49,653 nucleotides of DNA. Source: Dialister succinatiphilus YIT 11850 (GTDB lineage: Bacteria > Bacillota > Negativicutes > Veillonellales > Dialisteraceae). A program made the translations under genes and the position numbers. This document shows positions 1 through 49,653 of the stretch, one piece after another; positions within the stretch are counted from its first letter, which is position 1; each line of letters opens with the position of its first letter. A model generated the notes under the pieces. The model saw only the letters and a list, made by a program, of their open reading frames with translations, was not told the origin of the DNA and made no database searches. The stretch is from the NCBI RefSeq assembly GCF_000242435.1, contig NZ_JH591187.1:1200192-1249844 (forward strand). Direction: 5' to 3'.

Positions 1-158
1 AAGCTTGAAACATAAGCTCCCGACAACAAGCCTGCTTTAAGGGTAACTTTATAAAGCCCCTGGAAAATCTAATTTTTTCGGGGTTATTCCCTCCTAAAGC
101 TGTTGTATAATAACTTTAGGTTCTTTATGAACCGGACGTGGTTAACGGATTGCTGCTG
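1..158. other. non-coding flank downstream of the IS110 transposase
   Basis: No gene is seen. Two short inverted repeats are visible: GCCCC (56-60) with GGGG (80-83), and CCTAAAG (93-99) with CTTTAGG (114-120). They may belong to the 3' non-coding end of the IS110 element, which in the IS1111 subgroup carries the guide RNA. I could not place the end of the element. Confidence 0.4.
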
Positions 159-1436
159 TCAATCAACAACAGTTATCCCCTGCGAAGCAAGGTATTCAGC
201 GAGTTGAGTCCTCGTCATTACCCTTTTAGCCTTTTTAGGCTTCTTCGCAGTCATGTAGCCGTCAGTTTTGTAAGGCTCGTCCTTACTTAAGATGTGCCAG
301 ATGGCAGTCAGGAACATCTTACAGATTGCGATGATGGCTTTCATGTAACCACGTCTGCTTTTTATACGGTTAAAGCGACTTGTAATTTCCGGGTGGTCTT
401 TTGAACGCACAACTGATCTGGCAATATTAACCAGCAGCGGTTTCAAATATTTCCCTGCCCGGGATATTTTTCTGCCTTTTACCTTGTGGGCACTTGAATC
501 ATGGCTCGGACATACACCTGCCCATGAACAAAGATGTCTGGCCGAAGGAAATACACTCATGTCCGGACCAATTTCTGCCAGCACCCGCATAGCGGTAAAT
601 GGGTCCCTGTCAAATCCTGGGACCGTCCTGATCAGCTCCAGCTGATGAGCATAGGGTTTCATTCTCTCTGCAACGTCCTGCTTGAGCACTGCTTCATCTT
701 TCACAGTTCTATCTAACCTGCTGAAGGCCACTTTGAGTTTGGACAAAGAAGATATATCTACAGATGATGCCTTTGCTACTGCTTCTTGGATAACAGGGAT
801 TGGCGTCTTGCATCGTTTTCCAATGAATGGGGCCACATTAAATTTCTCACCAGGATGATTAAGCATATAGTCAATGATTGATCTTGATGTCTTCCCAAAT
901 ACATCTGAAAAAACAACATCAAGCTTGATGCCTTCCCCAGTTAAGCAATTCAGTATGCGGTTTTTCTCTCCAGTCATTGCATTATGAATTTTCTGGCAGT
1001 ACCGAATTGTTGACCTCATGATTCTGAATTCTTTTGATGGAATAAAACTTGCAACCACACGTCCACTGGCATAGGATTTTGCAATCCATTTTGCATCAGC
1101 GGGATCACTCTTTTTACCTTTTAATGGTTTGGTGTACTTGGGATGAGACACAAGGGGATGTAATCCGGCTTCTTCCGCTGCATCATATATTGGATGCCAG
1201 TATTGTCCGGTAGACTCCATACATACATCATGACAGTTTTTGGAAATGATCCAATCAGTCATTTTCTTCAGGTCTTTGGGATACGTAGTAAACTGGGCGG
1301 TATAATATTTAACCGGACTGTCACTATTGTCATAGATAAAGACGGCTGCAAATACTGATTTCTTATGGACATCAAGCCCACAGCATATGGGATGAATATA
1401 TTCATTCCTGTCACCAATTTCTATGCGTTCATGCAT
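159..1436 (-). CDS. IS110-family transposase (bridge-RNA type DEDD recombinase)
   Basis: The 425-residue protein matches the IS110 layout: an N-terminal RuvC-like DEDD domain and a C-terminal Transposase_20 domain. Candidate acidic residues are D22 (GLDVHKKS), E74 (CMESTGQYW) and D111/D114 (KSDPADAKW). The C-terminal part carries SWAGVCPSHDSSAHKVKG, where the family's serine nucleophile is expected. IS110 enzymes excise and insert their element through RNA-guided recombination. I start at the ATG at 1436 because AGGAGG lies nine bases upstream; a longer in-frame extension to 1520 has no such site. The gene looks intact. Element ends were not located, and the left end may lie at or beyond the window edge. 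Confidence 0.93.
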   Translation of the reverse strand: MHERIEIGDRNEYIHPICCGLDVHKKSVFAAVFIYDNSDSPVKYYTAQFTTYPKDLKKMTDWIISKNCHDVCMESTGQYWHPIYDAAEEAGLHPLVSHPKYTKPLKGKKSDPADAKWIAKSYASGRVVASFIPSKEFRIMRSTIRYCQKIHNAMTGEKNRILNCLTGEGIKLDVVFSDVFGKTSRSIIDYMLNHPGEKFNVAPFIGKRCKTPIPVIQEAVAKASSVDISSLSKLKVAFSRLDRTVKDEAVLKQDVAERMKPYAHQLELIRTVPGFDRDPFTAMRVLAEIGPDMSVFPSARHLCSWAGVCPSHDSSAHKVKGRKISRAGKYLKPLLVNIARSVVRSKDHPEITSRFNRIKSRRGYMKAIIAICKMFLTAIWHILSKDEPYKTDGYMTAKKPKKAKRVMTRTQLAEYLASQGITVVD

Positions 1437-1600
1437 TGCATCTTTCCTCCTTTCTACAATAAGGATAAATAAAGAAGTAAAGGTGAATGTAGCGGACATT
1501 GACTGATCATTCTGAATCAATCGAGACGATTGTACAAAGATATAAGCTTACGGGCTCTGTTGCCGGGCCGAAGCCTGGCGGCACCAATTTTCAATTCCAA
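1437..1600 (-). ncRNA. candidate IS110 bridge RNA / structured leader
   Basis: The roughly 160 bases upstream of the transposase are non-coding and structured. On the minus strand they open with a hairpin whose outer stem is TGCCG/CGGCA and inner stem GGC-TTCG-GCC (1561-1585). A perfect 6-bp stem CAATCG/CGATTG with a three-base loop follows at 1518-1532. In IS110-group elements such as IS621 the bridge RNA is transcribed from the non-coding left end ahead of the recombinase. Position and structure fit, but target- and donor-binding loops were not assigned because the insertion junctions are unknown. Confidence 0.4.
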
Positions 1601-1889
1601 AGAATGATCTCCATATTTAATTGAACGGGGTAGTTGCTGCCACAGCCCCACCACTCAGCTCCACGGGTTTATGTAGTATATCCGCCCATCCACCATAAGT
1701 ATGTACCCCAATAGGGGATAAAACCAATAGAAAGTGATGTTAGACAACTCCCGTTTCTTTGATATTCAGTGGCGCACCGCGCCCAATCTCTAATTGAGGA
1801 AAAGACAAAATTGAGATGATTCCATTTTCTGCGTATTTTCCTTAACGATAAATCTGCGGTATCTATACACAATGCTTCCCGCCGCTTCT
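1601..1889. other. intergenic stretch without a recognisable gene
   Basis: Between the IS110 leader and the fold-back element lies AT-rich sequence with only short open frames, none with convincing start signals or recognisable products. It is unlike the GC-rich hairpin mosaics that fill most other intergenic intervals here, so it may be a remnant of transferred DNA. Confidence 0.4.
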
Positions 1890-2052
1890 AGGGAAGCACT
1901 GATTAATTCATAGAGTCTGCTTTTATAAGAATTTTTATGCACTGCTTCGTCATGGGACTCCTTAAATAGCTCGCTATTCGCGTCGTCCCATTCCTTGCAT
2001 TGCATAAAAATCCAAGAATAAAAGCAGACAGTGATTTAATCAGCGCTTCCCT
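1890..2052. mobile_element. 163-bp fold-back (MITE-like) element
   Basis: The whole segment is one imperfect palindrome. It begins AGGGAAGCACTGATTAA and ends with the near reverse complement TTAATCAGCGCTTCCCT. Internal pairs continue through GTCTGCTTTTAT with ATAAAAGCAGAC and TTTTTATGCA with TGCATAAAAA, down to a central AATAGC/GCTATT stem with a two-base loop. TAG or CTA flanks both ends. Terminal inverted repeats, short length and lack of coding sequence fit a non-autonomous DNA transposon. It ends about 35 bp before the next gene and so may hold its promoter. No second copy is in the window. Confidence 0.6.
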
Positions 2053-2087
2053 AGCGAACCTGTTTTCCCAGAAGGAAGGAGACCATC

Positions 2088-2867
2088 ATGGAAAGACCTT
2101 ATATTATCTGTCATATGGAAACGAGCCTGGACGGCAAAATCATGGGAAAGTATCTGTGGCTCCCCGGCCCGGAGGGTGTGGAGGATTCCTTTTATGCAGT
2201 GCAGAGGAAATTTAATTTCCAAGCCATCATCATGGGACGCACCACCATCGATGACAACAGGACCCTGTACAAAAAGCCGGAAATCTATGAAAATGCCGTT
2301 CCCCTGCCGGAGGGAGATTTCCTTACCGGCGCCAAGGGGCCCTTCCTCATAGCGGTGGACGGGAAGGGAAAACTGGCCTGGGAGGAAAAGAGGGCCGAGG
2401 AAAACGGGATTTCCATGGACATTGTGGAAATCCTGACGGAATCTGCTTCCATGGGGTACAAAGATTTTCTCCGCCGGAAAGGTATCAGTTACCTGATCTG
2501 CGGCAAAGACAAGGTGGACCTTCCCCTGGCCTGCAGGAAAATCAAGAACCTCCTCCATGTGGACACCATGATTTTGGGCGGCGGCGGCGTGCTGAACTGG
2601 AGCTTCCTGCAGGCCGGACTGGCAGATGAGGTGAGCCAGGTCATAGCGCCTGCCGCCGACGGCAGCTGCCATACCCAGACCCTTTTCATGGCAAAGGAAG
2701 GCCTTTCCAAAGACCAGCCCCTCCGTTTCAGGGCCCTTTCTTCTGAAATCATGGCTGACGGCGCTGTGTGGATTCGCTGGAAGGTGGGGGAAAAGTCAAA
2801 CTATGATTTTGACAGGGACCCCGATTTCCGGGCAGTGCAGGAAATGATTCACGCCAATCGTTCATAA
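2088..2867 (+). CDS. dihydrofolate-reductase-fold protein (RibD C-terminal domain)
   Basis: This 259-residue protein starts MERPYIICHMETSLDGKIMG, the pattern of RibD C-terminal-domain reductases, where S-x-DGK-I follows the first strand. A central AIIMGRTTIDD and a later MILGGGGVLNWSFLQAGLADE, the glycine-rich NADPH-binding part, support the fold. RibD_C proteins reduce pyrimidine or pterin-like substrates with NADPH. A stand-alone copy without the RibD deaminase half cannot be assigned a substrate. The ATG at 2088 is preceded by AAGGAAGGAG. The next gene begins 15 bases after the stop, so the two are probably co-transcribed. The upstream interval is taken by the fold-back element. Confidence 0.85.
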   Translation: MERPYIICHMETSLDGKIMGKYLWLPGPEGVEDSFYAVQRKFNFQAIIMGRTTIDDNRTLYKKPEIYENAVPLPEGDFLTGAKGPFLIAVDGKGKLAWEEKRAEENGISMDIVEILTESASMGYKDFLRRKGISYLICGKDKVDLPLACRKIKNLLHVDTMILGGGGVLNWSFLQAGLADEVSQVIAPAADGSCHTQTLFMAKEGLSKDQPLRFRALSSEIMADGAVWIRWKVGEKSNYDFDRDPDFRAVQEMIHANRS

Positions 2868-2882
2868 TTGCAAGGAGGCCCC

Positions 2883-3518
2883 ATGAAAGCCATTGTAATC
2901 GGTGCCACCGGCGCGATAGGGCAGGATCTGGTGAAAACGCTTCTCTATGATGACCGTTATGAAACGGTGACCACCTTTACCCGTCGTCCTCTGGGTTTTA
3001 CCCATCCCAAAATCCAATCATTTATCGTTGATTTCAACCTTCCCGACACCTGGTATCATCTGGTGCAGGGGGATGTACTTTTCTCCGCCCTGGGTACGTC
3101 TTTGAAACAGGCGGGTTCTAAAGAAGCCCAGTACCGGGTAGACCACGACTACCAGCTTTCCTTTGCCCGGGCAGCCAGGGAAAACGGCGTGCCCCATATG
3201 GTGCTGGTTTCGTCGGTAGGAGCAGACAGTTCTTCCCATTTTTTCTATTTGCAATTAAAAGGGCTCATCGAAAAGGATGTGGAAGCTCTCCAGTTTCCCA
3301 GCCTTACCATTTTCCGGCCCCCGTCCCTGATTCGAAAGCATGCCAAAAGGCCGGCTGAAACGGTGTCGGTGAAACTGCTTCAGCTGGCCAGCAGTCTGGG
3401 ACTTTTCAAAGCCATGACTCCTGTGCCTACGGAATCGGTGGCCCGGAAAATGGCGGATGAAGGCGCTCATCCTTCGGAAGGCGTGGAAATTCTTTCCGCC
3501 CAGGAAACAAGGGGATAA
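2883..3518 (+). CDS. NAD(P)-binding Rossmann-fold protein (SDR/epimerase-like)
   Basis: The 211-residue protein opens MKAIVIGATGAIGQDL, a GxxGxxG dinucleotide-binding loop at residues 7-13. It continues with ALGTSLKQAGSKEAQYRVDHDY and VLVSSVGADSSSHFFYLQLKG, the pattern of atypical short-chain reductases of the HTATIP2/NAD(P)H-binding group, in which Y-x3-K is replaced by YLQLKG. FRPPSLI follows. I chose ATG 2883 because AAGGAGG sits just upstream; a TTG at 2868 is in frame but lacks a site. It lies 15 bases after the RibD-like gene, suggesting a two-gene redox operon. Substrate unknown. A hairpin mosaic starts two bases after the stop codon. Confidence 0.85.
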   Translation: MKAIVIGATGAIGQDLVKTLLYDDRYETVTTFTRRPLGFTHPKIQSFIVDFNLPDTWYHLVQGDVLFSALGTSLKQAGSKEAQYRVDHDYQLSFARAARENGVPHMVLVSSVGADSSSHFFYLQLKGLIEKDVEALQFPSLTIFRPPSLIRKHAKRPAETVSVKLLQLASSLGLFKAMTPVPTESVARKMADEGAHPSEGVEILSAQETRG

Positions 3519-3520
3519 AT

Positions 3521-4153
3521 GGACACGCCTGCGGTGTGAGGGTTCATTGGACACGCCTGCGGCGTGAGGGGCGACGGGACTTCGTCCCGAGGGTTCTAAA
3601 GGTTCTTAGGTTTGACGGCCCTTTGGGCCGAGGGTTGTGGTATCGCCCTCTTGGGCGATGAGTATGAAGTCAGCGTTACGGGATTTACTTTCGGTGTCAT
3701 ATGGCAAAATAGGCATGACGATGATCAGCCACCTCCGGTGGCTTTCCCCCCTTTGGTGCCTTACGGCACCACCTTTCCCCCGCAAGCGGGGGCACTACAA
3801 AGCTCCGTTATGCTATGAGCTGCTTATGAAAGGACTGCTTTTCAAAGCTTTATTGTCCCACCGCTCCGCGGGGGGAAGGTGGTGGCGCCAGCCACCAAAG
3901 GGGGATTGCATTTCCGACGCCCGCAGGGCGGTTGTTAAGGTTTTATACAAACTGGCGCCTTATATAATTTAGAGGCGCCCTACAACAACCCTCGCCCCTA
4001 AAGGGGAAACAACTCACTATGATTTGTGCGTCGCTTTGCTCCTTCAAATCATGTTCGCTGTGCACGCCAAAGGCGCGTCAAACTTAAGCCCCTTAAGAAC
4101 CTTCGGCCCAGCGGGCCGTCAACCCTCAATCCCCATAGGCGCTTGTTCATAGG
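3521..4153. repeat. hairpin-mosaic block 1
   Basis: The block opens with two tandem GGACACGCC-type hairpins, then GACGGGACTTCGTCCC and TTTGACGGCCCTTTGGGCC modules, each closed by GAGGGTT. A middle section carries TCAGCGTTACGGGATT and GGTGGTGGCGCCAGCC. The right part reads as the reverse complement of the left (ACAACCCTCGCCCC, CGTCAAACTTAAG, AACCTTCGGCCC). A GGCGCC hairpin with an AT-rich loop sits near 3953-3978. No gene is supported; short open frames are translated repeats. Confidence 0.85.
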
Positions 4154-4162
4154 CCCACCGGC

Positions 4163-4684
4163 TCACTGCTTTTTCGCCAGGGAGGGATTTCTTGTTTCTG
4201 CAATCCAGGCGGTAAAGTCTTCCGGCGACACATGGAGTACTCTTTCTGCCCAGGGTTTCCATTTTTCTGATTTCTTCCGGCTGTGAACGATATCTTCCGT
4301 CTTCACTCCGGTGTGCTGTTCCAGAAGATAGGCCAGGCGGATCCAGTGGTTGGAATAGCCTTCTTCCAGAAGGGTGAGGGCCCTTTGGGCGGAAATGCCG
4401 TAGAACCGCTCCAGCCGCTCTGCCCGGTGGAGAAGATAGGTTTTTTCGTAGACTGCTGCCGTAAGGCCCAGTTTCTTTTTTATCACGCCCCAGGGATCGT
4501 CCTTCCGCATGGCCAGAATGTCTTCCATAGAGGCTTCGGAGAGGCAGGAAAGAAGGGCCGCCTGGTCTACGTCGCCAAAGCGGAATCCTCTGTCCAAGGC
4601 AGCCTGCACTCTGTCTTCGGGGATTTCATATTTGAAATGGATGCTCCGGACCTGGTCTTCGGGAGATAGGGATGCTCGTTTCAT
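4163..4684 (-). CDS. hypothetical protein
   Basis: I do not recognise this 173-residue protein. It is predicted to be mostly helical, charged and soluble, with no signal peptide or membrane segment. Short repeated patterns look like helical hairpins (EDRVQAALDRGFRFGDVDQAALLSCL, a degenerate echo at ERFYGISAQRALTLLEEGYS, and LEQHTGVKTEDIVHSRK). The ATG at 4684 is preceded by AAAGGACA; an in-frame extension to 4822 lacks a site and runs into the TTTCGAG repeat. It is a single gene between two repeat regions, so context gives no function. Confidence 0.6.
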   Translation of the reverse strand: MKRASLSPEDQVRSIHFKYEIPEDRVQAALDRGFRFGDVDQAALLSCLSEASMEDILAMRKDDPWGVIKKKLGLTAAVYEKTYLLHRAERLERFYGISAQRALTLLEEGYSNHWIRLAYLLEQHTGVKTEDIVHSRKKSEKWKPWAERVLHVSPEDFTAWIAETRNPSLAKKQ

Positions 4685-4789
4685 ACAAATGTCCTTTCTT
4701 TTATGAAAATATATCATGAATTTTTCATACTTTATTAATATACTATATTTCCCACTTTTCTGTGATACCTGATAGGCATACAGGGAATC

Positions 4790-4930
4790 GTTTCCTGCTG
4801 AAGTGGACCGCTGCGGCCCCATGACGCTCCCGTCATTTCGAGCACAGCGAAGCGGAGTCGAGAAATCTCCTGTCTGAAAGGTTTCCTATGGTGATGACAC
4901 ACATTGAACCCACGCCGGACAGGAAACTTT
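4790..4930. repeat. TTTCGAG/GGAAAC repeat, copy a
   Basis: The core is CCCGTCATTTCGAGC followed by GCGGAGTCGAGAAATCTCC. It is flanked on the left by GTTTCCTGCTG and on the right by GGTTTCCTATGG and a terminal GGACAGGAAACTTT. Copies recur near 8081, 27755, 33290 and 40030. The copy at 8081 is in the opposite orientation. It is distinct in sequence from the hairpin mosaic. Confidence 0.7.
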
Positions 4931-4938
4931 ATGAAAAC

Positions 4939-4970
4939 AAAAATCCCCTCCTTCATGGAGAGGATTTTTT
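4939..4970 (-). terminator. purB terminator, likely bidirectional
   Basis: An 11-bp stem AAATCCCCTCC/GGAGAGGATTT with a TTCAT loop is flanked by A and T runs on both sides. It lies 15 bases beyond the purB stop on the minus strand. Confidence 0.85.
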
Positions 4971-4984
4971 GATTTCATATCAGA

Positions 4985-6277
4985 TTACAGGCCGAATCTG
5001 GCGAAGATTTCGTCCACGTGCTTGAGCATGGGTTTGTAGTCGAAGCAGGCTTTGATTTCTTCGGGGGTGAGGTACTTTCTGACGTCTTCGTCTTTGCAGA
5101 GGTTTTCGTAGAAGTCTTCTCCCTGGAGCCAGCGTTTCATGGCGTTTCTCTGTACCCAGCGGTAAGCGGTGTCTCTGTAGGCGCCTTTGGCAACCAGGGC
5201 CAGGAGGACTCTCGGGCTGTAGATCAGGCCGCCGGTAAGGTTCAGGTCAGCCATCATCTTTTCCGGATAAACCAGCAGTTTGTCGATGAGGCTGGTGGTC
5301 TGGTCAAGGATGTAGTCAAGGGCAATGGTGGCATCGGGGAGGATCACTCTTTCTACAGAGGAGTGGGAAATATCTCTTTCATGCCACAGGGGGATGTCTT
5401 CGAAGGCAGGGAGGCTGTAGCCCTGGATAAGGCGGGCCATGCCGCAGATTCTTTCGGATTTCACGGGGTTTCTCTTATGAGGCATAGCAGAGGAGCCTTT
5501 CTGCTTGGGGCTGAAGTATTCTTCTGCTTCTCTGACTTCCGTTCTCTGGAGATGACGGACTTCCAGGGCCATCTGGGAGAGGACGCCGGCAATGACGCCC
5601 AGGGTGGCTACGTATTCTGCATGATGGTCGCGCTGTACGACCTGGGTAGCAACGATTTCCGGTTTCAGGCCCAGTTTTTTGCATACGTATTCTTCTACGA
5701 AGGGATCGATGTCTGCATAGGTGCCTACGGCGCCGGAGAGTTTGCCTACGGCCATTTCGTCAGCGGCCCGTTTCATGCGGTCGATGTTCCGGAGGGTTTC
5801 GGAGTACCAGAGGAGGAGTTTCAGTCCAAAGGTGGTGGGTTCTGCATGAACGCCATGGGTTCTGCCGATAGTGGGGGTATGTTTGAATTCTACAGCTCTT
5901 CTCTTCAGTACTTCTGCCAGTTTTTCCAGGTCGTCGATGAGGACTTCGGAGGCCTGTTTGAGCTGTACGTTGAGGCCGGTGTCCTTCACGTCGGTGGAGG
6001 TGAGGCCCATGTGGATGTACTTGGCTTCGTCTCCTACGTGTTCACCTACGTTGGTGAGGAAGGCGATAATGTCGTGGTTGATTTCGCGGTCAATTTCATG
6101 GATGCGGTCTACGTCAAAGTCTGCTTTGGCTTTGATCACTTCCACTGCTTCCTTCGGAATGCGGCCCAGTTCAGCATTTGCTTCGCAGGCAGCGATTTCC
6201 ACATTCAGCATGGTCTGCCATTCATTTCTTTCGTTCCAGATCTTTTCCATGACCGGACGTGTGTACCTTGGTATCAT
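4985..6277 (-). CDS. purB: adenylosuccinate lyase
   Basis: PurB cleaves SAICAR to AICAR and adenylosuccinate to AMP in purine synthesis, releasing fumarate both times. The 430-residue length is normal. The fumarase/aspartase signature GSSAMPHKRNP is at 261-271 on the mobile loop. TSTDVKDT (93-100) and the GRTHGVHAEPTTFG block (138-151, catalytic H141) are complete. It starts four bases after the stop of the upstream FAD-dependent gene, so the two form a tight operon. No other purine genes are nearby. The strong terminator just beyond the stop closes the unit. Confidence 0.97.
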   Translation of the reverse strand: MIPRYTRPVMEKIWNERNEWQTMLNVEIAACEANAELGRIPKEAVEVIKAKADFDVDRIHEIDREINHDIIAFLTNVGEHVGDEAKYIHMGLTSTDVKDTGLNVQLKQASEVLIDDLEKLAEVLKRRAVEFKHTPTIGRTHGVHAEPTTFGLKLLLWYSETLRNIDRMKRAADEMAVGKLSGAVGTYADIDPFVEEYVCKKLGLKPEIVATQVVQRDHHAEYVATLGVIAGVLSQMALEVRHLQRTEVREAEEYFSPKQKGSSAMPHKRNPVKSERICGMARLIQGYSLPAFEDIPLWHERDISHSSVERVILPDATIALDYILDQTTSLIDKLLVYPEKMMADLNLTGGLIYSPRVLLALVAKGAYRDTAYRWVQRNAMKRWLQGEDFYENLCKDEDVRKYLTPEEIKACFDYKPMLKHVDEIFARFGL

Positions 6278-6280
6278 TTG

Positions 6281-7678
6281 TCAGATTTCTCCCTTCGGTT
6301 TCCCAATGCGGGCGCAGATTTCGCGACCCACCACTACACCGGCGGCGGAGGCCTGTGCCAGGCCCCTGGTGATGCCGGCTCCATCACCAATAGCGAAGAA
6401 GTTGGGGATCTTCGTTTCCAGCTGGTTTGAAAGCTCGATGCGGGAGGAGTAAAATTTCACTTCCACACCATAGAGAAGGGTGTGCCGTGAATTGGCTCCC
6501 GGCGCCACTTTATCCAGCGCTTCGAACATCTCCATAATATCCTTTAAGAAGCGATATGGCAAGACCAAAGATAAATCTCCCGGTGTGGCAGAGGGCATGG
6601 TGGGGTGCACCAGACCCCGGCGGATACGTTCTGCCGTGGACCGCCTTCCGTCCCGCAGGTCTCCCAGCCGCTGCACGATGGGGCCGCCGCCCAGCATGTT
6701 GGCCAGGGAGGCAATGTACTTGCCGTATTCGATGGGTTCGTGGAAGGGCTGGGTGAACTGTTTGGAAACGAGAATGGCGAAATTCGTATTGCCGCTTTTC
6801 TTATGGGCATAGGAATGGCCATTCACCGTCATAAGGCCGTTGTTGTTTTCTGTTACCACAAAGCCGTAGGGGTTCATGCAGAAGGTACGCACCCGGTCGT
6901 CAAAGGATTTGGAGAAATAAACCAGTTTGGATTCATAGCAGATGTCGGTGATAGGTTCATAGATTTCCGCCGGAGATTCCACCCGAACGCCGATATCCAC
7001 CGCATTGGAGGCGGTATGGAGCCCCAGGCTCTCCGCTTCCTTCGTGAACCATTCGGCGCCGTCTCTGCCCGGTGCAGCCACCAGGTATTTGCAGAGATAG
7101 GTCTCGCCGCCGGCTATGACGCCTTCCACCTTCCCGTCCTTAACCAGGATATGGTCCACCGGACAATTTGCCTTCACCGTCACATGGGAAGGGAAGCTGT
7201 CCCGCATGTGGGTAAGGATTTCCCCATTCACGTCGGTGCCCAGATGACGAATGCGGGCCGGAATGAAGGCCAGATCCGCTGCGGCCGCCTTCCTTTTCAG
7301 CTCGTGAATCTTATCCCGGTGCTCGTCGCCGTACACCTGGCGCCCCTCGCCGCCGAACCGGCAGTATACGGAATCCACATAGGAAATGAGCCGGGCCAGT
7401 TCGCCCTTATTCATATAATCATCCAGATTGCCGCCATAATCGGTGGTCAGCGTGAGCTTGCCATCGGAAAAGGCGCCAGCACCGCCCCAGCCGGACACGA
7501 TATTGGCCCGACGGTCAGCGGCCGGTGCTGTCCTGTCCCTGTTTAAGGCAATGCGCTCCCGGATATCCAGGCCCTTCTCCAGAATCAGAATGGAAAGGCC
7601 CGTATCCGCCAACTCAAGTGCGGTAAAAATACCGGCAGGACCGGCACCGATAATGACTACATCATAGGATTTTGCCAT
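6281..7678 (-). CDS. FAD-dependent dehydrogenase (COG2509-like)
   Basis: The 465-residue flavoprotein begins MAKSYDVVIIGAGPAGIFTA with an FAD-binding GxGxxG at 11-16 and EKG at the end of the second strand. ANIVSGWGGAGAFSDGKLTL, LVAAPGRDGAEWF and a C-terminal FAIGDGAGITRGLAQASAAG complete the FAD site. This pattern is typical of uncharacterised FAD-dependent dehydrogenases of the COG2509 type; the substrate is not known. ATG 7678 was preferred over an in-frame GTG nine bases upstream, because GGGGTG then acts as the ribosome-binding site. It leads the operon with purB, three bases apart. A link to purine metabolism would be inference only. Confidence 0.85.
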   Translation of the reverse strand: MAKSYDVVIIGAGPAGIFTALELADTGLSILILEKGLDIRERIALNRDRTAPAADRRANIVSGWGGAGAFSDGKLTLTTDYGGNLDDYMNKGELARLISYVDSVYCRFGGEGRQVYGDEHRDKIHELKRKAAAADLAFIPARIRHLGTDVNGEILTHMRDSFPSHVTVKANCPVDHILVKDGKVEGVIAGGETYLCKYLVAAPGRDGAEWFTKEAESLGLHTASNAVDIGVRVESPAEIYEPITDICYESKLVYFSKSFDDRVRTFCMNPYGFVVTENNNGLMTVNGHSYAHKKSGNTNFAILVSKQFTQPFHEPIEYGKYIASLANMLGGGPIVQRLGDLRDGRRSTAERIRRGLVHPTMPSATPGDLSLVLPYRFLKDIMEMFEALDKVAPGANSRHTLLYGVEVKFYSSRIELSNQLETKIPNFFAIGDGAGITRGLAQASAAGVVVGREICARIGKPKGEI

Positions 7679-7751
7679 AAAAAACACCCCGTTTGCATAA
7701 AATCATCCTGCTTTATCACGCATATGCGCTTTCTGGGGGAAAGCAGGCAAC

Positions 7752-7802
7752 AAAAAAGCCCCATCCGGGGCCGGATAACCTGAAAAGATTATCCCTTTTT
7801 TC
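7752..7802. terminator. double hairpin terminator
   Basis: On the minus strand GCCCC-GGAT-GGGGC is followed by six T. A second stem, GGATAA/TTATCC, is followed on the plus strand by C and six T. The pair can stop transcription in either direction between the dtxR-like gene and the FAD-dependent gene. Confidence 0.7.
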
Positions 7803-7835
7803 ATTTTACAGAAACGGAAAGGAAAAAGCAAGGGG

Positions 7836-8080
7836 AAAAGGGGCCGCTCCGCGGCCCGGGTTCAGAAAGGTTCAGAAGGTTCAGAGGGTGGTGTTTTCCA
7901 GTATTCCCGTAGGGGCCTGCGCCTGCGGCGCAGAGAGGCATATGGCATCCATCGGGCCTCTGGCCCTCGGTGCCAAGGGTTGTGTAGAAAGGTTGCATCG
8001 CTTCGCTCAGGAGGCGACAGCGGCTCTGCCGCTGAGGGTGGTGGATTGCCCTACGGGCGATAAGGTATATATTATGTAGT
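7836..8080. repeat. hairpin-mosaic block 2 (short, degenerate)
   Basis: GGGGCCGCTCCGCGGCCCGG is followed by several GGTTCAGA direct repeats, CCAGTATTCCCGTAGG (a degenerate anchor) and stem modules such as GCGCCTGCGGCGC and GGGCCTCTGGCCC. It ends in a GTGGATTGCCCTACGGGCGAT module. No coding sequence is supported. Confidence 0.7.
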
Positions 8081-8220
8081 TTCCTGTCCGGCTTGGAGCC
8101 GCTGCGTTTCAACTCGATAGGAAACTTTTGGGTACAGGAGATTTCTCGACTCCGCTTCGCTTCGCTCGAAATGACGGGAGCGGCATGGGGCCGCTGCGTG
8201 CCGCCTCAGCAGGAAACTTT
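8081..8220. repeat. TTTCGAG/GGAAAC repeat, copy b (inverted)
   Basis: This is the reverse orientation of copy a: GTTTCCTGTCC at the left, then GGAGATTTCTCGACTCCGC, then GCTCGAAATGACGGG, and CAGCAGGAAAC at the right. It abuts the terminator of the dtxR-like gene. Confidence 0.7.
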
Positions 8221-8226
8221 TTACAC

Positions 8227-8271
8227 TAAAAAATCCCGCCGGCCATGAAATTCATTCTTGTCCGGCGGGAT
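8227..8271 (-). terminator. terminator of the DtxR-like gene
   Basis: On the minus strand a long GC-rich stem, ATCCCGCCGG pairing with CCGGCGGGAT, is followed by six T. It starts just beyond the stop codon at 8275. Confidence 0.85.
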
Positions 8272-8274
8272 ATA

Positions 8275-8925
8275 TTATTTCTTATCGTCTACGAAAATCC
8301 GCTGGGCTGCTTTGTAGCTCAGGGAAATGTCTCCTTTAGGTGTTTCCAGAAGGATGGGGCCTTCGTAGGGTTCTTTTTCCTTCACTTTGACTTCCATGTC
8401 AATGTCGATGCCCCGGCTCTGGAGGTAGTCCATGAGGCTGTAGTCTTCCATGATACGGCGGATGTGGGTGGTATCTCCTACTTCCAGATCAGCCAGCCGC
8501 TCGCGGGTGATTCCCAGACGGCTGCCATCTTTTCGGGGGATGGGATCGCCGTGGGGGCAGTGGGTGGGGTGGTTCAGGTAGGCTTCCAGTTTTTCAGAAA
8601 GAATGTCATTGGTCTGGTGTTCCAGTCCTTCCGCCATTTCATGGGCCTGGCTCCAGGAGAAGTGGAGGTAGTTTACCAGGAATACTTCCCACAGGGCATG
8701 GTAGCGGAGCAGGCGGCCTGCTTCTTTCCGGCCCTTTCTCGTCATCTTGCTTCCCTTGTAGGCTGTATAGTCCACATATCCCTGTTTCTGCAGTTTTGTG
8801 ATCATCTCACTCACCGAAGGAGGGGAGACCTGGAGGGTCTGCGAAAGTTCCTTATTTGTGACAATATCATGGTTTTCGCTGAGCAGATATATTGCCTTTA
8901 AATAATCTTCCTTGCCCGATGTCAT
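8275..8925 (-). CDS. DtxR/MntR-family metal-dependent repressor
   Basis: The 216-residue protein has a winged helix-turn-helix at about 1-65 (ELSQTLQVSPPSVSEMITKLQKQGYV). A dimerisation and metal-binding domain follows, with H76, E80, E99, E102 and H103 in the positions used by MntR. CPHGDPIP (123-130) and a C-terminal SH3/FeoA-like domain come next. Such proteins bind Mn(II) or Fe(II) and then repress uptake genes. A C-terminal SH3-like domain is more typical of DtxR/IdeR or longer MntR forms. The metal cannot be told from sequence. A likely target, the ZIP transporter at 40178, has a DtxR-type operator over its -10 region. AGGAG precedes the ATG. Confidence 0.9.
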   Translation of the reverse strand: MTSGKEDYLKAIYLLSENHDIVTNKELSQTLQVSPPSVSEMITKLQKQGYVDYTAYKGSKMTRKGRKEAGRLLRYHALWEVFLVNYLHFSWSQAHEMAEGLEHQTNDILSEKLEAYLNHPTHCPHGDPIPRKDGSRLGITRERLADLEVGDTTHIRRIMEDYSLMDYLQSRGIDIDMEVKVKEKEPYEGPILLETPKGDISLSYKAAQRIFVDDKK

Positions 8926-9076
8926 GATAGTACCTTCTTTCTCCTAAAGAAAAACAGAGTTGAAAATATGTGAAAAGTAGATTTGCCTCCTATTCATTTT
9001 TTATTATAGGCGCTATTCATAACAAGCACAAGAGAAAAAATAAATTTTTGCAGTATATGAGAGAAGGGCACGCTAT

Positions 9077-9838
9077 GGACACACCTTCGGTGTGAAGGTT
9101 GACGGGGCTTCGCCCCGAAGGTTCTGAAGGTTCGTAAGTTTGACGGGGCCTTTGGCCCCGAGGGTTGCGGATTGCCCTGCGGTGCACAGCGAACACATTT
9201 TGAAGGAGCGCTAGCGACGCGCAAAATGTAGTGAGTCGTTTCCCCTTTAGGGGGCAATGCTTATAAAGTCAGCGTTACGGGATTGGCTTTTCTGTGTCAT
9301 AGGGCTTGATTGGTATTCTGGTGATTAGCCGCTGCGCGGCTCCCCCTTATCCGGCTGCGCCGGACTTTCCCCCATCCGGGGGACAGAATAAAACACCGCG
9401 AAACATTCTCTTCATAAGCATCTCTACAGTAAGCACGGGTTGTTGTGCCCCCTCGAAGAGGGGATGGCAAAGGAACTAGATTCATAGGGGAGCTCTGCGA
9501 CCCGCGAATCCAGTGACATGCTTCCCACCGGGCAAGGTGGTGGCGCCAGCCACCAAAGGGGGATTGCATTTCCTCGCCCGCAGGGCGGTTGTATGGTTTT
9601 CGCCGCCAAAGGCGGTATAAAAAATGGCGCCGAAGGCGCCGTACCTCGCCAGCGCAGCGATACTATATAACTCCCGAGGGCGGAGCCCTCAACCCGACCG
9701 GGAGGCGTCAGCCGGTCCCGGACAGAACCCTGGCAGCCCAGGGCCGAATGGCCCGGCGGCTGGCTCAACCCTCACGCCCGTAAGGGCATGTCAACCTTCG
9801 GGAATACTGTCCATCATGCCGCTGCCAAAGGGCAGCGA
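9077..9838. repeat. hairpin-mosaic block 3 (long, anchor on right)
   Basis: This is one of the longest copies. It starts GGACACACCTTCGGTGTGAAGG and carries the modules TTTGACGGGGCCTTTGGCCCC, TCAGCGTTACGGGATT, TCTTCATAAGCATCTC, CGCCGCCAAAGGCGG, GGCGCCGAAGGCGCC and CCCGAGGGCGGAGCC. It ends in CAACCTTCGGGAATAC, so its anchor reads on the minus strand, directly after the rnhA stop. Block 6 (21098-21841) holds the same modules in the opposite orientation. Confidence 0.9.
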
Positions 9839-9849
9839 ACAGCCGCTAG

Positions 9850-10629
9850 CTATCTATGGTCTTTGGCTTCTTCTTTGGCCAGGCGGTCGCAGAGTTCGTT
9901 ATACCTGGTACCCACATGGCCTTTGACCCACTGGAAGAGGATGCGGTGTCTTTCCATGAAGCCGTCGATGGCTGTCCACAGGTCCCGGTTCAGCACCGGT
10001 GTGCCCTGCACGGTTTTCCAGCCGTTTTTCTTCCATTTTTCTACCCAGCCTTTGGTGAAGGCCTGCTGGAGGTACTTGCTGTCGGTGTGGAAGGAAATGG
10101 TGTGGACTGTGCCGTCGTCTGCCAGTTTCAAGGCTTCATAGGCCGCCCGAAGTTCCATGCGGTTATTGGTGGAGGAAGGCTCGCCGCCGGTTAATGTGAG
10201 CAGTTCTTTTCCTTCGCAGCTCAGGAAGACCGCCGCAAATCCTCCGGGACCGTCGGGGTTCACCAGGCAGGAGCCGTCGGTGTAGATGGTAAGCTCTTCG
10301 GGCAGGGAAAGGGCCATGGAAACGCCGTTATAGGAAAGGATACTGTTATCCAGGGGGTGGATGTGGGGCGGGTAGAGGACTTCCTGTTTCCTGATGTCGG
10401 GGATTTCTTTTTTGGGAGCCAAGACGGGGGCATGGGAGGCTTCCTTCACCGGTTTTCCGTACCAGGCTTCCGCTTCCTCCCGAGTCACAAATCCTTTGTA
10501 CACAGCGCCGGGAAATCCCTGCACCTGTTTCTGGCAGTCCGGCCAGTTGTAGTAAACCCCCGGATTTTTACCTTTTTTGACAATATAATATTTCTTTTTG
10601 GCCGATGTTTTGAAATTTTTACGCTGCAT
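9850..10629 (-). CDS. rnhA: ribonuclease HI with N-terminal viroplasmin domain
   Basis: RNase H degrades the RNA strand of RNA-DNA hybrids such as R-loops and primers. Residues 12-57 form a caulimovirus viroplasmin-type hybrid-binding domain (KKYYIVKKGKNPGVYYNWPD, YKGFVTREEAEAWYG). A linker follows, then the RNase HI domain from about 112, with the four catalytic acids visible: D118 (IYTDGS), E159 (NNRMEL), D183 (FHTDSK) and D248 (NELCDRL). The 259-residue length fits the two-domain bacterial form. The start is supported by ACAGGAAATAG. It is the last gene of a minus-strand run with the exonuclease gene 56 bases upstream. Confidence 0.93.
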   Translation of the reverse strand: MQRKNFKTSAKKKYYIVKKGKNPGVYYNWPDCQKQVQGFPGAVYKGFVTREEAEAWYGKPVKEASHAPVLAPKKEIPDIRKQEVLYPPHIHPLDNSILSYNGVSMALSLPEELTIYTDGSCLVNPDGPGGFAAVFLSCEGKELLTLTGGEPSSTNNRMELRAAYEALKLADDGTVHTISFHTDSKYLQQAFTKGWVEKWKKNGWKTVQGTPVLNRDLWTAIDGFMERHRILFQWVKGHVGTRYNELCDRLAKEEAKDHR

Positions 10630-10685
10630 ATCTATTTCCTGTTTTGAAAAAAGAAGCGCGGATTCCTGAAAGAATCCGTGCTTGT

Positions 10686-11231
10686 TTACAATATAACAGT
10701 TCCGTCTTCCACCATTTTCCAGAAACAGAAGAGGGTGGCCCTGGTATCTTCCAGACTGTCATGCCAGGCGCTGCCTTCATAGCCGTAGTAGCCGGCGCAG
10801 GTGATGAGCTTCTGGTACCGGTAGTGGCCATACTGATTCAGGGGAAGATTCTTTTCTTTTCCGTAACGGTCGGAGAAGGGGCCCATGAGGTCGATGGCCC
10901 GAAGCTGCCTGCGGCCGGGGACGAAGACGCCGTTCTGGCGGAGCATTTTCAGATCGAAGAAAATGTTGTATCCCACCACTATCCGGGCATGGCGGAGAAG
11001 ATGGGAAATAGCTTCCTTCCGCTCCCCTATGGAGGGCTTGTCCGCCACCATGGCCGGCGTAATGTGGTTCACCGCCATGGCACCGGGCCAGCTTACCGTG
11101 TGGTCTGGTTTGAAATATTCATTCATGAGCACCTGGCCCTGGCCGTCAAGGATAGACACCTGCAGAAGCTCTGCGTCTCCCAGAAAGCCGGTGGTTTCCG
11201 TATCCAGTACAAGAATGTCGCTTTTATTCAT
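10686..11231 (-). CDS. DnaQ-like 3'-5' exonuclease (DEDDh)
   Basis: This 181-residue exonuclease-fold protein has all five DEDDh residues: D10 and E12 (LDTETTG), D93 (GYNIFFD), and H157 with D162 (WHDSLEDT). The family removes 3' nucleotides from DNA or RNA in proofreading, repair or RNA turnover. At this size without other domains it could be a repair nuclease or a stand-alone epsilon-like subunit. I start at ATG 11231, with AGGAAG eight bases ahead, rather than at the in-frame GTG at 11240. It lies between a small basic gene and rnhA on one strand, suggesting a nucleic-acid-processing cluster. Confidence 0.9.
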   Translation of the reverse strand: MNKSDILVLDTETTGFLGDAELLQVSILDGQGQVLMNEYFKPDHTVSWPGAMAVNHITPAMVADKPSIGERKEAISHLLRHARIVVGYNIFFDLKMLRQNGVFVPGRRQLRAIDLMGPFSDRYGKEKNLPLNQYGHYRYQKLITCAGYYGYEGSAWHDSLEDTRATLFCFWKMVEDGTVIL

Positions 11232-11277
11232 TCTGGTCACTTCCTATCAAAAAAGCGCAGCCTTCCCTGCGCCCTGA

Positions 11278-11523
11278 CTACTCTTCTTCCCAGGCTGTTT
11301 CCCTGCGGTAAGCAGCTCCATTGGGAAGGTCTTTATTTTTCATGGAATGGCGGAGTCTCCTGTTCAGCAGGGTCCGTATTTTCTTCTTTGTGCCGTTCCT
11401 GCTGGGCTGTATCTTTTCCATGTCTTCATCTTCCATGATTTTTTCCGTCTTTTCTTTGCCGTACATCTTTCGGGCATACTGATTGGGCCTGGTCTCCCGG
11501 GTCACTTTCTGCGGTCTTTTCAT
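11278..11523 (-). CDS. small basic hypothetical protein
   Basis: The 81-residue product is rich in Lys and Arg with an acidic patch in the middle (EKIMEDEDMEK). It has no cysteine, signal peptide or membrane segment, and no family is recognised. The basic character could suit nucleic-acid or ribosome contact; that is inference. The start is supported by AAAGGAAT before the ATG, and it precedes the exonuclease gene by 46 bases on the same strand. Confidence 0.55.
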   Translation of the reverse strand: MKRPQKVTRETRPNQYARKMYGKEKTEKIMEDEDMEKIQPSRNGTKKKIRTLLNRRLRHSMKNKDLPNGAAYRRETAWEEE

Positions 11524-11615
11524 GGCGTGATTCCTTTCTAGTAATAATCGTTTTCATTGTATCACACTTGGTCAGGGAAGTCATTGAGAAAATGCAGAGG
11601 GCGGCTGACGCCTTT

Positions 11616-12189
11616 GGACACGCCTGCGGCGTGAGGGTTCAGAGGGGAAGGGTTCTTAAGATTGACCGGCCCTTGGCCGGAGGGTTCTTAAGTTTGACGG
11701 GGCCTTCAGCCCCGAGGGTTGTGGATTGCCCTGTGGGCAATGCTTATAAAATCAGCGTTACGGGATTTACTTTCAGTATCATATGGCATAGTAAGCATTC
11801 TGGTGATTAGCCGCTACGAGGCTCCCCCTTATCCGGCTGCGCCGGACTGTCCCCCATCCGGGGGACAGAATAAAACACCGCAAAACATTCTCTTCATAAG
11901 CATCTCTACAGTAAGCACGAGTTGTTGTGCCACCTCCAAGAGGAGGAAAGGTGGTGGCGTTAGCCACCAAAGGGGGAATCTCCATCACCCGCCAGGGCGG
12001 TTATCAAGGTTTTATCATAAGAGGGCGCCTTCTATAAATGTAAGGCGCCCTCCACAACCCTCAGCGGCAAAGCCGCTGTCAAACTTAAGAACCCTCGGGG
12101 CGATAGCCCCGTCAAACTTTAGAACCCTCAAGCCCCATAGGGGCTTGTCCATAAGGCGTGTCAACCTTCGGGAATACTGGAAAGCACCG
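11616..12189. repeat. hairpin-mosaic block 4 (anchor on right, next to the origin)
   Basis: It begins GGACACGCCTGCGGCGTGAGGG, then stems CCGGCCCTTGGCCGG and GGGGCCTTCAGCCCC. After a centre with TCAGCGTTACGGGATT come GGCGCCTTCTATAAATGTAAG, CAGCGGCAAAGCCGCTG and GGGGCGATAGCCCC in reverse orientation. It ends in GTCAACCTTCGGGAATAC and AAAGCACCGCC. The origin-proximal DnaA-box region starts immediately after it. Confidence 0.9.
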
Positions 12190-12448
12190 CCTTTTGAACC
12201 CTGTGAATTCCTGTGAACAGTGATTTCTACTACCCCTAGTAGGTTCAAAAGGATTTTCTCCCATTATCTTGTGAATGTACAGAAGGGGAAAGAGATGGTA
12301 AAATTAAGTTATTCACAAGATTCTTCACTTATGAACAGCTTTATTCAAAAGCTGAATTTTCCGTATTTATCGGATTTTACAGAATTTTCCGCGAAAAACT
12401 TTTTCACAGAAATTCACAGGTATTCACATATTATCCAAAGGAGATATT
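12190..12448 (+). promoter_or_regulatory. DnaA-box-rich region upstream of dnaA
   Basis: Boxes close to TTATTCACA are scattered through it: TGTGAATTC and TGTGAACAG (12200s), TTGTGAATG, an exact TTATTCACA near 12310, TTTTTCACA, AATTCACAG and TATTCACAT just before the gene. An 11-bp inverted repeat (CCTTTTGAACC at 12190-12200, GGTTCAAAAGG at 12242-12252) encloses two boxes and a CTACTA-CCCC-TAGTAG hairpin (12227-12242). The likely roles are autoregulation of dnaA and a part of the origin. AAAGGAG before ATG 12449 is the ribosome-binding site. Confidence 0.75.
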
Positions 12449-14044
12449 ATGGATTTTTTTCTGCTTTGGGAACAGGTGCTGGACTACATTAATAAAAATG
12501 ACAGCCAGTACTATCAGATGTTCTCATACAATGTATTTCCCACATCCATGACCGACACCACCCTGGTCATTACGCCCAATAAGCCTTACCTGGTGCGGTG
12601 GATCAACGGAGTGTACAGGGAAAAGCTGGAGCAGATTGTGAGCCGGATTGCGGGAAAACCGATGAAGGTGGAAGTGGCCCCGCCTCCTGATTCCACGGCT
12701 CCCTCACCGCAGATGCCGGTGCCTCCGGCACAAAAGGAAGCAGCGGCTCCCTCTCCGGCGCCTGCCGTTCCTCTGCCGGAGGATGAAGAGCCTCTTCCAA
12801 CACCGGTTCCGCAGCCCCTTCCGGAAACACCGGCAACGGACCCCTTCCCGAAGGAAGTGGCGCCGCCCGATTTCTCCAACCTCAAACCGAAAACAGCGGA
12901 CCAGGTGACTCTGCCGGATATCCGGAATTATGAAAGTCTCCACGAGCCTTCCCTTTTCGATACGCTGGGGACTACGGTGGAGACGAAGAAAAATTTCCAG
13001 CCCAATCCGGTGAACGAGGAATACACCTTTGAAACCTTCGTCCACGGCAACTGCAACGAAATCGCCTACCAGGCCGCCTATGCGGTGGCCCAGACCGCCA
13101 CCAATCCGAACCAGGCGGACCAGAAGATGAATCCTCTTTTCATCTACGGCCCGTCGGGACTGGGGAAGACCCATCTGCTTCATGCTATCTGCAACTATAT
13201 CCATACTTATAAGCCCAGCCTGTCGGTGCTCTTCGTTTCCAGCGAAACCTTCACCAACGAGCTCATCGATGCCATCCAGAACCACACCATGCCCAAGTTC
13301 CGGGCCAAGTACCGGAATCTGGATTTCCTCCTCATCGACGATGTGCAGTTCTTCGGCTCCAAGGATTCCACCAAGATGGAAATCTTCAATACCTTCAACG
13401 AGCTTTTTGATAAGAAGAAATACATCATCATGACCAGTGATCGCACGCCATCGGACATTGACAAGCTGGAGGACCGTCTGCAGAGCCGCTTTTCCAGCGG
13501 CCTGGTGGCTCCCATTTCACCGCCGGACTATGAAATCTGCTGTATCATCCTGCAGAAACGGGCGGAAAAAATGGGCATCACCCTGCCCAAGGATGTGGTG
13601 GACTACATTGCCAGCCACATCAATACCAATGTCCGTGAGCTGGAAGGGGCCTTCAACAAGCTGGTCACCTTCTCTCATATTAAAAAGGAACCTATTACCC
13701 TGTCCTTTGCCCGGGAAGCACTGAAGGACCAGATTCCCATTGAAAGCGGACAGGAGCTCACCGTAGATTTCATTATCGACACGGTATGCAAGTACTACGG
13801 CGTGAAGAAAGAAAAGCTTCTGGGAAACGGCCGCCCCAAGAGGATCGTCATTCCCCGGCAGATTGCCATGTACCTCTGCCGCAACGAGCTTCATGAATCC
13901 TATCCCACCCTCCGGGACTGCTTCAAGCGCAAGGATCATTCCACCGTCCTCTATGCCTGCGAAAGGGTAGAAAACGATATGGCCAAAGACCCCCAGACCC
14001 GGGCCGCCGTGGAAGCCATAAAGAAACTGCTTCGAAACAGGTGA
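12449..14044 (+). CDS. dnaA: chromosomal replication initiator DnaA
   Basis: DnaA binds DnaA boxes, unwinds oriC and brings in the helicase. The 531-residue protein has domain I at 1-80 and then an unusually long proline- and glutamate-rich domain II to about residue 180 (PPPDSTAPSPQMPVPPAQKE). The AAA+ domain follows, with Walker A GPSGLGKTH at 234-242 and Walker B FLLIDDVQFF. Domain IV carries the DnaA signature around FKRKDHSTVLYACE. The usual length is about 450, so the extra residues lie in the linker. Clustered boxes on both sides suggest autoregulation. It heads the dnaA-dnaN-S4-recF order. Confidence 0.98.
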   Translation: MDFFLLWEQVLDYINKNDSQYYQMFSYNVFPTSMTDTTLVITPNKPYLVRWINGVYREKLEQIVSRIAGKPMKVEVAPPPDSTAPSPQMPVPPAQKEAAAPSPAPAVPLPEDEEPLPTPVPQPLPETPATDPFPKEVAPPDFSNLKPKTADQVTLPDIRNYESLHEPSLFDTLGTTVETKKNFQPNPVNEEYTFETFVHGNCNEIAYQAAYAVAQTATNPNQADQKMNPLFIYGPSGLGKTHLLHAICNYIHTYKPSLSVLFVSSETFTNELIDAIQNHTMPKFRAKYRNLDFLLIDDVQFFGSKDSTKMEIFNTFNELFDKKKYIIMTSDRTPSDIDKLEDRLQSRFSSGLVAPISPPDYEICCIILQKRAEKMGITLPKDVVDYIASHINTNVRELEGAFNKLVTFSHIKKEPITLSFAREALKDQIPIESGQELTVDFIIDTVCKYYGVKKEKLLGNGRPKRIVIPRQIAMYLCRNELHESYPTLRDCFKRKDHSTVLYACERVENDMAKDPQTRAAVEAIKKLLRNR

Positions 14045-14364
14045 GCCATAGTGCGGCCTGTATTATATAGGAAGCACTATCACCCCTAAGTACAGCAGGA
14101 AACGTTCCTCCTGCCCCTTCTCAAATGACTGTGAATAATGGGACCAGGGGCAGGGGATATTCCTGTTAACACACTGTGAATAAAGGGGATTTCCCAAAAA
14201 GCTGTGAATTCTGTGAATAGCGAAAAAAGTTATTCACTCCTTTCTGACAAACCGGGAAATTCGAGAAAATCTGGATTTTCACAAAGTTATTCACTTTTTC
14301 ACAGCGTACTACTACTACTACTACTATCTTTTATATATCCCCGTCGTTTTTTAAAGGAGCTGCC
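14045..14364 (+). other. oriC: origin of replication oriC (dnaA-dnaN intergenic region)
   Basis: DnaA boxes of the TTATTCACA type occur on both strands: TGTGAATAA at 14130 and 14175, TGTGAATTC at 14203, TGTGAATAG at 14212, TTATTCACT at 14230 and 14287, and TTTTTCACA at 14295. The last box is followed after three bases by a DnaA-trio of six TAC and one TAT (14307-14327), then by AT-rich TCTTTTATATATCC. Boxes, trio and AT-rich segment in this order are the basal unwinding system known from Bacillus subtilis. A GCAGGA/TCCTCCTGC hairpin at 14095-14117 lies after dnaA. Confidence 0.85.
14307..14327 (+). promoter_or_regulatory. DnaA-trio array of the basal unwinding system
   Basis: Seven uninterrupted trinucleotides (six TAC, then TAT) run from the last DnaA boxes into the AT-rich unwinding segment. 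The lower strand reads TAG repeats 5'-3', the form bound by DnaA filaments on single-stranded DNA. The number and regularity of the trios are high. Confidence 0.8.
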
Positions 14365-15483
14365 ATGAAAGTCATCTTCAACAAATCCGATCTCGTCAGT
14401 ACCCTGGATCGTGTCCAGCGGGCTGCTCAGACCAAAGTCACATCCAATACAAATAATGGATTTTTCATTTCTGCTGCCGGAGGGAACATTCTCATCCAGG
14501 CCAATGATTACACCATCGGTATCAAAACCTCCTGTCCTGCCAACATAGAAGAAGAAGGAGTTACCGTCATTGCAGCACCTCAGCTGCAGAGCACCATTCG
14601 CATGATGCCGGCAGGAGACATTACTATGGAAAAAGGAGACCATGAAAATCTGGTTTCCTTCCAGAGCGGATCCTATGTATCCAAATTTCCTACCCGGGAT
14701 CAGGTAGAATTTCCGGATGTACAGGAAATGGACCATCGGAACCACTGCCTGGTGAAATGCAGGGATTTTGCAGACATGGTATCCCTCGTTTCCTTTGCTG
14801 CTGCCAATGACAAACAGAAACCCATTTTTTCCGGTATTCTTTTTGAAGTCACAAAGAACACCTTCACCATGGCTGCTACCAATACCCATCGCTTGGCAGC
14901 CAAGGAAATTACCCTGGATGAAGAGGCGGCAGCAGAAGGCCGTTTCATCGTTCCTGCCGGTATCCTTTCTGACGTGAGCCGTATCCTTCCACTGGATGAC
15001 GACACAGCCCAGGTAGAAATTTCCTGGTCCAAGAACCATGTGGCCTTCACCTTCGGAGACACCTACTTCATTGCCAGCCTGGTGAACGGGGAATATCCGG
15101 ACTACCACCGCATTATCCCCACCCATTTCGATGCTCGGGCAGAAGTAAACCTGAAGGACTTTGAAGAAGCAGTCCGTTTCGTGAGCCCCATTTCCAGAGA
15201 CATGAGCTACCAGACCATTAATTTCCATTTCGAAGGAGACACCCTGGAAATCTTCGAAGAAGATCCGGACATCGGCAAGGCGGACACCTCCATTCCCGTG
15301 AAACTGGAAGGAGACAATATCAGCCTCACCTTCAACTGCAACTACATTGAAGACATTCTGAAACATTCCAAAGGGGACGTGATCATTCTGAATCTGCAGA
15401 AAGCAGGCCCCATTGTGATTGAACAGGAAGAGGACAAGAGCTACAGCTACATGCTCACCCCTATGAGAGGAAGGAAATACTGA
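14365..15483 (+). CDS. dnaN: DNA polymerase III sliding clamp, beta subunit
   Basis: The beta clamp encircles DNA and tethers polymerase III and other replication and repair factors. The length of 372 residues is standard for three clamp domains. MKVIFNKSDLVSTLDRVQRA is a typical start, AATNTHRLA lies in the second domain, and the C-terminus YSYMLTPMRGRKY matches the usual ending with its hydrophobic partner-binding pocket. AAAGGAG precedes the ATG. The stop overlaps the next ATG by one base (TGATG), so translation is probably coupled. Confidence 0.98.
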   Translation: MKVIFNKSDLVSTLDRVQRAAQTKVTSNTNNGFFISAAGGNILIQANDYTIGIKTSCPANIEEEGVTVIAAPQLQSTIRMMPAGDITMEKGDHENLVSFQSGSYVSKFPTRDQVEFPDVQEMDHRNHCLVKCRDFADMVSLVSFAAANDKQKPIFSGILFEVTKNTFTMAATNTHRLAAKEITLDEEAAAEGRFIVPAGILSDVSRILPLDDDTAQVEISWSKNHVAFTFGDTYFIASLVNGEYPDYHRIIPTHFDARAEVNLKDFEEAVRFVSPISRDMSYQTINFHFEGDTLEIFEEDPDIGKADTSIPVKLEGDNISLTFNCNYIEDILKHSKGDVIILNLQKAGPIVIEQEEDKSYSYMLTPMRGRKY

Positions 15484-15695
15484 TGAAAGATATCCCGATT
15501 TACGGAGACTACATCCAGCTGGACCAGTTTCTGAAAAAATTAGACTATATTTCCTCCGGTGGAGAAACCGGCGCCTTTCTGGAAGGACATACCATCACCC
15601 TGAATGGAAACAAAGTCCATGAAAAAAGAAAGAAAATCAGAAAGGATGATATCCTTTCCATTGACGGCGAAGAATTCCACATGACCGGGGCCTAG
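15483..15695 (+). CDS. yaaA: S4-domain RNA-binding protein (YaaA/RlbA type)
   Basis: A 70-residue S4 fold (IQLDQFLKKLDYISSGGETGAFLEGHTITLNGNKVHEKRKKIRKDDILSI), the small RNA-binding protein conserved between dnaN and recF in Firmicutes. In Bacillus subtilis the YaaA relative is linked to ribosome assembly. It overlaps the dnaN stop by one base and ends two bases before recF, so it belongs to one operon with both. It has no ribosome-binding site of its own apart from the end of dnaN. Confidence 0.92.
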   Translation: MKDIPIYGDYIQLDQFLKKLDYISSGGETGAFLEGHTITLNGNKVHEKRKKIRKDDILSIDGEEFHMTGA

Positions 15696-15697
15696 CC

Positions 15698-16762
15698 ATG
15701 AAATGCAAATCCCTCCGCCTCATCCAGGTGAGAAGCTTTCAGGACTACAAGGTGGAGCCCTCCCCGGGGCTCACCCTTTTCACCGGTCCCAACGGCAGCG
15801 GCAAAACGAACCTCATCGAAGCCCTGTCCTATGCCTCCACCGGAAAATCCTTCCGCACCGGAAGCGATGGGGAAATCATCGGTCTGGGGGAAGAGGAGGG
15901 CACCATACTGGTGGACTTTGAAGCAGGAAAAACGGTGCAGACCATTAAAATCAAACTCACCAGAAGCCAGGGAAAGAAAATCTTCCTGAACGACACGGCT
16001 ATCCGTAAAAAGGAACTGCTGGGCCTGTTCCGCACCGTCCTCTTCACCCCTGATGAACTGCAGCTCATCAAAGGCGCTCCCCAGCTGCGCCGCCGTTTCC
16101 TGGACATGGAAATTTCCCAGGTATCCCCCCGGTACTACGAAGAATTTCTCCGCTGCACCAGGGCGGTGCAGCAGCGGAACAGCGCACTGAAAAACGCCCA
16201 GCTCACCGGCCGGAAACCGGACCTGGACATATGGGACATGCAGATCGCTGCCTCCGCTTCCTACCTGGTCAGGAAAAGACTGGAAACCATAGACCAGATG
16301 AACCGCATGGTGCCGGCCATGGAAGAAAGACTGACAGGAAACAAAGAAAGCCTCTCTATCCGCTACATCCAGCAGGGCAGCGACAGCCCCCGCTATGACA
16401 TGGAATGGTTCTTAGAGCAGCTCTCCCGGAGAAGAGAAGAAGACGCCCGCTTCTGCCACACCTCCCTGGGACCCCACCGGGACGACCTCCGGTTCCTCTT
16501 GAACGGACTGGACATATCCGCCTACGGCTCCCAGGGCCAGCAGCGGACGGCCATCCTGTCCATGAAACTGTCGGAAATGGAATTCATCAGAAAAGAAACA
16601 GGGGAATACCCGGTGCTCCTTCTGGACGACATAGGAAGCGAACTGGACAGAAGCCGGCGGGCCGCCCTCCTTTCCTTCCTCACAGAACAGGACATTCAGA
16701 CCCTGGTCACAGGGACGGAGAAAATGTTTGAAGGAGAAGGAAAAGTGGTGGCCCTGGGATAG
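15698..16762 (+). CDS. recF: recombination and repair ATPase RecF
   Basis: RecF works with RecO and RecR to load RecA on gapped DNA at stalled forks. The 354-residue SMC-like ATPase has Walker A GPNGSGKT at 30-37, the ABC signature region around GSQGQQRTAILSMKLSEM, and Walker B with VLLLDDIGSELD. It starts two bases after the S4-domain gene. In related genomes recF is usually followed by gyrB; here a hairpin mosaic and a convergent DUF721 gene follow instead. Confidence 0.96.
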   Translation: MKCKSLRLIQVRSFQDYKVEPSPGLTLFTGPNGSGKTNLIEALSYASTGKSFRTGSDGEIIGLGEEEGTILVDFEAGKTVQTIKIKLTRSQGKKIFLNDTAIRKKELLGLFRTVLFTPDELQLIKGAPQLRRRFLDMEISQVSPRYYEEFLRCTRAVQQRNSALKNAQLTGRKPDLDIWDMQIAASASYLVRKRLETIDQMNRMVPAMEERLTGNKESLSIRYIQQGSDSPRYDMEWFLEQLSRRREEDARFCHTSLGPHRDDLRFLLNGLDISAYGSQGQQRTAILSMKLSEMEFIRKETGEYPVLLLDDIGSELDRSRRAALLSFLTEQDIQTLVTGTEKMFEGEGKVVALG

Positions 16763-16765
16763 CAG

Positions 16766-17441
16766 GCGGCGGTCGGGATCGGGACCTGGGCGGTGCTTTA
16801 CCGTATTCCCGAAGGTTGACACGCCTTATGGACAAGCCCTGACGGGCTTGAGGGTTGACGGCCCGCTGGGCCGAAGGTTCTTAGGGGGCTTAAGTTTGAC
16901 GCGCCTTTGGCGCGAGGGTTGTTGTAGGGCGCCTCTAAATTATAGAAGGCGCCCTCTTATGAAAAAACCTTTACAACCGCCCTGCGGGTGTCGGAAAACA
17001 GGCCAACCGCCCTGGCGGGCGAGGGAGATTCCTCCTTTGGTGGCTGGCGCCACCACCTTTCCCCCGCAAGCGGGGGCACAATAACTCGTGCTTACTGTAG
17101 AGCCATTTATGAAGAGAGTGTTTCGCGGTGTTTTATTCTGCCCCCTGCATAGGGGGAAGTCCGTCGAAGCCGGATAGGGGGAGGCGAGCGCAGTGAACCA
17201 ATCCGCAGAATGTCTATCATGCCATATGACACTGAAAGCTAATCCCGTAACGCTGACTTTATAAGCATTGCCGCAGAGCGGCAATCCACAACCCTCGGCC
17301 CGAAGGGCCGTCAAACTTAAGAACCCTCCGGCCAAGGGCCGGTCCATCTTAAGAACCTTTTTCCACAACCCTTCTACACAACCTGCGGCGAAGCCGCCAC
17401 CACCACCCTTTGAACCCGGGCCGCAGAGCGGCCCCATCCCA
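16766..17441. repeat. hairpin-mosaic block 5 (anchor on left)
   Basis: It starts right after the recF stop with GGTCGGGATCGGGACCTGGG, CGGTGCTTT and TATTCCCGAAGGTTGACACG. The modules AAGCCCTGACGGGCTT, CGGCCCGCTGGGCCG and CGCGCCTTTGGCGCG follow, then a GGCGCC stem with an AT-rich loop (16928-16954). The long middle section and the inverted right arm come after (CAACCCTCGGCCC, GGCCAAGGGCCGGTCC). The copy runs opposite to block 4 across dnaA-recF. Confidence 0.9.
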
Positions 17442-17790
17442 AACCATTGAGACACTCCTTTTTTCAAAAGGACTATGTACACAGAGAGAGCTGAGGGAGC
17501 TCCGAAGGGCCCTCCTTTTCCTTCCGGCAGGCGCCTATCCTTGAGGAACCGGCGGGAGAGAAGGAAACTTCTCATGACTCAGCCTCTCTTCGGTACCGAC
17601 AACTGAAAAATTTCTGAAAAAACTCCTGAGGAAAAACCTGTCAGACATCACGGTGGCAATATGGCTTCGGCCGATCTTCTCTGACGACACAGATATTCCG
17701 CTTCGGCGGCTGCTCCTGGCCGATTCACTGAAGACGGTGTTCCTGAGTCCTACCATGCATCGGCATGGGACGAATCAGGAGTTTTTTACT
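17442..17790. other. intergenic region with a possible gene remnant
   Basis: A plus-strand frame can be read from about 17580 to 17800 (TTEKFLKKLLRKNLSDITVA, then IWLRPIFSDDTDIPLRRLLL). It has a protein-like composition but no start codon with a ribosome-binding site, and no family is recognised. A minus-strand frame over the same bases is serine-rich and less convincing. It may be a decayed gene; otherwise the stretch is non-coding. Confidence 0.25.
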
Positions 17791-17792
17791 GC

Positions 17793-17831
17793 AAAAAAAC
17801 AGGCCCGGCGCTTTTTGGCGCCGGGCCTGTT
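17793..17831 (-). terminator. strong terminator of the DUF721 gene
   Basis: A 14-bp perfect GC-rich stem AACAGGCCCGGCGC/GCGCCGGGCCTGTT with a six-base loop is followed on the minus strand by seven T. Its upstream arm, in minus-strand terms, shares bases with a parS site. Confidence 0.9.
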
Positions 17832-17843
17832 TCACGTGAAACA
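17828..17843. promoter_or_regulatory. parS: parS site 1
   Basis: TGTTTCACGTGAAACA is a perfect 16-bp palindrome and an exact match to the parS consensus of Bacillus subtilis Spo0J/ParB. It overlaps the stem of the neighbouring terminator by four bases and lies about 3.5 kb from oriC. Confidence 0.95.
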
Positions 17844-17936
17844 ATTTTTTATTCCATCATAGGAAGTGACCTCCCCTTGGCAGCTTCGCAGATGGACCTT
17901 GATTCTGAGCTTTCTGCATCTGCGCTGTGAGGCGCT

Positions 17937-18836
17937 TTAGTCCCATTTCTTCTGGGGCATGTGCTTCAGCATGTCTTCTGCTTCTTTTACCGTAATATCA
18001 GACAGAGGCCGGTGGAGGAGGAGGGAAAGAAGTTTTCTCTTTTCTTCATCTGCCGACTCTTTGCGAAAGATTTTTTCTTTGGCCCGATGAATGAGGATAT
18101 CCCTTGCTTCTTCATAGAGGCTGTATTCGCAGGGGAGGATGGCGCGGACCTGCTGATAGGTGTAGTGGGGATTTTCCTTCAGAATGAGGATGACCTTGTT
18201 TTTCTTTGTTCTGGCCAGTTTCCGTTGGCAGGCAGGGCAGATGGGGGATGCAGGCGGGCAGAGGCTGCCGCAGATGGAGCAGGGGTGGTAGCCGTCGGCC
18301 AGTTCTCCCTTTCGGATTTTCAGCACTTCTTCCATCATTTCAGCAAAGGGGGCACGGACGGCCTCTTTTTTGACGTGACCTTTGACCCAGTTCTGTATCC
18401 AGGCTTCTTCTCCTTCGGAGAGGCTTTGGCTGTACCGTTTCTGTTCCTTTTCAATGGCCGAATTTACAGGATCCAGGGTGGTGAAGGGCTTGTAGGGCTT
18501 TTGGGGAGAACCGGCAAGGAATTTGATATCCGTGAAATAGCGGCCGATTTCATCTTTGGAAAGCTCTTTCAGAATGTCCGCCTTCATCATGAAAAGCTGC
18601 TGGAGGAAGGCGGAGTTGGTGACCCGGACGAAGAGGAGGGGGCCTTTGCAGCCGGAAATGTAGGATTCCTCCGCCATGAGGCTGCCTACGATTTTTTTCC
18701 ACCTTTTCTGGAACAGGTAAAACTGGAAGCCCTTATTTCCGAAGAGCTTCTGCCTCACATCGGATTCCGTAAAGACTCCGGCAATGCTTTCCATGGTGCG
18801 GTACCTTTTTCCTTCCGGTTTCTTGTCTTCTTCCAT
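17937..18836 (-). CDS. DUF721 (DciA-like) protein with zinc ribbon
   Basis: Residues 15-110 form a DUF721 domain (ESIAGVFTESDVRQKLFGNK, WKKIVGSLMAEESYISGCKG, LLFVRVTNSAFLQQL). The family includes DciA, the ancestral loader of the DnaB helicase, so a location beside dnaA-recF fits. A zinc ribbon follows (C186, C189, C200, C203, with C193 extra), then a basic helical C-terminus. At 299 residues it is much longer than usual DUF721 proteins of roughly 100-170. AGGAGG precedes the ATG. It faces recF on the opposite strand. DciA function is inferred from family and place. Confidence 0.75.
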   Translation of the reverse strand: MEEDKKPEGKRYRTMESIAGVFTESDVRQKLFGNKGFQFYLFQKRWKKIVGSLMAEESYISGCKGPLLFVRVTNSAFLQQLFMMKADILKELSKDEIGRYFTDIKFLAGSPQKPYKPFTTLDPVNSAIEKEQKRYSQSLSEGEEAWIQNWVKGHVKKEAVRAPFAEMMEEVLKIRKGELADGYHPCSICGSLCPPASPICPACQRKLARTKKNKVILILKENPHYTYQQVRAILPCEYSLYEEARDILIHRAKEKIFRKESADEEKRKLLSLLLHRPLSDITVKEAEDMLKHMPQKKWD

Positions 18837-18969
18837 GGCGCTCCTCCTTTCTGCTTTTATTATACTATGACTGATAAGGGTTAATAGAAATTCTTTTTAT
18901 GCCGATAAAAGGACATGTGTTTTATAATAAAAGGAAGAGTGTGATTTTGATAGACAGGAGGATGCTGTG

Positions 18970-19899
18970 ATGGATGAAATCAAAGATGGCAAAGTGAATA
19001 TTGAGCGGTATCGTATCAAGGAAGGAACGAAAGTCAATCTGAAGAAATATTCCACGGCCTGCGATGTGGTCATTGACAAGGCCAAGGTGAAATCTCTTTA
19101 TTTCCCGGAGGTCATTGAAAAAATGAAGGACCTGCAGGAAAAGCTGTATGCCCAGGATACTTACGGTCTCATCATCGTGCTCCAGGCCATGGATGCCGCC
19201 GGCAAGGACGGCACGGTGAACCATGTCTTCGCCAACCTGGATCCCGGCGGCGTGAAGGTGGTGTCCTTCAAGCAGCCCACCAGTGAAGAAAAAGACCATG
19301 ACTACATGTGGCGTATCAACAAGGCCCTGCCGGAGCGGGGAGACATCGGCATTTTCAACCGGTCCCAGTACGAGGACGTCATTGTCACCCGCATTCACGA
19401 CCTTATCCATAAGGGCCAGCTGCCGCAGGACCTGATTCACAAGGACTTCTGGGAAGAGCGGTATGAGCAGATTAACAACTGGGAAAAGTATCTGCACCAG
19501 AATGGTTTCCAGATGGTAAAAATCTTCCTTCATGTATCGAAGAAGGAACAGCAGCGCCGCCTTATGGACCGCATTATCAACCAGCAGAAGAACTGGAAAT
19601 TCTCCATGTCCGATATTAATGAAAGACAGTACTGGGACCGGTATCAGGAACTCTATGAGGAAATGATTACCAAAACCTCCAAGGACATTTCTCCCTGGTA
19701 CATTGTGCCGGCAGACAACAAGTGGTATACCCGCTACGTGGTGGCTCTCATTACCCTTGAGGCCCTGAAGAAAATCAATCCCCAGTTCCCGAAGCTGGCG
19801 CCGGAAGTACAGGAACAGCTGGAACAGTTCAAGAAACTCATTTCCGAAGTGGATATCAAATCGCTGGAAGAAATCAAGAATTCCATAGATAAGAAGTAA
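18970..19899 (+). CDS. ppk2: polyphosphate kinase 2 family protein, copy 1
   Basis: PPK2 enzymes move phosphate between polyphosphate and nucleotides. This 310-residue copy has Walker A MDAAGKDGT at 74-82, a Walker B region with GDIGIFNRSQYEDV, and the lid-type NWKFSMSDINERQYWDRYQ. MDAAGKDGT with HVFANLDPGG resembles the classes that phosphorylate AMP or ADP, so nucleotide regeneration is likely, but the class needs a tree. ATG 18970 has AGGAGG eight bases upstream; the GTG at 18967 is an alternative. A TATAAT is at 18923. A close paralogue follows in tandem. Confidence 0.9.
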   Translation: MDEIKDGKVNIERYRIKEGTKVNLKKYSTACDVVIDKAKVKSLYFPEVIEKMKDLQEKLYAQDTYGLIIVLQAMDAAGKDGTVNHVFANLDPGGVKVVSFKQPTSEEKDHDYMWRINKALPERGDIGIFNRSQYEDVIVTRIHDLIHKGQLPQDLIHKDFWEERYEQINNWEKYLHQNGFQMVKIFLHVSKKEQQRRLMDRIINQQKNWKFSMSDINERQYWDRYQELYEEMITKTSKDISPWYIVPADNKWYTRYVVALITLEALKKINPQFPKLAPEVQEQLEQFKKLISEVDIKSLEEIKNSIDKK

Positions 19900-20093
19900 A
19901 AGGAGCAGCTGGCAGGGCAGGCTGCTGCATGGGATTTCCAAAGGCAAAAAGGGGCGGCGCTGACGGGGCAGGCTGCGTTTTCTCCGCTAAGGGGGAGAGA
20001 AAGGGCGGCCGGGGATATGCCATAGCCCGAAGGAAAATCGCTTTTACTGACAAATCATTTCCGCATCATAGGATTACAAGGAGAGAAACCATC

Positions 20094-21059
20094 ATGGAAA
20101 ATCAAGGGAATCAGGAATCTGTGCCGGAAAAGAAATATGACGGCCCTGTAAAAATCGATATTGACCGCTATCGGGCCAGGGAGGGGGAGAAAATCAATCT
20201 GAAGAAATTCCCTACGGCCTGCGATGTGAATGTGGATAAGGAATCAGTCAAAATGAGTGCCTTTCCCAAAGCACTGGAGGAGCTGAACCTGCTGCAGGCC
20301 AAGCTCTATGCCCAGAGCACCTACGGCCTCGTCATCGTCCTCCAGGCCATGGATGCCGCCGGCAAGGACGGCACTATCCGCCATGTCTTTTCCCATCTGG
20401 ACCCCAATGGTGTCCATGTGGTGTCCTTCAAGCAGCCCACCAGCGAGGAAAAAGACCACGACTACATGTGGCGTATCAATAAAGCCCTGCCCCGGCGGGG
20501 AGATATCGGCATTTTCAACCGCTCCCACTACGAAGATGTGGTGGTGACCAGGGTGCATGACCTCATCCACCAGGGAAAGCTGCCGAAGAACCTGATTACG
20601 AAAAATATCTGGGATATCCGCTACCGCCAGATCCGGGACTGGGAACGGTACCTGGGGGAAAACGGTTTTCACATGATTAAGATTTTTCTTCATGTGTCGA
20701 AAAATGAACAGCGGGACCGCCTGGCCCAGCGGATTCTGAACAAAAAGAAAAACTGGAAATTCTCCATGGCCGATATTAACGAAAGACGGTACTGGGACCG
20801 GTACCAGGAACTGTACAGCGAAATGATATCTGCCACCTCCACCGAAGAAGCGCCCTGGTACATTGTGCCGGCAGACAACAAATGGTACACCCGCTACGTG
20901 GTCTCCCAGATCGTCATCCGGGCACTGAAGGACATTGCGCCGAAATTTCCGGAAATGTCAAAGGAAATCAGGGAACAGCTGGAAGAATTCAGAAAGCTCA
21001 TCGAAAGCGGCAATGTGGGCATGATCGAAGAAATGGAAGACGTGCTGCAGAAGGAATAA
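20094..21059 (+). CDS. ppk2: polyphosphate kinase 2 family protein, copy 2
   Basis: This 321-residue paralogue of the preceding gene matches it closely through the core: MDAAGKDGT, QPTSEEKDHDYMWRINKALP, GDIGIFNRSHYEDVVVT, NWKFSMADINERRYWDRYQE and PWYIVPADNKWYTRYVV. The two differ mainly at the termini. ATG 20094 is preceded by AAGGAGAGAAACC; an in-frame extension to 19929 has no signal. The 194-base gap between the copies holds no gene. The pair looks like a local duplication kept with both active sites intact, perhaps with different nucleotide preference. Confidence 0.9.
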   Translation: MENQGNQESVPEKKYDGPVKIDIDRYRAREGEKINLKKFPTACDVNVDKESVKMSAFPKALEELNLLQAKLYAQSTYGLVIVLQAMDAAGKDGTIRHVFSHLDPNGVHVVSFKQPTSEEKDHDYMWRINKALPRRGDIGIFNRSHYEDVVVTRVHDLIHQGKLPKNLITKNIWDIRYRQIRDWERYLGENGFHMIKIFLHVSKNEQRDRLAQRILNKKKNWKFSMADINERRYWDRYQELYSEMISATSTEEAPWYIVPADNKWYTRYVVSQIVIRALKDIAPKFPEMSKEIREQLEEFRKLIESGNVGMIEEMEDVLQKE

Positions 21060-21097
21060 ACGATTCATAGAAAAACAGGATTCCCGAAGGTTTAAAG

Positions 21098-21841
21098 CCG
21101 CTTTTCGGGACTGGGACCTGGGCGGTGCTTTCCAGTATTCCCGAAGGTTGACACGCCCTTACGGGCGTGAGGGTTGAGCCAGCCGCCGGGCCTTTCGGCC
21201 CTGGGCTGCCAGGGTTCTGTCCGGGACCGGCTGACGCCTCCCGGACGGGTTGAGTGCTCTCGCCCTCGGGAGTTATATAGTATCGCTGCGCTGGCGAGGT
21301 ACGGCGCCTTCGGCGCCATTTTTTATACCGCCTTTGGCGGCGAAAACCATACAACCGCCCTGCGGGCGTGGAAATGCATTCCCCCTTTGGTGGCTGGCGC
21401 CACCACCTTTCCCCCTCTTCGAGGGGGCACAACAACCCGTGCTTACTGTAGAGATACTTATGAAGAGAGTGTTTCGCGGTGTTTTATTCTGCCCCCTGAA
21501 TAGAGGGAAGTCCGGCGCAGCCGGAAAGGGGGAGGCGAGCGCAGCGAGCCAATCCGCAGAATGCTTATCATACCATATGACACTGAAAGTAAATCCCGTA
21601 ACGCTGACTTTATAAGCATTGCCGCAGAGCGGCAATGCTTATAAAGTCAGCGCCGCAGGCGCTGTCGCCCCCTGAGCGAAGCGAACACAACCCTTCTACA
21701 CAACCTGCGGCGCCAGCAGCGCCCCTTTTTTACTTGCGGCGAAGCCGCCACCATAACCCTCGGCCCAAAGGGCCGTCAAACTTAAGAACCTTTAGAACCC
21801 TTGGGACGAAGTCCCGTCAACCCTCACGCCGCAGGCGTGTC
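21098..21841. repeat. hairpin-mosaic block 6 (long, anchor on left)
   Basis: This is the most complete left-anchored copy. It runs GGGACCTGGGCGGTGC, TATTCCCGAAGGTTGACACG, a CGCCCTTACGGGCG stem, GCCGGGCCTTTCGGCCC, GGGACCGGCTGACGCC, CTCGCCCTCGGGAG, GGCGCCTTCGGCGCC and CCGCCTTTGGCGG. Then come the middle section (TCTTCGAGGGGG, TGAAGAGAGTGTTTCGCGG, ATCCCGTAACGCTGA) and the inverted right arm ending CCCTCACGCCGCAGGCGTGT. It has the same modules as block 3 in inverse orientation. Confidence 0.92.
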
Positions 21842-21849
21842 CCATATGA

Positions 21850-21855
21850 TATAAT
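21850..21855 (+). promoter_or_regulatory. putative -10 element of ompA
   Basis: A perfect TATAAT lies nine bases after the right end of mosaic block 6 and 48 bases before the ompA ATG. No good -35 is seen at 17 bp spacing, where the sequence is the last repeat hairpin. Confidence 0.5.
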
Positions 21856-21903
21856 ATCCATAAGACTGAATCCATGAATGTGTCAATTCGTGAGGTGAAT
21901 GAT

Positions 21904-22971
21904 ATGAAAAAAATACTTCTTATGCTGGCCCTGGCGGCCTCCATTTCCGGTGCGGCCTATGCCTCTCCCCAGACTTCCTTCCAGAAGGGAGAAACGGAAG
22001 TGAATGTGGGCATGTGGGATGCATCTGCCCATTCCAACGGCTATAAATCAGACGGAGAATGGAATTTTCTTGGGGGCCTGACCTACGGCATCAATGATCG
22101 CTGGGCTGCCCAGTATCAGTACACCGGCCTTCATACGGACCATACCAATGGCAATATGAATGAAGTGAACGCCCTGTATTCCCTTCATCCCCAGGTGGCT
22201 GCCTTTGCCGGCTGGAACCGGATTTCCATGAAGGACTTCCCGGATCGCGCTTTCGGTTCTTCCGAGACCACCAATAACATTGCCCAGCTGGGTATCATTG
22301 CCCGGCAGCCGGTGAATGATGTGGTGGACGTATACGCCAAGGGCGCTGTAGGCACCGAATCCACCTCCCTGTGGGAAGCGGGCGTGAACCTGGCAGTGGA
22401 CAAGAATGTAGACCTCAACGCCGGCTATCGCTACCTCAATACCCGGGGCGATGATGACCACAATGTTTCCTACAAGGGCTTCCTGGCAGGCCTGTCCTAC
22501 CGCTTCGGCGGCAGCAATGAAACCCTGCAGCCTGTGGAAGAAGAAAAGAACTACGATTTTGAAGAAGAAACGGAACCGTCCACGGTGACTGTGAAGCCTG
22601 CTGCAGGAAAGGCGGACACCCAGGAAGTACCGGCTGATACTCCGGTGAAAGCTCCGGAAAATGATTACTACTTCAACAGCATTCATTTCAAGAGCGATTC
22701 TGCATCCATTGACGATGCCCAGAAGGCAAACCTGGACGCTTTCGTGGAAAAGGCGAAAGAAACGGGCCATACCTTCAAATTGGTAGGCCGTGCTGATGCT
22801 ACCGGCAGTGCCGACTATAACAGGGATCTCTCTGCCCGCCGCATTGACAGCGTGAAACAGTACGCCCTGGACCATGGTGTGGATGCCTCCAAGCTGGTGG
22901 CCATGGTGAAGGGTTCGGAAGATGGAAGCGGAGCTGAAGGACGGCGCGTGGATATTTTCGAACATAAATAA
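21904..22971 (+). CDS. OmpA-family outer-membrane protein
   Basis: The 355-residue precursor has a Sec signal peptide (MKKILLMLALAASISGAAYA, cut before SPQT). An eight-strand-type beta-barrel spans about 25-205, with alternating aromatic strands. An acidic and proline-rich linker follows, then a C-terminal OmpA domain from about 260 (YYFNSIHFKSDSASIDDAQK, RADATGSADYNRDLSARRID) that would bind peptidoglycan. It anchors the outer membrane to the wall, evidence for a diderm cell. ATG 21904 with GAGGTGAATG upstream is preferred to an in-frame ATG at 21874. A terminator follows. Confidence 0.93.
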   Translation: MKKILLMLALAASISGAAYASPQTSFQKGETEVNVGMWDASAHSNGYKSDGEWNFLGGLTYGINDRWAAQYQYTGLHTDHTNGNMNEVNALYSLHPQVAAFAGWNRISMKDFPDRAFGSSETTNNIAQLGIIARQPVNDVVDVYAKGAVGTESTSLWEAGVNLAVDKNVDLNAGYRYLNTRGDDDHNVSYKGFLAGLSYRFGGSNETLQPVEEEKNYDFEEETEPSTVTVKPAAGKADTQEVPADTPVKAPENDYYFNSIHFKSDSASIDDAQKANLDAFVEKAKETGHTFKLVGRADATGSADYNRDLSARRIDSVKQYALDHGVDASKLVAMVKGSEDGSGAEGRRVDIFEHK

Positions 22972-22985
22972 TGAATGAGAAATAA

Positions 22986-23025
22986 AAAATTCCTGTGAAA
23001 TCAGATGGTTTCACAGGGATTTTTT
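22986..23025 (+). terminator. ompA terminator
   Basis: The stem AAAATTCCTGTGAAA pairs with TTTCACAGGGATTTT around a TCAGATGG loop and runs into a T tract, 15 bases after the stop codon. Confidence 0.88.
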
Positions 23026-23038
23026 ATTTGGAAAAAGG

Positions 23039-23445
23039 TTCTTAAGATTGACCGGCCCTCCGGCCGGAGGGTTCGGAGGTTTGACGGCCCCTGCGGGCCG
23101 AGGGTTGTGGTATCGCCCCTTTGGGGCGATGAGTATATAATCAACGTTACGTGCTTTCCGGGGAAGTGAGAAAAAATGATAACTGATGGTCGGCGAAAAG
23201 GAGGCGGAAGTTTGGCTGACCGCAGTCCGGATATATGAATCTATGGGAATCATCCATAGCGCCCCTCAGGGATGGCAAAGAAACTGGATTTGCAGGGGAG
23301 CGAAGCGAGCCCATACCGCCAAGGGCGGTATATAAAATTCATCGCCCCTATGGGCGGTACCACAACCCTCGGCGGCCAAAGGTCGCTGTCAAACTTTAGA
23401 ACCTTAAGAACCTTCGGCCCAAAGGGCCGTCAACCTTTCTCTTTA
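23039..23445. repeat. hairpin-mosaic block 7 with internal non-repeat insert
   Basis: Left modules are TTGACCGGCCCTCCGGCCGG and TTTGACGGCCCCTGCGGGCC, then a GTGGTATCGCC module. A stretch of about 110 bp (23160-23275) does not match other blocks. The right arm resumes with AACCCTCGGCGG and CTTCGGCCCAAAGGGCC and ends near the HAD gene stop. It lacks the TATTCCCGAAGG anchor. Confidence 0.75.
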
Positions 23446-23465
23446 AAACTTCGGAACCCCTTTAT

Positions 23466-24179
23466 TTATCCCATCAAGAGAGGAATCAGTTCTCTGGGGG
23501 ACGAGACGATCACCCTGGCTCCGTGGGAAAGGAGGAAGGGACGGGTGCGGAAGCCCCAGTCCACGGAAATGCAGGGAAGCCCTGCGTTTTTCGCTGTTTC
23601 CAGATCCACTTCCGAATCGCCGATATACACAGCCTGGGCAGGGGAAACATGAAGGTCCTTCAGAATGGCCAGTACCATATCCGGCGCCGGCTTGCGCCGG
23701 ATTTCCTTATGATTGCCCATGGCCCGGTCAAAGAGGCGGGGGAAAAGGGCGCGTTCCAGCACCTGCACATCCCGGTCATCCTTATTGGAAGCCACGGCAG
23801 TCAGAATGCCATGGTTCCGAAGGGCAGAAAGCACCTCCGGTATGCCTTCATAGGGCGCCGTCTTTTCCCGGCAGTGGGCGGCATAGCGGGGTACGAAAAG
23901 ACTTTTCAGCCTCTTCACATCTTCCCCGGTAAAGTGATAGCGGGAAAAGGGGATGGAACTGCCTATGTATTCCAGCTCCTCCTCCGGGCAGCCCCCTTCC
24001 AGGGCCAGCACCTTCTCCATGTCCGCATCAATGCCGCATCCGAAACAGAGCTTGATTTTCTCCTCCGGGAAATCATGGCGCTTCCCCATTTTCTCAAGGG
24101 CATAGTTGGAAGCGGCCGTGAGGTCGCCGATGGTATTTAAAATGGTGCCGTCCATATCAAAAATAACTGCTTTATACAT
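23466..24179 (-). CDS. HAD-family phosphatase (phosphoglycolate phosphatase-like)
   Basis: The 237-residue hydrolase has HAD motif I FDMDGTIL (D8 nucleophile, D10 acid), motif II VASNKDD, a lysine in the RRKPAP loop, and motif IV YIGDSEVDLETAKNAG. The helical cap lies after motif I, as in the Gph/PgmB group. Likely substrates are small phosphate esters such as phosphoglycolate; exact specificity cannot be read. AAAGGAGA precedes the ATG. It stands alone between two repeat regions, so operon context gives no hint. Confidence 0.88.
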   Translation of the reverse strand: MYKAVIFDMDGTILNTIGDLTAASNYALEKMGKRHDFPEEKIKLCFGCGIDADMEKVLALEGGCPEEELEYIGSSIPFSRYHFTGEDVKRLKSLFVPRYAAHCREKTAPYEGIPEVLSALRNHGILTAVASNKDDRDVQVLERALFPRLFDRAMGNHKEIRRKPAPDMVLAILKDLHVSPAQAVYIGDSEVDLETAKNAGLPCISVDWGFRTRPFLLSHGARVIVSSPRELIPLLMG

Positions 24180-24195
24180 GGTATGTCTCCTTTAT

Positions 24196-24353
24196 CAGTG
24201 AGCTGGCGGGACAGTGGGACAGCGGAACGAGTGGAACAGTGAGGCGGCTGGCCGCTATCCACTGTCGGCTTACCGCTGGCAGTCTTCCCGCCGACTGGGA
24301 TTCTTTAGTGAGCTAGTGGGCTAGTGATCTGGTGAACTAGTGGACTAGTAAGT
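24196..24353. repeat. 8-bp tandem repeats, locus 1
   Basis: Two clusters of an 8-bp unit are present. At 24196-24244 degenerate units read CAGTGAGC, TGGCGGGA, CAGTGGGA, CAGCGGAA and CAGTGAGG. At 24306-24353 they read TAGTGAGC, TAGTGGGC, TAGTGATC, TGGTGAAC, TAGTGGAC and TAGTAAGT. Between them is a stretch with TCGGCTTACCGC and TTCCCGCCGAC, which is echoed at the second locus (39398-39530). No gene is present. Confidence 0.8.
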
Positions 24354-24387
24354 GTCACTATCTACATGTACCAGAATTCTTCGCCTG

Positions 24388-24720
24388 GGGTCAGGATGGT
24401 CGGTCGGCCAAATAAAAGGAAGGCCCTTTAATGTGCAGGCTAAGGGCCAACTTTGGCCGACTCGCGCATTCTATGCAGAATGCGCGCAAGTGAGGGCGGG
24501 AAGGCAATCCCGTAACGCAGATTTCATACTCATCGCCGCAAAGCGGCGATACCACCACCCTTTGAACCCTTTGAACCTTCTGAACCTTCTGAACCTTTTC
24601 CTTCACAACCCTTCTACACAACCTGCGGCGTCAGCCGCCACCGCAACCCTCGGGGCCAAAGGCCCCGTCAAACCTAAGAACCCTTGGGCCGAAGGCCCAT
24701 CCATCTTAAGAACCCTTTTC
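24388..24720. repeat. hairpin-mosaic block 8 (partial)
   Basis: It contains GCGCATTCTATGCAGAATGC, AATCCCGTAACGCAGATTTC and a CATCGCCGCAAAGCGGCGAT hairpin. A short CCTTTGAACC/TTCTGAACC direct-repeat run follows, then the inverted right-arm modules GGGGCCAAAGGCCCC and GGGCCGAAGGCCC. Anchor and left arm are missing. Confidence 0.75.
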
Positions 24721-24785
24721 CCCATTATATCCTTTCCTGTCATCATAAGGAAAAATAAATATAGTTATTTTCGGTTCATTTCTTA

Positions 24786-24815
24786 TTGTTTGCTTGCCTT
24801 GGATTCTGCTATAAT
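24786..24815 (+). promoter_or_regulatory. putative promoter of the sodium:solute symporter gene
   Basis: TTGTTT (24786-24791) and a perfect TATAAT (24810-24815) are spaced by 18 bases in an AT-rich segment, 46 bases before the start codon. Confidence 0.55.
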
Positions 24816-24861
24816 GCTTTTGAAAAATATTTGAGGATTCATAGGAAAGAAGGATAATATC

Positions 24862-26250
24862 ATGAATCTCACAACCCTTCATGCCGCTATCATCCTGTTT
24901 ACGGTGGCCCTGGTCATCGGCATCGGTATTTATCATTCCCGGTCCATCAAGTCCGCTGCCGGCTACAGTGTAGGCGGCAGGAGCGCCGGGGTGCCTCTGG
25001 TGGCAGGCAGCATTGCGGGCACCGTGGTAGGCGGCGGCGCTACCATCGGTACGGCGCAGCTGGCTTTTAATTTCGGCCTCTCTGCCTGGTGGTTTACGCT
25101 GGGAAGCGGGATTGCCTTTATTCTGATGGGTCTTTTCTATGCCCGCCGCATGAGGGGCACGGGGCTGGAAACTATTCCCCAGTTTCTGTCTCTCAATTAT
25201 GGAAAGAAGGCAGAGGAGCTTTCTTCCGTGATTTCATCCATTGGCATTCTTTTTTCCGCCGTGGCCAGCTGTCTGCCGGGTATTGAAATCATTTCCAGTC
25301 TGTCGGGGCTGGATCCGGTGATTTCATCGGTGCTTCTCATTGTCATGGTCATTGGGTATACCTTTTTCGGCGGCATGAAGAGTGCGGCAGTAGGGGGCAT
25401 TATGAAAATGGTCATTATCTGGGTGTCCCTTTTTGTGGCAGGCTTCGAAGCCATGGAATCTCTCTACGGCACTCCGGAATGGGCTTCTCTTCCAGCCGCG
25501 GACATGGACCTTTTCGGACGGGGCTTCGAGCTTTCCATGGCGAATCTGTTTTCCGTGATTGTAGGGGTTCTCTGCACCCAGACCTATATCCAGTGCATCT
25601 TCTCTGCCAGCACACCGGTGACGGCGGCCTTCGGATGCTTTGCGGCAGCCCTCATTGTCATTCCGGTAGGTCTTCCCAGCGTGGCCATCGGCATGTACAT
25701 GCATGCCTTTGATCCAAACGTATCACCGATTCTGGTTCTCCCGTCTTATCTGATTAATCACAGCTCCACCCTCATCGGCGGTCTGGCCATGGGCGGCATC
25801 CTTCTTTCCCTCATCGGCAGCATCGGCGGCCTGTCCCTGGGCATTGGCACCATGATTTCCCATGATATCATCATGCCTATTACAAAAATCACCGATGATC
25901 TGAAGCTGCTGAAGGTGACGAAATTGACGGTACTGGCTGTCATGATTCTGGCCTGCCTCATTTCCATTGCCAACAGGGGCTCGGAAGTGCTTTTCTGGAA
26001 TTATCTCTCCATGGCCCTTCGCGGCGGCGGCATTTTCATCCCCTTCACCCTGGCTGTTTTCCTGCCGGGTCATCTGACAAAGACCTGGGCCGTGATTTCC
26101 ATGGCCGGAAGTACCCTGGCCGCTCTTCTGTCTGTCTTCATGGGTCTTCCTGTGGAGCCTCTCTTTGTGGGTCTCATAGCCAGTGTGATTTTCATTCTTC
26201 CGGGAATCCGGATAAAGAAGATACCGGGCACAAAGGATTACGGGCTGTAG
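24862..26250 (+). CDS. sodium:solute symporter family transporter
   Basis: This 462-residue inner-membrane protein has about 12-13 hydrophobic segments and features of the SSS fold: SAAGYSVGGRSAGVPLVAGS, GTVVGGGATIGTAQLAF, and GYTFFGGMKSAAVGGIMKMV on the characteristic long segment. SSS proteins import sugars, amino acids, organic acids or vitamins with sodium. The substrate is not evident and there are no catabolic genes beside it. AAGAAGGATAAT precedes the ATG. No terminator is seen; a hairpin mosaic begins 18 bases after the stop. Confidence 0.9.
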   Translation: MNLTTLHAAIILFTVALVIGIGIYHSRSIKSAAGYSVGGRSAGVPLVAGSIAGTVVGGGATIGTAQLAFNFGLSAWWFTLGSGIAFILMGLFYARRMRGTGLETIPQFLSLNYGKKAEELSSVISSIGILFSAVASCLPGIEIISSLSGLDPVISSVLLIVMVIGYTFFGGMKSAAVGGIMKMVIIWVSLFVAGFEAMESLYGTPEWASLPAADMDLFGRGFELSMANLFSVIVGVLCTQTYIQCIFSASTPVTAAFGCFAAALIVIPVGLPSVAIGMYMHAFDPNVSPILVLPSYLINHSSTLIGGLAMGGILLSLIGSIGGLSLGIGTMISHDIIMPITKITDDLKLLKVTKLTVLAVMILACLISIANRGSEVLFWNYLSMALRGGGIFIPFTLAVFLPGHLTKTWAVISMAGSTLAALLSVFMGLPVEPLFVGLIASVIFILPGIRIKKIPGTKDYGL

Positions 26251-26267
26251 AGTCATGGGTGGCGGGC

Positions 26268-26735
26268 AGCTGTATTCCCGAAGGTTGACGCGGCTTCGCC
26301 TTCCGGACAGGTTCTGAGGGCTCCGCCCTCGGGAGTTATGAAGTATTGTGGAGGTCCTGAATAGGACCTCCAAGTCAGCCAAAGTAGGCTCTTAGCCTGC
26401 CCATTAAAGGGCTTACCTATTGGTTGGCTGACCGTGCCCGCTAGGGAAGTACGGCGCCCCTGGGGGCGCCATTTTATATGCCGCTTCGCGGCAATAGCTG
26501 CATGGAACTCAGTCACATCCGCCGACAGGCGGATTATAATGGCGCCGGTAGGCGCCTACCTCGCCAGCGCAGCGATACTATATAACTACCCTGGGCCGCC
26601 AGGCCCTCAAACAGTCCGGGAGGCGTCAGCCGGTCCCGGACAGAACCCTGGCAGCCCAGGGCCGAAAGGCCCGGCGGCTGCCTCAACCCTCACGTCCGTA
26701 AGGGCGTGTCAACCTTCGGGAATACAGCCACCCGC
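26268..26735. repeat. hairpin-mosaic block 9 (anchors at both ends)
   Basis: The left anchor TATTCCCGAAGGTTGACGCG and the right anchor GTGTCAACCTTCGGGAATAC face each other, unlike other blocks. Inside are GGGCTCCGCCCTCGGGAG, an AGGTCC/GGACCT stem (26351-26370), CGGCGCCCCTGGGGGCGCC, GGCGCCGGTAGGCGCC, and the GTCCGGGAGGCGTCAGCCGG segment shared with blocks 3 and 6. It looks like a fusion of two left ends. Confidence 0.85.
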
Positions 26736-26755
26736 CGCTCATGTGGCACAAAAAC

Positions 26756-26790
26756 AAAAAAAGCCCCCGGATTACTCCGGGGACTTTTTT
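26756..26790 (-). terminator. terminator of the 105-residue hypothetical gene
   Basis: The stem AGTCCCCGG/CCGGGGGCT with a six-base loop runs into seven T on the minus strand; the plus strand also has a T run, so it may act both ways. Confidence 0.88.
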
Positions 26791-26798
26791 CATTGGTT

Positions 26799-27116
26799 TC
26801 AGGCTTCGATATCCACAGTATCCGGTCTGCCTGCATCATCAAGACCGAGATAAGCCACTTCTCTTACATGTCCGTCATAAGTGAGGGTTACATGATAATG
26901 GAAAGTCTGGCCATCGAAAATTTCATCGCCCAGCTGAATAGCTGTGGTATAGCTGTCCGGACGATATTCTCTGACTGTGTCGCCAACTACCGGGAACTGC
27001 AGGAAAATATATTCTGCACCCTGGTATGTTACGCTGCCGTAAACACGCTTCAGATCTGCTACAGCGTATTTATCAACGCCGCACACAACAATACTTTTTT
27101 CAGTTACTTCTGCCAT
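26799..27116 (-). CDS. hypothetical protein
   Basis: I do not recognise this 105-residue protein. It is acidic and predicted mostly beta-strand (KSIVVCGVDKYAVADLKRVY, YIFLQFPVVGD, YHVTLTYDGHVREVAYLGL), with one cysteine and no signal peptide or membrane helix. ATG 27116 follows AGAGGTGATAA; the in-frame extension to 27155 has no signal. It has its own strong terminator and an AT-rich upstream region, so it is likely a separately transcribed gene. Confidence 0.65.
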   Translation of the reverse strand: MAEVTEKSIVVCGVDKYAVADLKRVYGSVTYQGAEYIFLQFPVVGDTVREYRPDSYTTAIQLGDEIFDGQTFHYHVTLTYDGHVREVAYLGLDDAGRPDTVDIEA

Positions 27117-27332
27117 GTTTATCACCTCTACGACCAATTTATAGCAACGAACCATTGCTATTTCCTTATATAGTTTACCACTTTTTCATGATAAACAGAA
27201 GATTTCCCGGGGAAATATTTCTTTTTTTCTGTAAAAAAAGGAAAATTCCTTTTATGGGAAGGAAATGGAAAGGTTTTTAAGTTCTGTCATTCTTTATGAA
27301 AGGATGGCATGAAGGTTTGAGAAAACCGTTCT

Positions 27333-27671
27333 TTACGGCTGTCCGGCGGCTTTTTTTTCATGGCTGCCATGGCCGTCGCAGACGCAGTGCAGCTTATTTT
27401 TGAAAATCTCGCCCATAATGGTGTGGAATTCCTTTAAGGCTTCAGGATTGAGGGAATAGAAAATATTCTTGCCGTCCCGGCGGTCAATGATGAGCCCGGA
27501 CTCCACCAGCACCTTCATGTCATGGGACAGGGTGGGCTGGGTAATGGCAAAGGCTTTCTGCAGCTTGCAGGCGCACTGCTCCCGGCAGGAAAGCATATCC
27601 ACGATTTTCAGCCTTTTAGGATCGGAAATGGCCTTCAGGATTTTGGCGGTATCAATGTAAATTTTTTCCAT
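27333..27671 (-). CDS. ArsR/SmtB-family transcriptional regulator
   Basis: The 112-residue winged-helix repressor carries SDPKRLKIVDMLSCREQCACKLQKAF with C29, C33 and C35 close to the ArsR thiolate site, the recognition helix TQPTLSHDMKVLVESGL, and the wing DRRDGKNIFYSL. The C-terminus HCVCDGHGSH (95-104) adds two cysteines and three histidines that may bind metal. Family members leave DNA when arsenic, antimony, cadmium or zinc binds. No transporter or arsenate gene is next to it, so its target lies elsewhere. A near-palindrome in its upstream region suggests autoregulation. AGGAG stands about 12 bases from the ATG. Confidence 0.9.
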   Translation of the reverse strand: MEKIYIDTAKILKAISDPKRLKIVDMLSCREQCACKLQKAFAITQPTLSHDMKVLVESGLIIDRRDGKNIFYSLNPEALKEFHTIMGEIFKNKLHCVCDGHGSHEKKAAGQP

Positions 27672-27695
27672 AAGATATCTGAACTCCTGTGATAA

Positions 27696-27711
27696 ATAGA
27701 ATTATTTCTAT
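27696..27711. promoter_or_regulatory. candidate operator of the ArsR-like gene
   Basis: ATAGAA and TTCTAT form a perfect 6-bp inverted repeat with a four-base AT spacer, 24 bases upstream of the start codon. Its position and AT-rich dyad form are like ArsR-family sites. Binding is inferred. Confidence 0.4.
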
Positions 27712-27754
27712 AGTGAGAGTATCAGAGATGAAAGAGTTTGTCAAATGGGAGAAG

Positions 27755-27890
27755 GGCCGCTATGAAATACAATGGAATCACATCACTCCCGTCATTTCGA
27801 GCGGAGTCGAGAAATCTCCCCGTTGAAAAGTTTCCTGCCGCTATGAAACACAATGGAGCCCCAGCGAGCAGGAAACCTCATATTTCTTTT
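27755..27890. repeat. TTTCGAG/GGAAAC repeat, copy c
   Basis: The core CCCGTCATTTCGAGCGGAG and TCGAGAAATCTCC is present. It is bracketed by CCGCTATGAAATACAATGGA and a second near copy, CCGCTATGAAACACAATGGA, and ends CAGGAAACCTC. It lies between the arsR-like gene and parA. Confidence 0.7.
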
Positions 27891-27922
27891 AGAAATCATC
27901 GGCCCTTTTGCCCCTTTTATGT

Positions 27923-27928
27923 TATAAT
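27923..27928 (+). promoter_or_regulatory. putative -10 element of parAB
   Basis: A perfect TATAAT lies 31 bases before the parA start, directly after repeat copy c. No clear -35 is seen. Confidence 0.5.
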
Positions 27929-27958
27929 ATAAAGGACTATCTATGAAAGGAAAAGACC

Positions 27959-28717
27959 ATGGGAACTATCATCAGCATCATCAACCAGAAGGGCGGGGTA
28001 GGGAAGACTACCACGGCGGTGAACCTGTCGGCGTACCTGGCAGACAAGGGGAAAAAGACTCTTCTTATCGACGAAGATTCGCAGGGAAATTCAACCAGCG
28101 GTCTCAGCAGGTCTGTGACCTTTGACAAAAGCTTGTATGATGTACTGCTGAATGATACCTCTCCGGAGGAGGCGGTGGTGAAGACCGCCATCCGCAAGCT
28201 CCATCTTCTGCCGGCATCCATTGATCTGGCGGGGGCAGAAATCGAAATCGCGCCGCTGGCGGAGCGGGAGTCTCTTCTGAAGCGGAAAATCGAGCCGCTC
28301 CGGGAGCAGTATGATTACATCATCATCGACTGTCCTCCTTCTCTGGGGCTCATGACGCTGAATGCCCTGGTGGCTTCCGATTCCATTATCATTCCCATCC
28401 AGGCGGAGTTCTATGCCCTGGAAGGGCTGTCCCAGCTGGTGAAGACGGTGCAGGTGGTTTCCCGCAGGATGAATCCCCGTCTCCATATTCTGGGCATCCT
28501 TCTCACCATGTTTGACGGCCGGACGAACCTGTCCCTCCAGGTGGCGGAGGAAGTGAAGAAATATTTCGGTTCCAAGGTGTTCCGGACGGTGATTCCCCGG
28601 ACAGTGAAGCTGTCGGAGGCGCCCAGTTTCGGAGAGCCGGTGCTGACCTATGCCCCCAAGTCCAAGGGTGCAGAAGCCTATAAGAAGCTGAGTCGGGAGG
28701 TTTTAAAACGTGAATAA
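27959..28717 (+). CDS. parA: chromosome-partitioning ATPase ParA (Soj)
   Basis: ParA/Soj is a DNA-binding ATPase that works with ParB-parS to segregate origins and that influences DnaA activity. The 252-residue protein starts MGTIISIINQKGGVGKTTTA, a deviant Walker A at 11-18 with both lysines. IDEDSQGNSTSGL and DYIIIDCPPSLG (Walker B) follow. It has no N-terminal helix-turn-helix, so it is the chromosomal type. GAAAGGAAAAGACC precedes the ATG. It overlaps parB by eight bases. Confidence 0.96.
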   Translation: MGTIISIINQKGGVGKTTTAVNLSAYLADKGKKTLLIDEDSQGNSTSGLSRSVTFDKSLYDVLLNDTSPEEAVVKTAIRKLHLLPASIDLAGAEIEIAPLAERESLLKRKIEPLREQYDYIIIDCPPSLGLMTLNALVASDSIIIPIQAEFYALEGLSQLVKTVQVVSRRMNPRLHILGILLTMFDGRTNLSLQVAEEVKKYFGSKVFRTVIPRTVKLSEAPSFGEPVLTYAPKSKGAEAYKKLSREVLKRE

Positions 28718-29573
28718 GAAAAAATTGGGACGGGGCCTCGGCGAGCTTCTGGGAGATGCCCTGGATGATACAGGCAGGGTGATGGAAATTGCTGTCCGTG
28801 ACATTTCCCCCAATCCCTGGCAGCCCAGACGGGATTTCCCGAAGGAATCCCTCACGGCGCTGGCGGAGTCCATTAAGGAAAACGGTCTCATCCAGCCGGT
28901 GGTGGTGAGGCAGAAGAAAAACGGCACCTATGAGCTGGCAGCCGGCGAAAGACGCTGGCGTGCGGCCAAACTGGCAGGCCTTGAGACTATTCCTGCCGTG
29001 ACCCAGGACTATGATGACCGGTCCATGGCGGAAATGGCACTGGTGGAAAACCTGCAGCGGGAGGATTTGAATCCTGTGGATGAAGGCCTGGCATACCAGA
29101 AGCTCATGGACGACTACGGTCTCACCCAGGAAGACATTTCCCGGAAGGTGGGAAAGAGCCGGCCCTATGTGGCCAACATGGTGCGTCTTCTGGGACTGCC
29201 GGAGGAAGTGAAGGATTTCCTTTCCAAAGGACAGCTCACTGCCGGCCAGGCAAGGCCTCTTCTGGGGCTTGGAAGCGATGCGGAAAAAGTGCAGCTGGCC
29301 CGCCGCATTGTGAAAGAAGGACTCTCGGCCCGGCGGGTGGAAGAAATCATCCGGCAGGGCAGGGAATCGAAGAAAAAAGACAATCCGCCGCCGGCTGAAA
29401 CCTTTATGAAGGCGGTGGAAGAAAAACTGGGTCTTTCTGTAGGATCCAAAGTACGTATACGAATAGGAAAGGGAAAGAATGCCCACAAAGGCACCATTTC
29501 TATTTCATTCAGCAATGACGAGGAATTTCAGCGCATTGCCGATATTCTGAATCAGAATCATAAGTCAAGATAG
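28710..29573 (+). CDS. parB: chromosome-partitioning protein ParB (Spo0J)
   Basis: ParB binds parS and spreads as a CTP-dependent clamp, loading condensin and stimulating ParA. The 287-residue protein starts with GTG (GGGAGG upstream). KKKLGRGLGELLG near the N-terminus is the usual ParA-stimulating peptide. The CTP-binding box GERRWR is at 79-84 and ENLQRE at 113-118. The parS-binding helix-turn-helix is near GLTQEDISRKVGKSRPYVAN, and the dimerisation domain is C-terminal. Three perfect parS sites lie within 11 kb on either side, consistent with its job. Confidence 0.96.
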   Translation: MNKKKLGRGLGELLGDALDDTGRVMEIAVRDISPNPWQPRRDFPKESLTALAESIKENGLIQPVVVRQKKNGTYELAAGERRWRAAKLAGLETIPAVTQDYDDRSMAEMALVENLQREDLNPVDEGLAYQKLMDDYGLTQEDISRKVGKSRPYVANMVRLLGLPEEVKDFLSKGQLTAGQARPLLGLGSDAEKVQLARRIVKEGLSARRVEEIIRQGRESKKKDNPPPAETFMKAVEEKLGLSVGSKVRIRIGKGKNAHKGTISISFSNDEEFQRIADILNQNHKSR

Positions 29574-29590
29574 GTGGAGTTTCTGCGAAT

Positions 29591-30175
29591 ATGATTAATC
29601 CCAATGTATTCATGTATGCCGCTATCGGCGTAGTCATTGTAGTTTTCCTTTTTATTCTCCTGCAGTATGTACTGCTTAGAAATAAACTGAACCGTCTGGC
29701 CAAGAAATATAAATATTTCATGAACGGCGAAGATGGCGGTTCCATTGAGCTGAAACTGTCCACCGAAGTCAGGGAGCTTCGGGAAATGGTGGCTTCCTCT
29801 GAAAATATGCTTCATCAGCAGGAACTGCTGGCTACCATGCAGCTCCAGTCCTTCCAAAAGGTGGGTCTGGTGCGCTATGATGCCTTCGATGATACGGGAG
29901 ACAAGCTGTCCTTCTCCCTTACCGTGCTGGACGGGAAGAATAACGGCTTCATCCTGTCTTCCCTGGCCGGTCATGATACCTCCCGCATTTACGCCAAGAA
30001 AGTAGTGAACGGCCAGTGCCGGGAAGCCCTTTCTTCGGAAGAAGCGGAAAGTATCAATATCGCTCTGGATACCCTGATGCCCGATATGGCAGAAGAAGCA
30101 GGAAATCAGGCAGCCCCTGTTTCTCCGGAATCCAAGCCCCAGCAGCATAAGATCGATACCGCTAAGGGACGGTAA
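29591..30175 (+). CDS. DUF4446 family membrane protein
   Basis: A 194-residue protein with one N-terminal membrane helix (about 6-29). A charged helical stretch and the conserved cytoplasmic domain follow (FQKVGLVRYDAFDDTGDKLS, FSLTVLDGKNNGFILSSLAG). This is the pattern of DUF4446, a family of unknown function often found next to parB in Firmicutes. It starts 17 bases after the parB stop and is very likely in that operon. Its tail is rich in charged and polar residues. Confidence 0.85.
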   Translation: MINPNVFMYAAIGVVIVVFLFILLQYVLLRNKLNRLAKKYKYFMNGEDGGSIELKLSTEVRELREMVASSENMLHQQELLATMQLQSFQKVGLVRYDAFDDTGDKLSFSLTVLDGKNNGFILSSLAGHDTSRIYAKKVVNGQCREALSSEEAESINIALDTLMPDMAEEAGNQAAPVSPESKPQQHKIDTAKGR

Positions 30176-30320
30176 AAGGCACTGCCTTTGACGGCTATGG
30201 GCTGTATGAATCCTATGAGCCTCATGTAATCGGGAATACCTTAAGGTACCCCAAGTCTACAATGTAACCTCCGGAATATGGGGATACTTCCGGCAGTTGA
30301 TTTCAGATAAAAGGTAATCC

Positions 30321-31274
30321 ATGAAAAAGACACTGAATAAAGACACAGGAGAAGTGACCTTCTCCTTTACAGACAAAGAAATCAAAAAACTGAAAATCCT
30401 ATCCCTGGCAGGCGCGGCTGTTTTCGTCCTGAGCCTGGGCACAGCGGTGTATGCCGCTGTTTCCATGAACTCCCTGAAGAGCGAAAATGAGCTCTATAAG
30501 AACCAGCTGAAAATGGCGGAAGAAAAAATGAACGCCCTGTCCGATAAGACGAAAACCATTGAAAAACTGTCCTCCCAGCTGCAGGATATGATTAAAGCCA
30601 ATAACAACGGCGCAGGACAGAATATTTCTGCTTCTGGTGAAGGCGGCCAGGGCGGTGCTTCCACAGTGCCCGATAAAGCAAGGGATGTGAAGGCCTCGGA
30701 ACATGACAATGGAGCAGAGGATGGAGACAGTGAAATTTCCACCCCCGGCCAGCTGCTGAGCAGCATGAGGAAGCTGGATAAACGGCTGGACAGCCAGATT
30801 AAAACCATGATCGTCCTCCGGGAAAAGCTGATCAATGAAACCTATGGCATGCAGGCTCCGCTCCTCCATACCTCTTCCACCACCCCTGATATGTGGCCGG
30901 TGAAGGGCACCATTTCCAGTACCTACGGCTTCCGGTCAAGTCCCGGCGGCATCGGCTCTACCTACCATGAAGGCATTGATATTGCTGTCGATTACGGCAG
31001 TCCCATCGAAGCCACCGCCTCCGGCGTGGTAACCCAGGCCGGCTGGGTGGGAGGCTATGGCAATCTGGTAGAAATCAAACACGATGGCGGTCTTGTTACC
31101 CGCTACGGCCATAACTCCGCCCTTCTGGTGTCCGTGGGACAGCAGGTGGAACAGGGCACCGTCATCGCCCTGGCCGGCAGCACAGGAAACAGCACCGGTC
31201 CCCACTGCCACTATGAAGTAAGGATTAACGGCGACGCCGTGGATCCTACCTACTTCCTGCCTGGAAACTATTGA
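30321..31274 (+). CDS. M23-family peptidoglycan endopeptidase
   Basis: A 317-residue cell-wall hydrolase anchored by a membrane helix at about 25-48. A coiled coil (about 50-95) and a low-complexity linker follow, then a C-terminal M23 LytM domain from 190. Zinc ligands are H216 and D220 (YHEGIDIA) and H297 of HCHYEV, with H264 and H295 as catalytic candidates, so the active site is complete. It probably cuts peptide cross-links in growth or division. It lies downstream of parB and DUF4446 with a 145-base gap that contains two perfect palindromes (TACCTTAAGGTA; CCGGAA/TTCCGG). Confidence 0.92.
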   Translation: MKKTLNKDTGEVTFSFTDKEIKKLKILSLAGAAVFVLSLGTAVYAAVSMNSLKSENELYKNQLKMAEEKMNALSDKTKTIEKLSSQLQDMIKANNNGAGQNISASGEGGQGGASTVPDKARDVKASEHDNGAEDGDSEISTPGQLLSSMRKLDKRLDSQIKTMIVLREKLINETYGMQAPLLHTSSTTPDMWPVKGTISSTYGFRSSPGGIGSTYHEGIDIAVDYGSPIEATASGVVTQAGWVGGYGNLVEIKHDGGLVTRYGHNSALLVSVGQQVEQGTVIALAGSTGNSTGPHCHYEVRINGDAVDPTYFLPGNY

Positions 31275-31276
31275 TA

Positions 31277-31313
31277 AAAACGCAGCGCGTCATAGAGACG
31301 GGCTGCGTTTTTT
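31277..31313 (+). terminator. terminator after the M23 peptidase
   Basis: The stem AACGCAGC/GCTGCGTT with a 15-base loop is followed by six T. A parS site follows six bases later. Confidence 0.82.
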
Positions 31314-31318
31314 AGAAA

Positions 31319-31334
31319 TGTTTCACGTGAAACA
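31319..31334. promoter_or_regulatory. parS: parS site 2
   Basis: TGTTTCACGTGAAACA is a perfect parS palindrome placed between a terminator and hairpin-mosaic block 10, about 1.7 kb after parB. Confidence 0.95.
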
Positions 31335-31912
31335 ATAGGGCCGCTCTGCGGACCGGGTTTATAAGGGAAGGTTCTTAAGATGGATGGGCCTTCGGCCCAA
31401 GGGTTCTTAAGTTTGACGGCCTTGCAGGCCGAGGGTTGTGGTGGCGGCTGACGCCGCAGTTTTTAATGCCGCCTGCGGCGGCAAAAGCCGAAAACCAAAC
31501 AACCGGGCCTGGGGCCCGTTGGAAATGCACTCCTTCTGCCTGCGGCATCTCCCCCGGCGGGGGAGATTTGCTCTGCGCTTACTTTAGTGCTGACTTAAAC
31601 AGCTCAACCCATAGCGGAGAATAAAGTCCCCCCAGGGCGGTTGTATGGTTTTTATCATATAATTTGGCGCCTTTTATAATTTAGAGGCGCCTACCACAAC
31701 CATCAGCGGCATAGCCGCTGTCAAACTTAAGAACCCTCGGGGCCACAGCCCCGTCAAACTTTAGAGCCCTCACGCCGCAGGGCGTGTCCATAATGGCGCC
31801 CACAAAAACCCTCGCGCCAAAGGCGCGTCAAACTTAAGCCCCTTAAGAACCTTCGGCCCGAAGGGCCGTCAACCCTCAAGCCCCAAAGGGGCGTGTCCAT
31901 TTGAACCCTCAA
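31335..31912. repeat. hairpin-mosaic block 10
   Basis: Left modules include GGATGGGCCTTCGGCCCAAG and TTTGACGGCCTTGCAGGCCG, then a CCGCCTGCGGCGG stem. A GGCGCC stem with an AT-rich loop lies at 31665-31690. Four inverted right-arm modules follow, with stems built on AGCGGCATAGCCGCT, GGGGCCACAGCCCC, CGCGCCAAAGGCGCG and CGGCCCGAAGGGCCG. It has no TATTCCCGAAGG anchor. It ends about 30 bp before the start of the Sel1-repeat gene. Confidence 0.88.
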
Positions 31913-31943
31913 GCCTCAAATACGATTTCCAAAGGAGACCTTT

Positions 31944-33281
31944 ATGACTGATACCATCGAACAAGCACAGCAGTTTCTTCTGACAGGCGATTTCTCCGCC
32001 TCCCTGGCCATGTATAACCGTATATACAACGATTCTGACAGTGATGAAGACAGAGGCACCGCTGCGGCCATGCTGTCCCATATGTATGGATGCAGTATGA
32101 CAGGGGAGGTAAACGACCGGCTGGCCGACGATTTCCTGGCCAAAGCCGTCAGGCTCGAAAGTCCTCTGGGCCTCTTTCTGGTGGAATCCAAAGATCCCGA
32201 TATTTCATCGGCTGAGTTTGAGAGGCTGGTGAAAAAGCTGAAAAAGCTGGCAGATCAGGGAAATACCTTGGCCATGATAGAGATGGGACTCATGTTTGAA
32301 TACGGCTACCACCGGAGAGTGAATCTGAAAAAAGCGCTGGTCTGGTATGAAAAGGCCGCATCCCTGGGCCATGTGGATGCCATGGTAAAGGCCGGATGGA
32401 TTTGGGAGAGTCACAGTTTCAAGGACCATGATGACCATAAGGCCTTTCTCTGGTATCTGAAAAGTGCGGCCATGGCCTATGGAAACGGCGAGTGCCAGCT
32501 GGGCTTCTGCTATCGTGATGGCATCGGTACTGGGAAGGATATGGACCGGGCCCTCATCTGCCTTGAAAAAGCAGCGTCCCATGGATCTGCCGAAGCAGCC
32601 ATGCTGCTCTATAAAATCTATTCCGGTGAAGGGGCAGAAGGGGAAGAAGATCTTGAGCTCCGCGATAAGGAAAAGAGCTTTTCCTATTTGAAGATGGCCG
32701 CCAAGCAGGGGGAAAGCGAAGCTCTCATGCGTCTGGGTCATATGTATTATCAGGGGGAAGGGACAGAGGCGGATACGGAAAAAGCGATTGAGTGCTATGA
32801 GAAAGCCTGGAACGCTGGAAATCCCATGGCCGGTACCATGCTGGGTCTCATTTACATCTATGGCTTCGACGATGAGGAGAGTGCAAAAAAGGGGATTTCC
32901 TACTTTTATCAGGCAGGTCAGGAAGGTGACATTGATGCATTCCGGGAAATGGCTCTCTGCATCCTTTATGGCCGGCGTATACCAAAGGACGAATCCCAGG
33001 GACTTGCCATACTGAAAAAGCTGGCAGAAGAAAATGAGCCCCTCAGTATAACTGCTCTGGGCAACTGGTATATGAATCAGAAAGAGCCGGACAAAGCCCT
33101 GCCATACTTCCGCAGAGCAGCGGACATGGGTGAACCGAATGCGGAATTTGCCCTGGGATACTGCTACTTCTCCGGCACCGCCGTTCCCAGAAACCTTAGA
33201 AAAGCACAGGAACTGTTTCAGCGGGCTGCCCTGAAGGGACAGAAAGAGGCAGAAAAGGAATTGAAAATCCATTTTTCATAA
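31944..33281 (+). CDS. Sel1-like repeat protein 1
   Basis: This 445-residue solenoid of Sel1-type helical repeats (SLR, about 36 residues each) is clear from motifs such as EMGLMFEYGYHRRVNLKKAL, CQLGFCYRDGIGTGKDMDRA, RLGHMYYQGEGTEADTEKAI and FALGYCYFSGTAVPRNLRKA. It has no signal peptide, so it is probably cytoplasmic. SLR proteins act as scaffolds in signalling or secretion; the partner is unknown. CAAAGGAGACC precedes the ATG. It is the first of three SLR genes followed by two exported SGNH hydrolases. Confidence 0.88.
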   Translation: MTDTIEQAQQFLLTGDFSASLAMYNRIYNDSDSDEDRGTAAAMLSHMYGCSMTGEVNDRLADDFLAKAVRLESPLGLFLVESKDPDISSAEFERLVKKLKKLADQGNTLAMIEMGLMFEYGYHRRVNLKKALVWYEKAASLGHVDAMVKAGWIWESHSFKDHDDHKAFLWYLKSAAMAYGNGECQLGFCYRDGIGTGKDMDRALICLEKAASHGSAEAAMLLYKIYSGEGAEGEEDLELRDKEKSFSYLKMAAKQGESEALMRLGHMYYQGEGTEADTEKAIECYEKAWNAGNPMAGTMLGLIYIYGFDDEESAKKGISYFYQAGQEGDIDAFREMALCILYGRRIPKDESQGLAILKKLAEENEPLSITALGNWYMNQKEPDKALPYFRRAADMGEPNAEFALGYCYFSGTAVPRNLRKAQELFQRAALKGQKEAEKELKIHFS

Positions 33282-33289
33282 AACACGGC

Positions 33290-33405
33290 GGCGTCATGCC
33301 GCCCCGTCATTTCGAGGGTCGGAAGCGGAGCCCCGAAATCCAGCGGCAAAAAGTTTCCTGTGGGTAAGAAGCACAGCGGTGCCCCGCCGGGGAGTAAACT
33401 TTTTA
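33290..33405. repeat. TTTCGAG/GGAAAC repeat, copy d (diverged)
   Basis: CCCCGTCATTTCGAGGGTCG, GAAGCGGAGCCCCGAAATCC and AAAAGTTTCCTGTGGGTAAG are recognisable. The last element is shared with copy e. It fills most of the 146-base gap between the first two Sel1-repeat genes. Confidence 0.6.
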
Positions 33406-33427
33406 GATTACCAAAAGGAGCCAAACC

Positions 33428-34519
33428 ATGACAGAAGGAGAAAGTCTGTTTTTACAGGGAAAAATTGATGAAGCCTATGAAGTGCTGGAAAAAGAGAAAA
33501 CAGGACGGGCCCTCTATCTGTTAGGCCTCATAGAACGGGAAGGCTATGGCCACCGGAAGGCGGACGAAGAGAAGAGCCGTCAATTCTTTGAAGAAGGAAA
33601 GAAACAGGGCGACCCTCTCTGCAGCGTGGCCCTGTTCCAGGGAGAAACGGGAAAGACTATGTGGGACACGGTGAACCAGGATTTCTCCCGGGTCCTTCTT
33701 TCCGCCAACCATGGCGACGTACTGGCTATGGACGAAGCCGGCCTTTTCTACATCGGAGGCGGCGTCATTCTGGACTACGAAGAAGGAGTGAAATGGCTGG
33801 CCAAAGGCGCTTTCTATGAATACTGGAAAGCCCTCTATGACCTGGGCATGTTCTACTATGAATTCAACACCAACGCCGACAGCGAAGAAAAAGCTATGGT
33901 CTGCTTCAAGAAGGCAGCAGAATTTCATGACAAAGAAAGCCAATACATGCTGGGTCTTATGCTGGCCATGAAAGCCAGGACGGAAAAAGACATGAGTGAA
34001 GCTGTTTCATGGATGGAAAAATCCTGGGAGGAGGGAAACGAAGAGGCCGCCCTGTTTCTGGGGAAACTGTATGAAGGAACCGTAGATACAGACATAGAAA
34101 TGGCTCCTTCGCCGGAAAAGGCAAGAGCCTGGTTTGAAAAAGCGGCGGCTAAAGGAAATGGAGAAGCCCTGGCAGAACTGGCCTTCTTCTACGAAAAGGG
34201 CATCACCGTACACAAAGACAGCCAAAAAGCGGCAAACCTTCTGAAAGACGCCGTGGGCTGCGGCTATGACGAAGCCCTTTTCTCCCTGGCCCTTCATTAC
34301 CTGGACGAAGGAAAAGAGGACGAGGCCCTGCCATACATGGAAGCCGCCGCAGCCAAAGGAGAAGAACGGGCCCTCTACCTGGCAGGCATGATGTACCTCT
34401 ATGGCAAAGGAACAGAACCGGACAGAGAAAAAGGCATAGACTACCTGCGGGAAGCAGAACTCCATGGCTCGAAGGAAGCAGCGGAAGAATTAAAGAAACA
34501 GGGGATTTATGAAATATAG
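33428..34519 (+). CDS. Sel1-like repeat protein 2
   Basis: The 363-residue protein is built of Sel1/TPR-like helical repeats, for example YMLGLMLAMKARTEKDMSEA, LFLGKLYEGTVDTDIEMAPS, ELAFFYEKGITVHKDSQKAA and YLAGMMYLYGKGTEPDREKG. It is acidic and has no signal peptide or membrane helix. AAAAGGAGCC precedes the ATG. It is related to but clearly diverged from its two neighbours, consistent with older duplication. Block 11 begins two bases after the stop. Confidence 0.86.
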   Translation: MTEGESLFLQGKIDEAYEVLEKEKTGRALYLLGLIEREGYGHRKADEEKSRQFFEEGKKQGDPLCSVALFQGETGKTMWDTVNQDFSRVLLSANHGDVLAMDEAGLFYIGGGVILDYEEGVKWLAKGAFYEYWKALYDLGMFYYEFNTNADSEEKAMVCFKKAAEFHDKESQYMLGLMLAMKARTEKDMSEAVSWMEKSWEEGNEEAALFLGKLYEGTVDTDIEMAPSPEKARAWFEKAAAKGNGEALAELAFFYEKGITVHKDSQKAANLLKDAVGCGYDEALFSLALHYLDEGKEDEALPYMEAAAAKGEERALYLAGMMYLYGKGTEPDREKGIDYLREAELHGSKEAAEELKKQGIYEI

Positions 34520-34520
34520 C

Positions 34521-35287
34521 GGGCCTGCGGCTGCTGTCGGGATCGGGACCTGGGAGGTGCTTTCCAGTATTCCCGAAGGTTGACACGCCTTATGGACAAG
34601 CCCTGACGGGCTTGAGGGTTCAGGCGCCTTTCGGCGCCCGGGTTCTATGGTCCGTGTGCTGCGCACCGGACCATGGGTTCAGCCCACAGAGCGGGCTGGT
34701 TCAGAAGGGAGTTTGATATGCCGCCTGCGGCGGCAGGAAAACCATACAACCGCCCTGCGGGCGTCGGAAAACAGGCCAACCTCGCTCCGCTCGAGGAAAT
34801 GCATTCCCCCTTTGGTGGCTGGTGCCACCACCTTCCCGTCCCGTTGGGAAGCGTGTCACTTGATTCTCAGTCGCCTACGGCTCTTTGCGAATCAAGTTCC
34901 CTTGCCACCACTTCGTGGTGGGACTATGGATGCTTAACCATGGGGCGAAGTCTCTACAGGAAAGCATGGAGCAGTTTATTCTGTCCCCCGGATGGGGTGG
35001 CAAGGGAACACGATTCGTAAGGGAGCAAAGCGACCTGAGAATCGTGTGACACGCTTTCCCGTGGAGAAAGTCCGGCGCAGCCGGATAAGGGGGAGCCGCG
35101 CAGCGGCTAATCACCAGAATGCTTATCATACCATTTGATATAGAAAGCCAATCCCGTAACGCTGACTTCATACTCATCGCCCGAGAGGGCGATACCACCA
35201 CCCTCGGCCCGAAGGGCCGTCAAACTTAAGAACCTTTAGAACCATCGGGACGAAGTCCCGTCAACCCTCACGCCGCAGGCGTGTCAA
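34521..35287. repeat. hairpin-mosaic block 11 (long, anchor on left)
   Basis: It begins GTCGGGATCGGGACCTGGGA and TATTCCCGAAGGTTGACACG. The modules AAGCCCTGACGGGCTT, GGCGCCTTTCGGCGCC and GGTCCGTGTGCTGCGCACCG follow (the last a rarer stem, with CCGGACCATGGG), then CCGCCTGCGGCGG. Inside is a section with GAATCGTGTGACACGCTTTC shared with block 15. The right arm ends CCCTCACGCCGCAGGCGTGT. The next gene starts 28 bases later. Confidence 0.9.
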
Positions 35288-35314
35288 TATATCCACAAGA
35301 AACGAGGAATCACA

Positions 35315-36454
35315 ATGACGGAATTAGAAAATGCCGAAAAATTATTTCAGTCCTATAAAGTAAAAGAAGCATACCCTCTCTTCCAGAAGCTGGCAGGGGA
35401 AGGACAGAGCCGGGCCCTTTATTTTCTGGCGCTTTATGAGCAGTATCCTCTGGATGTGGTTTCTCCGGACCCCAAAGAAGCCATACGAAAAGCGCTTGAA
35501 GGCGCCCGGGCCAATGATGGGCTCTGCGGCGTTTTCTGCATGCTCCACTACGACCTGTTGAGCCATGAGGAATTCCATGAAATTATGGATGCTAAAGAAA
35601 AGTGGATAGACGCTGCTAAAAAGGAAAGCGATGTATTTGCCCTGGAAGCCCTGGGCTGCCTCAGCGTGGTGCATGGGGAAACAGCCGAAGAGGTACATAC
35701 GGGCCTTCATCTGTTGGAAGCAGCTGCCCTGCAGGGGTACTGGAAAGCCTGGAATGACCTGGGCCAGTTCCATGACCGCCATGTGAAGGATAACAATCCT
35801 CTCCTGAAACCCTATATTGACGATAAAAAAGCCATTTCCTGCTATCGGAAATCCATGGAAGCCGGCTATCCGGACAGTATGAACCGCCTGGCCTATTTCT
35901 ATTACCTGGGCGACGGTATGCCGAAGGATGAAAAGGAAGGCATTCGCCTCTTTAAGAAAGCCTTTTCCAAAGGCCACCTGAAGGCAGGCACCGCCCTGGG
36001 CATGCTCTATCTCTTTGATGAAAAAGGGGGGAGCAAAAAAGAAGGCTTCCGGTATACGAAGAAGGCGGCCGAAGGGGGAGAGCCTACTGCCATGGGCAAT
36101 CTGGCCAACTGCTACTACTATGGCAATGGCACGAAAAAAGACCGGCGCCTGGCCAAAGAATGGTATGGCAGAGCCTCCGATGCCGGCATGGACTCCTCCA
36201 CCACCCAGCTGGGAGTCATGTATCATGAAGATGGACATGATGATAAAGCCTTTGCCCTTTTCAAAGAGGCCGCAGACCGGGGATTTCCGGAAGCCATGGG
36301 CTGGCTGGCCGCCTGCTATCAGTACGGCTATGGTACAGAGGTAAACAGTCTGGCCGCTGTGCAGTGGCTGGAAAAAGCGGCCTCCCTGGGAAGCCGGGAA
36401 GCAGAACAGGCCCTGCAGTATCTCTATAACGAAATTAAAGGAATGAAATCATGA
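35315..36454 (+). CDS. Sel1-like repeat protein 3
   Basis: A 379-residue Sel1-repeat protein with motifs such as NRLAYFYYLGDGMPKDEKEG, GTALGMLYLFDEKGGSKKEG, GNLANCYYYGNGTKKDRRLA and GWLAACYQYGYGTEVNSLAA. No signal peptide is present. AACGAGGAATCAC precedes the ATG, and the only upstream DNA is mosaic block 11, so its promoter must lie in the repeat or it relies on read-through. Its stop overlaps the start of the SGNH hydrolase gene by four bases (ATGA), so the two are translationally coupled. Confidence 0.88.
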   Translation: MTELENAEKLFQSYKVKEAYPLFQKLAGEGQSRALYFLALYEQYPLDVVSPDPKEAIRKALEGARANDGLCGVFCMLHYDLLSHEEFHEIMDAKEKWIDAAKKESDVFALEALGCLSVVHGETAEEVHTGLHLLEAAALQGYWKAWNDLGQFHDRHVKDNNPLLKPYIDDKKAISCYRKSMEAGYPDSMNRLAYFYYLGDGMPKDEKEGIRLFKKAFSKGHLKAGTALGMLYLFDEKGGSKKEGFRYTKKAAEGGEPTAMGNLANCYYYGNGTKKDRRLAKEWYGRASDAGMDSSTTQLGVMYHEDGHDDKAFALFKEAADRGFPEAMGWLAACYQYGYGTEVNSLAAVQWLEKAASLGSREAEQALQYLYNEIKGMKS

Positions 36455-37800
36455 AATCCCTGATTGGTAAAAATTCTTCGAAAATCATAGCAGCTGCCCT
36501 TCTGGCCCTGTCCTTTTCCCTTCCTGTTTCAGCACAGGATGGATCTATAGAAGACCAGCTCCTCCAGAGTGCCCTGGCTGCGGGCAGGGAAGAAGGGGCC
36601 CTTCCTTCCCAGATAGAAGAAAAGACGGGACCCCAGGAAAAGCTCATCCTTCTTACCTGGCAGGAAGATCCGGAATCAGTGCGCTACGAAGTGGAAATTT
36701 TCCGGGGACTGCCGGAGAACCTGGACCGGAACAGCCCGGTGGAAAAACATCTGTACGATAACCAGCGCATTTATACGAACCAGGTTCTGGTGGACCTGTC
36801 CACCTTCCCGCCGGGAGAAGCGCCCCTCTACTGGCGGGTGCGGCCCATTGACGCCAACTGGGAAGGCATGGGACCTTTTTCCTCGCCCATGGAAGTAAGA
36901 AGCACCATGAAGCCCATCATCAGGAACGCCCCCTATCCCCATGTGTACCGTCCGGGGAACGGCTCCACCCTTCTTTATCCCGTCTATTCCTATGCAGGAA
37001 ATCCGGGCGCTGTGAAATATGAAGTGGAAGTGACGGACCAGTATCCGGAAAACAGGGACGGCACAGGACCTTCGAAATACAGGGTATTTTCCAAAGAAAC
37101 CAGCCTGTCCAACGTATATGATGATAATCCGCGCATTGGCACCTTCTACTGGCGGGTCAGAGGCATGGATGAAAATGGAAATCCCCTGGGCATCTGGAGC
37201 CTTCCGGAAAAAGTGCGCACCAATCCGGAAGAGCATTTCGAAGTGGGCATTTTCGGCGACAGCATTACCCAGGGCGGCGGCCACCTGTACCACAGTCCGG
37301 CCGATATGGCCTACAGCTATGTGACCTACCTGGACTTTCCGGCTGTCAATATGGGCAGAAGCGGCGACACCACGGAAATGATGGAAGACCGCTTTGACCG
37401 GGACGTACTGCCTTTCCATGTGAAATACCTTCTCATCATGGGCGGCATCAATGATCTTCGCATGGGTGCAGACCCCCAGAAAGTCATCGGTCATCTGGAA
37501 GCCATCCGGAAAAAATGCATAGAACACCATATTGTGCCCATTCTTCTCACCATCGTTCCCATCAACCCGGAAAACATACAGAAATACTACGGCGACGTCA
37601 CCTACAGCGGCTGGAAGGAATCGGTGGACACCGTGAACAGCTGGATCCGCACCCAGCCCCATATAGATACGGCCGCTCCCTTTGCAGACTACCCCGTCAT
37701 GCCGGGAGAACTGGCCATGGACGGCATCCACGGAGACTGGAACGCCAAGCAGATGATAGCTGGAGAAATCAACAGGCACATGGGAGAGTTTATGAAATAG
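36451..37800 (+). CDS. exported SGNH/GDSL hydrolase 1 with fibronectin-like domains
   Basis: The 449-residue precursor has a signal peptide (about 1-29, ending SLPVSA). Two fibronectin-III-like strand-rich domains follow, with recurring YEVE and YWRVR motifs. The SGNH esterase domain comes from about 264: GDSIT with S271, GGINDLR with N334, and DGIH with D424 and H427, so the active site is complete. Such enzymes remove acyl or acetyl groups from lipids, polysaccharides or peptidoglycan in the envelope; the substrate is unknown. The start overlaps the Sel1-repeat gene stop by four bases. A paralogue lies downstream. Confidence 0.88.
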   Translation: MKSLIGKNSSKIIAAALLALSFSLPVSAQDGSIEDQLLQSALAAGREEGALPSQIEEKTGPQEKLILLTWQEDPESVRYEVEIFRGLPENLDRNSPVEKHLYDNQRIYTNQVLVDLSTFPPGEAPLYWRVRPIDANWEGMGPFSSPMEVRSTMKPIIRNAPYPHVYRPGNGSTLLYPVYSYAGNPGAVKYEVEVTDQYPENRDGTGPSKYRVFSKETSLSNVYDDNPRIGTFYWRVRGMDENGNPLGIWSLPEKVRTNPEEHFEVGIFGDSITQGGGHLYHSPADMAYSYVTYLDFPAVNMGRSGDTTEMMEDRFDRDVLPFHVKYLLIMGGINDLRMGADPQKVIGHLEAIRKKCIEHHIVPILLTIVPINPENIQKYYGDVTYSGWKESVDTVNSWIRTQPHIDTAAPFADYPVMPGELAMDGIHGDWNAKQMIAGEINRHMGEFMK

Positions 37801-38150
37801 TGAGCCTGTGGCGCGGTCGGGATCGGGACCTGGGCGGTGCTTTCCAGTATTCCCGAAGGTTGATACGCCTTATGGACAAGCCCCTTTGGGGCTTGAGGGT
37901 TCTAAAGTTTGACGGGGCTATTGCCCCGAGGGTTCTAAAGTTTGACAGCGGCTCTGCCGCTGAGGGTTGTAGTATGGCGCCTTTTAATTGATAGAAGGCG
38001 CCAGTTTGTATGAAATCTTTAAAACTTGCGGCGAAGCCGCCACCACAACCCTCGGCCCGAAGGGCCGTCAAACCTAAGAACCTTAAGAACCCTCGGGACG
38101 AAGTCCCGTCAACTCTCACGCCGCAGGCGTGTCCAAGGGCCGCGGAGCGG
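37801..38150. repeat. hairpin-mosaic block 12 (anchor on left)
   Basis: It carries GGTCGGGATCGGGACCTGGG, TATTCCCGAAGGTTGATACG and the modules AAGCCCCTTTGGGGCTT, GGGGCTATTGCCCC and AGCGGCTCTGCCGCT. A GGCGCC stem with AT loop (37976-38002), CTTGCGGCGAAGCCGCC and the inverted right arm follow. Its part from 37976 is nearly identical to 41081 onward in block 14. Confidence 0.9.
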
Positions 38151-38157
38151 CCCCATT

Positions 38158-38173
38158 TGTTTCACGTGAAACA
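38158..38173. promoter_or_regulatory. parS: parS site 3
   Basis: TGTTTCACGTGAAACA is a perfect parS palindrome, only 13 bases before the start codon of the second SGNH hydrolase gene. It lies between the end of mosaic block 12 and the ribosome-binding site. Confidence 0.95.
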
Positions 38174-38186
38174 ATGGAGATAAACA

Positions 38187-39392
38187 ATGAATTCAAAAAT
38201 CATCATTTCTACTGTACTGGCAGCTCTTCTTGCCGCAGGCACCGTGTCTGCAGAGGGGCTGCTTCATTTGTCCTGGAAGCCCGACTATGATGCCGTGAAG
38301 TATGATGTCACCTTCAGCCGCCAGGATCAAGGAAAAATGGCAGGCACCTGGAAAACCACCGCCTATATGAGCGATATGCTTCTTCCTGAAAACGGGCAGT
38401 TCAAAGACCTGCAGGAGCTGTACTGGCAGGAAAAGCCCCTTGATTTTGACGGGTACCCCATAGGAGCGGAAAGCAGCTCCCGGCCCTTGGAAAGCTCGGT
38501 GACTCCTGTTTCCAGAAACGCGCCCCTTCCCCGGCCGGACAGAAGCGGAGAAAGGGGAGGGGCTCTGCTCTATCCTGTCTATTCCTACATAGGAAATCCC
38601 GGAGCTTCCTCCTATGAAATCGAAGTCCTGTCTGCCTATCCTGAAAATACGGAAGGCACTGCCCCTTCCATGTACCATATAGGCGGCGGAGATTTCCTTT
38701 ATACCGATTTCTACGACGACACTCCCCGATTCGGCACCTGGTACTGGCGGGTGCGGGGAAAGGATGAGGAAGGAAATCCGGTGGGCCAGTGGAGCCTTCC
38801 CCAGAAGCGGCAGTTTTCTACGGAAGGCTATACCATCGGCCTCTTTGGCGACAGCATTACCCATGGCGGCGGCCGCATGTCCTATGGCCCCAATGACTTG
38901 GAATACAGCTATGGCCACTATCTGGACTTTGACACCATCAATCTGGGGGATTCAGGAAATACGAGCCATGACATGGTGGAGCGCTTCGACCGGGACGTCC
39001 TTCCCTTTCATCTGAAATACCTCCTCATTTTGGGCGGCAGCAACAGCCTCCGCGGCGGCGTGCCGGCGGAAGAGGTCATTCGTGATTTGCAGGAAATCCA
39101 GCAGAAGTGCAGAGACCATGGCATTGTGCCCATCCTTCTCACCCTGCCGCCCATCAATCCGTCCAGCATAGATAAAGTCTTTCACGAACCGACAGCAGAA
39201 GGCTGGGAAGAAGCCTTCCGAAAGGTTAATGCATTCATCCGCACCCAGCCCCATATCGACACGGCAGCGGCCTTCCTCTACGATAACCTGATGCCGGAAC
39301 ACCTGGCTCTGGACGGCCTCCACGGCGACGTGGAAGCCAAAAAGAGGATGGCAGATATGATTAACCGGCATATAGGGGAATTTGTGAAATAA
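38187..39392 (+). CDS. exported SGNH/GDSL hydrolase 2
   Basis: A 401-residue paralogue of the preceding hydrolase with a signal peptide (about 1-22, ending GTVSA). One diverged and one clear fibronectin-like domain (YPVYSYIGNPGASSYEIEVL, WYWRVRGKDEEGNPVG) come before the SGNH domain from about 217. Catalytic residues are present: S223 in GDSITHGGG, N286 in GGSNSLR, and D376 and H379 in DGLH. The usual Asp after the block III Asn is Ser here. AATGGAG lies before the ATG, directly after a parS site, so ParB binding could affect its expression. Confidence 0.87.
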   Translation: MNSKIIISTVLAALLAAGTVSAEGLLHLSWKPDYDAVKYDVTFSRQDQGKMAGTWKTTAYMSDMLLPENGQFKDLQELYWQEKPLDFDGYPIGAESSSRPLESSVTPVSRNAPLPRPDRSGERGGALLYPVYSYIGNPGASSYEIEVLSAYPENTEGTAPSMYHIGGGDFLYTDFYDDTPRFGTWYWRVRGKDEEGNPVGQWSLPQKRQFSTEGYTIGLFGDSITHGGGRMSYGPNDLEYSYGHYLDFDTINLGDSGNTSHDMVERFDRDVLPFHLKYLLILGGSNSLRGGVPAEEVIRDLQEIQQKCRDHGIVPILLTLPPINPSSIDKVFHEPTAEGWEEAFRKVNAFIRTQPHIDTAAAFLYDNLMPEHLALDGLHGDVEAKKRMADMINRHIGEFVK

Positions 39393-39397
39393 TGGAC

Positions 39398-39530
39398 TAG
39401 TGAGCTGGTGTATTAGTGTACTAGTGTACTAGTGAGCTAGTGAGACAGTGAACAGTTTTCCGCTGTCTGCTTACCGCCGGGCTGTATTCCCGAATGCCGG
39501 GAGACTTCAGACGTCAGACATCAGACTTCC
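39398..39530. repeat. 8-bp tandem repeats, locus 2, with a 7-bp tandem
   Basis: Seven 8-bp units fill 39398-39453: TAGTGAGC, TGGTGTAT, TAGTGTAC twice, TAGTGAGC, TAGTGAGA and CAGTGAAC. A TCTGCTTACCGC stretch and TGTATTCCCGAATGCCGGG follow. At 39502-39529 a different 7-bp tandem reads AGACTTC, AGACGTC, AGACATC, AGACTTC. The order resembles locus 1 near 24.2 kb. Confidence 0.8.
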
Positions 39531-39619
39531 CGCCGACCGGCATTTAATAACACATGAGTCACTATCGTCAGGTACCGAGATTCTTCGCCTGCGACTCAGA
39601 ATGACCTTGCCAGGCGGGA

Positions 39620-39880
39620 AGGTAAGTGGAGAGTAAAGTCCCCCCACCGGGGGGAAGGTGGTGCGCAGCACCAAAAGGGGTGCATTTCCAACGGGCGTAG
39701 CCCGGTTGTACGGTTTTTACTGCCGCCGATAGGCGGCATATAAAACTCATCGCCCGTAGGGCGATACCACAACCCTCGGCCCGAAGGGCCGTCAAACTTA
39801 AGAACCCTCCGGCCGCAGGCCGGTCCATCTTAAGAACCCTCACACCGCAGGCGTGTCCAAAGGCCGCGAAGCGGCCCTTT
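39620..39880. repeat. hairpin-mosaic block 13 (right half only)
   Basis: After GGTGGTGCGCAGCACC comes a CATCGCCCGTAGGGCGAT hairpin, then inverted right-arm modules (stems CGGCCCGAAGGGCCG and CCGGCCGCAGGCCGG) and the terminal CTCACACCGCAGGCGTGTCC. A GGCCGCGAAGCGGCC hairpin follows and leads straight into the DnaA-box cluster. Confidence 0.8.
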
Positions 39881-39884
39881 TAAG

Positions 39885-40015
39885 TTATCCACATTTTGTT
39901 CAAAACTCTGTGAATTCCTGTAGAAATTCACAGGAAAAAAGTTCTGAATTACCGATTTTATCGACAAAGTTAGTCACAGAGATTCACAACAGAGTTATTC
40001 ACAATCTGTGAATAT
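39885..40015. promoter_or_regulatory. distal DnaA-box cluster
   Basis: Within 131 bases there are a perfect TTATCCACA (39885-39893), a CTGTGAATT/AATTCACAG inverted pair (39908-39934), TTAGTCACA (39970), GATTCACAA (39981), TTATTCACA (39995-40003) and TGTGAATAT (40007). Density and box type match the two clusters around dnaA. No gene is present. It may titrate DnaA, regulate the ZIP gene, or be a piece of a second origin-like unit. The role is inferred. Confidence 0.7.
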
Positions 40016-40024
40016 GTAGTGAAT

Positions 40025-40097
40025 GGAAAGTTTTCTGTCGAAAAGTTTCCTGTGGGTAAGAAACGCCATGTGAACTAAGCCGGACAGGAAACCTCAA
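40025..40097. repeat. TTTCGAG/GGAAAC repeat, copy e (partial)
   Basis: It retains AAAAGTTTCCTGTGGGTAAG, as in copy d, and GCCGGACAGGAAACCTC, as at the right end of copies a and c. The TTTCGAG core is missing. Confidence 0.55.
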
Positions 40098-40107
40098 AGA
40101 AACCATA

Positions 40108-40144
40108 TTGACAAATACTCTCAGTTAGCCTATTGTTAGGATAA
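40108..40144 (+). promoter_or_regulatory. ZIP promoter with DtxR/MntR-type operator
   Basis: TTGACA (40108-40113) is spaced 17 bases from TATTGT (40131-40136). An inverted repeat TTAGCCTA-TTGT-TAGGATAA (40125-40144), with seven of eight bases matching per arm, covers the -10. It resembles DtxR-family operators. A metal-loaded repressor there would block transcription of the transporter. Confidence 0.65.
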
Positions 40145-40177
40145 GTTAATTCAAAATTTTATTTAAAGGAGAACATA

Positions 40178-40960
40178 ATGAATATGGATATTTTCTGGGG
40201 ACTCTTTATCCCCTTTCTGGGCACCTCTCTGGGGGCGGCCTGTGTGTTTTTTATGCGGGGAGAAATGCATCGCGGCGTGCAGCGGGGGCTCACAGGTTTT
40301 GCTTCCGGCGTCATGGTGGCAGCCTCCATCTGGAGTCTTCTCATTCCGGCCATTGAGGAATCGTCGGACTGGGGGAAGCTGGCTTTTCTGCCTGCAGTGA
40401 TTGGATTTGGCGGAGGCATTCTTTTTCTGCTTTTCCTGGATCACATCATTCCCCATCTTCATATGGGGGCGGAAAGGGCAGAAGGGCCCAGGAGTCATCT
40501 GGCCCGCACCACTATGCTGGTACTGGCAGTGACGCTCCATAATATTCCGGAAGGTATGGCCGTGGGGGTGGTGCTGGCAGGCTTCCTGTCAGGCCACGGG
40601 GATATTACCTATGCATCAGCCATGGCTCTTTCCATCGGCATTGCCATTCAGAATTTCCCGGAAGGGGCCATTATTTCCATGCCTCTTCGGGGCGCTGGTA
40701 TGGGAAAGATGAAATCCTTCGTCGGCGGTATGCTGTCAGGGGCGGTGGAACCAGTAGGCGGTATGCTCACCATTCTCCTCACGTCACTGGTGGTGCCTCT
40801 TATGCCCTATCTTCTTTCCTTTGCGGCAGGCGCCATGATGTATGTGGTGGTGGAAGAGCTGATTCCTGAAATGTCGGAAGGAGAGCATTCCGATATAGGT
40901 GTCCTCACCTTCGCCCTGGGCTTCATGGTGATGATGACATTGGATGTGGCCCTGGGATAG
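40178..40960 (+). CDS. ZIP-family divalent metal transporter
   Basis: The 260-residue inner-membrane protein has eight predicted helices. The ZIP metal site is complete: LHNIPEGMAVG on helix IV (HNIPEG at 121-126), QNFPEGA on helix V (158-163), and a histidine-containing loop (DHIIPHLHMG). ZIP proteins import zinc, manganese or iron; ZupT and GufA are relatives. The operator over its promoter suggests repression by the DtxR/MntR-like regulator, which points to manganese or iron, though zinc is not excluded. AAAGGAGAACATA precedes the ATG. It appears monocistronic. Confidence 0.93.
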   Translation: MNMDIFWGLFIPFLGTSLGAACVFFMRGEMHRGVQRGLTGFASGVMVAASIWSLLIPAIEESSDWGKLAFLPAVIGFGGGILFLLFLDHIIPHLHMGAERAEGPRSHLARTTMLVLAVTLHNIPEGMAVGVVLAGFLSGHGDITYASAMALSIGIAIQNFPEGAIISMPLRGAGMGKMKSFVGGMLSGAVEPVGGMLTILLTSLVVPLMPYLLSFAAGAMMYVVVEELIPEMSEGEHSDIGVLTFALGFMVMMTLDVALG

Positions 40961-40965
40961 GGGAG

Positions 40966-41242
40966 AGCAGGCCTGCTTATGGACACGCCCTTATGGGCGT
41001 GAGGGTTCTAAAGTTTGACGGGGCTATCGTCCCGAGGGTTCTTAAGTTTGACAGCGGCTTTGCCGCTGAGGGTTGTAGTATGGCGCCTTTTAATTGATAG
41101 AAGGCGCCAGTTTGTATGAAATCTTTAAAACTTGCGGCGAAGCCGCCACCACAACCCTCGGGGCCAAAGGCCCCGTCAAACTTAATAACCTTAAGAACCT
41201 TCGGGGCGAAGCCCCGTCAACCCTCACACCGAAGGTGTGTCC
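40966..41242. repeat. hairpin-mosaic block 14
   Basis: It opens GGACACGCCCTTATGGGCGT, then GACGGGGCTATCGTCCC (an imperfect stem: GGGGC against GTCCC) and AGCGGCTTTGCCGCT. A GGCGCC stem with AT loop (41081-41107) and inverted modules with GGGGCCAAAGGCCCC and GGGGCGAAGCCCC follow. It ends CTCACACCGAAGGTGTGTCC. There is no anchor. It shares a near-identical stretch with block 12. Confidence 0.9.
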
Positions 41243-41279
41243 CTACAAATTAGAAAATGATTAAATGCGAAAAAACCTC

Positions 41280-41308
41280 TTGCAAAATTTTACAAGGGGA
41301 CCTATAAT
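41280..41308 (+). promoter_or_regulatory. promoter of the first glycine-riboswitch operon
   Basis: TTGCAA (41280-41285) and a perfect TATAAT (41303-41308) are 17 bases apart, about 30 bases upstream of the riboswitch. Confidence 0.75.
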
Positions 41309-41337
41309 GCAAACATCAAATTCATACAGGTGGATGA

Positions 41338-41500
41338 AACATATGGGAGAAAGCCGTAAGGCTTACCGAAGGAGTGACACTCTCAGGTATCTGAAAAGAT
41401 GAGTACCGTATGCGGACACACTCTGGAGAGTCTCGATTAAAGAGCGCCGAAGGTGTAAGGATGGCAGCATCCCAATCTCTCAGGCAAAAGGACAGAGAAA
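41338..41500 (+). ncRNA. tandem glycine riboswitch 1
   Basis: Two consecutive aptamers are visible by the conserved cores. The first has GGGAGA, ACCGAAGGAGTGA and CTCTCAGGTA. The second has CTGGAGAGTCTC, GCGCCGAAGGTGTAA, ATCTCTCAGGCAAAAGGACA. This is the classic cooperative arrangement. It sits ahead of an intrinsic terminator and an alanine/glycine:cation symporter gene. Glycine would control termination. Confidence 0.95.
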
Positions 41501-41539
41501 GCAGCGTCACACTATGTGTTCCGCTTTAAGGTAGACAAT

Positions 41540-41583
41540 GCCGGCTTCCAGAGTTTTATTTTTCATGGAAAGCCGGCTTTTTT
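41540..41583 (+). terminator. riboswitch 1 expression-platform terminator
   Basis: GCCGGCTTCCA pairs with TGGAAAGCCGGC around an AT-rich loop and runs into six T. It lies between the riboswitch and the symporter gene, as expected for regulated attenuation. Confidence 0.88.
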
Positions 41584-41617
41584 GTATCTATCTTATGATC
41601 TGGAGGGCGTTGTTAAA

Positions 41618-43042
41618 ATGGATTTGAATTACATGAATGTGTTGAATTCGCTGGATAGTTTTATCTGGGGGCCGCCGCTGCTGGTTCTTCTTGTAGGAAC
41701 CGGTATCCTGCTCACCATCAGACTGAAGCTGCTGCAGGTATTCAAATTACCGAAGGCACTGAAGCTGATTTTCAAAGCACAGAATGCAGGCAGTGGTGAT
41801 ATTGATTCTTTCAAGGCTCTCTGCACAGCCCTTTCTGCCACAGTAGGTACCGGCAACATTGTAGGCGTGGCAACAGCCATCGCAGCCGGCGGCCCGGGCG
41901 CCATTTTCTGGATGTGGCTTGCCGCATTCTTCGGAATGGCTACCAAGTATGCAGAAGGTCTTCTGGCCGTCAAGTACCGCGAAGTAGATGCCAAAGGTGA
42001 AATCGCCGGCGGCCCTATGTTCTACATTAAAAACGGTATGGGCGAGAAGTACAAGTGGCTGGGCACCCTCTTCGCCATCTTCGGCGTTCTGGTAGCCTAT
42101 TTCGGAATCGGTACTTTTGCTCAGGTGAATTCCATTGTGGATATCACCCGGATGACTATCGGATTGGATCCCATGTGGACAGCCGTGATTCTCACGGTTC
42201 TGGTAGCAGCCATTACTCTTGGCGGACTCCAGTCCATCGCCGCAGCCGCTTCCAAAATCGTTCCGGCTATGGCAGTGATTTACTTCATTTCAACCATTGG
42301 TGTATTGATTTTCTTCGCTGATAAGATTCCTGGCGCTGTGGAAACTATTATTTCCAACGCATTTACAGGCAGTGCAGCAGCTGGCGGTTTCCTTGGTTCT
42401 ACCATGATCATGGCTATGAGAAATGGTATCGCCAGAGGCGTATTCTCCAATGAATCTGGCCTGGGCTCTGCTCCTATCGTAGCAGCCGCTGCTAAAACCA
42501 AATGGCCTGCCGAACAGGGACTTATTTCTATGACCGGTACCTTCATTGATACCATTATCATCTGCACACTGACCGGTCTTACCATCGTCGTTTCCGGTGA
42601 ATGGCTGAACGGCCTGAACGGTGCAGCCCTGACCAATGCCGCATTCAAAGATGCATTCCCCGCTTTTGGCGGCTACATGCTCATGATCGGCCTGGTACTC
42701 TTCGCTTTCACCACCATCCTTGGATGGAACTACTACGGCGAACGCTGCATGATTTACCTGGCTGGTACCAAAGGAGTTCTTCCTTACCGTATCATCTTTA
42801 TCGCACTGGTTGCGAGCGGCGCATTTTTGAAACTTGAAGCCATCTGGGTTCTGGCAGATATTGTCAATGGACTCATGGCTATTCCTAACCTGATTGCCCT
42901 GTTGGCCCTGTCCGGCGTGGTGGTAAGAGAAACTGCCAAGTATTTCGACCACCTGAAGACAGGCAAGGACTACGAAGAATACGTAGACCAGGACCCCAGC
43001 AAGGAAGTAAAGGCCAAAATTTCCGCCAATGCGGAAGACTGA
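41618..43042 (+). CDS. alanine/glycine:sodium symporter (AGCS) 1
   Basis: A 474-residue inner-membrane transporter of the AGCS family (AgcS/DagA/AlsT). The signature ATVGTGNIVGVATAIAAGGP is followed by AIFWMWLAAFFGMATKYAEG; ARGVFSNESGLGSAPIVAAA and FAFTTILGWNYYGERC further identify it. It imports alanine or glycine with sodium. The glycine riboswitch upstream points to glycine, which may be a fuel or a toxic excess. ATG 41618 with CTGGAGGGCG upstream is chosen; a longer frame from 41516 would run through the terminator hairpin. It is about half identical by eye to the next symporter. Confidence 0.95.
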   Translation: MDLNYMNVLNSLDSFIWGPPLLVLLVGTGILLTIRLKLLQVFKLPKALKLIFKAQNAGSGDIDSFKALCTALSATVGTGNIVGVATAIAAGGPGAIFWMWLAAFFGMATKYAEGLLAVKYREVDAKGEIAGGPMFYIKNGMGEKYKWLGTLFAIFGVLVAYFGIGTFAQVNSIVDITRMTIGLDPMWTAVILTVLVAAITLGGLQSIAAAASKIVPAMAVIYFISTIGVLIFFADKIPGAVETIISNAFTGSAAAGGFLGSTMIMAMRNGIARGVFSNESGLGSAPIVAAAAKTKWPAEQGLISMTGTFIDTIIICTLTGLTIVVSGEWLNGLNGAALTNAAFKDAFPAFGGYMLMIGLVLFAFTTILGWNYYGERCMIYLAGTKGVLPYRIIFIALVASGAFLKLEAIWVLADIVNGLMAIPNLIALLALSGVVVRETAKYFDHLKTGKDYEEYVDQDPSKEVKAKISANAED

Positions 43043-43399
43043 GCCTTTCAATCGGGCACTGATATTACATATTATTTCCAGACGGAAAGGTTTTCCCATT
43101 TTCCTTCCGCCGGGATTAATATGACACCCCATCCGGCAAAGGGCACCCTGGTGGATAAGCCCTCCTAAACTGATTCATCAGGGAGTGCCGGGCTTCGGGA
43201 AGTATCCCTGGAAATATTTCCCGAAGTGGAGGCCCTGCTTTTCTAAAAATGGTTCCATAAGATCAATATCCTTAATGTATGTATAGGATCAGGCAATGCC
43301 TGTGAATATATGCCGTAATGCACGGCAGGCTTTGGTAGGGGGAATTCAGATCTGGTCCCGAAGAAGCCAAACAGCAAAATATGGTGGATGATGTACACT
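43043..43399. other. intergenic region between the two symporters
   Basis: No gene is seen. It holds a CGGAAAGG/CCTTCCG hairpin shortly after the stop (a possible weak terminator without a T tract) and a perfect 9-bp stem CTTCGGGAA/TTCCCGAAG at 43193-43226. AT-rich sequence before the second riboswitch probably contains its promoter (CATAAGATCAATATCC, TGTATAGG). It is not related to the hairpin mosaic. Confidence 0.45.
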
Positions 43400-43570
43400 G
43401 AAAAATGAGAGGTTCAAAGCCCCTCTGCCGAAGGAGTAATACTATCAGGCGTTCAGAAGAACACGAAACTGTGTACGGACACAACTCTGGAGAGTCCCAT
43501 TCGATTGGGCGCCGAAGGTGTAAAGGGATTTCACCCGTAAATCCCGAATCTCTCAGGCAAAAGGACAGGG
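43400..43570 (+). ncRNA. tandem glycine riboswitch 2
   Basis: The first aptamer shows ATGAGAGG, CTGCCGAAGGAGTAA and CTATCAGGC, one base off the usual CTCTCAGGC. The second shows CTCTGGAGAGTCCC, GCGCCGAAGGTGTAAA and ATCTCTCAGGCAAAAGGACA. It precedes a terminator and the second symporter gene. It is related to riboswitch 1 but diverged in stems and loops. Confidence 0.94.
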
Positions 43571-43617
43571 CTGGCAGCCGGGTAACTCCCGCTATGCATG
43601 GATGCATACATACATAT

Positions 43618-43673
43618 AACCGCCAGCCTCAGACTTTTTTCACCAGCAGCCTGAGTGCGGCGGTTGTTTTTTT
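43618..43673 (+). terminator. riboswitch 2 expression-platform terminator
   Basis: AACCGCC pairs with GGCGGTT, with an inner CCTCAG/CTGAG stem, followed by G and seven T. It lies between riboswitch 2 and the symporter start codon. Confidence 0.85.
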
Positions 43674-43710
43674 CTCAGAAAAACGGGTCAAATGTAAGGG
43701 GGATATTATT

Positions 43711-45162
43711 ATGGACATGGCTGCAATCAACTCGCTCGTCAATACCATTGACGGCATAGTCTGGGGCCCGGTAATGCTGGTGCTCCTTGTCGGTACCGGC
43801 GTGTACCTCACCTGTTTATTGAAATTTCAGACCTGGCGGAATCTGCCCTATGCAATCCACAGCGTCCTTTCTAAAGAAGCCCGCACCACCAAACGAGGCA
43901 AAGGCGATGTTTCTCCATTCTCCGCATTAATGACTGCCCTGGCTGCCACCATCGGCACCGGCAATATCGTAGGCGTTGCCACCGCCATGTTCTCCGGCGG
44001 CCCCGGCGCCCTGGTATGGATGTGGATTTCCGCATGCTTCGGCCTCACCACCAAATTTTCCGAATGCATGCTGGCTATTAAATACCGTGAAGTGAATGCC
44101 AAAGGTGAAATGAAGGGCGGCCCCATGTTCACCATGAAAAACGGCTTCAAAAATAAAATGGCCGGCCGCACCCTCGGTTTCCTCTTCGCACTCTTCTCTG
44201 TCATCGCTTCTTTCGGTATCGGCAACATGACCCAGGCAAACTCCATTTCCGGAGCTGTGCAGACAGTCTTCGGCATTCCGCTGGAAGTCTGCGGCGTGGT
44301 TCTGACCATCCTGTCTCTCATCATCATCGTAGGCGGTATCAAGACAATTTCCAAAGTTTCCTCTGTCGTTGTTCCCGGTATGGCTGTGTTCTACATCATC
44401 GCAGGCGTTATCTGCATTCTTATTAATATCCAGAACGTACCTCACGGCCTCTATCTGATCTTCATGATGGCCTTCAATCCGCAGGCTATCGGCGGCGGCG
44501 TCCTTGGCACCATTACCGTCACTGTGATGAACTCCATGCGTTACGGTGTGGCCAGAGGCTGCTTCTCCAATGAAGCCGGCCTGGGCTCTGCAGCCATCAC
44601 CGCTGCTGCTGCCACCACCGATGATCCCGTCCGTCAGGGCTACATCAACATGACCGGTACCTTCTGGGATACCATCGTTGTCTGCACCATTACTGGTCTT
44701 ACCATTGCCTCCTCCGGCGTCCTGGGCACCACCGATGCCAGCGGCGCTCCTCTGAAAGGCATTGCCCTCACCATGGCAGCCTTCTCTACCAATATCGGCG
44801 TCATCGGAACCTACATCGTAGCTATTGGTATCATCCTCTTCGCCTTCTCCACTATCCTTGGCTGGGAATACCACGGCGAAAAAGCATGGGAATACCTCTT
44901 CGGAACCCATAAATTCAATATGATTTACAGAGTTGTATTCTCCCTGGTTGTTTACGTAGGTGCTACCCAGACCCTGGATCTGGTATGGAACCTCTCCGAT
45001 ATTGCCAACGCACTCATGGCAATTCCAAACCTCATTTCCCTGCTCGTTCTCTCTCCTGTCATTAAAGAAGAAGTCGTCCGCTTCCAGGGCGTACTTGCTA
45101 AGGAAAGAGCTGAAAAAGCAGCACTGGCTGCTAAAGAAGAAGGCGCAAAGGCTCATATCTGA
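43711..45162 (+). CDS. alanine/glycine:sodium symporter (AGCS) 2
   Basis: A 483-residue AGCS transporter: ATIGTGNIVGVATAMFSGGP, RGCFSNEAGLGSAAITAAAA and FAFSTILGWEYHGEKAWEYL. Compared with the first copy it has a longer charged C-terminal helix (KERAEKAALAAKEEGAKAHI). ATG 43711 is preceded by AAGGGGGATATTATT; a frame reaching back to 43405 would cross the riboswitch and is rejected. Having its own glycine riboswitch, it is controlled separately from copy 1. A strong terminator follows. Confidence 0.95.
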   Translation: MDMAAINSLVNTIDGIVWGPVMLVLLVGTGVYLTCLLKFQTWRNLPYAIHSVLSKEARTTKRGKGDVSPFSALMTALAATIGTGNIVGVATAMFSGGPGALVWMWISACFGLTTKFSECMLAIKYREVNAKGEMKGGPMFTMKNGFKNKMAGRTLGFLFALFSVIASFGIGNMTQANSISGAVQTVFGIPLEVCGVVLTILSLIIIVGGIKTISKVSSVVVPGMAVFYIIAGVICILINIQNVPHGLYLIFMMAFNPQAIGGGVLGTITVTVMNSMRYGVARGCFSNEAGLGSAAITAAAATTDDPVRQGYINMTGTFWDTIVVCTITGLTIASSGVLGTTDASGAPLKGIALTMAAFSTNIGVIGTYIVAIGIILFAFSTILGWEYHGEKAWEYLFGTHKFNMIYRVVFSLVVYVGATQTLDLVWNLSDIANALMAIPNLISLLVLSPVIKEEVVRFQGVLAKERAEKAALAAKEEGAKAHI

Positions 45163-45225
45163 GACCACCCTTCACCCTGCAGGGACGCGATGAACAATGG
45201 TTCATCTTCCATATCGTTGTCCCCC

Positions 45226-45297
45226 CTCACTTCTTCGGAAGTGAGAAACAACCCCTATCCTGCTCCTCTGAATTCCGGCAGGATAGGGGATTTTTTT
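45226..45297 (+). terminator. terminator after the second symporter
   Basis: A small stem CTCACTTC-TTCG-GAAGTGAG (45226-45245) is followed by the main one, CCCCTATCCTGC/GCAGGATAGGGG (45252-45289), and seven T. Confidence 0.93.
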
Positions 45298-45349
45298 GTT
45301 TTTTATAAAACTTGCGGCGTCAGGGAAACCATGGGTTTTTGTGAAGAAT

Positions 45350-46102
45350 TGGTGGGAAGCTGTATTCCCGAAGGTTGACACGCCCTTACGGGCGTGAGGG
45401 TTGAACCAGCCGCCGGGCCTTTCGGCCCTGGGCTGTCAGGGTTCTGCCTGTGATCGGCTTCGCCTTACAGGCGGGTTGAGGGCCCCGCCCTCGGGAGGTA
45501 TGAAGTACCGTTCCACTGGGGAGGTACGGCACCTTCGGCGCCATCATATATTAAAACCTTGAAAACCGCCCTGGCGGGCGATGGAGATTTCCCCTTTGGT
45601 GGCTAACGCCACCACCTTTCCCCCGCAAGCGGGGGCACAACAACCCGTGCTTACTGTAGAGCCATTTATGAAGAGAGTGTTTCGCAGTGTTTTATTCTGC
45701 CCCCTGAACAGGGGTGGCAAGGGAACACGATTCGTAAGGGAGCAAAGCGACCTGAGAATCGTGTGACACGCTTTCCCGTGGAGAAGTCCGGTGAAGCCGG
45801 ATGGGGAAGCGAGCGCAGCAAGCCAATCCGCAGAATGCTTATCATGCCATATGACACAGAAAGGTAAATCCGTAACGCTCTCGTTTCCCCTTGAGGGGAA
45901 GTCCCGCGTAGCGGGAAAGGGTGTACGAGGTAAGCGGAGAGAATAGATACCCTATGCTGACGTGACCGCCGCAGGCGGCTTATAATACTCATCGCCCGAG
46001 AGGGCGATACCACAACCCTCGGCCTGAAAGGCCGTCAAACTTAAGAACCTTAAGAACCCTCGGGCCAAAGGCCCGTCAACCCTCACACCGAAGGTGTGTC
46101 CA
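45350..46102. repeat. hairpin-mosaic block 15 (long, anchor on left)
   Basis: It carries TATTCCCGAAGGTTGACACG, CGCCCTTACGGGCG, CCGGGCCTTTCGGCCC, CTCGGGAGGTATGAAG, GGCACCTTCGGCGCC and the middle section with TGAAGAGAGTGTTTCGC. The GATTCGTAAGGGAGCAAAGC insert is shared with block 11. The right arm ends CTCACACCGAAGGTGTGTCC. It lies between convergent genes. No coding sequence is supported. Confidence 0.9.
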
Positions 46103-46114
46103 AAAGCGCTCCCA

Positions 46115-47479
46115 TCACCCTCTCCCGCTGGCCTTGTCCAGATCCGCCGCATTTTTCAGGATTTCCCGATTTCCATCCCGCTTCATCAGCAACTTCTGCA
46201 GCTTTTTCCGCTTGGATCTTTCAATGTACTGGTGGGCCAGCACGTCGGGCAGGGTGGCGCCCAGGGATATGCCCAGAAGGATGAGCATGGCTTCCACGCC
46301 GGTCCGGAAGGCCATCATGAGCTCCAGCAAGTTCATATGGGAAATGTCGATAATGGCGAAGAGGAAGCGGTACAGCAGTACGCCGGGAATGAGAGGGATA
46401 ATGGCAGGAATGGTGACTACAAATACGGGAGCGTGGAAATATTTGGAAATACTGAAATAGAGCAGGGAAAGCACGGCGGCGCCGAAGAAGGAGGCGCTGG
46501 CCATGCCGGTGTGAAAGAGCACCATGCATACGTCCCGCACGTCCACGGTGATAATGGCCCCCAGACAGGCGGCGGGGATGTAGCGTCTGGGCACATTGAA
46601 CATGATGGAAAAGCCCAGGGCCGCCATGGCAGCCGCCAGTGCCTGGGTCAGGTACAGGCTCTCCGGTGCAATGTTCACGTCGGTGAAGCTGGGTACGTCG
46701 GTGATTCCCACAGCACCGGCAATGCCGAAGGTCATGGCCAGCATGATGAGAAGGGTATGGGTAATGCGGGTCATGCCGGAGGTGAGGTAATTGTTTAGAA
46801 AATCGTCTACCGCATTAATGAGGGGCACCCCTGGTATCAACGTGAGGGCGCAGGCCACAATGGGCAGGAAAGGGGAAATGGCACCGGGCAGGTACATGGT
46901 GAAATAGGCGGTTACTGTAGCAGCAAAAGCGGAGGCTGCAATGGTGACATACACATTGAATTCCACCCGGCTGCAGAGGTAGCGCACCAGGGCGCCGGCC
47001 ATGGCTGCCAGCATGGTATAGAGCGCTTCCACCGCATGACCGCCGAAAATGAGGCAGAAGGCAGAAGAGGCCAGCCCGATGGCCAGAATCACCATCCATT
47101 CCGGATAAATGCGGCGGGTGCTGGACTCCTGGATATGGTTCAGATGGGTCACAAACCGGTCATAAGGCGCATTCTGGTAGAGGGCATTCCGGGAAGCCCG
47201 GCTGGCCTGGAGCACGGCAGTCATATTGATGCCGTGGCGGTAGCATTTTCGAAACATGGTATGCGTGGTTTTTCCGTCATCCACATTAATCATAATGGTG
47301 GAGTAGGTCAGATGAATCTGCACATCCTGCCAGTAAATACCAAGATAGGCGGCAGTTTCCAGCATATCCCTGACGATACGCTTGCTGCCGGAGCCATTCT
47401 CCATCAAAAGCTGCCCCGTGTCCAGGATCAGCTTCATCTTATCCCGGATGGTGAGGTTATTTCTATCTATATTTTCCAA
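46115..47479 (-). CDS. ThrE-like threonine/serine exporter family protein
   Basis: The 454-residue membrane protein joins the two halves of the ThrE family. An N-terminal cytoplasmic part with MENGSGSKRIVRDMLETAAY is followed by about ten helices, including CALTLIPGVPLINAVDDFLN and IPAIIPLIPGVLLYRFLFAI. Both PGVP/PGVL motifs typical of the DUF1212 and DUF3815 halves are present in one chain, as in Corynebacterium ThrE. It would export threonine or serine. No ATG fits the N-terminus; I use TTG 47479 with AAGAAGG before it. The gene lies 94 bases after an unknown membrane gene on the same strand. Confidence 0.85.
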   Translation of the reverse strand: MENIDRNNLTIRDKMKLILDTGQLLMENGSGSKRIVRDMLETAAYLGIYWQDVQIHLTYSTIMINVDDGKTTHTMFRKCYRHGINMTAVLQASRASRNALYQNAPYDRFVTHLNHIQESSTRRIYPEWMVILAIGLASSAFCLIFGGHAVEALYTMLAAMAGALVRYLCSRVEFNVYVTIAASAFAATVTAYFTMYLPGAISPFLPIVACALTLIPGVPLINAVDDFLNNYLTSGMTRITHTLLIMLAMTFGIAGAVGITDVPSFTDVNIAPESLYLTQALAAAMAALGFSIMFNVPRRYIPAACLGAIITVDVRDVCMVLFHTGMASASFFGAAVLSLLYFSISKYFHAPVFVVTIPAIIPLIPGVLLYRFLFAIIDISHMNLLELMMAFRTGVEAMLILLGISLGATLPDVLAHQYIERSKRKKLQKLLMKRDGNREILKNAADLDKASGRG

Positions 47480-47573
47480 TATAAGCCTTCTTTCATAAAT
47501 TGAGGCAAAAGGAAGAGATGCCTGTATCCCTGCATGCGAAAAAAGGGCGCGGAACCCGGCGGCTCCGCCGCCC

Positions 47574-48449
47574 TCAGAGCCTTGTATTCTGGATGAAATC
47601 GATATATTCCTTATACTGCTTTGCCAGCTCGTAATCATGGAGCGGGAAGCATTCGCTGAGCCAGCGTATCAGGAGCCAGAGGCAGCCGAAGAAGACCAGG
47701 AACTGGAGGATGCGATGGATACAGGAATAGGATTTCCTTCCCTGCTTCTTCCAGCGGGGAGACAGGTTATAGGCACTGTTGTAAATCCACTGCCAGTACA
47801 AAACCACAAAGGCCACCAGGCCTGCGCCCATGAGAAGGAGATTCCAGAGGCCCACATGAGGCAGCACAATGCGGTGAAACCAGCGCACCGGCTGGTATAG
47901 GGCAAAAAACATTTCCCGGGGAGACATCATAATATGCATAAAGGCATAATGCATGAGAAATATGAAGGCACTGAAAGTAAAGAAACAGACTGCCAGAAGA
48001 CAGATAGAGGCAGCCAGCTTCCGCCCTACATAGACCCGGCAGATCACATTCATCATGAAAAAAATCAGAAGCAGCGTACCGATGGCAGTGAGGAAATAGG
48101 GACTCAGGTGGTTAAATGTGGGATCCTTCATGCCGTTCACCGCATGAATCAGCACATAAGGAAATACCAGGACCCAGGAAAAGAAGGGAATGTACCCGAT
48201 GCGCCAGAAAGGATGGAGTAGATTTTTTCCGGTCATAAGCTCCGTCAAGAAAATCAGAAGGAAACACTCTCCCATATTTCTTCCAAACCGGTACCACTGA
48301 AAAAGGCCGGTAATCCCCAGCGCATCATAATATAGGAATATTATAAGCAGCAGGCCAAGAGCGCTGACGAAATACAGCGCCAGTTCTTTCATGGAAATAT
48401 CATGACACCAGGCCATGAACTTTTCTTTTTCCTGTTCTAAAAACAGCAT
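47574..48449 (-). CDS. hypothetical multi-pass membrane protein
   Basis: A 291-residue protein with about seven hydrophobic segments (for example LALYFVSALGLLLIIFLYYD, FFLMNVICRVYVG region, and LLLMGAGLVAFVVLYWQWIY) and an aromatic-rich periplasmic or cytoplasmic loop (MMSPREMFFALYQPVRWFH). No family is recognised; no catalytic motif is seen. ATG 48449 follows AGGGGGAAG; a start at 48470 is possible. The neighbouring ThrE-like gene is on the same strand and may be co-transcribed. Confidence 0.7.
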   Translation of the reverse strand: MLFLEQEKEKFMAWCHDISMKELALYFVSALGLLLIIFLYYDALGITGLFQWYRFGRNMGECFLLIFLTELMTGKNLLHPFWRIGYIPFFSWVLVFPYVLIHAVNGMKDPTFNHLSPYFLTAIGTLLLIFFMMNVICRVYVGRKLAASICLLAVCFFTFSAFIFLMHYAFMHIMMSPREMFFALYQPVRWFHRIVLPHVGLWNLLLMGAGLVAFVVLYWQWIYNSAYNLSPRWKKQGRKSYSCIHRILQFLVFFGCLWLLIRWLSECFPLHDYELAKQYKEYIDFIQNTRL

Positions 48450-48560
48450 CTGACTTCCCCCTGTTATCATACTTCCTTAAGTATAGAGAAGTGGAGCTCC
48501 GGCGGCAAGAGGCGAATTTCCGGGGATAAGAGGAAGAGCGCTTTTGGGAAAAACTGTAGA

Positions 48561-48604
48561 AAAAATTCCTGTCCTCATCACAGGAAATGCCATGAGAACA
48601 GGAA
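48561..48604 (-). terminator. terminator of the kinase-like gene
   Basis: On the minus strand TTCCTGTTCTCAT pairs with ATGAGGACAGGAA (one G-T pair) around a 14-base loop and is followed by six T, five bases after the stop codon. Confidence 0.85.
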
Positions 48605-48608
48605 CCCT

Positions 48609-49298
48609 TTATTTTAAATAATCATATATTTTTCGTACCGATTCGATATCCTTCATCTGGAAAGGAGACAGCAGGTGTACCAGAGAGCCGATGATGCTGT
48701 GGAGCTTCAGAAACTGACGGGCATTTTTCACCGAAGAGGCGCCGCCGTTTTCCTCATACCCCCGTATGACGGCAGCAACGCGAGACCTCTCTTCCCTGTA
48801 ATTTTCCCGGCAGATGCCCTGGAGAAGCAGGAGGAAATCCAGGGCTTTCAGCGTTTCCCGGTCCCGGGCATACATTCTATTCTCCCAGTCCAGAAACGTG
48901 AGCTTTCCATCCAGATAGGTGATATCCCGGAGAGCAGGACGGCCGTGGATGATGCCGGCATGATGAAGAGAAGCCAGGGCGGCGCCGGTATCCTCCAGAA
49001 TCCCTTCCTTTTCCGCCTCCTCCCGTTTGGAGCCTAGCACATTCTTCAGCGTAGGGCCTCCGTCCAAAGTGACCATGTAGTCCGGCGTAAGGCATACCAT
49101 ATGAGGCACCAGCTCCGGATGAAACCGGCCGGCAATGGTCATGCGGGCGATTTCATAATAAAATTCCTTCTCTACAGAATACTTGACCAGCTGGTTCCGC
49201 CCGTTTCCCAGCTTCCGCTTGATCCAGTACTTCTGCCCCTCCAGCGTGAAATCCAGTATCCGGCGCTTCGGATTCTCCCGGATCAGCTGCTCCGCCAT
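48609..49298 (-). CDS. kinase-fold protein with altered catalytic loop (LPS-kinase-like)
   Basis: The 229-residue protein has the outline of small lipopolysaccharide/RIO-type kinases: K27 in KYWIKRKLG as the candidate ATP-binding lysine, a helical lobe, and SLHHAGIIHGRPALRDITYLDGKL before FLDWEN. The HxD of active kinases reads H118-G119-R120, and the later Asn reads D125. D137 of the DFG-like FLDWEN is kept. So it may be a pseudokinase or use a different base. ATG 49298 with AGGAAGG nine bases ahead is preferred to the ATG at 49328. An envelope role is inferred. Confidence 0.65.
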   Translation of the reverse strand: MAEQLIRENPKRRILDFTLEGQKYWIKRKLGNGRNQLVKYSVEKEFYYEIARMTIAGRFHPELVPHMVCLTPDYMVTLDGGPTLKNVLGSKREEAEKEGILEDTGAALASLHHAGIIHGRPALRDITYLDGKLTFLDWENRMYARDRETLKALDFLLLLQGICRENYREERSRVAAVIRGYEENGGASSVKNARQFLKLHSIIGSLVHLLSPFQMKDIESVRKIYDYLK

Positions 49299-49418
49299 GG
49301 TCTGTATCCTTCCTGCGTCCACAGGCATGCCTCCGTTCCCTTATATAAGTATAAGAATATGAATCATTTAGCTAGCTTATTGTAACAGAAATGAAAAGAT
49401 TTTGTAAGGAATAACTTA

Positions 49419-49653
49419 GGTCGAGGTCGGGGTTGGGGCGGTGCTTTCCAGTATTCCCGAAGGTTGACACGCCTTATGGACAAGCCCTGACGGGCTTGAA
49501 GGTTCTAAAGTTTGACGGGGCTATCGCCCCGAGGGTTCTAAAGTTTGACGGGGCTATCGCCCCGAGGGTTCTTAAGTTTGACAGCGGCTCTGCCGCTGAG
49601 GGTTGTTGTGGGCGCCTTACATTTATAGAAGGCGCCCTCTTATGATAAAACCT
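49419..49653. repeat. hairpin-mosaic block 16 (left part; continues beyond the window)
   Basis: GGTCGAGGTCGGGGTTGGGG and CGGTGCTTTCCAGTATTCCC lead to AAGGTTGACACGCC. AAGCCCTGACGGGCTT, two identical GGGGCTATCGCCCC modules in direct tandem, AGCGGCTCTGCCGCT and a GGCGCC stem with AT loop (49611-49637) follow. The tandem pair shows single-module duplication. Confidence 0.9.

Follow-up and report, generated by a model that had tools for sequence, protein, structure and literature searches.

A DnaA-box cluster near the origin of Dialister succinatiphilus is conserved across genera and probably serves the control of replication timing

DnaA is the protein that starts chromosome copying, and its binding sites outside the origin have been worked out in Escherichia coli (datA, DARS) and partly in Bacillus subtilis; Dialister represents a third lineage. 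For both B. subtilis and E. coli, there is published evidence that box clusters outside the origin control initiation (PMC5295017, PMC13220808, PMC5742627). B. subtilis was described to contain six off-origin DnaA-box clusters, and the removal of all six led to early initiation (PMC5295017, PMC13220808). Titration of DnaA by these clusters has been proposed for B. subtilis, which is said to contain neither datA nor DARS and in which the regulators of the nucleotide state of DnaA are unknown (PMC13220808). In E. coli, DARS1 and DARS2 share one core at two chromosomal loci (PMC5742627), in which box I points against boxes II and III, the spacing is equal at both loci, and boxes I and II permit head-to-head contact (PMC5742627, PMC8682772). 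DARS1 was found to work in vitro without added factors (PMC5742627), and the DARS2 core was described as a feature that only E. coli and related gamma-proteobacteria have (PMC4245941).

The window, that is the whole stretch of 49,653 nucleotides of the gut bacterium D. succinatiphilus analysed here, was found to contain a DnaA-box cluster of 131 bp at 39885-40015 (locus A). Under the rule TTWTNCACA with at most one mismatch, the cluster contained six boxes, of which two were perfect and the other four deviated at one position, and three sites with two mismatches were interspersed among them (39909 on the minus strand, 39924 and 39980 on the plus strand), so that the box cluster claimed by the preliminary description is real. 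Two boxes were counted as a facing pair when the first was forward and the second reverse, with a step of 11-15 bp between them. The locus consists of two modules about 40 bp apart, each with a facing box pair at a step of 12 or 13 bp. Module 1 (39885..39917, plus strand) was found to be a three-box core in the layout -> 12 <- 12 <-, with the perfect box I at 39885 on the plus strand (TTATCCACA), the one-mismatch box II at 39897 on the minus strand (TTTTGAACA, also given as TGTTCAAAA) and the two-mismatch box III at 39909 on the minus strand (GAATTCACA, also given as TGTGAATTC). The spacer (39924..39966, plus strand) contained a weak two-mismatch box at 39924 (AAATTCACA) and a one-mismatch box at 39958 (TTATCGACA), both on the plus strand, and its TATYGACAAAG piece was retained in the relative G003. 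Module 2 (39970..40015, plus strand) contained four boxes, at 39970 (TTAGTCACA, plus strand, one mismatch), 39980 (AGATTCACA, plus strand, two mismatches), 39995 (TTATTCACA, plus strand, perfect) and 40007 (ATATTCACA, also given as TGTGAATAT, minus strand, one mismatch), with the second facing pair at a step of 12 bp. The profile R1 matched module 1 at 39882-39919 with 36.8 bits, this sequence being itself part of the model, and module 2 at 39989-40014 with 22 bits.

The origin of the same genome lies in the same window. The upstream half of oriC (12309..12439, plus strand) was found to contain seven boxes in one common orientation, followed by dnaA (12449..14044, plus strand; TIGR00362, 470.8 bits) and by the dnaA-dnaN half (14130..14329, plus strand) with six boxes and a trio-like array; dnaA and dnaN were identified by NCBIfam. 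The TAG repeats of this half were located on the minus strand near 14309-14327, and the trio-like run of oriC is TAGTAGTAGTAGTAGTAG. By the skew of the sampled contig, the terminus is at about C1:630 kb, and the origin is close to the dnaA end. With six boxes in the cluster against seven and six in the two oriC halves under the same rule, a density equal to oriC was a fair description. Short G+C-rich hairpin series, e.g. CGGCCCGAAGGGCCG and GGCCGCGAAGCGGCC, were observed at 39640-39880 and 12100-12180, preceding both the cluster and the upstream half of oriC with common text like TCAAACTT-AGAACCCTC; these hairpins seem to form a family of dispersed repeats.

A second locus with the same core in reverse orientation (locus D) was found on contig C4 at 110 kb (L048, 7022-7141), 3′ of an ammonium-transporter/P-II fusion gene (PF00909 and PF00543). 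It was kept beside the same fusion gene in G003 and G005 and beside other genes in G004, a complete genome in which it lies 208 kb from dnaA. The four D loci (L048, L097, L100 and, at 8058-8187, L098) were found to contain the three-box core and a further facing pair with a 15-bp step. The cores of loci A and D were aligned over 39 columns, 20 of them invariant, with the consensus RRGTTATCAACAnnnTGTGRATAAnnnTGTGA and one box facing two. Box I of the core contained a non-consensus A in most members; the I-II step was 13 bp in G003 and 12 bp otherwise, and the II-III step was 12 bp. Facing pairs were found 11 times at locus A, in eight of ten genomes, and at least twice in each of the four D loci, against none in the 20 oriC halves of ten family genomes, where the boxes were largely in same-direction runs. 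Same-direction boxes are expected for head-to-tail DnaA filaments; judged by box order, the off-origin loci are laid out as would suit facing DnaA molecules. The DnaA-cluster part of the preliminary reading stood, and the facing layout, the second locus and the resemblance to DARS had been missed in it.

A BLAST search of 186 bp of the cluster against 30 relatives gave short and weak matches, partly to a dispersed repeat and to coding sequence, and synteny and box layout were therefore used for the comparison of the locus. The gene order in the 2.5-Mb assembly of D. succinatiphilus (G000) was found to be a Sel1-repeat protein (35315..36454, plus strand; PF08238), relatives of which adjoin the locus in other genera, two GDSL hydrolases, of which the one upstream of the cluster is a GDSL/SGNH hydrolase (38187..39392, plus strand; PF13472), the cluster, a ZIP gene and two agcS genes, the first of which (41516..43042, plus strand) encodes an amino-acid carrier, contains a glycine riboswitch at its 5′ side and is a recurrent neighbour of the locus. 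In Dialister and two sister genera, this Sel1/GDSL-agcS neighbourhood was found to contain a DnaA-box core, 13-89 kb from dnaA. In G003 and G004, the cluster was found after the 3′ end of the GDSL gene, between it and an inverted ZIP gene. In the sister genus g4 (G008 and G010), the core, with a perfect facing pair TTATCAACATnTTGTGGATAA, lies between the Sel1 gene and agcS with no ZIP or GDSL gene between them. The core was directly 3′ of the Sel1 gene in G006 and G002, 2.3 kb 5′ of agcS in G001, and immediately 5′ of agcS in G011, where the contig ends nearby. The distance from the locus to dnaA was about 26 kb in G000, 31 kb in G004, 16 kb in G008, 13 kb in G010, 14 kb in G001 and 89 kb in G002, and in G006 the locus lies 61 kb from dnaA on its opposite side. 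The loci of G001 and G002 were not used to build the profile, which detected them at E 2.4e-6 and 3.1e-7, respectively. G009 carries its core on a short contig, and the assembly of G007 is incomplete. In G005, which by DnaA is the nearest congener, the locus was not found; the agcS contig there begins 646 bp ahead of agcS, so the absence may reflect an assembly gap.

At locus A, identical columns made up 50 of 72 inside boxes and 12 of 59 outside in the alignment of G000, G003 and G004; at locus D, conserved columns made up 53 of 89 inside and 32 of 145 outside, a statistic that is partly circular, as the boxes help to anchor the alignments, and the steps between boxes were also kept. The cluster was kept in synteny across at least three genera while the adjacent genes change, and by this comparison the locus is conserved independently of its neighbours.

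The cluster is likely to be a conserved, gene-independent, origin-proximal DnaA-binding locus that helps to time the initiation of replication, and it is probably a replication-timing control site rather than a switch for the adjacent metal-transporter gene. Several DnaA molecules would bind the locus, which, being near oriC, would be doubled soon after initiation and would draw DnaA off oriC; with DnaA drawn away, the chance of a second start would be lowered. It is less certain that DnaA molecules come into head-to-head contact on the facing boxes, in the manner of E. coli DARS, with a change of the bound nucleotide as the result. Titration is favoured because it needs only binding and because the place near oriC suits it. 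The suggestion that the cluster is a non-origin site that titrates or controls DnaA was well supported by its presence in at least three genera, by conserved bases that fall on the boxes and by the absence of a trio. Against this explanation, the distance between the locus and dnaA varies (13-89 kb), and against titration, the locus of g4, G001 and G002 was found to be a single three-box core only, which offers fewer sites than would be expected of a strong titrator. Like the B. subtilis clusters, these are intergenic DnaA-box clusters outside oriC in a Bacillota chromosome; unlike them, when compared by description, the Dialister facing core is common to two loci and kept across genera. A likeness was also found with E. 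coli datA, a non-coding off-origin DnaA-box cluster, but datA requires an IHF site and the D. succinatiphilus genome was found to contain one HU/IHF-family gene, of the HU type, with no IHF gene pair seen.

The facing layout is also what a DARS-like reactivator would use, on which ADP-DnaA would assemble head-to-head, shed ADP and leave to bind ATP, promoting initiation, with loci A and D as the counterparts of DARS1 and DARS2; this is possible, but we regard it as doubtful. The same box rule was applied to two E. coli regions, bioD-uvrB (intergenic, DARS1) and rppH-mutH (taken as DARS2); each was found to contain exactly one low-mismatch -> <- <- triple, with steps of 14 and 12 bp, in agreement with the box directions and the equal spacing described for the two sites (PMC5742627, PMC8682772). 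The Dialister core resembles these in having box I opposed to boxes II and III at both loci, in the II-III step of 12 bp and in the sharing of one core by two loci, as in E. coli (PMC5742627), and the absence of the facing layout from the family oriC agrees with such a role. The I-II step, however, is 12 bp (13 bp in G003) and not 14 bp, a difference of 2 bp; the DARS2 core has been described as specific to E. coli-related gamma-proteobacteria (PMC4245941); DARS2-type activity calls for IHF (and Fis) sites, and the Dialister locus, which lies 13-89 kb from dnaA, occurs in a genome in which no IHF pair was seen; and the same core stands beside dnaA in Paenibacillus and Neobacillus. Since the defining step of 14 bp was not found, the locus was classed, on its sequence, as a variant off-origin DnaA-box locus and not as DARS. 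We would suggest only tentatively that the Dialisteraceae, in which YabA was not found and an IHF pair was not seen, carry two DARS-like loci, A near oriC and D about 200 kb away, at which facing DnaA molecules exchange nucleotide. If true, this would be DNA-site control of the nucleotide state of DnaA outside gamma-proteobacteria, with another box spacing and no IHF. The locus offers a small testable element either for DNA-catalysed nucleotide exchange of DnaA beyond gamma-proteobacteria or for plain titration by a facing core.

The core of Paenibacillus and Neobacillus was found in a scan of genome contigs just upstream of dnaA, with the same three-box consensus in the upstream half of their oriC, and the layout is therefore not proof of DARS function. 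There the core is beside dnaA, whereas in the Dialisteraceae it is off-origin and their own oriC contains no facing pair; the facing core is possibly an ancient module for DnaA that some Bacillales use at the origin and the Dialisteraceae away from it. The same core was also observed in intergenic positions in rumen proteobacterial MAGs (L134, L140 and L144) and in a Clostridium sp. MAG (L145), beside type II secretion, SecD/SecF or ThiF/acetyltransferase genes, and no dnaA was found within these four loci.

The match to the region just upstream of dnaA in these Bacillales, together with a box density on a par with oriC, would also be expected if the cluster were a displaced half of a bipartite oriC or a secondary origin, which is quite improbable. 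Dialister retains box arrays on both sides of dnaA, and no trio-like run beyond two TA(A/G) units was found at locus A or D, against six units at the oriC of G000, in support of the earlier view that a site with no trio is probably not an origin. The cumulative GC skew of the window is lowest near 18 kb and does not turn at 40 kb, and the core recurs at a second locus, which in G004 is 208 kb from dnaA.

Regulation of the ZIP gene by DnaA, as a repressor or an activator bound at the cluster, is very unlikely. The gene (40178..40960, plus strand) encodes a ZIP-family, ZupT-like metal transporter (NF003243, E 2.8e-33, under the curated cut-off). DnaA acts as a transcription factor elsewhere, and the -35 element of the ZIP promoter (TTGACA at 40108) was measured 92 bp beyond the last box in the D. 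succinatiphilus genome, close to the 100 bp first estimated. The proposed regulation was left unsupported among the relatives, as ZIP is inverted in G003 and G004, where the cluster lies at its 3′ end, and was not found in six relatives that contain the core (G001, G002, G006, G008, G010 and G011). This presence, inversion or absence of ZIP argues against its regulation by the cluster, and a copy of an imperfect-palindrome interspersed repeat (40036..40100, plus strand) sits between the cluster and the ZIP promoter. On gene order, the ZIP gene is not part of the conserved locus, and a role of the locus in DnaA and replication control, not in ZIP control, is well supported by synteny and box conservation. 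A DtxR/IdeR-type regulator would be more likely than DnaA to regulate ZIP, and a DtxR/IdeR-FeoA regulator gene was found at 8275-8925 on the minus strand. An imperfect dyad resembling a DtxR-type operator (TTAGCCTATTGTTAGGATAA) was observed at 40120-40140 in the window, overlapping the presumed -10 element of ZIP. The interspersed repeat (GTTTCCTGTGGGTAAGAAAC ... CAGGAAAC), which is intergenic, was also observed at 33353-33372, C4:93463, C2:127099, C2:165669 and other places, partly in tandem, and ten of ten genome matches to its left end were on the plus strand of the contigs. Two glycine riboswitch aptamers were observed at 41413-41505 and 43477-43578, one for each agcS gene, the second of which overlaps the first-start ORF of its agcS, so that the true start is probably downstream.

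In 5,000 dinucleotide-shuffled versions of the intergenic stretch, six boxes never occurred, the maximum being four, and 100 shuffles of the whole window gave a maximum of five boxes, once. The cluster stands out in a scan of box density elsewhere in the genome, as the 3,040 tiles of 131 bp in a 400-kb sample of the same genome included one with five boxes, one with four and none higher. The perfect boxes TTATCCACA and TTATTCACA were found 40 and 23 times genome-wide, respectively, and the cluster is among the few places of the genome with two perfect boxes inside 131 bp. The idea that a frequent word has clustered by chance in A+T-rich intergenic DNA has a negligible probability and, as a sole explanation, is on this comparison already refuted by conservation, since the place, order and steps of the boxes are kept across genera and no local shuffle reached the cluster density, although near-boxes are frequent (128 with at most one mismatch in the window against 67 in shuffles). 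The other perfect TTATCCACA sites were considered as clusters and not counted, being mostly coding-looking with a strand bias that tracks the replichores. The five-box tiles L022 and L026 were low-GC or terminator-like places without known conservation.

Profile matches near dnaA in the family f4 were considered as off-origin loci and rejected, as they are oriC. In g7/f4 relatives (L113, L114, L115, L117, L118, L119 and L122), a seven-box array in one direction was observed with steps of 12, 21, 21, 21, 21 and 12 bp, located 208-328 kb from oriC in one-contig genomes. This array lies in frame within an RNA pseudouridine synthase gene (PF00849; e.g. L117:1195-2313, minus strand), in which the matched domain exceeds the length of the PF00849 profile by about 42 residues. 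The boxes are largely kept between species while the intervening codons vary, and the array may be a DnaA-binding locus hidden in coding sequence.
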